Origin: Actinomycetota bacterium
GTDB taxonomy: Bacteria; Actinomycetota; Actinomycetes; S36-B12
Assembly (NCBI GenBank): GCA_016870195.1
Contig: VGCC01000013.1
Location: forward strand, 1 to 50,115
Direction: 5' to 3'
DNA length: 50,115 nucleotides
Part shown: piece after piece, positions 1 to 50,115 of the stretch
Numbering within the stretch: the first letter of the stretch is position 1
How the letters are laid out: each line of letters begins with the position of its first letter
Translations under genes and position numbers: made by a program
Notes under the pieces: model-generated
Told to the model about the DNA's origin: nothing
The model's database searches: none
The model's input: the letters and a program-made list of their open reading frames with translations, nothing else

Positions 1-534
1 ATCATCGATATCGATATCCGTATCGGTCTCGATAGTCTCGACGTCCACCACATCATCGATGTCAATATCGATGTCTACGTCCACATCGACATCTCCGGGA
101 CCGACGAAATCAATATCCGGATCCGCGCTCGACTGCGGTGCCGAAAGTCCGGACCTACCGGGGCGGTCGAAGACTCGGACGACCACTGTGCCGTCGATGT
201 CCTCTGACTCCACGGTGCGCGTCGAGGGGAATGTGACCAGGAATGCGCGCTCGAGGGTGGGGCGGGGTTCATCCCGCAGACGCATAGCAAAGATCGGATC
301 GACGGCCGCGCGCTCCTGGGCGTAAGTCTCGATCTCTGCGGCGGCTGGCTGTGGGCGAGTGGCGCGCACGGCGGCCGAGATCGCGGGCCCGCGTCCGCTC
401 GCAATCAGCGGTGCGATTGTGTCGGGCACTCCGGCCTGCGCCAGTGCCGTGGCGAGATCGCTCTGGGCATCCCGAAGGGCATGGGCGTCCAGGCACGTGT
501 TGATCAAGAACTCTTCCACGGTGGTGACCGACAC
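1..534 (-). CDS. Putative split-borosin precursor with acidic D-V/D-I repeat tail (partial)
   Basis: The frame opens at a GTG at 534 preceded by AAGGAG six bases upstream and stays open to base 1, so the C-terminus lies outside the window (178 codons seen). Residues about 5-50 look like a small helical domain (VEEFLINTCLDAHAL, then a Gly turn and LIASGRG) with the spacing of the peptide-binding domain of bacterial split-borosin precursors. Residues about 55-135 are Ala/Arg/Glu-rich and include a beta-like stretch (RAFLVTFPS, GTVVVRVFD). From about residue 140 the chain becomes an alternating acidic/beta-branched tract (GDVDVDVDIDIDIDD, then VVDVETIETDTDIDIDD). It lies 29 bases downstream of a borosin-like methyltransferase gene on the same strand. 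I infer that it is the methylated substrate; otherwise it is an unknown acidic protein. Confidence 0.55.
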   Translation of the reverse strand, partial: MSVTTVEEFLINTCLDAHALRDAQSDLATALAQAGVPDTIAPLIASGRGPAISAAVRATRPQPAAAEIETYAQERAAVDPIFAMRLRDEPRPTLERAFLVTFPSTRTVESEDIDGTVVVRVFDRPGRSGLSAPQSSADPDIDFVGPGDVDVDVDIDIDIDDVVDVETIETDTDIDIDD

Positions 535-563
535 GGTGCTCTCCTTCACAGACGTCGACGTGC

Positions 564-1361
564 CTATTCTCCGTCGCGCTCACGCAGTATTGCGAGGGTA
601 TCCGATTGTGGTGGGGGTGCGCCCAACGGCGGGATGAACATCGTGGAAATCGCGGTGAGGTCGGCCTGCTGCACCTGTGCCACGGGGCGCACCACGACTC
701 GCGGGTGGGCCAGGGGGTGCTGCGCGGCCTCGTAGATGACCACCTCGTGCTCCGGCGAGTACAGCTCCACAAGCCGGGAGATGAGCAGGTCCAGGTGTCG
801 GCCGTCGAAGCCGGCGCGGTTGAACCCGTGGTCTCCCACCAACCCCACCTGCCACAGGATGAGGGGGACGTGGATATCGATGGTCACCGCACGCGTGATG
901 AAGAAGGTGGCCTCGTAGGTCTGGAGACCGTGGGCCGCCGGGTCCACCTCGAGGTCCGCGATGAGGCAGTCCTCTGCGGAAACCCCGGGCAACATGCGGG
1001 CCGGGTACCCCAGGTCGCGCAGTTCTTGGATGGCAACGAATGTGGGGTTCACAAAGACACCGGGGTGCCCATACATCACCACGACCACCTCACGCCCCTC
1101 ACAGACGTGCCAGACCATCCGATCCGCCATAGCGCGATACGTCTCTCGGCGCGGGCGATCCTGGCCGTAATAGACGTGCAGGTCTTCGATCCGGGGGTTT
1201 AGATCGCGAATGAAGCCGTCGGTGACAGCGTCAGCCGCACAGATCAAGACCATGTCCGCGGCGCGGATATGCGCTTGTGCTTCGAGTGTCAGGTGTGCCA
1301 CGGATTTAATGCCCGAGCCGACGGCTGTCAGTGAGCCACGACGGTCCTCGTCTGCCACCAT
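564..1361 (-). CDS. Tetrapyrrole-methylase-fold SAM methyltransferase, borosin alpha-N-methyltransferase-like
   Basis: 265 residues. The sequence tracks the bacterial borosin backbone N-methyltransferases (SonM type) end to end. It begins with LTAVGSGIKSVAHLTLEA, has the Arg/Tyr-rich catalytic-loop region YYGQDRPRRETYRAM (about residues 64-78), the SAM-binding loop YGHPGVF (about 96-102), LPGVSAEDCLIADLEVDP, and the late segments LWQVG and HEVVIYEA, ending in STMFIPP. True cobalamin or uroporphyrinogen methylases do not carry this combination. Borosin enzymes methylate backbone amides of a precursor peptide, here probably the downstream repeat protein encoded 29 bases away. The ATG at 1361 has GAGAGG upstream. 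A diphthine-synthase-like or orphan tetrapyrrole methylase is the alternative. Confidence 0.75.
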   Translation of the reverse strand: MVADEDRRGSLTAVGSGIKSVAHLTLEAQAHIRAADMVLICAADAVTDGFIRDLNPRIEDLHVYYGQDRPRRETYRAMADRMVWHVCEGREVVVVMYGHPGVFVNPTFVAIQELRDLGYPARMLPGVSAEDCLIADLEVDPAAHGLQTYEATFFITRAVTIDIHVPLILWQVGLVGDHGFNRAGFDGRHLDLLISRLVELYSPEHEVVIYEAAQHPLAHPRVVVRPVAQVQQADLTAISTMFIPPLGAPPPQSDTLAILRERDGE

Positions 1362-1404
1362 TCACGCCTCTCGTTGAACATCCATGGAATCGGGTTGCTC
1401 ACAC

Positions 1405-1410
1405 TAACCT
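1405..1410 (+). promoter_or_regulatory. -10 box of a leaderless promoter
   Basis: TAACCT ends six bases before the ATG at 1417, so the predicted transcription start falls on the start codon. The same bases on the other strand contain TAGTGT, a possible -10 for the divergent methyltransferase gene. Confidence 0.5.
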
Positions 1411-1416
1411 TGGTGT

Positions 1417-2298
1417 ATGTCCGAGCCCGATGTGAGCCCGCCGACTCCACCGACGGACGGTGAAGCCCGGAAGCCTGGTGACCAGCGCGCGCAGTCCTCC
1501 GGCATTCGGTCCCGGCTTGCCGCGGAGGCCGCGCTCCCGATTCCCGCTCCCACCTGGTTCGTGGTGATGCGGGCGATCACGAAGTCCATGGCATACGGGC
1601 TCATCGTCACGTGGCTGGCGTTCGTCCCCGTTCACGACGTCGGGCGCACGGTGCTCTGGATCATCCTCGCCGCGATGTGGGCAGTGATCCTCGCCGCGAT
1701 GATCCTCGACATCATCCATCGGCGGCGCACTCAGGAGTCGCGTCTGGTGCGGATGTCGGATGTTGCGATGCTTCTGACCCCCCTGCCCATCTTCATCAAC
1801 CTCCCCGGCCTCGCGATCGTGTTCCTGGTTGTGGGGTACGTGCTCCAACTGCGACGCATCTCGGCAGGCCAAGTTTTCATGTTCGTGCTCCTCGGGTCGG
1901 TAGGCACAATCATCATGGGATCAATCGCTCTCCTTGGTGCGGAGGCGCAAAACCCGAACGCTCCTCTTGCGCAGCCGGGAGCCGCTGCGGAGTTCACAGT
2001 GGCCACGCTCTTCCGCCTCACGTCACTCAAGGTGGGGGCTCCGCTGACCGATGAGGGTCAGATCATCGTCACTGTTCTCCAGATCGTGAGCGCCATTTTC
2101 CTGGGGGCTCTCTACGGGGGACTGCTCACGTGGGCGGTGCGCGATTCCCGCTCTAGCAAGTCCACGAGTCGGCAGACCTCGACAACGGATGCGCGGCTGG
2201 CATACGTCATCAAGCAGCAGCAGGAGATCCTGCGGCGACTCGATGCCCTAGCACCGACATCGGAGAGCACCCAGCACGAAGATCCACCGCGAACCTGA
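1417..2298 (+). CDS. Ion-channel-like membrane protein with degenerate selectivity filter
   Basis: 293 residues. A Pro-rich cytosolic N-terminus is followed by hydrophobic segments at roughly 60-80, 84-100, 118-145 and 151-172. A pore-like region at about 190-240 then follows (ATLFRLTSLKVGAPLTDEGQII and a long final helix), and a coiled-coil tail (IKQQQEILRRLDAL) closes the protein. The layout resembles two-helix-pore potassium channels, where the filter would read TVGYG followed by PVTDEGR. Here the filter position reads SLKVG, so potassium selectivity is doubtful. It is probably expressed from a leaderless promoter and overlaps the next gene by one base (TGATG). The cellular role is unknown. 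Confidence 0.6.
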   Translation: MSEPDVSPPTPPTDGEARKPGDQRAQSSGIRSRLAAEAALPIPAPTWFVVMRAITKSMAYGLIVTWLAFVPVHDVGRTVLWIILAAMWAVILAAMILDIIHRRRTQESRLVRMSDVAMLLTPLPIFINLPGLAIVFLVVGYVLQLRRISAGQVFMFVLLGSVGTIIMGSIALLGAEAQNPNAPLAQPGAAAEFTVATLFRLTSLKVGAPLTDEGQIIVTVLQIVSAIFLGALYGGLLTWAVRDSRSSKSTSRQTSTTDARLAYVIKQQQEILRRLDALAPTSESTQHEDPPRT

Positions 2299-3068
2299 TG
2301 CCGCTCGGAGAGGGCCCCGCCGTGGTCGAGGGTGCACGGGTGCTGGCGATTGCCAACCAGAAGGGCGGGGTCGCGAAGACGACCACGTCGATCACCCTGG
2401 CGTCCGCGTTGGCTGAGCGAGGAAAGCGTGTGCTCGTTCTCGATCTCGATGCGCAGGCGTGCGCGAGTTTCTCGTTGGGTATCGATCCCGAGGATGTCCC
2501 ACGCGATGCCACACCGTTCCTGGGTGATTCCGCGCGAATCATCGGCACGGCCGAGGGTGTGGATCTACTCCCCGCCACATCGGACCTTGCCCGTGCGGAC
2601 CATGCGCTTGCGGCGAGATCGGGACGGGAGAGACTTGTGCGCGACTTCGTGGCCTTGCACCGCGGGAAGTACGACTGGGTGATTCTCGATTGCTCGCCGT
2701 CCTTGGGCATCATGACGATCAACGCGCTCGTCGCAGCCGACGACGTCCTCATCCCCGTTCATTGCGAGACCCTGTCCCACCGCGGAGTGGGTCAGGTGAT
2801 GGAGGCGGTGGCGGAGGTGCAGAGGTGGGCCAATCCTGATCTGCGCGTTGTCGGCATCCTCCCGACCCTGTACGACGGACGGTCGCTGCATGCGCGGGCG
2901 ATTCGCGATGATCTCGCCGAGCGCTACGAGGTGCCCGTGCTCGCACCGATTCCCCGAAGCGTGCGCGTTGCGGAAGCTCCGGCAACGGGACGCACGATCT
3001 TGGCCACCGCGCCGGGGAGTCCCGCCGCTCGTGCCTACCGCGACCTCGCGTCGGTACTACTGGCCTGA
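2298..3068 (+). CDS. ParA/Soj-family ATPase
   Basis: 256 residues with a deviant Walker A (KGGVAKTTT, near residues 24-32), the switch-like LDLDAQACAS segment and a Walker B-like WVILDCSPSLG. These are hallmarks of ParA/Soj/MinD-type ATPases that position cargo or DNA by dimerising on nucleoid or membrane. No ParB gene or parS-like site is nearby, so this is unlikely to be the main chromosome-partition ParA. Mycobacteria carry a Soj-like gene close to an rhlE-type helicase, which matches the neighbour here. It overlaps the channel-like gene by one base, suggesting translational coupling. An internal GTG at 2323 is an alternative start. Confidence 0.8.
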   Translation: MPLGEGPAVVEGARVLAIANQKGGVAKTTTSITLASALAERGKRVLVLDLDAQACASFSLGIDPEDVPRDATPFLGDSARIIGTAEGVDLLPATSDLARADHALAARSGRERLVRDFVALHRGKYDWVILDCSPSLGIMTINALVAADDVLIPVHCETLSHRGVGQVMEAVAEVQRWANPDLRVVGILPTLYDGRSLHARAIRDDLAERYEVPVLAPIPRSVRVAEAPATGRTILATAPGSPAARAYRDLASVLLA

Positions 3069-4547
3069 GACCGGTTCACCCTTGCGGGTGCGCTGGCGGG
3101 GCCGCTTGGACTTCTTCTCCCGGTCCTCGCGTGGGCGCTCGCTTTTCGCGCGCTGCTCGGTGGGGCGTTTCGGCTTGTCACGACCCTTGCCCGACTTCTT
3201 CCCGGTCTCGCCGATGTCCTCAACCGCCTCGGCGGTGAGTCCTGCGCGGGTCCGCTTGTCCTTGGGCAGTTTCCCGGTGGTCCCGGCCGGAATCTTCAAG
3301 CCCGCGTAGACGTGTTCGCTGGTCGAGTACGTCTCGATCGGATCCTTGAAAGGCAACTTGAGTGCGCGATCGATCATCTGCCAGCGCGCCACGTCTTCCC
3401 AATCCACGAGCGTCACGGCGACGCCGGAGGCCCCCGCGCGGCCCGTCCGCCCAATCCGGTGGAGGTAGGTCTTCTCATCATCCGGGCATTCGTAATTGAC
3501 CACGTGCGTCACGTCGTCGACGTCGATGCCGCGGGCGGCCACGTCCGTGGCGACGAGCACATCGACTTTGCCGGAGCGGAAGGCGCGCAACGCTTGCTCG
3601 CGGGCACCCTGTCCGAGGTCACCGTGCACGGCGCCGACGGCGAAGCCACGCTCGGTGAGCTCGTCCGCGATCTTCTGCGCCTTGCGCTTGGTGCGCGTGA
3701 AGATCATCGCGAGGTGTCGTCCCTCTGCTTGAAGGATCCGCGCGACGAGTTCCACCTTGTCCATCGGATGTGCTCGCCACACATGCTGTTCGATGGCGTC
3801 GACTGTCGCGTTGTCATCACCGGGTTCCGATGCGCGGATGTGGATCGGTTGTCGCATGTAGCGCCGCGCGAGAGCAACGATCTGCCCGGGCATCGTCGCG
3901 GAGAACAGCATCGTCTGCCGTTCCGTGGGAAGGAGGTCGACGATGCGTTCGACGTCGGGAAGGAATCCCATGTCGAGCATCTCGTCTGCTTCATCGAGAA
4001 CGAGAACGCGCACGTGACTCAACACGAGTGATCCGCGTGTTGCGAGATCGATGATGCGGCCGGGTGTTCCGACCACCACATCGATGCCGGCCGTGAGCGC
4101 GTCTATCTGGGGCTCGTAGGCACGGCCACCGTAGATCGCGAGAACACGCATGCCCTTGATGCGACCGGCGCGCTCGAGGTCGGTGGCCACCTGCAGGGAC
4201 AGTTCGCGTGTGGGGCAGACGACGAGGGCGTGAGGTGCCCCGACACCTGGCTCGCTCGGATACTCGGGTGCAAGGGGTGAGGTCAAGCGTTGAAGCAGCG
4301 GGATCCCGAATCCGAGTGTCTTCCCGGTGCCGGTCTTGGCTTGTCCGATCAGGTCTTTGCCCTCGAGGGCGAGTGCCATGCACATCTGCTGGATCGGGAA
4401 CGCGTATTCGATGCCATCGGCTGCCAGGGCCTCGACGATGGACTTCTCGGCGCCGAGTTCCGCGAACGTGGGGGCCGAGGTGGGGTCAACTGTGCTCAGA
4501 ACTTCTCCAAGTCTCTCGCGCGGTGAGTGTCGCGCGGCGTCATGCAC
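3057..4547 (-). CDS. DEAD-box ATP-dependent RNA helicase
   Basis: About 496 residues with the full motif set: Q-motif (TFAELG then FPIQQM), motif I AKTGTGKT, Ia PTREL, Ib TPGR, II DEAD, III SAT, IV-like IFTRTKRKAQ, V ATDVAARGID and VI HRIGRTGRAG. The C-terminal tail is rich in Lys, Arg and Glu, typical of RNA-binding extensions of RhlE/CshA-type helicases. It probably remodels RNA in ribosome assembly or mRNA decay. The frame extends to an ATG at 4598 that overlaps the divergent start codon. I prefer the GTG at 4547, because a TACAGT -10 box (4563-4568, minus strand) lies between the two. The 3' end overlaps the convergent ParA-like gene by 12 bases. Confidence 0.92.
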   Translation of the reverse strand: MHDAARHSPRERLGEVLSTVDPTSAPTFAELGAEKSIVEALAADGIEYAFPIQQMCMALALEGKDLIGQAKTGTGKTLGFGIPLLQRLTSPLAPEYPSEPGVGAPHALVVCPTRELSLQVATDLERAGRIKGMRVLAIYGGRAYEPQIDALTAGIDVVVGTPGRIIDLATRGSLVLSHVRVLVLDEADEMLDMGFLPDVERIVDLLPTERQTMLFSATMPGQIVALARRYMRQPIHIRASEPGDDNATVDAIEQHVWRAHPMDKVELVARILQAEGRHLAMIFTRTKRKAQKIADELTERGFAVGAVHGDLGQGAREQALRAFRSGKVDVLVATDVAARGIDVDDVTHVVNYECPDDEKTYLHRIGRTGRAGASGVAVTLVDWEDVARWQMIDRALKLPFKDPIETYSTSEHVYAGLKIPAGTTGKLPKDKRTRAGLTAEAVEDIGETGKKSGKGRDKPKRPTEQRAKSERPREDREKKSKRPRQRTRKGEPVSGQ

Positions 4548-4582
4548 GATTGTGCTGACATCACTGTACCCGGTGGCCCCAC

Positions 4583-4588
4583 TAGCCT
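4583..4588 (+). promoter_or_regulatory. -10 box upstream of ferritin-like gene
   Basis: TAGCCT lies eight bases before the ATG at 4597, consistent with a leaderless or nearly leaderless transcript. The divergent helicase promoter box TACAGT is about 15 bases away on the other strand. Confidence 0.4.
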
Positions 4589-4596
4589 TACGACCC

Positions 4597-5286
4597 ATGT
4601 CGGTATCGGTGGAGCTCCTGCAGGACGATCCGGAGTATCGGGCCGCCGTCGTCGACCTCCTCGGTGTTCTCGCCTACGGAGAGTTAAGCGCCTTCGAACG
4701 GATCGCGGCCGACGCTGCGATGTCTCCCACCTTGGCGGACTCGGTTGCCCTCTCCGGCATGGCCGCGGCGGAGTTCCGTCATCACGAGGAGTTGAGCCGA
4801 CGGTTGAGGGATCTCGGAGTCGACCCTCTCGTCGCGATGGAGCCGTTTCGCACGCCGATCGATGACTTCCATGCACACACCAAGCCAAGTGACTGGCTCG
4901 AGGGCCTGGTCAAGGCGTATGTCGGCGATGGGATCGGCTTGGACTTCTACCGGGAGATCGCCGTCCGCCTCGATCCACAGACTCGGGATCTGGTGCTGCG
5001 GGTGTGCGAGGACCTCGGTCAATCCGCTTTCATCGTGGATGCCGTGCGCTCCGCAATAGATGAGGATCCCCGCGTTGCCGGCAGGCTCGCACTCTGGGGC
5101 CGCAGGCTTGTGGGTGAGGCGCTCTCCCAGGCGCAACGCGTGGCTGCGGAGCGAGATGCTCTGTCGAGTCTGTTGGTTGGAGGCGTGGATCGTCCGGGTG
5201 CGGACCTGGCCGAGATTGGTCGCATGTTGGCGCGGCTGACCGAGAACCACTCACGCCGGATGGCGGAGATGGGGCTTGCTGCTTAG
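4597..5286 (+). CDS. Ferritin-like fold protein (actinobacterial, MiaE-like)
   Basis: 229 residues, almost entirely helical, with carboxylate/histidine clusters expected of a di-iron ferritin-like bundle: YGELSAFER near residue 30, the ExxH segment EFRHHEELSRRL near 60, and DFYREIA near 115. It resembles the ferritin-like fold proteins that sit between an RNA helicase and DUF3107 in other actinobacteria, sometimes compared with the tRNA hydroxylase MiaE. The substrate is unknown. The gene starts divergently from the helicase and ends by sharing a TTAG tetranucleotide with the stop of the convergent DUF3107 gene. Confidence 0.75.
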   Translation: MSVSVELLQDDPEYRAAVVDLLGVLAYGELSAFERIAADAAMSPTLADSVALSGMAAAEFRHHEELSRRLRDLGVDPLVAMEPFRTPIDDFHAHTKPSDWLEGLVKAYVGDGIGLDFYREIAVRLDPQTRDLVLRVCEDLGQSAFIVDAVRSAIDEDPRVAGRLALWGRRLVGEALSQAQRVAAERDALSSLLVGGVDRPGADLAEIGRMLARLTENHSRRMAEMGLAA

Positions 5287-5510
5287 GCGGGTGATCCAAA
5301 TCCGACGCGACCCCGAGACGTCGGGGTGATCTCAACGAACGCGATCTTGGCTGCGGGTACCAGCAGGGTGCGATCCTTCGAATCTGCGATTCTCAGAACA
5401 TCGCCTTTGGTGATGGCCGCACGCACCAGCGTCTCGATGGCCTCGACCGTCTCCTCGCTGTCGATGGTCAACTCACGCGGGTGGTCATGGACGCCGATCT
5501 TGATTTCCAC
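5283..5510 (-). CDS. DUF3107 family protein
   Basis: 75 residues starting MEIKIGVHDHPRELTI and containing VEAIETLVRAAI and LVPAAKIAFVEI, typical of the small DUF3107 family conserved across actinobacteria (mycobacterial TB9.4 type). The function is not established. The family usually lies beside a TetR regulator and a ferritin-like protein, as here. Its stop overlaps the ferritin-like gene by four bases. Confidence 0.85.
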   Translation of the reverse strand: MEIKIGVHDHPRELTIDSEETVEAIETLVRAAITKGDVLRIADSKDRTLLVPAAKIAFVEITPTSRGRVGFGSPA

Positions 5511-5543
5511 TGCAGATCCTCACACTCGGGGGAGACCATGTTC

Positions 5544-6185
5544 TCAGGAAGCGTCCGAGGATTCCGCACGAGGGTGGCTCAGCGGGAAGCCGCGTATTCC
5601 ACGCCAGGCGAGGGCGGCAACAAGATCCGCGGCTTCGTCACGGTCCATCGAACCTGCATGGCCGCGGATCCAGCGGGTTGCAGCCACTTGGGCCAGCCCT
5701 TGGAGTGCGGATCCCAGCAGCAAAGTTTCCGACTCGCCGAGGTCGGTGTCTTCGGCAATCACCGCGGCGATACGCCGGGCGACTTCCGCGTGGGCCCGGT
5801 CAACTCTCGTCCGGACATCCTCGTTGCCGATGATGTCACTTTCGAATAGGAGCCGGTAGATGCCATCCGTTGAGTCGACAAACGCGAAGTAGGCCCGCAT
5901 CGTTTGTTGCACCCGAAGTTTGTTGTCCAGAGTGGATCGGAGGGCGATGTCCGTCGCCGTGAGTAATTCGTCGATTGTGGTGTTGAGCACGGCGAGGTAG
6001 AGGTCGAGTTTGCTGTCGAAGTGTTGGTAAAGGACCGGTTTGGTAACCCCGGCACCGTCTGCGATCTCCTCCATGGAGGTCGGGTGGTAACCGCTGTGTC
6101 CGAAGACATCACGGGCAGCAGCGAGGATCTGTTCCCGGCGCTGCTCCCGCGGGAGTCGTGCTCCCCGCGGCGCCGCCTCCGTCAT
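5544..6185 (-). CDS. TetR family transcriptional regulator
   Basis: 213 residues. The N-terminal HTH is clear: REQILAAARDVFGHSGY, TSMEEIADGAGVTKPVLYQHF and DSKLDLYLAV (about residues 17-67). The C-terminal ligand-binding half contains RAYFAFVDSTDGIYRLLFES and resembles the mycobacterial TetR protein next to DUF3107. It probably regulates its own operon (this gene then DUF3107, 33 bases apart); the ligand is unknown. It lies divergent to the alpha/beta hydrolase gene, with about 60 bases between the start codons. Confidence 0.88.
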   Translation of the reverse strand: MTEAAPRGARLPREQRREQILAAARDVFGHSGYHPTSMEEIADGAGVTKPVLYQHFDSKLDLYLAVLNTTIDELLTATDIALRSTLDNKLRVQQTMRAYFAFVDSTDGIYRLLFESDIIGNEDVRTRVDRAHAEVARRIAAVIAEDTDLGESETLLLGSALQGLAQVAATRWIRGHAGSMDRDEAADLVAALAWRGIRGFPLSHPRAESSDAS

Positions 6186-6232
6186 TCGGTCACCCTAGTG
6201 GGATCTGCGCCGCCTCCTGAGGGGTCAGCACG

Positions 6233-6238
6233 TACCCT
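6233..6238 (+). promoter_or_regulatory. -10 box of a leaderless promoter
   Basis: TACCCT ends exactly six bases before the ATG at 6245, placing the transcription start at or next to the start codon of the alpha/beta hydrolase gene. Confidence 0.5.
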
Positions 6239-6244
6239 GACCGC

Positions 6245-7147
6245 ATGAGTGCACCTGGACCATTCCCTGGCATCGAGGTGGTGCTACCTGACCGTACGGT
6301 GCACCTGCGGCGTGCTGAGGCACTTGACCTGCCCCCGGCGATGTTCATCCACGGGCTCGGCGGATCGGCGCTCAACTGGACTGACCTGATGTTTCGCATG
6401 CGCAACGAGGTCGATGGGTACGCGGTGGATCTCGGGGGATTCGGCATGTCGCCGCCACCGCGCGACGGTGACATGTCGCCGAAGGGGCATGCGAGAGCGC
6501 TCGCCTCGCTGATCGAGCATCTCGGCCTTGGCCCCGTGCACCTGTTCGGCAATTCCTTCGGTGGCGCCGTAGCCATCAACCTGGCCGCGCGCTATCCGGA
6601 CCTTGTGCGATCGCTGACCCTCATCTCTCCAGCGCTCCCGAGCCTGTATGCGACCAAGGGCAATATGCACCTCCCGATGGTCGCGATCCCCGGCGTGGGC
6701 GAGCGACTCATGCCCAAGTTTCTCCAGGCGCCAGCCTCGGAGCGCGCCCGCATGTCGATCACTGCGAACTTCGCCGACCCGAGTCGGATGTCCCCTCAGC
6801 GTATGTCGGAGGCGGTCGAGGAACTTGAGCTACGGACTGGGCTCCCGTACGTGCCGGAGGTGTTCCTGCGGACCCTGCGATCACTGCTCAAGACGTATGT
6901 GGACCGTGGACCGGAGCGCCCCTGGAAGTTGGCCGAGCGAGTGCGTGTCCCCACGCTCCTCATCTATGGACGCAAGGATCCCCTCGTGGACGCACGCTCC
7001 GCACACCGCGCGACATCCGTATTCCCCGACGCCCACGTCGTCGTCCTCCCCGACTGCGGTCATGTTGCGCAGATGGAGCACCCGGAGTTCGTCAAGTCCG
7101 CCTGGGATCGCTTTATCGCGCGCGACTCCCGCGTCGACGCGCGTTGA
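6245..7147 (+). CDS. Alpha/beta hydrolase
   Basis: 300 residues. The oxyanion-hole motif HGLGGSALNW lies near residue 36, the nucleophile elbow GNSFGG places Ser near 104, the acid is probably the Asp in YGRKDPLVD, and the catalytic His is in CGHVAQMEHPE near the C-terminus. The protein is cytosolic, with no signal peptide or membrane helix. The substrate cannot be read from the sequence; esters, lactones or epoxides are all possible. The insertion before the lid (ALPSLYATKGNMHLP) and the size are ordinary for the family. It is transcribed alone, apparently from a leaderless promoter. Confidence 0.85.
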   Translation: MSAPGPFPGIEVVLPDRTVHLRRAEALDLPPAMFIHGLGGSALNWTDLMFRMRNEVDGYAVDLGGFGMSPPPRDGDMSPKGHARALASLIEHLGLGPVHLFGNSFGGAVAINLAARYPDLVRSLTLISPALPSLYATKGNMHLPMVAIPGVGERLMPKFLQAPASERARMSITANFADPSRMSPQRMSEAVEELELRTGLPYVPEVFLRTLRSLLKTYVDRGPERPWKLAERVRVPTLLIYGRKDPLVDARSAHRATSVFPDAHVVVLPDCGHVAQMEHPEFVKSAWDRFIARDSRVDAR

Positions 7148-7241
7148 TCCACAGGCCGTTGTCCACAAGTAGAAATCGCGGGATTCCCGGGCTCACCTGA
7201 CCCGTCCTACCGTCGCCGAACTACTACGGGATGGGCGAGCA

Positions 7242-8468
7242 ATGGACGTCGACGTACGCGAACAGCTCGAGAGTCGTATTCGTGGTCACATCCGGCGGGA
7301 CGGTATCGATCCGCTCCTCGACTCCGACCGTGTCCTTCGACTCATCGAGCAGGAGGCGGCGGAGTTCCTCCTTACCCAGGGCATGGGGGATGCGCGCACT
7401 CTGATTCGCGACGTCCACAACGCCGTGTCGGGGTTTGGGCCCCTGCAGCACCTCTTCGACGATCCCACGGTGGAGGAGATCTGGTGGAACGAGCCGACGC
7501 GGATATTCGTCGCCCGAGAAGGTCGGGCCACGGTGACCGACGTCAGGTTCACCGAGGCGGAGGTGCGGGCGCTAGTCGAACGCATGCTGCGGACATCGGG
7601 TCGACGCCTAGATCTCTCCGAGCCCTTCGTCGATGCCACGTTGCCGGATGGGAGCCGATTGCACGTTGCGATTCCCGACGTCACCCGACGCCATTGGGTG
7701 ATCAACGTCCGAAAGTTCATCGTGCGTCCCCGTCACATCCAGGATCTGGTTCCGCGGGGAACGATCACCCAGCATGCGGCACGGTTCCTCGACGCGAGTG
7801 TTCGTGCGGGCCTGAACATCATCGTCGCAGGCGGAACTCAGGCGGGAAAAACAACATTGATGTGCGGGCTTCTCGGATGCATTCCACCTCAGGAGCGGAT
7901 CGTGAGTTGCGAGGAAGTCTTCGAAATCGACATCGATCATCCGGATTGGGTCGCGATGCAGACGCGCGACCCCAGCCTGGAGGGGACGGGTGGGATCCCG
8001 CTGCGGCGCCTGGTGCGGGAGGCGCTCCGCATGCGCCCCACCCGGCTCATCGTGGGCGAAGTGCGCCAGGAAGAGGCGTTGGACCTGCTCATCGCCATGA
8101 ATTCCGGCATGCCGGCCATGGCGACCGTCCATGCCAACAGTGCGCGGGAAGCTGTCACGAAACTCTGCACCCTTCCCCTGCTCGCGGGTCGAAACATCCC
8201 AGGCGAGTTCGTGGTGCCCACGGTCGCGTCGTCGGTCGATGTGGTGGTCCACACGCGCACCGCGAACGATGGTGCGCGGCGGATCACCGAGATCGCGGGA
8301 GTCACCGGCCGCGTCGAGAACGGTGTCGTCGAGATGTCCTCGATCTTCAAGGACGTCGGCCAAGGACTGGTGCGCGGCAGTGGATACCCGCCGCATGGCG
8401 ATCGATTCGCACGCTGCGGAATCACGCTCGCCGAGTTGCTGGATCCAATGCTGACCCGGGTGGCCTGA
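7242..8468 (+). CDS. tadA: Tad/Flp secretion ATPase TadA (CpaF)
   Basis: 408 residues. The N-terminal helical domain is followed by the CpaF signature region (FGPLQHLFDDPTVEEIWWN), Walker A GGTQAGKTT near residue 200, an Asp box-like CEEVFEIDID, a Walker B-like TRLIVGEV and the His box ATVHANS. It is the hexameric ATPase that powers assembly of Flp-type pili or Tad secretion at the inner membrane face. The ATG at 7242 follows the box-like stretch GGGATGGGCGAGC. It is the first gene of a seven-gene block and overlaps tadB by one base. Confidence 0.92.
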   Translation: MDVDVREQLESRIRGHIRRDGIDPLLDSDRVLRLIEQEAAEFLLTQGMGDARTLIRDVHNAVSGFGPLQHLFDDPTVEEIWWNEPTRIFVAREGRATVTDVRFTEAEVRALVERMLRTSGRRLDLSEPFVDATLPDGSRLHVAIPDVTRRHWVINVRKFIVRPRHIQDLVPRGTITQHAARFLDASVRAGLNIIVAGGTQAGKTTLMCGLLGCIPPQERIVSCEEVFEIDIDHPDWVAMQTRDPSLEGTGGIPLRRLVREALRMRPTRLIVGEVRQEEALDLLIAMNSGMPAMATVHANSAREAVTKLCTLPLLAGRNIPGEFVVPTVASSVDVVVHTRTANDGARRITEIAGVTGRVENGVVEMSSIFKDVGQGLVRGSGYPPHGDRFARCGITLAELLDPMLTRVA

Positions 8469-9322
8469 TGGGGGCCATCATCGGGTTGACCTTCGCGGTC
8501 GGCGTTCTGCTCCTTATTGGTGCGGGTCGGCCGGCGACACGCGTGGCACGTGTTTCTCGATTGAGCGTGCTCATCACCCATTCCGGACTTCCACGGGTGA
8601 CCCCGACGGGAGTGATCAGTGCCTGCGTCGCCTGCGCGGTCGTCATCGGCGTGTTGATCCTGATCGTCACAGCAGTTCCGATGGCCGCACTTCTCGCTGC
8701 TGCGGTGGCCGGCGGTGCGCCCCTCATGCTTCTGCGCCGCCGCGTTCGACAACGCACCGCCGCACGCCGCGCATCCTGGCCAGATGCCGTTGATTCCCTG
8801 GTGTCCGGGGTACGCGCCGGCCTCGCACTCCCGGAAGCAGTGTCCGATCTCGGCGTGCGTGGGCCAGAACCCCTCCGTCCCTACTTCCTCCGATTCGCGG
8901 GGGAGTATCGGGCGACCGGCTCTTTCACCGGGGCTCTGGACGCTCTCCGTGAGGAGATGGCGGATCCGACCGCAGACCGTGTCGTGGCGGCCTTGGCGGT
9001 CGCCTGGGATGTCGGGGGTACGGATCTTGGGACGGTCCTCAGGACGCTGGCCGTGCTTCTTCGTGAGGACGCACGCACGCGCGGGGACATCGAGGCGCGG
9101 CAGAGTTGGACTGTCAATGCTGCGCGCGTGTCGGTGGCTGCTCCGTGGGTGACACTCGCGCTCCTCTGCACTCGACCCGAGGCCGCGGCCGCATTCGGCA
9201 CAGCGATGGGTGCCGTTGTTCTGGGTATCGCAGCTCTCGTATCGATCCTGGCCTATCGACTCATGATGATGATCGGACGTTTGCCCCAGGAGCGTCGCTG
9301 GATGATCGCGCAGGTTGCCTGA
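8468..9322 (+). CDS. tadB: Tad secretion membrane protein TadB
   Basis: 284 residues from the ATG that overlaps the tadA stop. The layout is two N-terminal membrane helices, a cytosolic T2SF domain (ARRASWPDAVDSLVSGVRAG, LREEMADPTADRVVAALAVA) and two C-terminal helices. TadB and TadC form the inner-membrane platform on which TadA acts. A much longer reading frame runs upstream in the same phase, but it only shadows tadA; the TGATG junction fixes the start. Confidence 0.87.
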   Translation: MGAIIGLTFAVGVLLLIGAGRPATRVARVSRLSVLITHSGLPRVTPTGVISACVACAVVIGVLILIVTAVPMAALLAAAVAGGAPLMLLRRRVRQRTAARRASWPDAVDSLVSGVRAGLALPEAVSDLGVRGPEPLRPYFLRFAGEYRATGSFTGALDALREEMADPTADRVVAALAVAWDVGGTDLGTVLRTLAVLLREDARTRGDIEARQSWTVNAARVSVAAPWVTLALLCTRPEAAAAFGTAMGAVVLGIAALVSILAYRLMMMIGRLPQERRWMIAQVA

Positions 9323-10167
9323 TGGTCCTTAATGGAATCGGCGCGCTCGGTGCGCTTCTGGGGCTTGCGATGAGTGTGGGGCTGATTGTGGCCGTTCAGA
9401 GGGTGCGAGCGATTACGCGGCCGTCCCTGGCGTCGAGGACACTCGCGTCACTGGGACTCGACGACACGTCGAGTGGGTCCGGGGATCCATTTCGCTTCGT
9501 AGTCAGCCTGCTTCCCATTCGGCGATCCACCGCTGGCGTGGCCTCATTCCAGCGTCTGGGCTGGGTGGGTGCGGGGGTCGGGATAGGGGCGACGCTCGCG
9601 GTGCTCGCCACATCGCGAGGAGACAGTCCGCTACTTCTGGTCGTTCTTCCGGTTTTCGGCGGAGTCGTGGGTGTCCTCGTTGAGCGCCAGGTGCGATCCC
9701 GCCGCGCTGCACGCGTGAGGACCCAGGTGGCGCAGCAATTGCCTGGTGCTGCAGAACTCCTCGCCTTCTCCGTCGCTGCGGGGGAGTCGATCATCCCTGC
9801 GCTCGCACGAGTGGGGCGGGCGACGGGTGGCGAGTTGGGACGTTCGCTGCGCGAGTGTGTCGCCGATGTACGAACCGGTGAAACCCTCGAAGCCGCTCTT
9901 CGACGCGTTGCCACCTCAACCGGGTCACCGGAGGTCGAGAGGTTCGTGGATCGCATCACCATCTCCCTCGAGCGCGGAACTCCACTCTCGGATGTCCTTC
10001 GCGCGCAGGCGGCAGATGCGCGGGCGCACCAACGGAACACCTTGATCGAGATCGCGGGGCGCAAGGACGTGGCAATGCTCATTCCGGTCGTGTTTCTGAT
10101 CCTCCCCACTGTCGTGCTGATCGCCCTCTTCCCCGGTCTGCGCGCACTTACCCAGATTGCGGGATGA
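9322..10167 (+). CDS. tadC: Tad secretion membrane protein TadC
   Basis: 281 residues from the ATG that shares its A with the tadB stop. It has two N-terminal hydrophobic helices, then the T2SF domain (LPGAAELLAFSVAAGESIIPAL, ISLERGTPLSDVLRAQ) and C-terminal helices (AMLIPVVFLILPTVVLIALFPG). It pairs with TadB in the pilus/secretion platform. A one-base overlap at each end shows strong translational coupling through the operon. Confidence 0.87.
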   Translation: MVLNGIGALGALLGLAMSVGLIVAVQRVRAITRPSLASRTLASLGLDDTSSGSGDPFRFVVSLLPIRRSTAGVASFQRLGWVGAGVGIGATLAVLATSRGDSPLLLVVLPVFGGVVGVLVERQVRSRRAARVRTQVAQQLPGAAELLAFSVAAGESIIPALARVGRATGGELGRSLRECVADVRTGETLEAALRRVATSTGSPEVERFVDRITISLERGTPLSDVLRAQAADARAHQRNTLIEIAGRKDVAMLIPVVFLILPTVVLIALFPGLRALTQIAG

Positions 10168-10196
10168 GCGTCATCTCGCCGAGAGAAAGGAAAGTC

Positions 10197-10409
10197 ATGG
10201 AATCAGTGAAGGACAGGGGATTGCGAGCAACCGTGCTGCGCATGGTTGTGGCCGCTCGGCAACGAATCCTCAGTGATCGAGGCGACGTTCCCGGATGGGT
10301 TCTTGTCGCGGTCATGACGGCGGGCCTCGTCACGGCGATCTGGTTGATTGCCGATGATCAACTCACCTCGGTACTCGATCGTGCGATCTCCTCGGTTTCC
10401 CAGCCGTAG
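10197..10409 (+). CDS. Small Flp-like pilin with atypical processing region
   Basis: 70 residues from the ATG at 10197, chosen because AAAGGAAAG lies just upstream. A frame-compatible ATG at 10164 overlapping tadC is the alternative. A basic N-terminus is followed by LSDRGDVPGWVLVAVMTAGLVTAIW, one membrane helix, and a short C-terminal tail. Its position in the operon and its size fit the Flp major pilin. Unlike classic Flp or type IV pilins, there is no Glu five residues after the putative cleavage Gly. Confidence 0.6.
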   Translation: MESVKDRGLRATVLRMVVAARQRILSDRGDVPGWVLVAVMTAGLVTAIWLIADDQLTSVLDRAISSVSQP

Positions 10410-10782
10410 ATGGCGTGATGATGAGGGGAGTGCGGTTGCCGAGTTCGCCCTCATCACCCCACTCCTGCTTCTGGTTGCCGTCGCGGTTCTACAACTCGCA
10501 CTGGCTCTCCACGTACGCACGAGCCTGACCTCCGCGGCCGCTGAGGGGGCTCGCGGGGCAGCCTTGGCCGGCAGTGACCTGCGCACCGGGGAGGCGCGGA
10601 CGCGTGACTTCCTCGCAACAACCCTTGCAGGAAGCGCAGTACAGAGCGTGAGGGGAAATCTGCGGACGGTTCAGGGAACGCCGATGGTGGAAATGCATGT
10701 CACGGCGGACCTTCCGCTCATCGGATTGTTCGGTCCGGTGCCCATGACCGTGACCGGGCGTGCCGTCGTGGAGCAGACGTGA
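10381..10782 (+). CDS. TadE-like pseudopilin
   Basis: About 133 residues. The N-terminus reads DDEGSAVAEFALITPLLLL, with Gly before the expected cleavage and Glu at +5, followed by a hydrophobic helix and a secreted domain. It probably assembles into, or is secreted with, the Tad pilus. I chose the GTG at 10381 (overlapping the pilin gene by 29 bases); the frame also contains an ATG at 10348 with a longer, less likely leader. It overlaps the next gene by four bases. Confidence 0.72.
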   Translation: MRSPRFPSRRWRDDEGSAVAEFALITPLLLLVAVAVLQLALALHVRTSLTSAAAEGARGAALAGSDLRTGEARTRDFLATTLAGSAVQSVRGNLRTVQGTPMVEMHVTADLPLIGLFGPVPMTVTGRAVVEQT

Positions 10783-11210
10783 AGCTTCTGCGTTCGGATG
10801 AGGGCAGTGCATCGCTCGAGTTCATCATCGTTGCGGTCGGAGTCCTCCTGCCGCTCATCTACATCGTTCTGACCGTGGGTGCGATCCACCGCGCGCAGGC
10901 ATCCGCAGGTCATGCTGTGCGTGAGGCGAGCAGGATTCTGATGCGCGCAGACTCCTTCCCGGGTGGAAACGCCGCGGCTCGTGAGGCGGCGGTGCTCGCG
11001 TTCGCAGACCATGGTGTGGCACTCCCCGAGGGGTCCGTGACGATCACGTGCTCGGGGCCATGTCTCACGCCCGGATCACAGGCGACGGTGAACGTCTCGT
11101 GGGACATGCCGCTGCCGTGGATCCCCGAAGGCCTTGAGGGTCCGGTCACATGGCCAATCCGGGATTCCCAGACGCTGGCATTCGACCTCTACCGATCGGA
11201 TCCACTGTGA
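10779..11210 (+). CDS. TadE/TadF-like pseudopilin
   Basis: 143 residues, GTG start overlapping the previous stop (GTGA). The N-terminus MKLLRSDEGSASLEFIIVAVG has the same Gly-Ser...Glu(+5) prepilin arrangement, followed by one hydrophobic helix and a secreted domain with a Cys pair (CSGPC) that could form a disulfide. It is likely a minor component of the Tad apparatus. Confidence 0.7.
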   Translation: MKLLRSDEGSASLEFIIVAVGVLLPLIYIVLTVGAIHRAQASAGHAVREASRILMRADSFPGGNAAAREAAVLAFADHGVALPEGSVTITCSGPCLTPGSQATVNVSWDMPLPWIPEGLEGPVTWPIRDSQTLAFDLYRSDPL

Positions 11211-11641
11211 ACCGTGAATCGGATGAGGGGAGCGTCCTGCTCCTTGGGCTCGGCTTCCTCGGTGCGTGCCTGCTCGCACTCGCCGTGGTGTCCGACGCCG
11301 CGTCCCTGTTCCTGCAACGGATGGCCCTGCAGGCCCGGGCCGATGCGGCTGCCCTATCCGGAGCACAGGGGATCGACCTTGACGCCTACTACGCGCGCGG
11401 CGCAACCACCGCGACGGCGCTGGTGCCGTCGATCGCCATCCAACGCATGGGCGGTGCGATCCGGGCCGCCGATGAGCGCGATCCGATCGCGGGTCTGGAG
11501 GTGGAGCAACTGCTCGTCGTCGACCAGGTGGTGCGGGTGGAACTCGCCGCGCCGGGTCGGCTCACCTTCTTCACGATGCTCGAGCCACCGACCATCCGCG
11601 TGCGCTCCGATGCCCGGCTCGTCTACCGCCCGGTGGCCTAG
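11207..11641 (+). CDS. TadG-like/Rv3654c-type secreted pseudopilin-like protein
   Basis: 144 residues from the GTG at 11207 that overlaps the previous stop. The N-terminus [20 protein letters not shown] is followed by one hydrophobic helix, then [18 protein letters not shown], a segment common in actinobacterial helicase/secretion-neighbourhood proteins of TadG type. There is no Glu at +5, so prepilin processing is less certain. It is the last gene of the Tad block; prfB starts 17 bases later with its own promoter box. Confidence 0.65.
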
Positions 11642-11658
11642 CCGTAGCCTGTGCGCCC

Positions 11659-12771
11659 GTGGCCCTCGATGACGCTCAGGAGCGCATCTCCGCACTCCAG
11701 TCCACGATGACCAGTATCGAGAAGGTTCTCGATCCTGCAGGGATGCGCGTCGCGATTACGGACCTGGAGAGTCAGGCTTCTGCACCGAATCTATGGGACG
11801 ACCAAGCTCACGCCCAGCAGGTCACCAGTCGCTTGAGTTATCTGCAGGGGGAACTACGAAAACTGGAGGCGTTGCGGTCTCGCTTGGATGATCTGCCCGT
11901 TCTCTTCGAACTCGCTGAAGCTGAGGGGGATGCTGCCTCCAAGGCAGAGGGGGACAAGGAGCTTTCTGATCTCGAGCGCGCTATCGGCGACCTGGAGGTG
12001 CGTACTCTGCTCTCGGGCGAATACGACGAGCGCGAAGCCCTGATCACTATTCGCGCGGAGGCCGGGGGAGTCGATGCGGCCGATTGGGCCGAGATGCTCA
12101 TGCGGATGTACACCCGTTATTGCGAGCGTCACGGCTGGCCATACGAGGTCTACGACACCTCATATGCAGAAGAAGCGGGTATCAAGTCGGCGACCTTTGC
12201 CGTCAAGGCCCCCTATGCCTACGGAACGCTCTCCGTCGAACAGGGAACGCATCGATTGGTCCGTATTTCACCCTTCGACAACCAGGGTCGTCGCCAGACC
12301 TCATTCGCCGGGGTGGAGGTGATCCCGGTGGTGGAGCAGACCGAAAGCCTTGAGATTCCCGATGACGATCTGCGCATCGATGTCTATCGCTCGAGCGGCC
12401 CCGGAGGTCAGGGCGTCAATACAACAGACTCCGCCGTCCGCATCACGCATATCCCCTCTGGAATCGTGGTTTCGTGCCAGAACGAGCGTTCGCAACTGCA
12501 GAACCGTGCAACCGCGATGGCGATTCTGCAGGCGAAACTCTTGGAGCGTCGACGTCAGGAAGAGCGGGCGAAGATCGACGCCCTGAAAGGTGATTCCTCG
12601 GGATCCTGGGGCAACCAAATGCGTTCCTATGTGCTTCACCCTTATCAAATGGTGAAAGATCTACGCTTCGAATATGAGACCGGCAACACCGGAGCGGTTC
12701 TCGATGGGGAGATCGACCCGTTCATTGAGGCGGGAATCCGGTGGAGGAAGCAGTCGTCGGGCGCGTCCTAG
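11659..12771 (+). CDS. prfB: Peptide chain release factor 2
   Basis: 370 residues. RF2 is identified by the stop-codon-recognition tripeptide SPF (in [14 protein letters not shown]) and the peptidyl-tRNA hydrolysis motif GGQ in [12 protein letters not shown]. The frame is continuous and shows no programmed +1 frameshift site, unlike many bacteria but as usual in actinobacteria. The factor releases peptides at UGA and UAA. The start is a GTG eight bases after a TAGCCT box. ftsE and ftsX follow, the standard actinobacterial order. Confidence 0.95.
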
Positions 12772-12836
12772 GGGGTCTCGTGGGACGTCACTTAGACTGA
12801 ATGAATCCCACCCCCGTCCCCGAAAGTGCCGGTCGC

Positions 12837-13526
12837 GTGATCCTTTTCGAGAGCGTCTCCAAGACGTACGCCAATCAGAATCGTCCTGCCCTGGACGATG
12901 TCTCATTGGAGATCGAGAAGGGTGAGTTCGTCTTCCTCGTGGGACCCTCGGGTTCGGGTAAGTCCACATTCCTTCGACTCGTCCTCCGGGAGGAGCGGCC
13001 CAATACGGGTGCGGTCTGGGTGCTCGGCAAGGAGCTCAATCGGCTCAGTAATTGGAAGATCCCCGCTCTTCGGCGCCAGATTGGAACCGTGTTCCAGGAT
13101 TTCCGTCTGTTGCCCAACAAGTCTGTTTTCGAGAACGTGGCGTTTGCCCTGGAGGTGATCGGCAAGCCCCGGGCCCAGATCAGGCGTGTGGTCCCCGAGG
13201 TTCTGGAAGTCGTCGGACTCGAGGGCAAGGAATCTCGCAGGCCGGATGAACTCTCCGGAGGTGAGCAGCAGCGCGTTGCGATCGCGCGCGCGTTCGTCAA
13301 TCGACCGATGTTGCTGATCGCGGACGAGCCCACTGGAAATCTAGATCCGGGTACCTCGGTGGGGATCATGAAGTTGCTCGATCGGATAAATCGTCTTGGC
13401 ACAACTGTCGTGATGTCCACCCACGATGCCCAGATCGTGGATCAGATGCGTCGACGCGTCATCGAACTCGCCTCCGGTCATGTGGCGCGCGACCAGACCC
13501 GCGGTGTGTACGGGTACGGTGGCTGA
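12837..13526 (+). CDS. ftsE: Cell division ATP-binding protein FtsE
   Basis: 229 residues from the GTG at 12837 ([11 protein letters not shown]). An in-frame ATG at 12801 would add 12 residues not found in FtsE and lies only two bases after a TAGACT box, so I prefer the GTG. ABC motifs are Walker [11 protein letters not shown]-loop VFQDFRLL, signature LSGGEQQR, Walker [10 protein letters not shown] and switch His in STHDA. FtsE energises FtsX, which controls peptidoglycan hydrolases at the septum; a likely hydrolase partner is encoded just downstream. It overlaps ftsX by one base. Confidence 0.93.
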
Positions 13527-14434
13527 TGCGTGCGCAATTCATCGCAAGCGAAGTAGGTGCCGGCCTTCGGCGCAACCTCACGATGACCATCGCCGTGATC
13601 ATCACGGTTGCGGTCTCGCTCGCGCTCTTCGGTGTCAGCCTGTTGGTGCGCGCGCAGGTCACGACGATGCAGGATTTCTGGTACGACAAGGTCGAGGTGT
13701 CGATCTTTCTGTGTTCGAGGGGAAGTGACACACCTTCGTGTGCGGGTGGTGAAGTCACGGCGGCGCAGCGCGACCAGATCGAGTCCGACCTCGAGTCGCT
13801 CCGACCGCTTGTGCAGGAGATCTACTACGAATCCAAGACGGAGGCGTACCAGCGATTCAAGGAGCAGTTCGCCAATTCACCGATCGCGGATAACGTCAGC
13901 GAGAACGCCCTTCCCGAGTCCTTTCGCGTGAAGCTCTCCGATCCCACCAAGTACGACGTGGTGGCGTCGGCTTTCGCGGGCAGGCCTGGCATCGAGCAGG
14001 TCAATGATCAGCGGCAGATTCTCGACAAGTTCTTCCGGCTACTGAATGGCCTTCAAGCGATCGCGTTGATCATCGCGGGCATCATGCTGGTCGTCACCGT
14101 CCTGCTCATCGTGAACACGATGCGCGTGGCCGCGTTCAGTCGTCGCCGGGAGACTGGGATCATGAGGCTCGTCGGCGCCTCCAACTTCTACATCCAGTTG
14201 CCCTTCCTGCTGGAGGCCGCCCTCTCGGCCACCCTGGGGGCGGCCCTAGCCATCGCCGGCGTGGTCGCGACGAAGGCGATCGTCATCGACCAGATCCTGG
14301 CGCCCTCGTTCCAGTTCACCGCCTTCGTGGATTGGGATGCGGTCCTGGCCATTGCCCCCGTCATGCTCGCCACCGGCATCCTCCTCGCCGTCCTTGCGGC
14401 ATTCCTCACATTGCGCAAGTACCTGCGCGTGTGA
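13526..14434 (+). CDS. ftsX: Cell division protein FtsX
   Basis: 302 residues: a short cytosolic N-terminus, first membrane helix (TIAVIITVAVSLALFGVSLLV), a large extracellular domain of about 120 residues, then three further helices including the MacB-like RRRETGIMRLVGAS loop. The extracellular domain carries two Cys (FLCSRGSDTPSC) that may form a disulfide loop, as in mycobacterial FtsX. It is predicted to transmit ATP-driven conformational change to a periplasmic M23-type hydrolase or its activator. Confidence 0.92.
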   Translation: MRAQFIASEVGAGLRRNLTMTIAVIITVAVSLALFGVSLLVRAQVTTMQDFWYDKVEVSIFLCSRGSDTPSCAGGEVTAAQRDQIESDLESLRPLVQEIYYESKTEAYQRFKEQFANSPIADNVSENALPESFRVKLSDPTKYDVVASAFAGRPGIEQVNDQRQILDKFFRLLNGLQAIALIIAGIMLVVTVLLIVNTMRVAAFSRRRETGIMRLVGASNFYIQLPFLLEAALSATLGAALAIAGVVATKAIVIDQILAPSFQFTAFVDWDAVLAIAPVMLATGILLAVLAAFLTLRKYLRV

Positions 14435-14461
14435 CGCATGTGGTTTGAGTGACTTCTGACC

Positions 14462-14467
14462 TACCCT
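14462..14467 (+). promoter_or_regulatory. -10 box of a leaderless promoter
   Basis: TACCCT ends six bases before the GTG at 14474, so the M23 hydrolase gene may have its own leaderless transcript besides read-through from ftsX. Confidence 0.5.
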
Positions 14468-14473
14468 GGACGG

Positions 14474-15748
14474 GTGTTCCCCTCCCTGCGAGTGCTGGTC
14501 CTCGCACTCGTCGTCGTGGCCCTGGGCGCCACCCCCGCTCAGGCCAAGAAGAGCGATGAGCTGAAGCAGCAGGAGCGCGCGGTCGCCTCGCAGGTGGAGT
14601 CGATGGGCGAGACGCTCGCTGCCGCGGGGTCCCGCGTGCGCAAGGCCATGAAGGCCTTCACCCGTGTGCAGGCGAAGGTGGCGCGTGCCGAGAAGGCAGA
14701 GGGCGCTGCGATCCGGAAGGCGAAAATCGCGGAGTCTAAGGCGCTGATGGCGCAGCGGGCCGCGGGCCAGGCGTACTCGGCGTGGAAGGCAGGAAAGTTC
14801 CAGGAGGGCATGGTTCGCACCGAGTTGGCGCGCACGGAAGTGGCGATCAACGAGGTCGCTCGTGCTGTGTATCAACAGGGTCCCCTGGCCGAAGTCGAAG
14901 TGCTCCTCGATTCACAGACTCCCGCGGACTTCACGGCTCGGCTCGTATCGGTCGATGCCGTCGGGCGGCTCCAATCCTCCGTCTACATCGGACTGACGCG
15001 CACGCGCGCCACCCTGGCAATGCAGGAAGTGCAATTGCAGGCGGCGAAAGTCGCCGCGGAAGAGAAGCAGGCGATTGCCGACCAGCGGCTCGCGGAGTTG
15101 AAGCAGGCGCGTGCTGAGGCCGCGGCGACCACACGACGCCTGGCACAGGTGCGGGCCGAGCAACGCGTGGTCGTGCGACAAGCGCAGAAGTACAAGCGCA
15201 AGATCGAGCGTCGACTGAGCCAACTCAAGCGCGAGCAGGAGCGCCTTGCTGCGGCCGCAGCGAAAGCCGCGCGCGAGGAGGCGGCGCGCGCAGCACGTGC
15301 GGGCTCTGGTACTCCCACGATGGCGATCCCTTCCGGAGGATTGCTCTGGCCGGTTGCATCCGGAGGGCACATGTCCTCGCCGGTTGGACCGCGCGTCCAT
15401 CCGGTCTTCGGGTACCGCTCTTGTCACACGGGACAGGACATCGCCGCACCGACGGGCACTCCCGTCCGCGCATCCGCGGATGGCCGCGTGATCACGTCGG
15501 GTTCGGGTGGTGCGTACGGCAACTCGATCATGCTCGTGCATTCAGGTGGCTTGACGACCTTCTACGCGCACCTGTCCAGTAAGAGTGTCCAGGTGGGTCA
15601 GGAGATCAAGGCGGGCGACCAGGTGGGCACGGTGGGATCGACGGGATGGTCCACAGGCCCCCATCTTCACTACGAAACCCGTGTCAACGGCACCGCCTAT
15701 GATCCGATGGGTTGGTTCGGGCAGCCGAGTCGCCCGGTCACCTGTTGA
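14474..15748 (+). CDS. Secreted M23 (LytM) peptidase with N-terminal coiled coil
   Basis: 424 residues. A signal peptide ends near AQAK (residue 24). Residues about 28-280 are a long Ala/Lys/Glu/Arg-rich coiled coil, and the C-terminal M23 domain has the zinc ligands in CHTGQD and HLHYE plus the GWSTGPH region. This architecture (EnvC/RipC-like) belongs to division-associated endopeptidases or activators controlled by FtsEX, whose genes lie immediately upstream. The metal ligands look complete, so it may be an active glycyl or DAP endopeptidase rather than a degenerate activator. Confidence 0.88.
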   Translation: MFPSLRVLVLALVVVALGATPAQAKKSDELKQQERAVASQVESMGETLAAAGSRVRKAMKAFTRVQAKVARAEKAEGAAIRKAKIAESKALMAQRAAGQAYSAWKAGKFQEGMVRTELARTEVAINEVARAVYQQGPLAEVEVLLDSQTPADFTARLVSVDAVGRLQSSVYIGLTRTRATLAMQEVQLQAAKVAAEEKQAIADQRLAELKQARAEAAATTRRLAQVRAEQRVVVRQAQKYKRKIERRLSQLKREQERLAAAAAKAAREEAARAARAGSGTPTMAIPSGGLLWPVASGGHMSSPVGPRVHPVFGYRSCHTGQDIAAPTGTPVRASADGRVITSGSGGAYGNSIMLVHSGGLTTFYAHLSSKSVQVGQEIKAGDQVGTVGSTGWSTGPHLHYETRVNGTAYDPMGWFGQPSRPVTC

Positions 15749-15773
15749 GGACGGTGCTGTAAGGGAGACGCGC

Positions 15774-16697
15774 ATGGTGGATGTACCCAGCGCAGCCCAA
15801 CCGCAACCTCGTCCCTTCACGCGTCGCGGATTGATCACCATCGCGATCCTGTTACCGATCGTGGCCATCGCATATGCACTTGTGGTGCAGAACTACTCGA
15901 TCGAAGGGGGGAGTCGAATCGAGGGTGGCCTTCGCGGTGACGCCCCAGGCATCGTAGTGGAGATCGAGCCGATCAGGGTGGAGACGGCATCCTCCTCGAC
16001 GACGCTGCGGCTGACGCTGTCCGCGCGCGGTGACCAGATCGTCGATGAGAACGGACGACTCACCCAGAACACGCGCCTGACCATCACCACGAGTGATGGA
16101 ACGGAGGAGGTCAAGTACGTCGCAGGGGAACCCCTCGGCCGATACGAGATCGAGATGGGCACATCCGGTGACGTTGCGGGCTATCCATTCGACGTGCACG
16201 AAGGATTCTTCGCTATCAGTGCGGATAGCTTCACTCGCGGAACAGGCGGCGTGATCGATTCGACCGGGGAGATCCCCACGGGGCTGGTGGGGACCGGTGG
16301 CGTAAACGGTTGGAACACGGACATGCAATTGCCGGCGAATATAGGCACCCAGGTCTTCGGGGTACTGACCTTCAGTCGGGTCTTCTCGACCAAGGTCTTC
16401 GCCCTCCTTCTCCTCATCATGGCCGCTGCCCTCGCGCTTCTCGCGTTCTTCGCAGCATCCCTCGTGATCACGAACCGCCGCCGGATCGAGGTTGCCCTGC
16501 TCGCGTGGACCGCGGGTCTGTTATTCGCGCTTCCACTGCTGCGCACCTATCTGCCGAATGCACCACCCATCGGGGCTGCGATCGATATCTACGTCTACCT
16601 CTGGGTGATGGTCCTCGCCGTGATCGCAGCCGTCCTCGTGGTTATTGCCTGGATCGCGCAAACGGGTGCGAAATTGCGGGTGCAGGATGGCCCGTGA
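15774..16697 (+). CDS. DUF4436 membrane protein
   Basis: 307 residues. The start ATG at 15774 has AAGGGAG six bases upstream; the frame is open further upstream only as a shadow of the peptidase gene. It has one N-terminal membrane helix ([19 protein letters not shown]), a large extracytoplasmic domain of about 190 residues with the family-like segment [10 protein letters not shown], then three C-terminal helices. The fold matches DUF4436; the function is unknown. It overlaps smpB by 11 bases, so the two are probably cotranscribed. Confidence 0.75.
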
Positions 16698-17169
16698 GGC
16701 GGGGCGGAAACTCATCGCCCAGAATAAGAAGGCCCGGCACGACTACTCAATCGAAGACGTGTACGAGGCGGGTATCTCCCTGACCGGTACCGAGGTGAAG
16801 TCACTTCGGGCGGGGCGCGCGAACCTCACGGATGGGTACGCGCTCTTCGACGACGGGGAACTGTGGCTCAAGGGAGTCCACATACCGCAGTACGACCTCG
16901 GGACGTGGACCAACCACGAACCCCGGCGCACCCGCAAGCTTCTCCTGCGTAAAGAGGAGATCCGCCGGATCGCGGGCAAGGTCAAGGACACCGGTGTGAC
17001 CCTGGTTCCCCTTGCCCTCTACTTCAAGGACGGCTTCGCCAAGGTGGAGATCGCGGTTGCACGAGGCCGCAAGAGTCACGACAAACGCCAGGCCATCGCC
17101 GAGCGGGAGGCCAAGCGTGAATCGGACCGCGCCGTGGGGCGTCGGGCCAAGGGCAGGGACACGGTCTGA
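16687..17169 (+). CDS. smpB: SsrA-binding protein SmpB
   Basis: 160 residues from the ATG at 16687 ([20 protein letters not shown]). Family signatures are [24 protein letters not shown], the PRRTRKLLL segment and the basic C-terminal tail ([21 protein letters not shown]) that mimics mRNA in the ribosome. It delivers tmRNA to stalled ribosomes; the tmRNA gene starts 42 bases downstream. An in-frame ATG at 16645 lies inside the previous gene and would add residues not typical of SmpB. Confidence 0.94.
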
Positions 17170-17187
17170 TCACCTTTGAAACTCGCG

Positions 17188-17193
17188 TACAAT
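17188..17193 (+). promoter_or_regulatory. -10 box of the tmRNA promoter
   Basis: TACAAT lies 18 bases before the mature tmRNA 5' end, leaving room for a short precursor trimmed by RNase P. No convincing -35 hexamer was seen. Confidence 0.45.
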
Positions 17194-17211
17194 TGGGGTC
17201 ACAACTCAACA

Positions 17212-17581
17212 GGGGGTGACAGGTTTCGACGGACAGACGTTCTGACCGGAGAAGCGTGCCGAGAAGCTCAGGTGATCTCGTTAAACATCCTGGGAAACAA
17301 ATAACTGCCAAAAAGACGCAGTCTGCAGACGCTTACGCCCTCGCGGCCTAAGCCTTAAATCTGCCGTCAGCCCAATGCGTCCCCGAATTGGGGTCTGACG
17401 TCGCTAGGGGACTTACCAAGCCCTCCGGTCGCGGGAGGGGGAGGAACACCACACAGTGACTGGACCGCCCGGGACAGTGCCGCACGAAGTCCCGGGGTCG
17501 AGAAGCGATAGCGCGGCTACGCACGTAGAAGGACGCAAGGAACCTGCACGGACCCGGGTTCGATTCCCGGCACCTCCACCA
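17212..17581 (+). ncRNA. ssrA: Transfer-messenger RNA (tmRNA)
   Basis: The 5' end GGGGGUG pairs with CACCUCC near the 3' end (17571-17577, with the conserved G-U pair), followed by A and an encoded CCA. The T-arm sequence GGGTTCGATTCCC precedes it. The tag frame runs from 17307 to a TAA at 17349 and encodes AKKTQSADAYALAA, ending in the ALAA degron typical of actinobacteria. It works with SmpB to rescue stalled ribosomes and mark their products for proteolysis. The length (370 nt) is normal. Confidence 0.95.
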
Positions 17582-17584
17582 CGT

Positions 17585-17630
17585 GCCCGACTGCCGCATG
17601 ACACCGTGCGGCAGTCGGGCATTCTTGTTC
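17585..17630 (+). terminator. Rho-independent terminator of tmRNA
   Basis: A perfect 14-bp stem (17585-17598 with 17607-17620, GCCCGACTGCCGCA against its complement) with an eight-base loop, followed by the T-rich ATTCTTGTT. It begins three bases after the tmRNA CCA. Confidence 0.85.
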
Positions 17631-17671
17631 CCAGGCTTCCTGCGCTCGATAGGGAAGCTTGGGAGGAATTG

Positions 17672-17722
17672 ATGATTACTTTGGCGACGACGCAGGTCTG
17701 GCGACCCACGGGCGAAATCTAG
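17672..17722 (+). CDS. Possible 16-residue minicistron
   Basis: An ATG preceded by GGGAGGAATTG opens a short frame (MITLATTQVWRPTGEI) that ends at a TAG 87 bases before the secreted-protein gene. The strong ribosome-binding site is the only support. It could be a leader peptide, a gene remnant or chance. Confidence 0.2.
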   Translation: MITLATTQVWRPTGEI

Positions 17723-17808
17723 TTGGCCGATTCCTGTTGAATCTGATGCGTGGGACTAGGTATCGGATGGGGCTTTCGCCCGAGCGGGTTACCTGTGCGC
17801 TCGCCGTT

Positions 17809-18294
17809 ATGCGCATCCGACGAGTTCTAGTTGCAGCATCGATCCTGGCCATGGCAGCGGGTTTCGTGGTCCCGACCGCCCACGCCAGTGACGGCATCGG
17901 TAAGGGCAAGACCGTCCGTGGCTCCGCCTACTACCAGTTCACCTCGCAGGTGCCTGGGTTCTTTCAGTTCGGAGTCAACCTGCCCGCTCGCGCTCGTAAT
18001 CCGCTCTCCAAGGAGAACGTGAACTTCGCTCCGGACTCGTCCTCCGTCACCACCGACGACGATCCCTCGTGCACGGGAAACTACGTGCTTCCCACAGCTC
18101 CCCCCGGGAAGTTGTGCTTATACCTGTGGCCTGCAGCACCGTTCTCGGACAACGTCACCAGTATCAGTGCAGGGGGCGATGCGGCGGACTCACCGGAATT
18201 CTCACGGAATGCCTTCTGGATTGCGTGGCAGACGACGCAGAGCTCATCAACTGCTGTCTACGTGTACGCGAGATGGGCTCACACCGCTCCGTAG
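17809..18294 (+). CDS. Secreted protein of unknown function
   Basis: 161 residues from the ATG at 17809. A signal peptide MRIRRVLVAASILAMAAGF is followed by a cleavage-like AHA-S. The mature part of about 135 residues is rich in Ser, Thr, Pro and aromatics and contains two Cys (PSCTGNY and KLCLYLW) that could pair. No family was recognised. The frame is open further upstream, but the signal peptide marks the start. The region has slightly lower GC than its surroundings. Confidence 0.6.
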   Translation: MRIRRVLVAASILAMAAGFVVPTAHASDGIGKGKTVRGSAYYQFTSQVPGFFQFGVNLPARARNPLSKENVNFAPDSSSVTTDDDPSCTGNYVLPTAPPGKLCLYLWPAAPFSDNVTSISAGGDAADSPEFSRNAFWIAWQTTQSSSTAVYVYARWAHTAP

Positions 18295-18339
18295 ACGTGG
18301 GTACCTTGTTTGTGGCGGGGTGCGTGCAACACTTCCTCC

Positions 18340-18507
18340 ATGGCCGAAAATGAGGACATCAAGGAGCGCATGCGCCAGGCCCTAGAAGCTAAGAAGGGCA
18401 AGGCGCGCTCCTCATCGCCTGCTGGTCCTTCCTCGGCTGACGGCAAAGTCCAGGAGCACGCGGAGCGTGCGGGTGGGAAGCGTGAGTTCCGCCGCAAGTC
18501 TGGATAG
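18340..18507 (+). CDS. DUF5302 family small protein
   Basis: 55 residues from the ATG at 18340: an acidic/basic helix (MAENEDIKERMRQALEAKKG), a flexible middle and the conserved-looking C-terminus GGKREFRRKSG. This matches the pattern of actinobacterial DUF5302 proteins. The function is unknown; it is probably cytosolic and partly disordered. Confidence 0.65.
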   Translation: MAENEDIKERMRQALEAKKGKARSSSPAGPSSADGKVQEHAERAGGKREFRRKSG

Positions 18508-18551
18508 TGCGATGCAGGCCTCGCGCACCCCTGATTCGGGGATGGAGTTCG

Positions 18552-18557
18552 TAGCGT
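18552..18557 (+). promoter_or_regulatory. -10 box of a leaderless promoter
   Basis: TAGCGT ends six bases before the GTG at 18564, supporting that GTG as the start of the glycosyltransferase gene. Confidence 0.45.
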
Positions 18558-18563
18558 GACCAC

Positions 18564-19322
18564 GTGCTAGGTACACATCCGAGGGTGGTCATCGTCATGC
18601 CAGCCTTCAATGCGGAGAGGACTCTTGCCCGCACCGTAGAGGAGATTCCGGCAGGGTCGTATTCAAGCCTTGTCTTGGTTGATGACTGTAGTACCGACAG
18701 GACGGTCAGCGTGGCGACGTCCCTCGGTATTGATGTCATAACCCACGCAGAGAACCGTGGCTACGGAGCCAACCAAAAGACGTGCTATCGGGCCGCGCTT
18801 GCACGTCATGCAGATATCGTGGTCATGCTTCACCCAGACAATCAGTACGACGCTCGATGTATTCCGGTTATGACGCGCATCGTCGAACTCGGGATATGTG
18901 ACGTGGTTCTCGGCAATCGAATTCGAAGCCGCCGACAGGTCCTGATCGGGGGAATGCCGAAGTGGAAGTACTTCGCAAATCGAACATCAACTTTTGTCGA
19001 GAACTTTATTTTGGGTACAGCACTGGGCGATTTCCATTCCGGCTTTCGTGCCTACTCACGGGAGGTTCTGGAGACAGTGCCTTTTGAGTCAAATTCCGAC
19101 GACTTCGTCTTTGACCAGGAGTTCATCATGCAAGCGCGCTCGATGGGATTCGAGATTGGAGATGTGCCTGTCCCTGTGCGCTACTTCAAGGAAGCCTCTT
19201 CCATCAACTTCCGGAGGAGTAGCCGGTACGGAATAGAAGCTGCGAAGTCTCTCGGGAGCCTCGGTTTGCACAGGGCTGGATTTCGACGGGATCCGCGATT
19301 CATTCCGCGTTCCCCTTCGTGA
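18564..19322 (+). CDS. Family 2 glycosyltransferase (polyprenyl-phosphate sugar synthase-like)
   Basis: 252 residues. The GT-A fold is shown by VVIVMPAFNAERTL, LVDDCSTDRT, a Gly-rich GYGANQK loop, the metal/nucleotide motif HPDNQYD and GNRIRS. The FHSGFRAYSREVL segment is common in DPM1-like enzymes that move a sugar onto polyprenyl phosphate or lipid. There are no C-terminal membrane helices. Codon usage is visibly less GC-rich than in neighbours (many A/T third positions), suggesting more recent acquisition. The last 23 bases overlap the convergent trmB gene. Confidence 0.82.
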   Translation: MLGTHPRVVIVMPAFNAERTLARTVEEIPAGSYSSLVLVDDCSTDRTVSVATSLGIDVITHAENRGYGANQKTCYRAALARHADIVVMLHPDNQYDARCIPVMTRIVELGICDVVLGNRIRSRRQVLIGGMPKWKYFANRTSTFVENFILGTALGDFHSGFRAYSREVLETVPFESNSDDFVFDQEFIMQARSMGFEIGDVPVPVRYFKEASSINFRRSSRYGIEAAKSLGSLGLHRAGFRRDPRFIPRSPS

Positions 19323-19985
19323 ACTCCAGATCCGCGACCCCACGGCCTTCGGAAATCGCCCGACGTTCGTAATGGGTGATCGGTCGTGATTCAGGTCTGT
19401 CGATGATGCCGCCATCGAAGCCCGGATGGGCGTCGAAAGCTCCCAGGATCCATTCGAGGTAGTCGGGCCAGTCGGTCGCGATGTGCCATGAGCCTCCCGG
19501 CGTGAGTCGGGAGTACACGAGATCGATCACCGATCCTTGGATCAGCCGGCGCTTATGGTGTCGAGCCTTCGGCCACGGATCCGGGAAGAAGGTGCGCACA
19601 CTGCTGAGGGAATTCGGCGGGATGCAGTCCTCGAGGACGGTGAGTGCGTCTGCTTCCATCACAAGCACATTCGTGATGCCTTGCCCGCGCACGTCGGCGA
19701 CGAGGCGTCCCACTCCGGGTGTGTGCACATCGACCGCGAGGATCGTGGTTTCTGGCTCCGCAACCGCCATGGCTCGGGTCGCCTCACCTGCGCCGAACCC
19801 GATCTCCAGCACGATCGGCACCTCGCCCCAGGACAGAGGGAGCCGGCTGCGGCTTGAGGTAAGCAGAACATCACGTGAGTCCTCAAGGGCTGCTGCTTCA
19901 CGCCGGGTTATGCGACTGCGACGCGGCTTGAACGTGCGCACGCCACGGGGCATGACCGTTGACGCAGGGGGAACGGGGCGCACCA

Positions 19986-19986
<1 letters not shown>
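19300..19986 (-). CDS. trmB: tRNA (guanine-N7-)-methyltransferase
   Basis: 228 residues. The SAM-binding motif EIGFGAGE (about residues 62-69), AVDVHTPG and the family-specific FFPDPWPKARHHKRRL segment identify TrmB, which makes m7G46 in tRNA variable loops. The start ATG shares its A with the stop of the upstream peptidase gene, so the two form an operon. Confidence 0.93.
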
Positions 19987-21368
<1,382 letters not shown>

Positions 21369-21373
21369 CCCGA

Positions 21374-21748
21374 TCACGCCGTGATTCCCAGGGCATTTCC
21401 CGAGATTGCCCTGTCGATATCGCTGCCCGCGATCCGCAACCCGTCGCCCTTCCGGCGCGGATGGTGCCGCGCATCGATTCGCAGGTAGATGTGCTCGCGA
21501 TCCTCCTCGGTCAGGCCACCCCATACGCCATAGGGCTCCCGGGCTCGAATCGCGTAGTCCGCGCATTCCAATCGCACCGGGCACTGCGCGCACACCAACT
21601 TCGCCGCGCGATCGCGCTTGGATCGGGCGGAGCCGCGCTCGTTCTGCGGATGGAAGAAGATCGACGAGTCCATGCCCTGGCACGCGGCATCCTCTTGCCA
21701 ATTCCATCGGGCATCGGCTGGCACCTGGGCCAGTGGTTGTTGCGGCAT
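21374..21748 (-). CDS. WhiB-family iron-sulfur regulator (WhiB3/WhiD-like)
   Basis: 124 residues. Four cysteines at 23, 53, 56 and 62 coordinate the [4Fe-4S] cluster, followed by the beta-turn GVWGG and basic HHPRRK. The segments CQGMDSSIFFHPQNERG and EPYGVWGGLTEEDRE match the WhiB3/WhiD branch. These proteins bind the sigma-A factor and control redox or differentiation genes. The ATG at 21748 is preceded by GAGGAGGAG. It ends five bases from the convergent CsoR-like gene. Confidence 0.9.
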   Translation of the reverse strand: MPQQPLAQVPADARWNWQEDAACQGMDSSIFFHPQNERGSARSKRDRAAKLVCAQCPVRLECADYAIRAREPYGVWGGLTEEDREHIYLRIDARHHPRRKGDGLRIAGSDIDRAISGNALGITA

Positions 21749-21865
21749 CGACTCCTCCTCGCACGTTTACGTAGCGATCACGGTAGGCGCCCGCAGAAGG
21801 TGAGTGGGGGGCCGAAAGTCCCGAGTTCATGCCGAGGTGGTCAGAAATTCAGTCAGCCACAGGCC

Positions 21866-21871
21866 TAGGGT
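21866..21871 (+). promoter_or_regulatory. -10 box of a leaderless promoter
   Basis: TAGGGT ends six bases before the GTG at 21878. Confidence 0.45.
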
Positions 21872-21877
21872 GGTGAC

Positions 21878-22138
21878 GTGAGCACGCCCCTAGACACTCC
21901 CGGACTTTCTGGAGACACGCTCCTCGACGAGAGCACCCGACTCTCGAATGATGACGGTGACCACGAGCGCTTCGCCCACTACGTGGAGAAGGCCAAGATC
22001 GTGGAGAGCGCGGTCACGGGCACGCCGGTCAAGGCCCTCTGTGGGAAGGTGTGGACACCCAATCGCGACCCATCTCGGTTCCCGATCTGCCCGGAGTGCC
22101 AGGAGATTCACGCCTCGCTGCCCCGCGACAGGGAATAG
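21878..22138 (+). CDS. DUF3039 family protein
   Basis: 86 residues. The C-terminal half holds a zinc-ribbon-like arrangement (KALCGKVWTPNRDP and FPICPECQEI) characteristic of DUF3039, a small protein conserved in actinobacteria. The N-terminus is acidic and Thr-rich. The function is not established. The lipoprotein gene starts three bases after its stop, so they are probably cotranscribed. Confidence 0.82.
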   Translation: MSTPLDTPGLSGDTLLDESTRLSNDDGDHERFAHYVEKAKIVESAVTGTPVKALCGKVWTPNRDPSRFPICPECQEIHASLPRDRE

Positions 22139-22141
22139 GCG

Positions 22142-22705
22142 ATGTCGACCGTGAGGTGGACCTCTCGATGGGGAGCCCTTGCCGTGTCACTCGCCCTCGT
22201 CACCGGATGTGGTGGCGATGATGCGACGGACGGTGCCCCAATGCCTATCTCGGCTGCATCGGCGACGATCGATCCCGCAGTGCTTGATCCCTGCTCTCTG
22301 GTGAATCTGACGACAGTGGTCGCTGCGCAACTCACCGTTGCGACAACGAGTCGTCGAGCGACCCCCTTGCTCGGACAAGACGACCGCAAGGATTGGGTGG
22401 GCGCGGAAGCTGATTTTGTCTATTCCATAGCTGGGGAGTTGGGTTTTCCCCCAGTTCAGGTGACATGGATCGAGGAACCGGTCACGATTGAGGACTTCGT
22501 GCGCGACGGCGGCGCAGATTTCCTGATCGGTCAAGTTTCGCCGGATGAAGCCCAAGCTGCGGGTGCGGTGGCGAGTGCGTCCTATGGGAAGAACCCTGAG
22601 GGACTCGAGTCGGTTTTGGCTTTCATCCCAGGCAATCCCCTCGCTACCTGCGTCGATGCGGCTATCGCCGAGCTGTCGCTAGGCGGTCAGGTGACCGAGT
22701 CGTAG
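22142..22705 (+). CDS. Small lipoprotein resembling a truncated solute-binding protein
   Basis: 187 residues with a lipoprotein signal (ALAVSLALVTGC, lipobox Cys near 23). Residues 80-180 resemble pieces of a family 3 solute-binding protein: WVGAEADFVYSIAGELG, a DFLIGQVS segment and a hinge-like ASASYGKNP, but the whole is much shorter than the usual 240-300 residues. Two Cys (DPCSL, LATCVD) may pair. No ABC transporter genes are adjacent. It could be a sensor-type lipoprotein; the ligand is unknown. Confidence 0.55.
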   Translation: MSTVRWTSRWGALAVSLALVTGCGGDDATDGAPMPISAASATIDPAVLDPCSLVNLTTVVAAQLTVATTSRRATPLLGQDDRKDWVGAEADFVYSIAGELGFPPVQVTWIEEPVTIEDFVRDGGADFLIGQVSPDEAQAAGAVASASYGKNPEGLESVLAFIPGNPLATCVDAAIAELSLGGQVTES

Positions 22706-22729
22706 TCCAGGATTCGACCATGCTCGCCC

Positions 22730-22771
22730 TAAGATCGGGACAGGGATTGCCCATCGGGGCCACGAGCCCCG
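22730..22771 (+). promoter_or_regulatory. Promoter box and 5' UTR hairpin upstream of HdeD-like gene
   Basis: TAAGAT (22730-22735) is a likely -10 box. The leader then contains a six-pair hairpin (CGGGGC at 22755-22760 with GCCCCG at 22766-22771). A ribosome-binding site GGAGG precedes the ATG at 22789. The hairpin role is unclear. Confidence 0.35.
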
Positions 22772-22788
22772 TTCATCATGGAGGTTGA

Positions 22789-23343
22789 ATGTCCACAATG
22801 AGTTCTGAGACCGGCATGTTCACCGGTTCTGGGCGGTATTGGTGGCTGCTGCTCGTCGGCGGCATCATCAGCATCATCGTCGGCGTCATCGCCCTCGTGT
22901 GGCCGGTCGCAACCGTTGTTGCGGTGGCCATCCTGCTGGCGATCTGGCTGATCGTTTCCGGCGTGTTCGAGGTGGTGCGCGGCTTCGGTCACGGTCTGAC
23001 CGGTGGCATGCGGGCACTGACGATCATCACGGGGATCATCTCCATCGCCCTGGGTGTCTTTGCCATCGCGAGCGCAATCCGCGCGGTCGAAATCCTGGCC
23101 ATCTTCATCGCGATCGCCTTCATCTTCCGGGGCTTCACCTCGCTCTTTGTCGGATTCGAGCAGAAGGAGGGCCGTGGCTGGAACATCTTCTTCGGCATCA
23201 TCCTTTTGATCGGCGGTGTGATCGTGCTCGTTGGCCCCGGTATGTCGCTCCTCGCGATCACCTGGGTGATCGGTGTGTGGCTGATCATCATCGGCATCTT
23301 CGAGATCATCGCGGGATTCCGGGTCAAGTCACTAGAAGCCTGA
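22789..23343 (+). CDS. HdeD-like (DUF308) membrane protein
   Basis: 184 residues with six closely spaced hydrophobic helices in three repeats of the pattern GIISIxxGVxAL...AIWLIVSGVFEVVRG, diagnostic of the HdeD/DUF308 family (acid-resistance membrane protein in enterobacteria). The function in actinobacteria is unknown. TGGAGG precedes the ATG. A strong terminator follows, so the gene is probably monocistronic. Confidence 0.85.
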   Translation: MSTMSSETGMFTGSGRYWWLLLVGGIISIIVGVIALVWPVATVVAVAILLAIWLIVSGVFEVVRGFGHGLTGGMRALTIITGIISIALGVFAIASAIRAVEILAIFIAIAFIFRGFTSLFVGFEQKEGRGWNIFFGIILLIGGVIVLVGPGMSLLAITWVIGVWLIIIGIFEIIAGFRVKSLEA

Positions 23344-23351
23344 TGCTCTCT

Positions 23352-23393
23352 CGACGTGGGGTCCGCATGCGCGGGCCCCACGTCGTTGTCTTT
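23352..23393 (+). terminator. Rho-independent terminator after HdeD-like gene
   Basis: A ten-pair stem (23352-23361 with 23376-23385, CGACGTGGGG against CCCCACGTCG), a 14-base loop and the T-rich tail TTGTCTTT. Confidence 0.8.
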
Positions 23394-23416
23394 CCCATCC
23401 ATGATTGGCTTGCCAC

Positions 23417-24064
23417 GTGGCGGCCGAAACCTCGCAGACCCTCGACCGTGGACTCCGTGTCCTCGAAGTGATTGCCGACGCGCCAGAAGGTCTGACGGTC
23501 ACAGAGCTGTCCACGCAACTCGGTGTCGGTCGTACCGTCGTGTATCGGCTCGTTGTCACGCTCGAATCTCACGCACTCGTTCGTCGTGGTTCCGATGGTC
23601 GCTGCCGCCTCGGCCTTGGACTCCTCACCCTCGGTCGCGCCGTGCAACCGGCGCTCCGTGACGCTGCAATCCCCTCGCTTCGCCTTCTCGCTGATGCGGT
23701 CAGTGCCACTGCGCACCTCACCATCGCCGAAGGCGGCGATGGGCTCACGGCTCTCGTCGTCGAACCCTCTCGGTCAGATGTGCACGTCGCCGTGCGACTC
23801 GGTGCCCGCCAGGCGCTAGAGACCACCGCGGGGGGTCGCGCCATCCTCGCCGCACGGACCGCTGCGGGCCGTCCCCTCGACCCTCCATGGATCGTGGCGA
23901 CGGCGGACGTGGCCACCGGGGGTCATGGGATCGCGGTGCCGCTCTCCGGGGTCCCTGGACTCGAGGCCTCTGTGGGGGTCGTCGCCATGGGGGAACTCAC
24001 CGAGGCTGAAGTCGGCCCGCGCGTTGCCCGTGCTGCCGGGGAGATCGCCCGAGTCCTGCGATAG
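23417..24064 (+). CDS. IclR-type transcriptional regulator
   Basis: About 215 residues from the GTG at 23417. The N-terminal winged HTH (TLDRGLRVLEVIADAPEGLTV, LSTQLGVGRTVVYRLVVTL) and an effector domain (TAHLTIAEGGDGLTALVV, TTAGGRAILA) match the IclR family. The effector domain is shorter than usual at the C-terminus. The target is unknown; the neighbouring GH18 gene is a possible target. A TTG at 23405 would extend the frame by four residues. Confidence 0.82.
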   Translation: MAAETSQTLDRGLRVLEVIADAPEGLTVTELSTQLGVGRTVVYRLVVTLESHALVRRGSDGRCRLGLGLLTLGRAVQPALRDAAIPSLRLLADAVSATAHLTIAEGGDGLTALVVEPSRSDVHVAVRLGARQALETTAGGRAILAARTAAGRPLDPPWIVATADVATGGHGIAVPLSGVPGLEASVGVVAMGELTEAEVGPRVARAAGEIARVLR

Positions 24065-24118
24065 CCGGACGCACCGACCCGGGTTCGGGCTGCGGGGGGT
24101 CCCGTGACGCAGAATTAA

Positions 24119-25951
24119 GTGGTGCGCCGCCTTCTTCCCCTACTGCTCGCCATGGCGCTCCCCGGTGCGGCACTCCTCGGGGTAGCAGCGCCCGCCCAGG
24201 CCGAGGCCGCTCCCAAGCGGATCCTGAGCGGCTGGATGCCGTACTGGATGACAACCCAGTCCCAGCCGCAGGGCATCACCTCGGTGGTGCAGAACGCCGA
24301 CCTCTTCGTGGACGTCTCGCCCTTCTGGTACTCCGCGACCGCGAAGGCGGGTGGCGGGGTCCAGGTCCAGGTGAATCCGAATTTCAAGAACGCCTCCACG
24401 AACATTCCGTGGGCCATGGGTCAACTCCGCGCCGCCGGAGTCACCGTGCTTCCGGCCATCGCGGATGCTTCCGGCAAAGGAAGGATGGCCGCCACCTTGG
24501 CCGATCCCACCCAGCGGGCCGCACACATCGCTGAATTGGTGGCGATGGTGATGGCGAACGGGTACAACGGTCTCGACCTTGACTACGAGGGGTTCGCTTT
24601 CTCGGATGGGAGCGCGAGTTGGCCGAGCACGCAGCCGAACTGGACCGCTTTCGTGCAGGAGTTGTCAGCGGCACTGCATGCGCAAGGGAAGCTGTTGTCC
24701 GTCACGATCCCATCCCCGTGCGACACGCGTAATCGCTGCGGCGGTCAAAGCGGCTATTGGGTCTACAACCTCCCCGCGATCGCGCAGGTCGCTGACCGAG
24801 TGCGGATCATGGCCTACGACTTCAGCGTCCAGGGCATCGGACCCATCGCCCCAATCGGGTGGGTGACGGCAATCACCCAGTACGCGACGTCGGTTATGGA
24901 TCCGGCAAAGCTCCAGCTAGGTGTTCCGACCTATGGTCGTGCCTGGACCAAGAAGAACAGCAATGGTTCTTTCGTCCTGTCGGGTAACTGTCCCAACCGC
25001 AATGGAAGTGCAAGCGAGCGACGGGCCTGGGGGGAATTGACCGATCGTGCGTCGTTCACGTCAGCCGACGCGCCAAAGGTGTTGACCCGTGCCGGGGTAC
25101 CTGAGACCGCGGTTACGTGGGATGCCCAGGCCCAGGAGTCCTGGGTCGAATACGACAAGCCGGTGACGTGGACCGATGGGGCGGGCGCGACGCAGACCTG
25201 CACTGCGCGGCGGATCACCTGGTTCGTGGGACCCGATGGCGTACTAGCCCGCACGCAACTCATTGGGACCTATGGCTTGAACGCCGCCGCCTTCTGGACG
25301 ATCGGCGGGGAGAACCCGGCGCAGTGGCCGTTGTTGCGTAGCTACGCCCAATCCCTCGCACCTGCAACGGCGACGGTCGCGATCACGGCGCCTCCGTCCG
25401 TTGTTTCGGGACAGGCGGCGACCATCCAGGGATCCGTTCTCGTCAACGGCGCACCAGGCGCAGGTGTCCCCGTGGTCCTGCAATTTGCTCCGCAGGGGTC
25501 GGGTGACTTCGTCGATCTCCAGACCGGTACCACCGGCCCCGATGGCGCCGTGACGTTCCAGGTGGTGCTCCCCGCAAGCGGTGTCCTGCGTATCACCAGT
25601 GCTGCGACGGACACCGCGCCCGCGGGGATCAGCACGGAGTCGACCGTTGCCGTCGGGTCCACGGTCACCACGCGCCTGCGCACGGACACGGTTACTCGAG
25701 GTGGCACCATCAAGGTGCGTGTGATCGTTCGTCCCCCTGCGAAACAGCAGAAGGTGCTCCTGCAGCGTCTCACCCGGGATGGATCGTGGGAGAGGGTGTC
25801 CTCGGCCAAGGTCAATGCGAAGGGGCGTGTCCTCCTCAGCGGCACCGCACCGGATGGCAAGGGCCGCTACACGTATCGGGTGGTGGCTCCGGGTGGGAAC
25901 GGGATATCGGAAGGGATCTCGCCCACCTTCAACGTGCGCGTGCGCCGTTAG
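24119..25951 (+). CDS. Secreted glycoside hydrolase family 18 protein with Ig-like C-terminal domains
   Basis: 610 residues. The signal peptide ends near AQAEAAP (about residue 29). A GH18 barrel spans about 33-420, with the catalytic DxxDxDxE motif (GLDLDYEGF, Glu near 160), later MAYDFSVQG, VPTYGRAW and FWTIGGENPAQW. Two beta-sandwich Ig-like regions follow (about 425-515 and 520-610) with repeated TVTR/GTIKVRV patterns. It may cleave chitin or N-acetylglucosamine polymers, or act on peptidoglycan like SleL/YaaH. The stop shares TTAG with the convergent PLP enzyme gene. Confidence 0.87.
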   Translation: MVRRLLPLLLAMALPGAALLGVAAPAQAEAAPKRILSGWMPYWMTTQSQPQGITSVVQNADLFVDVSPFWYSATAKAGGGVQVQVNPNFKNASTNIPWAMGQLRAAGVTVLPAIADASGKGRMAATLADPTQRAAHIAELVAMVMANGYNGLDLDYEGFAFSDGSASWPSTQPNWTAFVQELSAALHAQGKLLSVTIPSPCDTRNRCGGQSGYWVYNLPAIAQVADRVRIMAYDFSVQGIGPIAPIGWVTAITQYATSVMDPAKLQLGVPTYGRAWTKKNSNGSFVLSGNCPNRNGSASERRAWGELTDRASFTSADAPKVLTRAGVPETAVTWDAQAQESWVEYDKPVTWTDGAGATQTCTARRITWFVGPDGVLARTQLIGTYGLNAAAFWTIGGENPAQWPLLRSYAQSLAPATATVAITAPPSVVSGQAATIQGSVLVNGAPGAGVPVVLQFAPQGSGDFVDLQTGTTGPDGAVTFQVVLPASGVLRITSAATDTAPAGISTESTVAVGSTVTTRLRTDTVTRGGTIKVRVIVRPPAKQQKVLLQRLTRDGSWERVSSAKVNAKGRVLLSGTAPDGKGRYTYRVVAPGGNGISEGISPTFNVRVRR

Positions 25952-27660
25952 CGCACACTCTCCTCGGGAAGCTCGAACCAGCGGAGTGAGTCGAAGTCGT
26001 CCGACACTCCCGCATTGACCAGGGATGGTTCCGGCAGTGATCCGAGGTACCCCTCCGCGAAATCCAGGTAGTCCGCAAGCGCTGACTCCGGTGCTGTGTC
26101 GTGTTCCCTCGGGTAGGTCAATCGTCCATCGTGGGCATAGCGCACGTCACTTAGGCGCAAGGGTGGCTCGACAGCGCCGTCGCGGTGGTGCCAACGCGCG
26201 GTGGTGGTGTCGAAGCGGTAATGCGGGAGCAGTTTCCAGCCGTGGTCGGCCACGAGGTGCACTGCGGACACCAGGTATGTAAACACCGGTTCCGAGATGA
26301 AGTAGTTGAAGTTGACCCGGATCCATCCAGGCTTGATGCCCTCGCATCCGTGACGGATTTGCTCCTCAAAGCGATGGGAATGTTCGATATCGATACCGAG
26401 GAGTCGGTGACCGTAAGGTCCGGCACAGGAGCATCCGCCGCGCGACTGGATCCCAAAGAGGTCATTCAAGATCGCAACGACGAAGTTGTGGTGCAGATAT
26501 GTTCCCCCGGGACGGCGAATCACGAATGACGTGATCGAGAGGCGCTTTGCTTCATGATTCCCGAGCACCTCGATGCGGGGGTTCTTCGCCCAGGAGTCCA
26601 TCGCGCGTCGCACGAAGTCGTCCTCACGCGAATGGATCACGTCACTCCCGACCTCATCCTTCAACTGGAAGACCAGGCCGGCCCGTATCGATTCAATGAT
26701 GGCCGGGGTGCCACCTTCCTCCCGATGCTCGGAGTCGTCGAGGTAGGTGTGTTCCGCCGCGTTCACGTAGGCGACGGTGCCACCGCCCACGATCTCCGGA
26801 ACCGTGTTCTTGAGCAGATCCCGACGTACGACGAGGAGACCGGGGGTTCCTGGACCCCCGATGAACTTGTGTGGAGAGAGGAAGATCGCGTCCTTGTAGG
26901 CGAGGGGGTGCGCATTGCAGGTCGGCCTCATCGCGATGGGCACATACGGTCCCGCAGCGGCGTAGTCCCAGAAGGACAACGTGCTGTGCTCATGAAGCAA
27001 CTGGCTCACCGTTTGGGTATCGCTGAGGATTCCGGTGACGTTGCTGGCGGCGGAGAACGAGGCGATGCGCAAGGGTCGCGAGGAGTAGAGCGCTAGTTGC
27101 TCGGTGAGATGGTCGATGTCGATGTGACCGGTGGCATCCTCTCGGATCGTGACCACGTCGGCGATGGATTCACGCCACGGCAATTCGTTGCTGTGGTGTT
27201 CGAAGGGACCGATGAAAACGACCGGCCGTTGGTCTGCAGGGATCACGTCGGAAAGGTGGTAGCGCCTATCGAGATCGGCAGGGATTCGCAGGTTCAGAAT
27301 CGACACCACCTTGTTGATGGCAGCGGTCGAACCGGACCCGCAGAAGATCACCGCGTAGTCGTCGTCGGCGTTCACCGCTTCCTTGATCACGCGACGTGCA
27401 TCCTCGCGCAGGCGAGAGGTCTGCAGACCGGTGCCGCTCGACTCTGTATGGGTGTTCGCGTAGCGGGGGAGGACCTCGTCGGTGATGAAGTCTTCAATGA
27501 AGCTCAACGCACGGCCACTAGCCGTGTAATCGGCGTACGTGACACGCCGGCGCCCGAAGGGAGTCTCCATCACCTGGTCGTCACCAATCACGGACTCACG
27601 GATCCGCTGCAGGATTGGCGGATCCGGCAGCCCACTGGCGGGTTCGGGGATCCAGGTCAC
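25948..27660 (-). CDS. Class V aminotransferase-fold PLP enzyme
   Basis: 570 residues. The cysteine-desulfurase/class V fold is shown by YADYTASGRALSFIEDFI near the N-terminus, NTHTESSGTG, FCGSGSTAAINKV, an Asp box in SFWDYAAAGPYVP and the Schiff-base Lys in LSPHKFIGGPGTPG. The RGGCSCAGPYG segment holds two Cys that could act in sulfur transfer. A C-terminal extension of about 100 residues is unlike typical desulfurases. The GTG start at 27660 lies six bases after TACCCT (minus strand, 27667-27672); longer frames have no support. The reaction is uncertain. Confidence 0.82.
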   Translation of the reverse strand: MTWIPEPASGLPDPPILQRIRESVIGDDQVMETPFGRRRVTYADYTASGRALSFIEDFITDEVLPRYANTHTESSGTGLQTSRLREDARRVIKEAVNADDDYAVIFCGSGSTAAINKVVSILNLRIPADLDRRYHLSDVIPADQRPVVFIGPFEHHSNELPWRESIADVVTIREDATGHIDIDHLTEQLALYSSRPLRIASFSAASNVTGILSDTQTVSQLLHEHSTLSFWDYAAAGPYVPIAMRPTCNAHPLAYKDAIFLSPHKFIGGPGTPGLLVVRRDLLKNTVPEIVGGGTVAYVNAAEHTYLDDSEHREEGGTPAIIESIRAGLVFQLKDEVGSDVIHSREDDFVRRAMDSWAKNPRIEVLGNHEAKRLSITSFVIRRPGGTYLHHNFVVAILNDLFGIQSRGGCSCAGPYGHRLLGIDIEHSHRFEEQIRHGCEGIKPGWIRVNFNYFISEPVFTYLVSAVHLVADHGWKLLPHYRFDTTTARWHHRDGAVEPPLRLSDVRYAHDGRLTYPREHDTAPESALADYLDFAEGYLGSLPEPSLVNAGVSDDFDSLRWFELPEESVR

Positions 27661-27666
27661 CGTGCC

Positions 27667-27672
27667 AGGGTA
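27667..27672 (-). promoter_or_regulatory. -10 box of a leaderless promoter
   Basis: On the minus strand TACCCT ends six bases before the GTG at 27660, which fixes the start of the PLP enzyme gene. Confidence 0.5.
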
Positions 27673-27725
27673 CGGCCGGATGAGGCCTCGTGCCCAGGTC
27701 GGCGCGTCCTTGGCACACTGGTGCG

Positions 27726-28022
27726 ATGACGTCCGCACCCGTGGAGGCACCTGCCCTCCCCGATCAGGCGACGGAATTTGAGGCGGTGACGGATCGTCCC
27801 TGGGTCACGATCGTGTGGAATGACCCGGTCAATCTGATGTCCTACGTGACCTACGTCTTCATGACCTACTTCAAGTACCCCCGGGAGAAAGCGGAGACCC
27901 TCATGCGCGCGGTGCACCACGAAGGCCGTGCCGTGGTGGCCAGCGGCTCGCGCGAGGAGATGGAACGTGACACCAACGCCATGCACTCGTACGGCCTGTG
28001 GGCAACCGTGGGACGGGACTGA
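27726..28022 (+). CDS. clpS: ATP-dependent Clp protease adaptor ClpS
   Basis: 98 residues. The N-degron binding region VTIVWNDPVNLMSYVTYVF (with the Asn-Asp pair), then HHEGRAVVASGSREE and AMHSYGLWATV, identify ClpS. It delivers N-end-rule substrates to ClpAP/ClpCP. The gene is followed two bases after its stop by DUF2017, the usual actinobacterial partner. Confidence 0.93.
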   Translation: MTSAPVEAPALPDQATEFEAVTDRPWVTIVWNDPVNLMSYVTYVFMTYFKYPREKAETLMRAVHHEGRAVVASGSREEMERDTNAMHSYGLWATVGRD

Positions 28023-28024
28023 TT

Positions 28025-28585
28025 GTGACTCAGGGCTTCGAGCGCACCGACGACGGTGGCTTCTCGGTCACCTTCGACGACATGGAGCGTGGCTTGATCA
28101 CCTCCCTGGCCACCCAGCTACTCGACCTCGTCACCCCACCACACAGCGCCACCACTGACGACCCGCTTGCGGCGATCGTCGGAAACATGGCCGAGCCGGT
28201 GGCTGCACCGGATGATGTGGCACTGGCGCGCCTCTTCCCCGATGCCTATCGAGATGACCCGGAGTCGGCCCAGGATTTCCGGCGCTTCACGGAGCACGAC
28301 CTCCGCCTGGAGAAGTGTGCGCGCGCCCGCAGCGTTCAGGATTCCATCGTGACAAACGACGAGGGTGATGCCACGTTCGTCGTCGATGAGGAATCCGCCC
28401 TCATCTGGCTCGGCTTCCTCAATGATGTGCGCCTCATCTTGGGCACCCGATTGGGGATCACCGAGGACTGGCAGGAGGGCCTGGAATCGATGTCCGTCTC
28501 CGACCCAAGGATCGGGCTCTTCCATCTCTATGACTGGCTCACCTACATCCAGGAGACCCTGATCCAGAGTCTGACCGGCGACTGA
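28025..28585 (+). CDS. DUF2017 family protein
   Basis: 186 residues from the GTG at 28025 (VTQGFERTDDGGFSVTFDD). The acidic helical body with FPDAYRDDPESAQDFRRFTE, LIWLGFLNDVRLILGTRLG and LFHLYDWLTYIQETL matches DUF2017, which nearly always follows clpS in actinobacteria. The molecular function is unknown; a role linked to Clp proteolysis is an inference from the neighbourhood. Confidence 0.88.
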   Translation: MTQGFERTDDGGFSVTFDDMERGLITSLATQLLDLVTPPHSATTDDPLAAIVGNMAEPVAAPDDVALARLFPDAYRDDPESAQDFRRFTEHDLRLEKCARARSVQDSIVTNDEGDATFVVDEESALIWLGFLNDVRLILGTRLGITEDWQEGLESMSVSDPRIGLFHLYDWLTYIQETLIQSLTGD

Positions 28586-28586
28586 A

Positions 28587-28630
28587 CAGCAACCGGCGGT
28601 TGGGGCCGAAGCCCCAACCGCCGGTTGCTG
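28587..28630. terminator. Perfect 20-bp hairpin between convergent genes
   Basis: The arms 28587-28606 and 28611-28630 are exact complements around the tetraloop CGAA. The hairpin sits between the stops of DUF2017 (plus) and the rhodopsin (minus), so it could end both transcripts. Neither side has a U-run, so it may act by pausing or as an RNA 3'-end stabiliser. Confidence 0.7.
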
Positions 28631-28642
28631 TACTGCGTCGAA

Positions 28643-29473
28643 CTACTTGCTGGACGGTGCTGCGTCGATCTCCTGGTCGACAAACTCGCGGGAGTCGTTC
28701 GCGCTCTTCTCGCGTGCGATCTTGTAGATCAACAGACCGAAGAGACACTTCGCCAGCACGTCGGCGATCGAGTAACCCACTTGACGCCAGACGAAGGTGT
28801 CTGCGCCGGCGTCCTGCCAGATCATCGGGATCATGTAGGAGATCGGGTACACGCCCCACGTGGCGAGAAGCAGCAGACGAAGACCGTTGAGGTCCTTGCG
28901 CACCTGCTCCGGCTGGGTGTTCATCGACTTGCTCAGTTCCACCCACAAGACATAGAGGATGTAGAGGAACGGAATCGTCGAGAGCGCGCCCCAGATGGCC
29001 TTGGGAGCGGCGTCGACCGCGATCTCACCCGGGTAGCCGAGGATGATCATCAGGGCCGAGGCCGGGATGAGCTTCATCAGCAGGTTCTTGCGAATGGCGC
29101 GCGGAAGCGCGAGCACCGCGATCGTTTCGAAGAGCAGCAGCGGCACGGTGAGCAGCCAGTCAACGTAGCGATAGCCCTCGTTGAAGCCCTCGCCGTTGAC
29201 CAACTGGTACTGGATCGCGTTGAACGCGGTCGCCGCAGCACCCTCGTCGATGGCGACGTAGTTGTGCCGGAACGAATCGAAGATGCGGTAGTAGTGGTAC
29301 GCGGCGATCAAACACACCATCGCCGAGACCACCAGGGCCTGGCGGTAGCGCGGAAGTACGCGTCCCTGCACCACGAGCAGGAAGATGAACGTGGCGAGCA
29401 TCGAGGCCAAAGCGAACGACAGAACGTTGTAGACGGTCTGGTACTGCGAATAATCTAGTTCGAGAACACCCAC
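28643..29473 (-). CDS. Light-driven proton pump rhodopsin (actino/xanthorhodopsin-like)
   Basis: 276 residues from the GTG at 29473, which follows AAGGAGG by five bases; the very long upstream frame is spurious. Seven helices are visible. In helix C, RYVDWLLTVPLLLFE gives the proton acceptor Asp105, donor Glu116 and Leu113 at the spectral-tuning site (green-light type). His60 (AAYHYYR) is the Asp partner. Lys242 in ADVLAKCLFG is the retinal Schiff-base Lys. Gly162 aligns with the position that opens the carotenoid fenestration in xanthorhodopsins. No retinal-synthesis gene lies in the window. Confidence 0.95.
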   Translation of the reverse strand: MGVLELDYSQYQTVYNVLSFALASMLATFIFLLVVQGRVLPRYRQALVVSAMVCLIAAYHYYRIFDSFRHNYVAIDEGAAATAFNAIQYQLVNGEGFNEGYRYVDWLLTVPLLLFETIAVLALPRAIRKNLLMKLIPASALMIILGYPGEIAVDAAPKAIWGALSTIPFLYILYVLWVELSKSMNTQPEQVRKDLNGLRLLLLATWGVYPISYMIPMIWQDAGADTFVWRQVGYSIADVLAKCLFGLLIYKIAREKSANDSREFVDQEIDAAPSSK

Positions 29474-29638
29474 ACGAGCCTCCTTGAGTGGGGGCCGGTG
29501 GGCCCCGCTGCTTGTCTCTCGAGCCGATTGCGGTTCGACCCGAGCGCAAGGTTCCTCGTGGTTCAAAGGTTGTGCAACCGGACTCGCAGATGTGGACCTA
29601 CAATCGGCCGAAATGTCCGATTTGAAGGGGGCAATGCG

Positions 29639-30061
29639 GTGTTGCGCATTACGCGAACCCTTGTGGACTCCCTCGTGGACCACGCTCGTGCGGATCACCC
29701 AGATGAGGCGTGTGGGGTCATCGCCGGCCCGACCGGGAGTGACCGGCCGGTGAGATTCATCCCCTTGGTCAACGCTGCCCGGTCGCCCACGTTCTATGAG
29801 TTCGATTCGGCTGACCTGCTCGCCCTCTACCGAGAGATGGACGATCGGGACGAGGAACCCGTTGTGATCTACCACTCGCATACGGCGACCGAGGCCTACC
29901 CATCGCGGACGGACATCGCCTATGCGTCCGAGCCGAACGCCCATTACGTGCTCGTGTCCACGCGCGAGTGCGGGTCGGGGGACGGCCCATTCGAATTCCG
30001 CTCCTTCCGGATCGCCGACGGTGAGGTGCGCGAGGAGCCTGTCGAGATCCTCGAGGGTTAG
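29639..30061 (+). CDS. mec: JAMM/MPN+ metallopeptidase, Mec-type
   Basis: 140 residues from the GTG at 29639 (AGGGGG upstream; TACAAT -10 at 29599-29604). The JAMM zinc site is complete: Glu in ADHPDEACGVIAG, HSH and the Asp of the HSHTATEAYPSRTD motif. In mycobacteria Mec cleaves cysteine off the CysO carrier. cysO and cysM follow in the same order, supporting this role. The preceding in-frame extension has no start support. Confidence 0.88.
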   Translation: MLRITRTLVDSLVDHARADHPDEACGVIAGPTGSDRPVRFIPLVNAARSPTFYEFDSADLLALYREMDDRDEEPVVIYHSHTATEAYPSRTDIAYASEPNAHYVLVSTRECGSGDGPFEFRSFRIADGEVREEPVEILEG

Positions 30062-30145
30062 CTGCCAACACTTTGCAGGTGTGCAACCCGAGTAGCCGCT
30101 CGGGCACGTCCTCTCTACCCTTGAAGGCCAATAGGAGGAGATGCG

Positions 30146-31367
<1,222 letters not shown>

Positions 31368-31370
31368 CGT

Positions 31371-31784
31371 CTACGCGTACTGCCTGAACCACGCCTGTGC
31401 GTGCTTGGTGTTCACGATGAGCACGACGATCAAGCCCAGGATGATCTGGATCCATCCGCCGTGGCCCAGGTTGAAGAAGCCGAAGATGATGTTGAGAACG
31501 GCGAGGACCGAGATGATCACCTGCGCCGTGTTGCTGCCGACCCACGCGAGCTTGGACAGCCAGAAGTAGATCAACCCGAGGATGATCAGCATGCCGCCGT
31601 TGAACCACAGGAAGAAGCCGGAGACGGTGGCGGACTCCCCGGTGATGTTGTTGATGTAGGTCGGGTTCTCTCCGAATGAGGAGAAGATGAACATGAATCC
31701 CATGATGATGTTGGCGATCGCGCTGATCACCAACAGGATGGCGATGATGGTGACCCCGATGGGCCGGGTGAGGGTGCCTGACAT
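31371..31784 (-). CDS. Four-helix membrane protein of unknown function
   Basis: 137 residues from the ATG at 31784, preceded by AAGGAG. It has four hydrophobic helices (TIIAILLVISAIANIIMGF; SGFFLWFNGGMLIILGLIYF; AQVIISVLAVLNIIFGFFN; IQIILGLIVVLIV) and a short loop with NPTYINNITG. It looks like actinobacterial DUF-type small membrane proteins with HdeD-like character, but no family was certain. The location is the cell membrane. Confidence 0.7.
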   Translation of the reverse strand: MSGTLTRPIGVTIIAILLVISAIANIIMGFMFIFSSFGENPTYINNITGESATVSGFFLWFNGGMLIILGLIYFWLSKLAWVGSNTAQVIISVLAVLNIIFGFFNLGHGGWIQIILGLIVVLIVNTKHAQAWFRQYA

Positions 31785-31883
31785 GCGACTCCTTGCGAGA
31801 AGTGGCCGGCCGGGTGCTGACTCCCTCAGGGTAGGGGCGCACGAGGGTCTATGGGGGGATGCTCGCCGTAGGCTGGCACTCCT

Positions 31884-32675
31884 ATGAACGACGCTCCCAT
31901 CGGCATCTTCGATTCCGGCTTCGGGGGGCTCACGGTGGCGCGGGCGATCATGGATCAGTTGCCCCATGAACCTGTCCTCTACATAGGGGATACCGCGCGC
32001 GGGCCCTATGGACCGCGACCGATCGCGGAGGTCCGCGAGTACTCCCTCGAGATCATGGACACTCTCGTCGGATCGGGGGTCAAGCTCCTGGTCATCGCCT
32101 GCAATTCAGCGAGCGCCGCAACGGTCCGCGATGCGCGCGAGCGGTATGACGTCCCCGTCATCGAAGTCGTTCATCCTGCTGTCCGTCGCGCGGTGACCTC
32201 AACACGCACGAACATCGTGGGTGTCATCGGAACGCAGGCGACGATCACGTCCCAGGCGTACGACGACGCCTTCGCTGCCGCCCCCGCGATCAGCCTCCAT
32301 ACGCAGGCGTGTCCCCGATTCGTGGAACTCGTGGAGGCTGGGGTGACGAGCGGCGATGAGGCGGTGCGTGTCGCCCGCGAGTACCTGGCCCCGCTGCAGC
32401 AGGCCCAGGTGGACACGCTCGTGCTCGGGTGCACGCACTACCCACTCCTTACGGGCGTCCTCTCCTACGTGATGGGAGAGGGAGTGACCCTGGTGTCGAG
32501 CGCGGAGGAAACGGCGCAGGACGTGTTCCGCACGCTCACCGCGAGGGAGCTTCTCCGCGACACTCGTTCGGAACCGCCGGTCCATCAGTTCTTGGTGACC
32601 GGTGACCCGGGCGAATTCGAGCGGCATGGGCGGCGGTTCCTCGGGCCGGAACTCGGCTTGGTCGAGCGCATCTGA
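31884..32675 (+). CDS. murI: Glutamate racemase
   Basis: 263 residues. The two catalytic cysteine motifs are present: [11 protein letters not shown] (Cys near 73) and [11 protein letters not shown] (Cys near 183), with [12 protein letters not shown] and [11 protein letters not shown] at the N-terminus. It supplies D-glutamate for peptidoglycan. A TAGGCT box lies nine bases before the ATG. rph and rdgB follow closely, the usual actinobacterial arrangement. Confidence 0.95.
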
Positions 32676-32698
32676 TCGCCCCACTACAGTCCCGATCC

Positions 32699-33418
32699 AT
32701 GACCCGATCTGATGGCCGCGCGGCCTCCGACCTGCGACCCGTCTCCTTCGAGCGCAATTGGCTTGACTTCCCGGAGGGATCGACACTCATTTCTTTCGGT
32801 AAGACCCGCGTTCTATGCACGGCGTCGTTCACGCCCGGGGTTCCTCGTTGGTTGAAGGACTCGGGCACCGGATGGGTGACCGCGGAGTATGCGATGTTGC
32901 CCCGGGCCACCAACGAACGCAACCAGCGGGAATCCGTCAAGGGCAAGTTGGGGGGACGCACGCAAGAGATCTCCCGGCTGATCGGACGCAGTCTCCGTGC
33001 CGTTGTCGACATGTCCGTCCTCGGGGAGAACTCGATCCTGATCGACTGCGATGTGTTGCAAGCTGACGGTGGGACGCGGACCGCCGCGATCACTGGTGCT
33101 TACGTGGCCCTCGCGGATGCGATCACGTGGGCAATCGGCCAGGGGCATATCGCCCGCGATCCCTTAACCGACTCCGTGGCGGCCGTGAGTGTGGGAATCA
33201 TCGATGGCGAGCCAAGGCTGGATTTGCACTACGACGACGACGTGCGTGCCGAAACGGATATGAACGTCGTCATGACCGGCGGAGGAAAGTTCGTCGAGGT
33301 TCAAGGCACCGCTGAAGGAGAGCCCTTCGACCGTGCACTCCTGGATCGACTCCTCGACCTCGCCGCCACAGGGATCGCTGATCTCACCACGATGCAGCGG
33401 GCCACACTCGGTCGATGA
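32699..33418 (+). CDS. rph: Ribonuclease PH
   Basis: 239 residues with the phosphorolytic core: [53 protein letters not shown] and [12 protein letters not shown]. It trims tRNA 3' ends using phosphate. A TACAGT box lies eight bases before the ATG. The gene overlaps rdgB by four bases (ATGA), a coupled pair in many actinobacteria. Confidence 0.95.
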
Positions 33419-34056
33419 AGGCCGTCCTCGCAACCCGCAATCAGCACAAGGTTGCTGAGCTGCGTCGCATCCTGGCGTCGGCGCATCTTGAACTGGAGCT
33501 CGTGGGAACAGATGAGTTCCCCGATCTCCCTGATGTTCCAGAGACGGGCTCCACATTCGCGGCGAATGCGCTGCTGAAGGCGCACGATGTCGCTCGGCGC
33601 ACAGGATGCATCGCTATTGCCGATGACTCCGGTCTCTGCGTCGACGCACTCAACGGGATGCCCGGAATCCTCTCCGCACGCTGGGCCGGCTCCCATGGGG
33701 ATGACGTTGCAAATCTCACGCTCCTGCTCAATCAGCTCGCCGATGTCCCCCCGCAACGTAGGGGAGCGGCGTTCCACTGCGCTGCTGCTGTCGCCACACC
33801 CGAGGGGGATGAACGGGTGGTCGAAGGCGTGCTCACCGGATCATTGACGGATGCACCACGGGGTGAGAACGGTTTCGGCTACGACCCGATCTTCGTGCCG
33901 ACCGGGTACGTACTGACCACCGCGGAGTTGACTCCTCAGGAGAAGGATGCAATCAGTCATCGCGGTCAGGCGTTCCGAGCACTCGTGCCGGTACTTCGAG
34001 ATCTCTGTGCGGAAGGCGGGACTCGAACCCGCACGCCCGAAGGCACCAGGACCTAA
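33415..34056 (+). CDS. rdgB: dITP/XTP pyrophosphatase (RdgB/Ham1)
   Basis: 213 residues. [22 protein letters not shown]-like [33 protein letters not shown] and [10 protein letters not shown] are family motifs. It hydrolyses non-canonical purine nucleotides. The last about 16 residues ([14 protein letters not shown]) are encoded by the complement of a tRNA-Leu gene and do not belong to the conserved family core. Confidence 0.93.
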
Positions 34057-34089
34057 ACCTGGCGCGTATGCCAGTTTCGCCACTTCCGC
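34008..34089 (-). tRNA. tRNA-Leu (anticodon UAG)
   Basis: On the minus strand the gene begins GCGGAAG, pairing with CTTCCGC at the 3' end, with discriminator A at 34008. The anticodon arm CCAGG-TTTAGGT-CCTGG gives anticodon TAG, and a long variable arm (TGCCTTCGGGCG) marks a class II tRNA. The T-arm is GCGGGTTCGAGTCCCGC. CCA is not encoded. A TAGACT box lies upstream at 34099-34104 (minus). It overlaps the 3' end of rdgB by 49 bases in antisense. Confidence 0.93.
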
Positions 34090-34155
34090 GTGCCCGGGAG
34101 TCTAGGTGCGCGGTAGGGCGCGCCCCGCGGTGCTTGGGTTCTTATTGCGAGTCTT

Positions 34156-34184
34156 TTGCAACTGCCCATAATTGGATCTAAGAT
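34156..34184 (+). promoter_or_regulatory. Promoter of the metal ABC importer operon
   Basis: TTGCAA (-35, 34156-34161), a 17-base spacer and TAAGAT (-10, 34179-34184), which ends six bases before the ATG at 34191. This is the best complete promoter in the window and predicts a leaderless transcript. Confidence 0.6.
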
Positions 34185-34190
34185 GCGCAT

Positions 34191-35204
34191 ATGTGGTTCA
34201 CATCCCGAAATGTCCTGATTGGTGCAGTAGCAGCCGCGGTGGTCGTGTGCGGCTGTTCTAGCTCGGGTGACGAGGCTGCCTCGTCCTCGGGCAGTGAGCG
34301 CCTGCTCGTCGCCACCACCGTCTCCCCGATCACCTCGATCGTCTCGCGGGTGGGCGGTGACTGCATCGAGGTTCGGGGCATCGTGCCGGAGGGCACCAAC
34401 TCGCATACCTTTGAGCCCGCTCCCTCTGTGGCGGCGTTGTTGAGCGACGCTGACGTCGTCTTCATCAACGGTCTGAAACTCGAGGATCCGACTCTGGAAA
34501 TGGCGCAAGCCAACATGCGTGACGATGCCGAGCTCGTCGAACTCGGCACCCTGGCACTTCCCGAGTCCGAGTACATCTACGACTTCTCCTTCCCGAAGGA
34601 GGAGGGGAAGCCGAATCCGCATCTGTGGACCGACCCCACGTTCGCGATCGAATACGCGCAGATCGTGAGAGACGTCTTGACCGAACGTGACCCGGCGTGC
34701 GCGGAGACGTTCCAGGCCAACCACGAATCCTTCGAAGCCCAGGTGAACCTATTGGCCGAGGCGATTCGCGAGGACCAGAAGACTGTTCCCAACGGCAACC
34801 TCAAACTCGTGACCTATCACGACGCGTACGCCTACTTCGCCGACAACTTCGGCTGGGAGGTCGTCGGTGCGCTGCAGCCCAGCGACTTCGCTGATCCCAC
34901 GCCGGCCGAGGTTGTCACCCTGATCGAGCAGATCAAGGCCGAGGGAGTGCCGACCATCTTCGGGTCTGAGGTGTTCCCCTCCGATGTCCTCGAGGAAATC
35001 GCCAATGAGACCGGGGTGCGCTACGAGGACTCACTGCGCGACGATGACCTACCGGGTGCTCCGGGGGATGCGAATCACTCGTGGTTGGGGCTGATGCAGT
35101 ACAACTTCGCCACGATGATCGAGGGCTTGGGCGGGAGGGCACCGAACGTCCGTGCGGTGGACATCTCCAGCCCAGCCCCGGATGCGGCAGACTATCCACA
35201 GTGA
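34191..35204 (+). CDS. Zn/Mn ABC transporter substrate-binding lipoprotein
   Basis: 337 residues. A lipobox-like VVCGC is followed by the A-1 cluster fold. Metal ligands can be placed at the His of TNSHTFEP, the His of NPHLWTDP and the His of VTYHDAYAYFADNFGW, with an Asp or Glu late in the protein (FGSEVFPSD or YEDSL). A third His rather than Glu is like ZnuA, although there is no His-rich loop. It delivers Zn or Mn to the permease encoded downstream. The stop overlaps the ATPase start (GTGA). Confidence 0.88.
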   Translation: MWFTSRNVLIGAVAAAVVVCGCSSSGDEAASSSGSERLLVATTVSPITSIVSRVGGDCIEVRGIVPEGTNSHTFEPAPSVAALLSDADVVFINGLKLEDPTLEMAQANMRDDAELVELGTLALPESEYIYDFSFPKEEGKPNPHLWTDPTFAIEYAQIVRDVLTERDPACAETFQANHESFEAQVNLLAEAIREDQKTVPNGNLKLVTYHDAYAYFADNFGWEVVGALQPSDFADPTPAEVVTLIEQIKAEGVPTIFGSEVFPSDVLEEIANETGVRYEDSLRDDDLPGAPGDANHSWLGLMQYNFATMIEGLGGRAPNVRAVDISSPAPDAADYPQ

Positions 35205-35989
35205 CGGGTACTGGAGTCGGTCCTGAACTGATCCGACTCACCGATGTCGATGCCGGCTACGACCATGAGGTCGTCCTGCACGACGTCAACGTGCACGTTC
35301 ACGAGGATCAATTCACCGGGATCGTGGGCCCGTCCGGAGCGGGGAAGACCACCCTGCTCCGATTGATGCTCGGCATTGTCAGACCGATGTCCGGCTCCAT
35401 CGAGATGCGTCCAGACCTGCGCATGGCCTATGTGCCCCAGTTGGAGACCGTGAACTGGGACTTCCCGGTCACGGTCCTGGAATGTGTGTTGATGTCCGGC
35501 TCGCGGGTTGGGCGGGTCTCCCTCCCGTGGGCGAGCAAGCCTGAGAAGGCCGAAGCACATGCCGTCCTCGAACGGCTGGGCATCGACACCCTCGCTGACC
35601 GGCAGATTCGAAACCTCTCCGGCGGTCAGCAGCAGCGCATGTTCCTCGCACGTGCGCTGTATCGAAGGCCCGAGCTGCTACTCCTCGACGAGCCGACGAG
35701 CGGCGTGGACGTCACCACGCGACATGACGTTCTCCACCTCCTTGCCGACCTCCATGAAGACGGGGTGGCGATCGTCTTGACTACCCATGACCTCAACGGC
35801 ATGGCCGCGCACCTGCCCCACCTGGTGTGCGTGAACCATCGAGTCATCGCAGACGGCACGCCGGCCGACGTCATGCGGCCGGAGGTTCTCGAGCAGACCT
35901 TCGGGGCCCGCATGGAAGTTCTTGAGCACCTCGGGATGCGCGTGGTCGTTGATGAACGTCCGGAACACGCGATGAAGTGGACCTCCTGA
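35201..35989 (+). CDS. Metal ABC transporter ATP-binding protein
   Basis: 262 residues from the GTG at 35201. ABC motifs are Walker A GPSGAGKTT, Q-loop YVPQLETVNWDFPVTV (typical of Zn/Mn importers), signature NLSGGQQQR, Walker B LLLLDEPTSG and switch TTHDL. It powers the importer with the lipoprotein and permease of this operon. It overlaps the permease start by one base. Confidence 0.92.
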   Translation: MTGTGVGPELIRLTDVDAGYDHEVVLHDVNVHVHEDQFTGIVGPSGAGKTTLLRLMLGIVRPMSGSIEMRPDLRMAYVPQLETVNWDFPVTVLECVLMSGSRVGRVSLPWASKPEKAEAHAVLERLGIDTLADRQIRNLSGGQQQRMFLARALYRRPELLLLDEPTSGVDVTTRHDVLHLLADLHEDGVAIVLTTHDLNGMAAHLPHLVCVNHRVIADGTPADVMRPEVLEQTFGARMEVLEHLGMRVVVDERPEHAMKWTS

Positions 35990-36870
35990 TGGACGCCATC
36001 CTCGAACCGCTTCGTTACGCGTTCTTCCTCGAAGGTTTACTCGTAGCCACGCTGTCCGGTGCCCTGCTCGGCTTCATCGGCGTTTTCATCGTGCTGCGCG
36101 GCATGAGTTACATCGGCCACGGACTCTCGCACTCGATCTTCGGCGGATTCGCCGCAGTCCAACTTTTCGCCGCGCAGTTCTACGTCCTCGGGGCAGGACT
36201 CTGGGGAATTGCCTCTGCCCTCGCCATCAATGCCGTATCCCGGCGAAGCAGGTTGGGTGCGGACGCCGCGATCGGAGTCATCACCACGGCGTCCTTCGCT
36301 CTGGGTGTGGCACTGTTCGCGCGATTCGGCACGAGCGGACCATCCTTCGAGAACGCGCTCTTCGGCAGCATCCTCGGAATCTCACCGGAGCAGATCATCG
36401 GCCTTGTTGCGGTATCCCTGCTCGCGGTCGCGTTCATCTTCCTTCGTTATCGCGCGCTGCTCTTCACGACTTTCGACCCGGGCGTTGCCGACGTTTCCGG
36501 AATACGGGTGAATCGGGTCGAAGCGCAGTTAATGATCGTTCTCTCTCTGGCGATCCTCGCGACTTTGACCGTCATCGGTGTGACGTTGGTGGCGGCGATG
36601 TTGGTCATCCCGGCAGTTGTCGCTCGGATGCTCACGGATTCATTCGGCCGAATGCTCGCGTGGAGTACTGGCATCGGAGCCTTCTGCGGCCTTGTGGGGA
36701 TGTATGTCAGCTACTACGCCGAGGTCCCATCCGGCACGATGATCGTGCTGGTGGGTGCGGCGGTCTTCCTGGTCGTGTTCGTCCTCGCGGGACGCAATCG
36801 CCGTCGCCGGTCCGCAGGTCTGGATCCCCATTGGGAGCCCGTCCCTGCTACCCCGTCCCTGCGGAGCTAG
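35989..36870 (+). CDS. Metal ABC transporter permease (ZnuB/MntB family)
   Basis: 293 residues from the ATG at 35989. About eight hydrophobic helices are seen, with the family segments GVFIVLRGMSYIGHGLSHSIFGG near the N-terminus and VTLVAAMLVIPAVVARML. A basic C-terminal tail follows. It forms the membrane channel for Zn or Mn uptake. An in-frame ATG at 35977 inside the ATPase gene is less likely. Confidence 0.9.
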   Translation: MDAILEPLRYAFFLEGLLVATLSGALLGFIGVFIVLRGMSYIGHGLSHSIFGGFAAVQLFAAQFYVLGAGLWGIASALAINAVSRRSRLGADAAIGVITTASFALGVALFARFGTSGPSFENALFGSILGISPEQIIGLVAVSLLAVAFIFLRYRALLFTTFDPGVADVSGIRVNRVEAQLMIVLSLAILATLTVIGVTLVAAMLVIPAVVARMLTDSFGRMLAWSTGIGAFCGLVGMYVSYYAEVPSGTMIVLVGAAVFLVVFVLAGRNRRRRSAGLDPHWEPVPATPSLRS

Positions 36871-36916
36871 GGCCGCCTACGCCGTAGGCTGAGGAGACAC
36901 AGGAAGGACCTCATCG

Positions 36917-37174
36917 ATGCCAGCCAAGGGCGCTTCCCACTCTCAGTCGATCGTCGATCTGCAGACCGAGGTCGTTGCCGCGCGCGAGGAATTCGTCGCA
37001 AGCATGTCGCAACTGCGTGCAGCAACGACCCCCGCGGCACTCGTCCAGCGGAGCGCACGCGCCGTCGGCAACTGGTTCATTGACGAGTACGGTGGAATCC
37101 GGCCCGAACGCGTGGCAATCGTCAGTGCAGTCGTCGTGGGCTACGTCGCCTTGCGCATCGCGCGACGCCGATGA
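36917..37174 (+). CDS. DUF3618-like small membrane-anchored protein
   Basis: 85 residues. A soluble helical N-terminus (IVDLQTEVVAAREEFVASMSQL) carries the LxxEVxxAREEF pattern of DUF3618, and one C-terminal hydrophobic helix ends in ARRR. TAGGCT and AGGAAGG precede the ATG. The function is unknown. It overlaps the P-type ATPase start by four bases. Confidence 0.7.
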   Translation: MPAKGASHSQSIVDLQTEVVAAREEFVASMSQLRAATTPAALVQRSARAVGNWFIDEYGGIRPERVAIVSAVVVGYVALRIARRR

Positions 37175-39528
37175 CCACCCGTCCGATGACGGATCCCGCC
37201 GTCGGACTGAGCGACTCCGAGGTAGCCGCCCGCGTTGCGCGCGGCGAGGTCAACACACAGGTAGTGGCTACGGCCCGAAGCCTGGGCAGCATCATCAAAG
37301 AGAACACTTTCACCTGGTTCAACTTCCTTGTGGGCTCCCTCTGGATTGTGATGTTGCTGATCGCGCCAATCCAGGATTCCCTTTTCGGTTTCGTGATCGT
37401 CGCGAACACCGCGATCGGCACTATCCAGGAGTATCGAGCCTCGCGGACGCTCGCGAAGTTGGCCGTCGTCACGATGGCGCAGCCTGTGGTGCGGCGTGCT
37501 GGTGTCAACCGAGTGATCCCTGCTTCGGAGATCGTGCTTGATGACGTGGTGGTCCTTAGCACGGGAGATCAGGTCGTGGTGGATGGGACCGTCCTCTCGA
37601 CCGCCGGCATGGAGATTGATGAAAGCCTGCTCACCGGCGAGGCGGATCCCGTGGACAAGAACGTTGGGGATGGGGCGATGTCCGGGTCGTTCGTCGTTGC
37701 AGGATCCGGGACGATGCAGGCCACGCGTATCGGACGCGAGTCCTTCGCATCCGGGCTCACCGAGCAGGCCTCAAAGTTCGTGGCGACGAACTCCGAGCTG
37801 CGCGATGCCATCAACCGATTCATCCGCTACGTGTCCTATGCGTTGGTCCCCGTAGGCGGCTTGCTGCTGTGGTCGCAGCTAGTGCAAGCCGATCTGCCGT
37901 GGCGGGATGCGCTGCGGGGCACGATCGCGGGTGTCGTGACGATGGTGCCCGAGGGTCTCGTACTGCTCACCAGCATTGCGATGGCGGTGTCCGTGGTGCG
38001 ATTGGCGCGGATGAAGGTGCTGGTCCAGGAGTTGCCCGCGGTGGAGACGCTCGCGCGCGTCGATGTGATCTGCGTCGACAAGACCGGAACGTTGACGCTG
38101 CCCGGGATGCAGGTGCGGGAGGTCGTGGACCTCCGGGAGAGTGCCGGGGCCGTCTATGTAGATCTCGGTGCTGTCCTCGGTGCCCTCGGGGCGAGTGAGT
38201 CCTCGCCCAACCCCACGTTGGCGGCCGTGGCGACGGCGTATCCATCACCGGGATGGACGGTGAGCGGCTCCGTCCCGTTCTCGAGTGCGCGCAAATGGTC
38301 GTCCGTCACCTTCGCCGACCACGGCTCCTGGGTGCTGGGTGCTCCCGAGATGGTGGTGCCTGGTTCTGTGGTGCTGACGCGTGCCGCGGGATACGCGGAC
38401 AGCGGTGCGCGGGTGCTGCTGTTGGCTCAGGCTCGGGGTGAGGTGAGCGCCGAATCATTAGGCGAATGCGATCCGGTGGCTTTGGTGGTCATCGATCAAC
38501 AGTTGCGTCCCGACGCCGCCGAAACCGTCCGGTACTTCCTGGCTCAGGGCGTCGACGTGAAGGTGATCTCCGGTGACAACGCGACCACCGTGGGCGCGAT
38601 CGCGGGGCAGGCCGGGATCCCGGGCGCGGGACAACCGGTGGATGCCCAGGGGCTACCGGACTCGACCGCCTCCGTGGCCGAGGTCATGGCGAGTTCCTCG
38701 GTATTCGGGCGGGTGACCCCGGCCCAGAAGCAGGAGATGGTCGATGCGCTGCACCTACGTGGAGCCACCGTCGCGATGACCGGCGACGGGGTGAACGACG
38801 TTTTGGCATTGAAGGCCGCGGACCTCGGCATCGCGATGGGGTCGGGATCAGGTGCCACTCGAGCAGTGGCGCAGTTGGTGCTGGTCGACAATTCGTGGTC
38901 GTCCCTCCCCAGCGTGGTGGCCGAGGGACGACGCGTGCTCGGCAACATCGAGCGCGTCTCCGACGTCTTCCTGACCAAATCCTTCTACTCCATGGTCGTG
39001 TCGCTGGCAACCGGCATATTCGCCATCGCCTTCCCGTTCCTACCCCGGCATCTCTCGTTGGTGAGCGCACTCACGATCGGTATCCCGAGCTTCTTCCTCG
39101 CCTTGATGCCGAATACCGAGAAGTTCCGTCCAGGGTTCTTCCGTCGCGTTGTGATCTTCTCCCTGCCCGCCGGGGTGATCGCCGCGGTGTGCTCCCTGAC
39201 GAGCTACAGCCTTGCGATACGTGTCGGCGAACCGGTCCTCAGCGCGCAGGCGGCGGCGACGGTGACGCTGTTCATCATTGCCACCGCGGTGATGCTTGAA
39301 GCTGCCCGCCCGCTGAACCTGCTTCGGATCGGGATCGTGGGGTTGATGGTGTTGCTCTTCCTACTAGTGCTGTACATCCCACCGGTTTCGGCATTCTTCG
39401 CCCTGTCGCTGGGTCCCGAGCGTTACTCCCTCGTTGCCATCAGCATGGGACTGCTGGGCGCGGGTTTGGTATGGCTGGCTAGCGTGATCACGGATAGGTG
39501 GCGACACACGAAGGGTGGACCGGCATGA
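37171..39528 (+). CDS. P-type cation ATPase (CtpE-like)
   Basis: 785 residues. Actuator TGEADPV, the membrane motif PEGLVLL in helix 4, the phosphorylation site DKTGTLT, nucleotide-domain features and the hinge [23 protein letters not shown] are all present, with about ten membrane helices. PEGLVLL in place of PEGLP and the size are like mycobacterial CtpE, a calcium transporter. No heavy-metal CxxC or CPC motifs are seen. Likely Ca2+ uptake or efflux; the ion is an inference. Confidence 0.87.
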
Positions 39529-40307
39529 GGATCGGCTTGTCGACCTCGTCGGTGTTCCCGGAGTCCACTGCTGCCGCCTTCGAGGTGGCCGCGAACCTGG
39601 GATACGACGGCGTCGAAGTCATGGTGGGAACCGACGCGATGAGCCAGGATGAAAATGCCCTGCTCCACCTGCGCGATCACTACGGGGTCGAGGTGCTGTC
39701 CATCCATTCACCCTGCCTGCTGATCACGCAGCGGGTGTGGGGGACGGACTCGTGGGGGAAGTTGCAGCGGGCCCAACAGGTGGCGGAGAAGTTGGGCGCG
39801 GCCACGGTGGTCGTACATCCGCCGTTCCGGTGGCAGCGGGAGTATGCGCGCGAGTTCGTCGAGGGTCTGCGGAGGATGGAGTCGGAGACCTCTGTGCGAT
39901 TTGCGGTGGAGAATATGTATCCGTGGCGTGCGGGTCCCGGTCGTCTGGGCGCCTACTCACCGGACTGGGACGTCCGCAACCACGACTACACCCACACCAC
40001 CCTGGACCTGTCGCATACGTCGGTCTCGGGGACCGACCCGGTGGAGATGGCGCGTGACCTCGGCTCGCGCCTGGCGCATATCCACCTCGCGGACGGCACG
40101 GGCGCACCCGTCGACGAGCACCTCGTACCCGGGCGTGGCACGCAACCGGTGGTGGAGTTGCTGTCGGAGCTGGTGGCGACGGGTTTCCGCGGTGACGTGA
40201 TCGCGGAAGTTGGGACACGTCGAGCTCCCGACCGAGGTGTCCGGGAGGCCGATCTCGCGGAGACGCTGGCGTTCGCGCGCACCCACCTGGGGGGCCTCGA
40301 TGGATAG
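39525..40307 (+). CDS. TIM-barrel sugar phosphate isomerase/epimerase-like protein
   Basis: 260 residues from the ATG that overlaps the ATPase stop. AP endonuclease 2/xylose isomerase-like barrel motifs are [57 protein letters not shown] and VIAEVGTR, supplying the His/Glu/Asp metal ligands. A related gene lies near proC in mycobacteria. The substrate is unknown. It overlaps the TetR-like gene by eight bases. Confidence 0.83.
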
Positions 40308-40908
40308 CGCGGATGTCGGACGGGCGGCGGGTGCCGCGGCGCGTGCGGTGCTGGCGCGCGCCGGATATGCAGATACGACGTTGAAGGCAGTGGCGAGCGC
40401 AGCTGGGATCGCACCGGATGTGCTCGCCTCGCTCTACCGGAACCGCGAGGAGCTGCTTCGTGCCGCGCTGCAACTTCCCTTCGACCCGACCTCCGCGGTT
40501 CCACGCCTGGTGGGTCCCGGTTTGGATGGGATGGGGGAACGGCTGGTGCGTGCCGCTTTGGCGGTCATGGAGTCCGACCAGATGCGCAGCGACATCGCGT
40601 ATGTGGGTCGGGCGGCCTCGGGCGGCCTCGGTTCTGCTGGCGGTTCGGTGGACGTGGTGGGGCTGGTGCGTGGGGCCTTTGACTTCGTCCAGGACACCGT
40701 GGTCGACCGGGCGCTGGAGAGCCTGGGGGTGCCAGATGCGCGGATGCGCGGCGCGCTGATCACCTCGTATCTGGCCGGGGTGATGAGCACCCGATACGTG
40801 GTGAAGATGGAACCGCTGGCCTCGGCGAGCGATGATGAGGTCGTGGCACTCGTGGCTCCCCTGATCCAGCGCACCCTGGATCCCCGCAACCCCCTGCGGG
40901 AGGCGTAG
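40300..40908 (+). CDS. TetR-like transcriptional regulator
   Basis: 202 residues from the ATG at 40300. The HTH is [35 protein letters not shown], with the recognition helix about residues 36-42. The C-terminal region ([14 protein letters not shown]) is less typical and the protein is at the short end of the family. It probably regulates the surrounding operon; its start overlaps the isomerase stop and the next gene begins three bases after its own stop. Confidence 0.75.
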
Positions 40909-40911
40909 GGA

Positions 40912-41766
40912 GTGGGAGTCGTCGACACCGTCCTGCGGGACAACCCGGTGGTCCGCGCGGTAAGTGCGCGCGTGGCCGGTGGCGACTATGTGCACGCGGG
41001 AGTCGACGCCGCAGTGGCGTTGACCGACACCGGTAGATGGGTGTCCTTCGAGCGCGTTGACACCGAGGAACCCGACGTCGTGCTCGCCGACGCCGTCGGA
41101 TTGGCGCGGGCACTCTTCGATGCTGGGCTCGGAGGGGTCAGCGAGATCGACGTGTTCCCCTTCGATCTCGGTGAGGAACGCCTGATGGTGCTGGCCCGCG
41201 CATGTGCGGAAACGCGGGTAGATCTCATGCTCGGCTTCGGTGACGGGGCCGATATCGACATCACCTGGGAGTTGGCGGATCGCTTGCGCGCCACCGGTGC
41301 GTCGGTGGGTGTGACGCTGAGTGCCGCCATGCGGCGAACCGAATCGGACTGTCGTGAGTGGGGTGACACGCGGATCCGGTTGGTGAAGGGTGCGCATCAA
41401 CCTTCCGGGGGTCCGATCTTCCGCAGTACGCATGAGGTGGATAAGTCATACGTGCGATGTGCACGTGCGTTGATTGCGGGCTCGGGAATGGCCAGTTTCG
41501 CCACGCATGATCAACGCTTGGTCGAGATCGTCGAGGCGCTCGCGGACAAGCGACTTCGCCTTCCGGGGACCTATGAGTTCGCCTTATATGCCGGCCGCCG
41601 CGACGCGGAGCAGCAACGTTTGCTCGCCGGGGGACATCGGGTGCGGGTGAGCATCCCGCTGGGACCCGACCTGCTCGCGCGGGTTGTCGGCAACCTCGTG
41701 CAGCAGCCGTCCGCCCTGGCGTCGGGCGTCCTCGCCCTGGTGCCGCGCCGATCCGTGGCAGGGTGA
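40912..41766 (+). CDS. Proline dehydrogenase-like protein
   Basis: 284 residues, GTG start. The FAD-dependent TIM barrel is indicated by RIRLVKGAHQPSGG (compare RLVKGAYW), FATHDQRLVEIV, GTYEFALYAGRRD (compare QMLYG) and VRVSIPLGPDL (compare RVYVPYG). The sequence is divergent from canonical monofunctional proline dehydrogenases and no P5C dehydrogenase is adjacent. proC follows directly, so the pair could cycle proline and P5C, or this enzyme may act on another amino acid. Confidence 0.72.
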   Translation: MGVVDTVLRDNPVVRAVSARVAGGDYVHAGVDAAVALTDTGRWVSFERVDTEEPDVVLADAVGLARALFDAGLGGVSEIDVFPFDLGEERLMVLARACAETRVDLMLGFGDGADIDITWELADRLRATGASVGVTLSAAMRRTESDCREWGDTRIRLVKGAHQPSGGPIFRSTHEVDKSYVRCARALIAGSGMASFATHDQRLVEIVEALADKRLRLPGTYEFALYAGRRDAEQQRLLAGGHRVRVSIPLGPDLLARVVGNLVQQPSALASGVLALVPRRSVAG

Positions 41767-41770
41767 GCCC

Positions 41771-42568
41771 GTGCGCGTGGTGGTGATTGGTGGCGGCGTG
41801 ATGGGCCGCGCCCTCATCGCAGGTTTCGGGACGCTCGATCCTGCGCCGGAGATCGTGGTGGTGGAGAAGGACGCAGCACGAGCGGAGGAGTTGCGCGCCG
41901 CCGGTGTTGATGTTGCGGATCTCACGGCAGTGTCGGAGGCGGACGTGTTGCTCGTCGCGGTCAAGCCCCAGGACGTGGCCGCGCTTATCGCGGAGGTGGG
42001 TGCGGCGATCCCGTCGTCGGCCGTGGTGATCTCGATTGCCGCCGGGGTCAGCACCTCGTCGCTCGAGTTGCATATCGCCGCCGCGGGTGGAGCGGCGCGC
42101 AGCATCGTGCGGGTGATGCCCAATACCCCTGCCCGGATCGGTGCCGGGGTACTCGGCCTCAGCGCGGGGAGCGCCTGTCCGGAGTCTGCGGTGGTCACCG
42201 CCGTCCAGCTGATGGAAACAGCCGGGGTTGTGGTCACCGTTCCCGAAGAGCACCAGGAGGCGCTCACCGCGGTGTCCGGCAGCGGACCGGCATATGTGTT
42301 CTACCTCGCCGAGAAACTCATTGAGTCGGCCCAGGCGCATGGTCTCTCCGATGACGTCGCCGAGGCGATCGTGCGGCAGACCCTTCTGGGCTCGGCCCTC
42401 CTGTACGCCGAATCGGGCGAATCGCCAGTTGTTCTGCGCCGGAATGTCACCTCGCCGGGGGGCACGACGGCCGCGGCGATCGCGGTGTTCGAGGAACGCG
42501 CCCTCGCCGAGATCGTCCACGCCGCCCTCGCCGCCAACATCAAGCGTTCGGGAGAACTTTCGCTCTGA
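41771..42568 (+). CDS. proC: Pyrroline-5-carboxylate reductase
   Basis: 265 residues from the GTG at 41771. NAD(P)-binding VVVIGGGVMGRALIAG, SEADVLLVAVKPQDV, VRVMPNTPARIGAG and the C-terminal SGSGPAYVFYLAEKLIE and VTSPGGTTAAAI are ProC hallmarks. It catalyses the last step of proline synthesis. The start lies four bases after the stop of the proline dehydrogenase-like gene. Confidence 0.95.
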   Translation: MRVVVIGGGVMGRALIAGFGTLDPAPEIVVVEKDAARAEELRAAGVDVADLTAVSEADVLLVAVKPQDVAALIAEVGAAIPSSAVVISIAAGVSTSSLELHIAAAGGAARSIVRVMPNTPARIGAGVLGLSAGSACPESAVVTAVQLMETAGVVVTVPEEHQEALTAVSGSGPAYVFYLAEKLIESAQAHGLSDDVAEAIVRQTLLGSALLYAESGESPVVLRRNVTSPGGTTAAAIAVFEERALAEIVHAALAANIKRSGELSL

Positions 42569-42581
42569 CCGGACCAGTTTC

Positions 42582-42597
42582 GGGAAACCGGTTTCCC
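42582..42597. promoter_or_regulatory. Palindromic operator candidate
   Basis: GGGAAACC-GGTTTCCC is a perfect 16-base palindrome 13 bases after the proC stop. It lies where the -35 of the next gene would be (TAGTGT -10 at 42616-42621). It may bind the small HTH protein itself or another regulator. Confidence 0.45.
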
Positions 42598-42663
42598 ATC
42601 GGCCCCAGGGCCCACTAGTGTTCGGATGCCCGGGCGGGATGGCCCGGATGAGGAAGGGGAATC

Positions 42664-42867
42664 ATGGCTGGCACCGACTCATCGCTGAATGAGGTTCGTT
42701 TCCTCACCGTTGCCGAGGTCGCTGCTGTGATGCGCGTGTCCAAGATGACTGTGTATCGGTTGGTACACAACGGTGAACTCCCGGCGGTGCGAGTCGGTCG
42801 GTCGTTCCGCGTTCCCGAGCAGGCGGTGCACACCTACCTCCGTGACTCCTACGTCGAGACCGCCTGA
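42664..42867 (+). CDS. Small excisionase/MerR-type HTH DNA-binding protein
   Basis: 67 residues: FLTVAEVAAVMRVSKMTVYRLVHNGELPAVRVGRSFRVPEQAVHTYL is a winged HTH of excisionase type (seen also in BldC-like proteins). AGGAAGGGG precedes the ATG. A like-sized HTH gene lies between proC and a tiny basic protein in mycobacteria, so this is a chromosomal regulator rather than a phage remnant. Confidence 0.85.
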   Translation: MAGTDSSLNEVRFLTVAEVAAVMRVSKMTVYRLVHNGELPAVRVGRSFRVPEQAVHTYLRDSYVETA

Positions 42868-42929
42868 TTGGTTCCCCGAATCCCGTCACTAGGCTTCGGG
42901 GTCGGTTAACTTTCACGTAGGGATCGTTC

Positions 42930-43028
42930 ATGGGCTCAGTGGTCAAGAAGCGGCGTAAGCGGATGGCCAAGAAGAAGCACCGCAAGCTGCTCCGCCGTAC
43001 CCGGGTCCAGCGACGCAATAAGAAGTAA
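42930..43028 (+). CDS. 32-residue basic AURKAIP1/COX24-domain protein
   Basis: [19 protein letters not shown] then [13 protein letters not shown]: extremely Lys/Arg-rich, matching the short actinobacterial proteins annotated as AURKAIP1/COX24 domain, some of which are ribosome-associated. TAGGCT upstream (about 42890) and TAGGGAT before the ATG support expression. The next coding frame begins two bases after its TAA. Confidence 0.85.
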
Positions 43029-43030
43029 CC

Positions 43031-43963
43031 CTGTCGATCGCCCTCGTCACCGGCGTCTCCCGCTATCTCGGGGGACGCCTGGTCGCGGAGCTGGCGCCGC
43101 ACTTCGACCGGGTCATCGGGGTCGATGCGATCGAGCCACCCCGAGCTTTTCCCGGTGAATTTGTCCGCGCCGATATCCGCAATCCGATCCTGTCTCGCGT
43201 CATGGCGTCGGGTGTCGACACCGTGATCCATATGGGTGTCATCTCCACTCCCAGGCAGGCGGGGGGCCGGATGGAGATGAAGGACATCAACGTCATCGGC
43301 ACCATGCAACTCCTCGCCGCCTGCCAGCGCACCCCCTCGGTCCGGTCGCTCGTGGTGAAGTCCACCTCGATGGTCTACGGCTCGGGCCCCAAGGATCCGG
43401 CGATGTTCACTGAAGACACCGAGCCACGTCATCAGCCTGTGTCCGGATGGGCGAAGGACTCCGTCGAGGTCGAGGCGTACGTACGCGGTTTCGGTAGGAG
43501 GCGTCCCGATGTCCGTATCGTGACGCTGCGGTTCGCCAACATCATCGGCCCGGGAATGCGCACCGGCATGACCGCGTACTTCCGACTCCCCGTGGTGCCG
43601 ACCGTGGCGGGATTCGACCCGCGGCTCCAATTCACCCACGAGGATGATTCCCTGGCAGCGGTGCGGGTCGCGGCCGTGTCCGAGCACGCGGGCACCTTCA
43701 ATATCGCCGGTGACGGGGTGATCACCGTGACGCAGGCGATCCGGCACATGGGCAAACTCCCCGTGCCCACCCCGCGCCTTGCCCTCGACGCACTGCGCCA
43801 GGTCGGCTCGATCGGCGCCGATTTCTCCTCCGAGCAGATCCGTTTCCTGACATACGGGCGGGTCCTCGACACCAGTGCTGCGCGGGACACCCTCGGGTTC
43901 ACATGTGAGTATTCGACGGTGCAGGCATTCGACGATTTCGCTCGCTGGGCACGGAGCGGCTGA
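43031..43963 (+). CDS. NAD-dependent epimerase/dehydratase family protein with non-canonical start
   Basis: 310 residues if started at the CTG at 43031. The Rossmann motif VTGVSRYLGGRLVAEL and the following VIGVDAIEPP are encoded upstream of the first canonical start (ATG 43202), and an in-frame TAA at 43019 blocks longer forms, so CTG 43031 or ATC is the best start. Later features are GVISTPRQAGG, VVKSTSMVYG and a typical C-terminal SDR substrate domain. It resembles the GalE2-like gene next to proC in mycobacteria. The catalytic Tyr of YxxxK is not obvious (WAKDS at that place), so it may not be a standard epimerase. Confidence 0.75.
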   Translation: MSIALVTGVSRYLGGRLVAELAPHFDRVIGVDAIEPPRAFPGEFVRADIRNPILSRVMASGVDTVIHMGVISTPRQAGGRMEMKDINVIGTMQLLAACQRTPSVRSLVVKSTSMVYGSGPKDPAMFTEDTEPRHQPVSGWAKDSVEVEAYVRGFGRRRPDVRIVTLRFANIIGPGMRTGMTAYFRLPVVPTVAGFDPRLQFTHEDDSLAAVRVAAVSEHAGTFNIAGDGVITVTQAIRHMGKLPVPTPRLALDALRQVGSIGADFSSEQIRFLTYGRVLDTSAARDTLGFTCEYSTVQAFDDFARWARSG

Positions 43964-44881
43964 ATGGCCGAGTCGATCTCGCAGGCATCGCGGAGGGTGG
44001 GCAACACGGGCCCACAGCCGGAGGCACCGCGAGTGGTCATCTCCGCCGAGGCGTCCGAAGGCACCGATCCCCGCGCGTTCCTCCATGACCGGGTGACGGG
44101 TGACTACCCCATTGACGACTTCGGCTTCGACCCCGAGTTCACCGAAAGCGTGCTTCTACCCCTGATGCGACCCTTCTACCGGAACTGGTTCCGGGTCGAG
44201 GCCAGTGGACTTGAGCACGTTCCCGCGGACTCGGGCGCTCTCGTCGTCGCGAACCACTCGGGGACGCTCGCGTTCGACGCGATCATGACCCAGGTCGCGC
44301 TCAAAGACGACCATCCGGCGCACCGCAACCTGCGCATGTTGGCCGCCAACCTCGTCTTCGAGACACCCGTGATCGCGGATCTCGCGCGCAAGGCCGGGCA
44401 CACCCTGGCGTGCCACGCCGATGCCGAGCGACTCCTCGCCGCGGGTGAAGTGGTGGGCGTCTGGCCGGAGGGGTTCAAGGGCATCGGCAAGCCTTTCCGC
44501 GAGCGTTACCGGCTGCAGCGATTCGGACGCGGGGGATTCGTGGCGGCCGCGATTCGTACCGGTGCACCGATCATCCCCACCGCGATCGTCGGTGCCGAGG
44601 AGATCTACCCCATGATCGCCAACGCGAGTCCCCTGGCCCGGGTACTCGGTCTTCCCTACTTCCCGATCACCCCGACTTTCCCGGCCCTCGGACCCCTCGG
44701 GCTCATTCCGCTGCCGAGCAAGTGGATGATCCATTTCGGCACCCCGATCTCGACGTCGGAGATCCCGGCCGATGCCGCCGACGATCCGATGGTTCTGTTC
44801 GACATCACCGATCAGGTGCGCGAATCGATCTCGGCCTCGATCGCGCGGTTGCTGGCGATTCGGGAGTCGGTGTTCGGTTAA
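43964..44881 (+). CDS. PlsC-type acyltransferase
   Basis: 305 residues, ATG immediately after the epimerase stop. The acyltransferase motifs are NHSGTLAFD (HX4D, near residue 87), [11 protein letters not shown] and a hydrophobic [12 protein letters not shown]. The N-terminal about 60 residues are charged and likely disordered. It probably acylates a glycerophospholipid or other lipid precursor at the membrane. The stop shares four bases (TTAA) with the convergent HAD gene. Confidence 0.87.
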
Positions 44882-45759
44882 CGCCTCCGACGTAGGGCAC
44901 GCAACGTGTAACCAACGGCGAGACCCGCTGCGACTCCGGCGGCTCCGGTGGCAACTGGCTTGATGTAGGGCCGGATGTGCGCGCGGCGACGGAAGTCCCG
45001 GATCCGCCAGTCCATGCTGCGGGCATGTTCGCGCAGTTCCGGGTCGGGGTTGACCGCGACCGGGAACCCGACCTCGGACAGCATCGGGACGTCGTTGATC
45101 GAATCCGAGTAGGCACTGCATTGCGCGAGATCCAGTCCCTCGCGCTCGGCGAGTGCCCGCACCGCCTCCGCTTTCGCCAACCCGTGCAGCGGTGGTCCCA
45201 CGAGCCGTCCGGTGTAGCGGCCGTCATGAATTTCCGACACTGTGCCGAGGGCACCGGTGAGCCCCAGGCGTCGCGCGATAACGCTGGCAAGTTCCACCGG
45301 GGTGGCCGTCACCAGCCACACCTGCTGCCCGGAATCGAGGTGACCCTGCGCGAGCGCGAGGGTTCCCGGGATGAGCTTGTCGACCATCACCTCGTCGAAG
45401 ATGACCTCGCCGAGTGCGGCGAGGTCATCGACCTTGCGGCCTTCGACGAAAGACAGTGCTGACTGGGTGACCGAGGCCATGTCCTCGAGATCCTCGGATC
45501 CGCTCGTGACGAACTTCAGCTGCTTGATTCCGAAGCCGATGATCTCGCGGGGTGTGAAAAAGTTATGACTCGCGAGGCCCACCGCCACGTGATAGAGGCT
45601 GGAGCCCTTCATGATGGTGTTGTCCACGTCGAAGAACGCCGCCGCAGTCGCATGCGTTGCTGTGGCGGTCGCTGCCTGCGCCGACGCCCGAGCCGAAAGG
45701 CGGTACGAGGACAACACGCTGTCCTGCACGTCCTCATCGGTCGCGCGCTCGTCGGCCAT
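44878..45759 (-). CDS. HAD-IB family phosphatase with C-terminal membrane anchor
   Basis: 293 residues. Motif [14 protein letters not shown] (nucleophile Asp near 43), motif II TATPVE and motif III with [11 protein letters not shown] place it in the SerB-like HAD-IB group. The last about 35 residues form a hydrophobic segment and end RALRRRR, suggesting membrane attachment. The adjacent PlsC-type acyltransferase suggests lipid phosphate chemistry, e.g. phosphatidate or lysophosphatidate. Phosphoserine is less likely. Confidence 0.85.
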
Positions 45760-45803
45760 GCGATGAATGTAGTGACGGGAGCCCGGTGCGGGAGGATGGT
45801 CGG

Positions 45804-46040
45804 GTGGCCAGGGTCGAAATCATCGGCAAACCGGATTGCCACCTGTGCGCCGACGCCGAGGTGGTGGTGGCCGGAGTGTGCGCCGAGGTGGGTGCCGACT
45901 ACCTGGTCCGATCGATCCTGGACGACCCGGCCCTGGCCGACCGGTACTGGGAGCAGATTCCGGTGGTGCTCGTGGACGGCAGGCAGCACGACTTCTGGCG
46001 GGTGGACCCGGTCCGGCTCCGGGCCGCCCTAACGTCCTAA
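45804..46040 (+). CDS. Glutaredoxin-like protein
   Basis: 78 residues from the GTG at 45804. The N-terminal [17 protein letters not shown] carries the redox CxxC, and [13 protein letters not shown] has the cis-Pro of the thioredoxin fold. The small size matches DUF836/glutaredoxin-like proteins found near rex and heme genes in actinobacteria. It is probably a thiol-disulfide oxidoreductase. Confidence 0.82.
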
Positions 46041-46043
46041 TAT

Positions 46044-46059
46044 CGGACGATTTCGTCCG
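46044..46059. promoter_or_regulatory. Inverted repeat upstream of rex
   Basis: CGGACGA-TT-TCGTCCG is a perfect repeat starting three bases after the glutaredoxin-like stop. It does not resemble the known Rex operator (TGTGAA...TTCACA). It may be a weak terminator or an operator. Confidence 0.35.
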
Positions 46060-46066
46060 GTCAACT

Positions 46067-46096
46067 TTGTGCATTCGTTACCGTGGCGCCTACATT
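46067..46096 (+). promoter_or_regulatory. rex promoter
   Basis: TTGTGC (-35, 46067-46072), an 18-base spacer and TACATT (-10, 46091-46096). The GTG at 46124 is preceded by CAGGAG. Confidence 0.5.
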
Positions 46097-46123
46097 CCTC
46101 TCTCGCAAGAGTCCAGGAGCACC

Positions 46124-46813
46124 GTGCCACTTCCCACCGACCGTCTCGCCACGCGCGGGATACCCGACGCCACCGTCGCCCGGCTACCCGTGTACCACCG
46201 GGTTCTCTCCGCATTGCAGGAGGACGGTGTCACCACGGTCAGCAGCGAGGAACTCGCGCTGGCATGTGGGGTGACGTCGGCGAAACTCCGCAAGGATCTG
46301 TCCCATCTCGGCTCGTATGGGACGCGCGGCGTCGGCTACGACGTCGAGTTCCTGAGCTACCAGATCGCCCGGGAACTGGGGATTACGCAACCCTGGGGCG
46401 TGGTCCTCGTCGGCGTCGGCAATCTCGGACGTGCGCTCGTGTCCTACCGCGGATTCGCGAGCCGCGGGTTCCGGATCGTCGGGCTGATCGATGCGCACCC
46501 CGACGTCGTCGGCGCGCAGGTGGCGATCGGCGACGAAAACCACCACGTGCGCGCCATGGCAGATCTGCGGGAGGTGGTCCGAATGGGCAATGCCAGCATC
46601 GCCGTCATCGCGACCCCCGCGGACGCTGCGCAAGAGGTGTGTGATCGTCTCGTCGAGGCGGGCATGACCAGCATCCTGAACTTCGCCCCGGTCGTCTTGA
46701 GTGTCCCCGAGGGTGTCGAGGTACGCAAGGTCGATCTCGCAGTCGAGTTGCAGATCTTGGCCTTCCACGAACAACGGCGCAGCGAAACGCTGCCGGAGGT
46801 GATGAACGCATGA
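46124..46813 (+). CDS. rex: Redox-sensing transcriptional repressor Rex
   Basis: 229 residues from the GTG at 46124. The winged HTH (SSEELALACGVTSAKLRKDLSHLGSYGTRGVGYDV) is followed by a Rossmann NADH-binding domain (VVLVGVGNLGRALVSYRGF) and the C-terminal ILNFAPVVLSVPEGV. Rex senses the NADH/NAD+ ratio and represses respiratory and heme genes. The heme-synthesis fusion follows with a four-base overlap, as in the rex-hem arrangement of streptomycetes but without hemA or hemC. Confidence 0.93.
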   Translation: MPLPTDRLATRGIPDATVARLPVYHRVLSALQEDGVTTVSSEELALACGVTSAKLRKDLSHLGSYGTRGVGYDVEFLSYQIARELGITQPWGVVLVGVGNLGRALVSYRGFASRGFRIVGLIDAHPDVVGAQVAIGDENHHVRAMADLREVVRMGNASIAVIATPADAAQEVCDRLVEAGMTSILNFAPVVLSVPEGVEVRKVDLAVELQILAFHEQRRSETLPEVMNA

Positions 46814-48618
46814 GCGCGTCCAATAAGGCGCCGGCGAAGAAGGCTGCAGTGAAGAAGGCTGCGCCGGAGAAGAAGGCTGCAGTGAAGAAGGCTGCGCCGG
46901 AGAAGAAGGCCCCGGCTGCGCCGGCGAAAAAGGCTGCGTCCGTCGTAGCGAGCGAGCCGGTGAAGAAGGTCGCGAAGAAGACCCCTGCGCCGATCATTGA
47001 CGACTCGGGTCCGGAGGAGGCTCCGGCGCCGGTCAGGCGTGCACCACGCGTGACCACTGTGTCGATCCTTGCAGGAGGCCCGGGAGATCCGCAGTTGCTC
47101 TCCGTGCGCGCGGCAGCACTTCTCGATCGCGCCGACGTCGTGATCGCCGATGTCGAAACCCTCGCGATCGCACAAGCCTTCGCCCGGCCCGAGGTCATCA
47201 CCACGCCGATCGGCAAGGACGGTGTGGCACTCCCGCCGGCCGAGCGCGCCAAGGCCGCTGCCGATGCGGCGAAGGCAGGGCAGCACGTGGTGCGGCTCAT
47301 CTCCGGTGATCCGATTGTGGACGGCACGCTCGTCAACGAGGCGTCTGCACTTGTGAAACTCGGGATGACCTTCGAGGTTGTTCCCGCGGTATCCGAGGTG
47401 TCGGGAATCCCGGCGTACGCGGGCTTCAGCCTCACCGGCGGCAAGGTGCGGGAGGTGCGAGTCCTGGATGCACAGGCATCGGACACTCCCTGGTCCGAAC
47501 TCATGTCACCCCGCGCCACCCTCGTCTTCGTGCGCGGTGCGGATAAGGCGCCCCAGATCGCCGAGGCGTTGATGAAGGCGGGGCGTGATCCCCGAACCGC
47601 GGTCGCGGTAACCCGCGAAGGATCGACCGTGGATCAGCGCACGATCGTGTCCACCCTCGGTGAAGTCGGCGCGGCAGCCAGGGCACAGCGCGGGCACGGA
47701 CCGGGTCTCGTGGTCGTCGGCGAGATCATCGAGCAGCGCGAGAAACTGGATTGGTTCGAGCGCAAGTCGCTTATCGGGTGGCGTGTGCTCATTCCTCGGA
47801 CCCAGGACAACGCCGGACCCCTCATCGAGTTGCTCCGCGCCAATGGCGCGGTGCCGGTGGAGGTTCCCACCATCTCCGTCGAACCGCCGCGCACGCCGCA
47901 GCAGATCGACCGTGCGGTGCACGGACTCGTGTCGGGTCGCTACGAGTGGATCGGGTTCACTTCGGTCAACGCCGTGCGCGCGATCCGCGAGAAGCTCGAC
48001 GAGTACGGCCTCGATGCGCGCTCTTTCGCCGGACTCAAGGTCGCTGCGGTGGGGGATTCCACGGTCGACGCGTTGATCGAGTTCGGGGTGCGCCCGGATC
48101 TGGTGCCGCGTGAAGAGCAGACCACGCAAGCCCTCTTGGATATCTGGCCGGTCTACGACTCCCTGGTGGATCCGATCAACCGGGTATTCCTGCCTCGCGC
48201 GGATATCGCCACGGACACCCTGGTCGCCGGACTCGCAGAACTCGGCTGGGAGGTCGAGGACATCACCGCGTACCGCACGGTTCGGGCAGCACCGCCGCCC
48301 GCGGCAACGCGCGAGGCGATCAAGTCGGGTGGCTTCGACGCCGTGCTCTTCACGTCCAGCGCGACCGTGCGCAATCTTGTGGGCATCGCGGGCAAGCCAC
48401 ACCTATCCACGGTGGTCGCCTGCATCGGGCCCCAGACCGCGAAGACCGCGCAGGAACATGGACTCCGCGTGGATGTCCTCGCTGAGATCAGCACACCCGA
48501 GGGCCTCGTGCAAGCACTGGCCGCGCACGGTGATGCGCTGCGCGATTCCGCGACGGACGCTGATGGAAACTGGCGTCCCAGCAAGCGCAGGGTGGTAGCT
48601 CGGCGCAAAGTCACCTGA
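46810..48618 (+). CDS. hemD: CobA-like/HemD fusion protein with Lys/Ala-rich N-terminal repeats
   Basis: 602 residues. Residues 1-60 are Lys/Ala repeats (AVKKAAPEKKAAVKKAAPEKK), encoded in part by two exact 33-base copies. Residues about 78-330 form a uroporphyrinogen methylase-like domain (ILAGGPGDPQLLSVR, LISGDPIVDGT, VVPAVSEVSGIPAYAG) that lacks the FGRGGEE motif of active enzymes. Residues about 335-590 are uroporphyrinogen-III synthase (VLIPRTQDNAG, FTSVNAVRAIREKL, VEDITAYRTVRA, FTSSATVRNLVG). Such fusions are usual in actinobacteria. It makes the heme precursor; the methylase half may be inactive. Confidence 0.88.
   Translation: MSASNKAPAKKAAVKKAAPEKKAAVKKAAPEKKAPAAPAKKAASVVASEPVKKVAKKTPAPIIDDSGPEEAPAPVRRAPRVTTVSILAGGPGDPQLLSVRAAALLDRADVVIADVETLAIAQAFARPEVITTPIGKDGVALPPAERAKAAADAAKAGQHVVRLISGDPIVDGTLVNEASALVKLGMTFEVVPAVSEVSGIPAYAGFSLTGGKVREVRVLDAQASDTPWSELMSPRATLVFVRGADKAPQIAEALMKAGRDPRTAVAVTREGSTVDQRTIVSTLGEVGAAARAQRGHGPGLVVVGEIIEQREKLDWFERKSLIGWRVLIPRTQDNAGPLIELLRANGAVPVEVPTISVEPPRTPQQIDRAVHGLVSGRYEWIGFTSVNAVRAIREKLDEYGLDARSFAGLKVAAVGDSTVDALIEFGVRPDLVPREEQTTQALLDIWPVYDSLVDPINRVFLPRADIATDTLVAGLAELGWEVEDITAYRTVRAAPPPAATREAIKSGGFDAVLFTSSATVRNLVGIAGKPHLSTVVACIGPQTAKTAQEHGLRVDVLAEISTPEGLVQALAAHGDALRDSATDADGNWRPSKRRVVARRKVT
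46843..46908 (+). repeat. Tandem 33-bp repeat within hemD
   Basis: Two identical adjacent 33-base units (46843-46875 and 46876-46908) encode AAVKKAAPEKK twice. Further partial units lie on either side. Confidence 0.9.
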
Positions 48619-48635
48619 TCTGCGACGATCAGGAC

Positions 48636-49283
48636 ATGGCCGAAGACCGCACTGTGGTGCACCTGCTGCGCCACGGCGAGGTGCATAACCCGGAGAAGGT
48701 GCTCTACGGACGCCTGCCCGGGTATCGCCTGTCGACGTTGGGTGAGCAGATGGCCGATCGTGCGGCCTCAGCACTCGCCGACCATGACATCGCGCTCGTG
48801 GTGTCCTCCCCGATGGAACGTGCCCAGCAGACGGCCGCGCCGGTCGCCCTGCACCACGGCCTGGAGATCGTCACCAACGAGGACCTGATCGAGGCAGACA
48901 ACGTCTTCGAAGGACAGCGCGTCAGCGTCGGCGACGGCGTGCTGAAGCAACCGAGCACGTGGAAGCATCTCTACAACCCATTCCGTCCATCCTGGGGTGA
49001 GCCGTACGAAGTCGTCGCCCGGCGCATGCGCGCGGCGATCAGGACCGCGCGCGACTCAGCCAAGGGGCGCGAAGCCGTGCTCGTGAGCCATCAACTTCCG
49101 ATCTGGGTTGCACGCCTCGACGCAGAGAACCGTCGGCTGTGGCATGACCCGCGCTCGCGACAGTGCACCGTGGCCTCCCTGACGTCGTTGACCTTCGACG
49201 AGCGCGATGCCCTCGTCTCGATCGCCTACACGGAGCCCTCGCGCGATCTGCTCGAGAAGGCCAGCCGCATCGCCGGGGCCTGA
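48636..49283 (+). CDS. Histidine phosphatase family protein
   Basis: 215 residues. The phosphohistidine motif LLRHGEVHNPE and the second catalytic His in VLVSHQLPIW identify the phosphoglycerate-mutase-like superfamily. The substrate is unknown. It precedes the TlpA-like and ccdA genes, as in the cytochrome c maturation region of mycobacteria, and the TlpA start is one base after its stop. Confidence 0.87.
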   Translation: MAEDRTVVHLLRHGEVHNPEKVLYGRLPGYRLSTLGEQMADRAASALADHDIALVVSSPMERAQQTAAPVALHHGLEIVTNEDLIEADNVFEGQRVSVGDGVLKQPSTWKHLYNPFRPSWGEPYEVVARRMRAAIRTARDSAKGREAVLVSHQLPIWVARLDAENRRLWHDPRSRQCTVASLTSLTFDERDALVSIAYTEPSRDLLEKASRIAGA

Positions 49284-49284
49284 C

Positions 49285-49845
49285 ATGCGCGTGCTCCTGG
49301 CCGTGGTGCTCACGATCGGGCTTGGCGCCTGCAGCAGTGCCAGTGGTGAGGCGGGTTCAGGATTCGTCTCCGGCGACGGCTCCCTGGCGGTACTCGCTCC
49401 CGCTGATCGACTCCCCGCCCCCGATGTCTCGGGCACGGCGTTGACCGGCGAGGACCTGCGCCTGTCGGACTTCCGCGGTGACGTCGTCGTTCTGAATGTC
49501 TGGGCATCCTGGTGCGCCCCGTGTCGCGCGGAGGCACCTGCACTGAACGCGCTCTCCGAGGAACTTGCCGATCAGGGTGTGCAGTTCCTCGGACTCAACA
49601 CCCGTGACTCGCAGGCCGCCGCGGAGGCCTTCGTGGCGAACAAGGGCGTGCCCTACCCGAGCCTCGTCGATTCGGACGGTCGTATCCAGGTGCAGTTCGC
49701 CAACTCGCTTCCGCCCCAGGCGATCCCCTCGACGGTGGTCATTGATCGGGAGGGCCGCGTCGCCGCACGCGCGCTGGGCAAGGTCAGCGAATCCGATTTA
49801 CGCGGACTCATCGAACCGCTCATCGAAGGCGGCGAATCGCCGTGA
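49285..49845 (+). CDS. TlpA/ResA-like thiol-disulfide oxidoreductase lipoprotein
   Basis: 186 residues from the ATG at 49285. A lipobox (LGAC) near residue 11 is followed by a thioredoxin domain with WASWCAPCRAEAP and the cis-Pro of AIPSTVVIDREG. Such extracytoplasmic proteins keep apocytochrome c thiols reduced for heme attachment, receiving electrons through CcdA encoded next. The stop overlaps the ccdA start (GTGA). Confidence 0.9.
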   Translation: MRVLLAVVLTIGLGACSSASGEAGSGFVSGDGSLAVLAPADRLPAPDVSGTALTGEDLRLSDFRGDVVVLNVWASWCAPCRAEAPALNALSEELADQGVQFLGLNTRDSQAAAEAFVANKGVPYPSLVDSDGRIQVQFANSLPPQAIPSTVVIDREGRVAARALGKVSESDLRGLIEPLIEGGESP

Positions 49846-50115
49846 GCGATATCGGGACGCTCGTGACGAGCGGGTCGTTGCTGTTGGCCACCCCGATCGC
49901 TTTCCTCGCCGGAATCATCGCCTTCGTCTCACCCTGCGTGCTTCCGCTGGCGCCGGGGTACGTCTCCTACGTCACGGGGTTGACGGGTGCGGAGTTGGCG
50001 GAGAACTCACGGCGTGGCCGCGTACTCCTCGGCAGTCTCGGATTCGTCGCGGGATTCAGCATCGTCTTCGTCTCCTACGGCGCATTCTTCGGCGGCATGG
50101 GTGCGGTGCTGCTGC
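49842..50115 (+). CDS. ccdA: Cytochrome c biogenesis membrane protein CcdA (partial)
   Basis: GTG start at 49842; the frame runs off the right edge (about 91 codons). The first helix and motif (FLAGIIAFVSPCVLPLAPGY) contain the Pro-Cys-Val-Leu-Pro core of CcdA, which carries electrons from cytoplasmic thioredoxin across the membrane to the TlpA-like protein upstream. ResB and ResC homologues would be expected beyond the window. Confidence 0.9.
   Translation, partial: MSDIGTLVTSGSLLLATPIAFLAGIIAFVSPCVLPLAPGYVSYVTGLTGAELAENSRRGRVLLGSLGFVAGFSIVFVSYGAFFGGMGAVLL

Follow-up and report, generated by a model that had tools for sequence, protein, structure and literature searches.

A split borosin-type RiPP pathway with a two-domain leader and an Asp-X core predicted in an actinobacterial family

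The window, by which we mean the whole 50,115-base stretch of DNA that was analyzed, begins with two genes on the minus strand that very likely belong to a split borosin RiPP pathway. Its precursor would combine a borosin-binding-domain (BBD)-like and an NHLP/proteusin-type leader domain with a long Asp-X core, while the docking, methylation, export, and product of the pathway are inferred from the genes and models described below. The methyltransferase (564–1361, minus strand) and the precursor (1–534, minus strand) are encoded by separate genes, as in split borosins (type IV-like, "class 3"). The pairing of the two is not due to chance, because two further genera of this family, represented here by the genomes G135 and G034, have orthologous pairs.

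Precursor, leader, and core

About 178 codons of the precursor gene are visible, and the gene is incomplete because base 1 of the window is the end of contig G000:C13 (50,115 bases) in the source genome G000, a 2.1-Mb actinobacterial assembly. The contig breaks within the repetitive core, which may well be a reason for the break. The gap between the methyltransferase stop and the precursor start (535–563, minus strand) contains the Shine–Dalgarno-like element AAGGAG at 541–546. The likely start codon is GTG at position 534, which has this element 6 nt upstream and agrees with the N termini of the relatives, and with this start the spacing of 29 bases given in an earlier note on this DNA holds; an alternative GTG at position 549 is likewise open.

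The visible part is orthologous to the complete precursors of G135 and G034, and the three share a leader of about 120 aa with 36 to 63% identity. From sequence comparison and modeling, this leader is predicted to be a BBD-like domain and an NHLP/proteusin-type domain in tandem. Domain 1 (358–525, minus strand) corresponds to a helical bundle of five helices at residues 5 to 59 in the AlphaFold model of the G034 precursor, which was built on three sequences, and SonA chains dominate the PDB fold matches of this model in Foldseek. The BBD-like helices that the earlier note had read at the start of the downstream protein are recovered. The top match of the whole precursor model was the proteusin DprE2 (probability 1.00), followed by many SonA chains, all at E-values above 0.1; as the output holds no aligned query residue ranges, the fold matches were assigned to the domains by sequence tests. 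Domain 1 of G034 gave z-scores of 5.5 (SonA), 5.5 (Sinorhizobium meliloti), and 8.9 (Bradyrhizobium) against BBDs. The window copy scored weakly, from −0.4 to 4.0 over four BBDs (1.7 for SonA and 4.0 for Bradyrhizobium), and the hhalign match of the domain to BBDs was also weak, at only 26%. No resemblance of domain 1 to NHLP peptides was detected by sequence comparison.

Domain 2 (166–348, minus strand) is nitrile-hydratase-like. It matched true NHLP precursors at 94% in hhalign (E = 8.7e-8), with z-scores of 6.7 to 10.9 across all three precursors and of 6.7 to 9.3 for the window copy, and gave no sequence signal to SonA. TIGR03793 matched the G135 ortholog with an E-value of 0.002, short of its curated cut-off, and the modeled domain consists of three helices and two strands. 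The helical bundle of proteusins has been reported to resemble the C-terminal domain of fungal borosin proteins (PMC10858898), so that the two leader domains may be distantly related. True NHLP-type precursors also occur elsewhere in the same actinobacterial order, at L040 (G135:C136) and L038 (G097:C426), the latter as three tandem copies beside an apparent radical SAM gene. On the Sinorhizobium meliloti plasmid psymA, an NHLP-like peptide and a nitroreductase-like gene were observed (L043:1267–1698 and 3614–3913); they precede a type IV borosin pair by about 2 kb, which places both leader types in one neighborhood.

The core (1–123, minus strand, incomplete at the contig end) alternates Asp with mostly Val, Ile, or Thr. 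The 42 residues visible in the window include 17 Asp and 11 Asp–Asp spacings of two (shuffle mean 4.0, maximum 11), the 53-residue core of G135 has 23 Asp and 19 such spacings (shuffle maximum 14), and the 58-residue core of G034 has 24 Asp and 19 spacings (shuffle maximum 15), these shuffles addressing residue order and not function. Since the Asp and Val codons of the cores are a mixture of synonymous codons, the pattern is not a plain expansion of a DNA repeat. Each complete precursor continues for 51 to 56 aa after the main D-X run and ends in a conserved tail, W-x(3)-W-x(2)-H-x-A-x-W-x-SRD. The earlier note had proposed backbone N-methylation of a protein-sized substrate; a putative substrate gene does adjoin the methyltransferase, but its product is better described as a RiPP precursor in which a leader of two domains is followed by an Asp-X core, incomplete in the window.

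The methyltransferase was found in three of 166 genomes of the order, each from a different genus of one family and including the window genome. None was detected elsewhere in the phylum among 396 genomes drawn, 395 genomes of the class yielded one distant and different methyltransferase, and the methyltransferase was not found in phages. Similarly, the precursor leader was not found beyond the family of the window, neither on plasmids nor in the 395 genomes of the class. In both G135 and G034, the methyltransferase is followed by the complete precursor and then by a double ABC exporter, a fusion of over 1,100 aa with ABC_membrane and ABC_tran domains, in which a domain search found no C39 peptidase; the G034 methyltransferase is divided over two contigs. 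The two loci match the public MAG contigs CAMAVT010000012.1 and JAUHZW010000166.1. The first of these (L020) was deposited as Bifidobacterium breve, evidently a mislabel, and belongs to the actinobacterial family of the window. Neither the rest of the precursor nor the ABC gene turned up in the G000 assembly, which was searched for the core pattern, with the exporter of G135, and with a profile of the whole precursor. Weak profile matches in G015 and G043 were rejected as PT-rich linker repeats in another reading frame, and one in G079 as a simple dinucleotide-like repeat.

The fate of the modified chain allows a second reading, which we regard as possible and rather unlikely, namely that the methylated core stays attached and the product is a large acidic protein that carries the modifications, may bind metal, and releases no small peptide. 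No GG-type cleavage site was found directly before the core in the precursors, and this reading would also fit the exporter without a C39 peptidase domain, the conserved tail, the core charge of about −23, and the cross-phylum cores described below, which lie mid-protein with about 180 aa following. However, most RiPPs are cleaved, the protease may be encoded elsewhere in the genome, and the exporter implies that something is released.

Asp-X cores on other carriers

Methyltransferase fusions of about 740 aa are present in Mycetohabitans, Aquimarina, a flavobacterium, Bryobacterales, Hahella, and a Williamsia MAG, and a somewhat longer one is found on an Azospirillum plasmid. The gene directly upstream of each fusion encodes a protein of about 620 to 750 aa with a mid-protein D-[VIT] core of 70 to 86 aa. 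The fusion enzymes form a clade separate from the actinobacterial methyltransferases, and their carriers have no detectable similarity to the actinobacterial leader. In our reading, L022 to L027 are putative type VII/VIII borosins, which fits the published descriptions. Clusters with D-X cores span four phyla: Pseudomonadota, Bacteroidota, Acidobacteriota, and Actinomycetota.

The G034 core aligned in register with five of six carriers, for which only 0 to 2 of 500 D-unit shuffles were as good, as against 229 of 500 for L046. The match of the G135 core was weak (7 to 53 of 500 against five carriers and 167 of 500 against L046). D-unit shuffles gave no in-register similarity for the incomplete window copy, and such similarity is thus not claimed for the window itself. 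These results bear on the suggestion, to which we give a low probability, that the D-X repeat is a low-complexity stretch with a linker or structural role, the methyltransferase acting on something else. Repetitive acidic stretches are common, and the core profile also matches unrelated PT-rich linkers in another frame. Nevertheless, the clusters of related methyltransferases (Mycetohabitans, Aquimarina, Hahella, Bryobacterales, Williamsia, and Azospirillum) have D-X stretches in the adjacent carrier, and the register shared by G034 with five carriers argues against a mere linker.

Genes for 2OG-Fe(II)/StrG-like oxygenases lie near borosin methyltransferases (L007:15421–16125, minus strand; L042:6237–6953; L023:9237–9881; and L046:6316–7014), beside the fusion enzymes, the Burkholderia arboris enzyme, and the G034 enzyme, from which the oxygenase gene is directly divergent. 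Their recurrence by borosin methyltransferases in unrelated bacteria suggests a second modification of the core. A search of G000 and G135 found no such oxygenase, and that of G034 was found as a positive control.

Two further loci were observed. On the Burkholderia arboris plasmid, an unannotated gene of 308 aa just downstream of the borosin methyltransferase (L042:5363–6289) contains a TTEV-repeat segment that may be a further core of acidic repeats. An IMG/VR contig classed as viral, with phage-like neighbors, encodes a BBD-like N terminus, an acidic stretch, and a borosin methyltransferase on one chain (L028:4428–5792), as in type 0 borosins.

The methyltransferase and the proposed pathway

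The 265-aa protein encoded at 564–1361 (minus strand) belongs to the borosin family of SAM-dependent backbone (alpha-N) methyltransferases; this assignment draws on sequence and model comparisons, and methylation itself is predicted. The motifs YGHPGVF, PRRETYRAM, HEVVIYEA, and STMFIPP, from which the earlier note had proposed a borosin N-methyltransferase in place of a corrin or heme methylase, are all present, and comparison with SonM and OphMA supported the proposal, the best matches being borosin enzymes and not a cobalamin or diphthine methylase. In phmmer searches of the PDB, the E-values were 3.6e-60 for dbOphM, 2.6e-59 for OphMA, and 1.4e-46 for SonM, compared with 1.3e-3 for the best corrin enzyme; the corresponding bit scores were about 200 for borosin methyltransferases and 21 for the corrin enzyme. 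The best 50 Foldseek matches of the AlphaFold model (9-sequence alignment, pLDDT 77.6, pTM 0.59) are all borosin methyltransferases, comprising chains of OphMA, dbOphMA, SonM, and MroMA. Global TM-scores to these matches are only about 0.5 with an rmsd of 16, indicating that the model has probably misplaced its domains relative to one another and that the Foldseek E-values reflect local structure and sequence.

Residues Tyr65, Arg71, Tyr75, and Tyr97 correspond to Tyr58, Arg67, Tyr71, and Tyr93 of SonM, respectively, and Phe103, Trp170, Gln171, and Glu150 of the SonM lock network are matched as well. This mapping and the comparison of methyltransferase clades used a SonM sequence whose numbering agrees with the published one; the phmmer result is independent of it, and no conclusion hangs on it alone. 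Mutation of the four SonM residues reduces activity (PMC8429565). It is extremely improbable that we are dealing with an ordinary methyltransferase of tetrapyrroles (corrin/porphyrin) or diphthine and an unrelated gene downstream. Pfam does give TP_methylase (PF00590) as the sole match, and NCBIfam gives weak matches to YabN and corrin enzymes, but PF00590 also matches the borosin-type fusion L023, and the phmmer scores and Foldseek matches speak against a corrin or diphthine methylase. In addition, the Tyr and Arg residues for substrate binding are conserved, and in three genera a D-X precursor accompanies the enzyme.

In the split borosin pathway that we propose, the BBD would dock the precursor on the methyltransferase dimer, as SonA docks on SonM, and the enzyme would then move along the core from the N to the C terminus, methylating backbone amides. 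SonM methylates SonA at Leu63 and Ile65 (PMC8429565), and because this spacing is that of the D-X core, the most likely sites are Val, Ile, or Thr at every second position. Some methylation of Asp is possible. KchMA carries as many as 11 methylations, most of them on nonpolar residues and some on Asp (PMC11395268), which makes the positions in the D-X core a guess. Domain 2 of the leader probably serves to bring the precursor to a second protein. To judge by gene position, the fused double ABC transporter of the relatives probably exports the modified chain.

Neither split borosins nor cores with alternating acidic residues are new. The tandem of BBD and NHLP/proteusin domains has no description in the accessible literature, a scope outside which the main borosin classification papers lie. 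It is conceivable, and we put it forward tentatively, that these loci represent a hybrid RiPP class in which the tandem leader directs two modification systems to one long (Asp-X)n core, along which about 20 backbone N-methyl groups would alternate; as unrelated carriers in at least four phyla bear this core, the core, and not the carrier, would then be the conserved entity. Few products of bacterial split borosins are known, and the relatives supply a complete and compact set of enzyme, precursor, and exporter with an unusually regular core, which makes possible a direct test of whether borosin enzymes methylate alternate residues along an extended core. Moreover, the tandem leader suggests a way of combining two RiPP systems, and the sharing of a core pattern by unrelated carriers from four phyla points to a common function of alternating Asp/N-methyl peptides.

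Comparison with known systems

The closest known arrangement is the type IV system SonM–SonA of Shewanella oneidensis (PMC8429565), which has the methyltransferase and precursor in separate genes, an enzyme of 263 to 265 aa with the same catalytic residues, an N-terminal five-helix bundle like the BBD-like one here, and i, i+2 hydrophobic sites in SonA that fit the D-X core. However, the precursor here has about 240 aa compared with about 75 in SonA, and the present system adds an NHLP/proteusin domain, an acidic alternating core of about 50 aa, a conserved C-terminal tail, and a fused ABC exporter. The fungal borosins OphMA and dbOphMA are the highest-scoring solved structures for the methyltransferase (E of 1e-60), whereas these fungal enzymes have clasp and core fused on one chain.

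Type III borosin cores alternate acidic and other residues (PMC11395268). Types III, VII, and VIII (PMC11395268; L022–L027 and L046) share alternating acidic cores and a related methyltransferase clade with the present system, and for G034 also the in-register core and a nearby oxygenase. The clusters analyzed here differ in the methyltransferase fusion of about 740 aa and in a carrier of about 620 to 750 aa, with no detectable similarity to this leader and with the core inside. In types VII and VIII, about 160 aa of the carrier follow the core, while only 51 to 56 aa do so in G135 and G034.

Proteusins such as MprE7 and DprE2 (PMC10858898) share the nitrile-hydratase-like helix-helix-helix-strand-strand layout of domain 2. 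In the present precursor, however, a BBD-like domain precedes it, no GG lies just before the core, no C39-type peptidase was found in the exporter, and the methyltransferase is borosin-type, whereas that of pythonamide is FkbM-like. Because it lacks both the GG boundary and an exporter with a C39 peptidase, the precursor was not filed as a proteusin.
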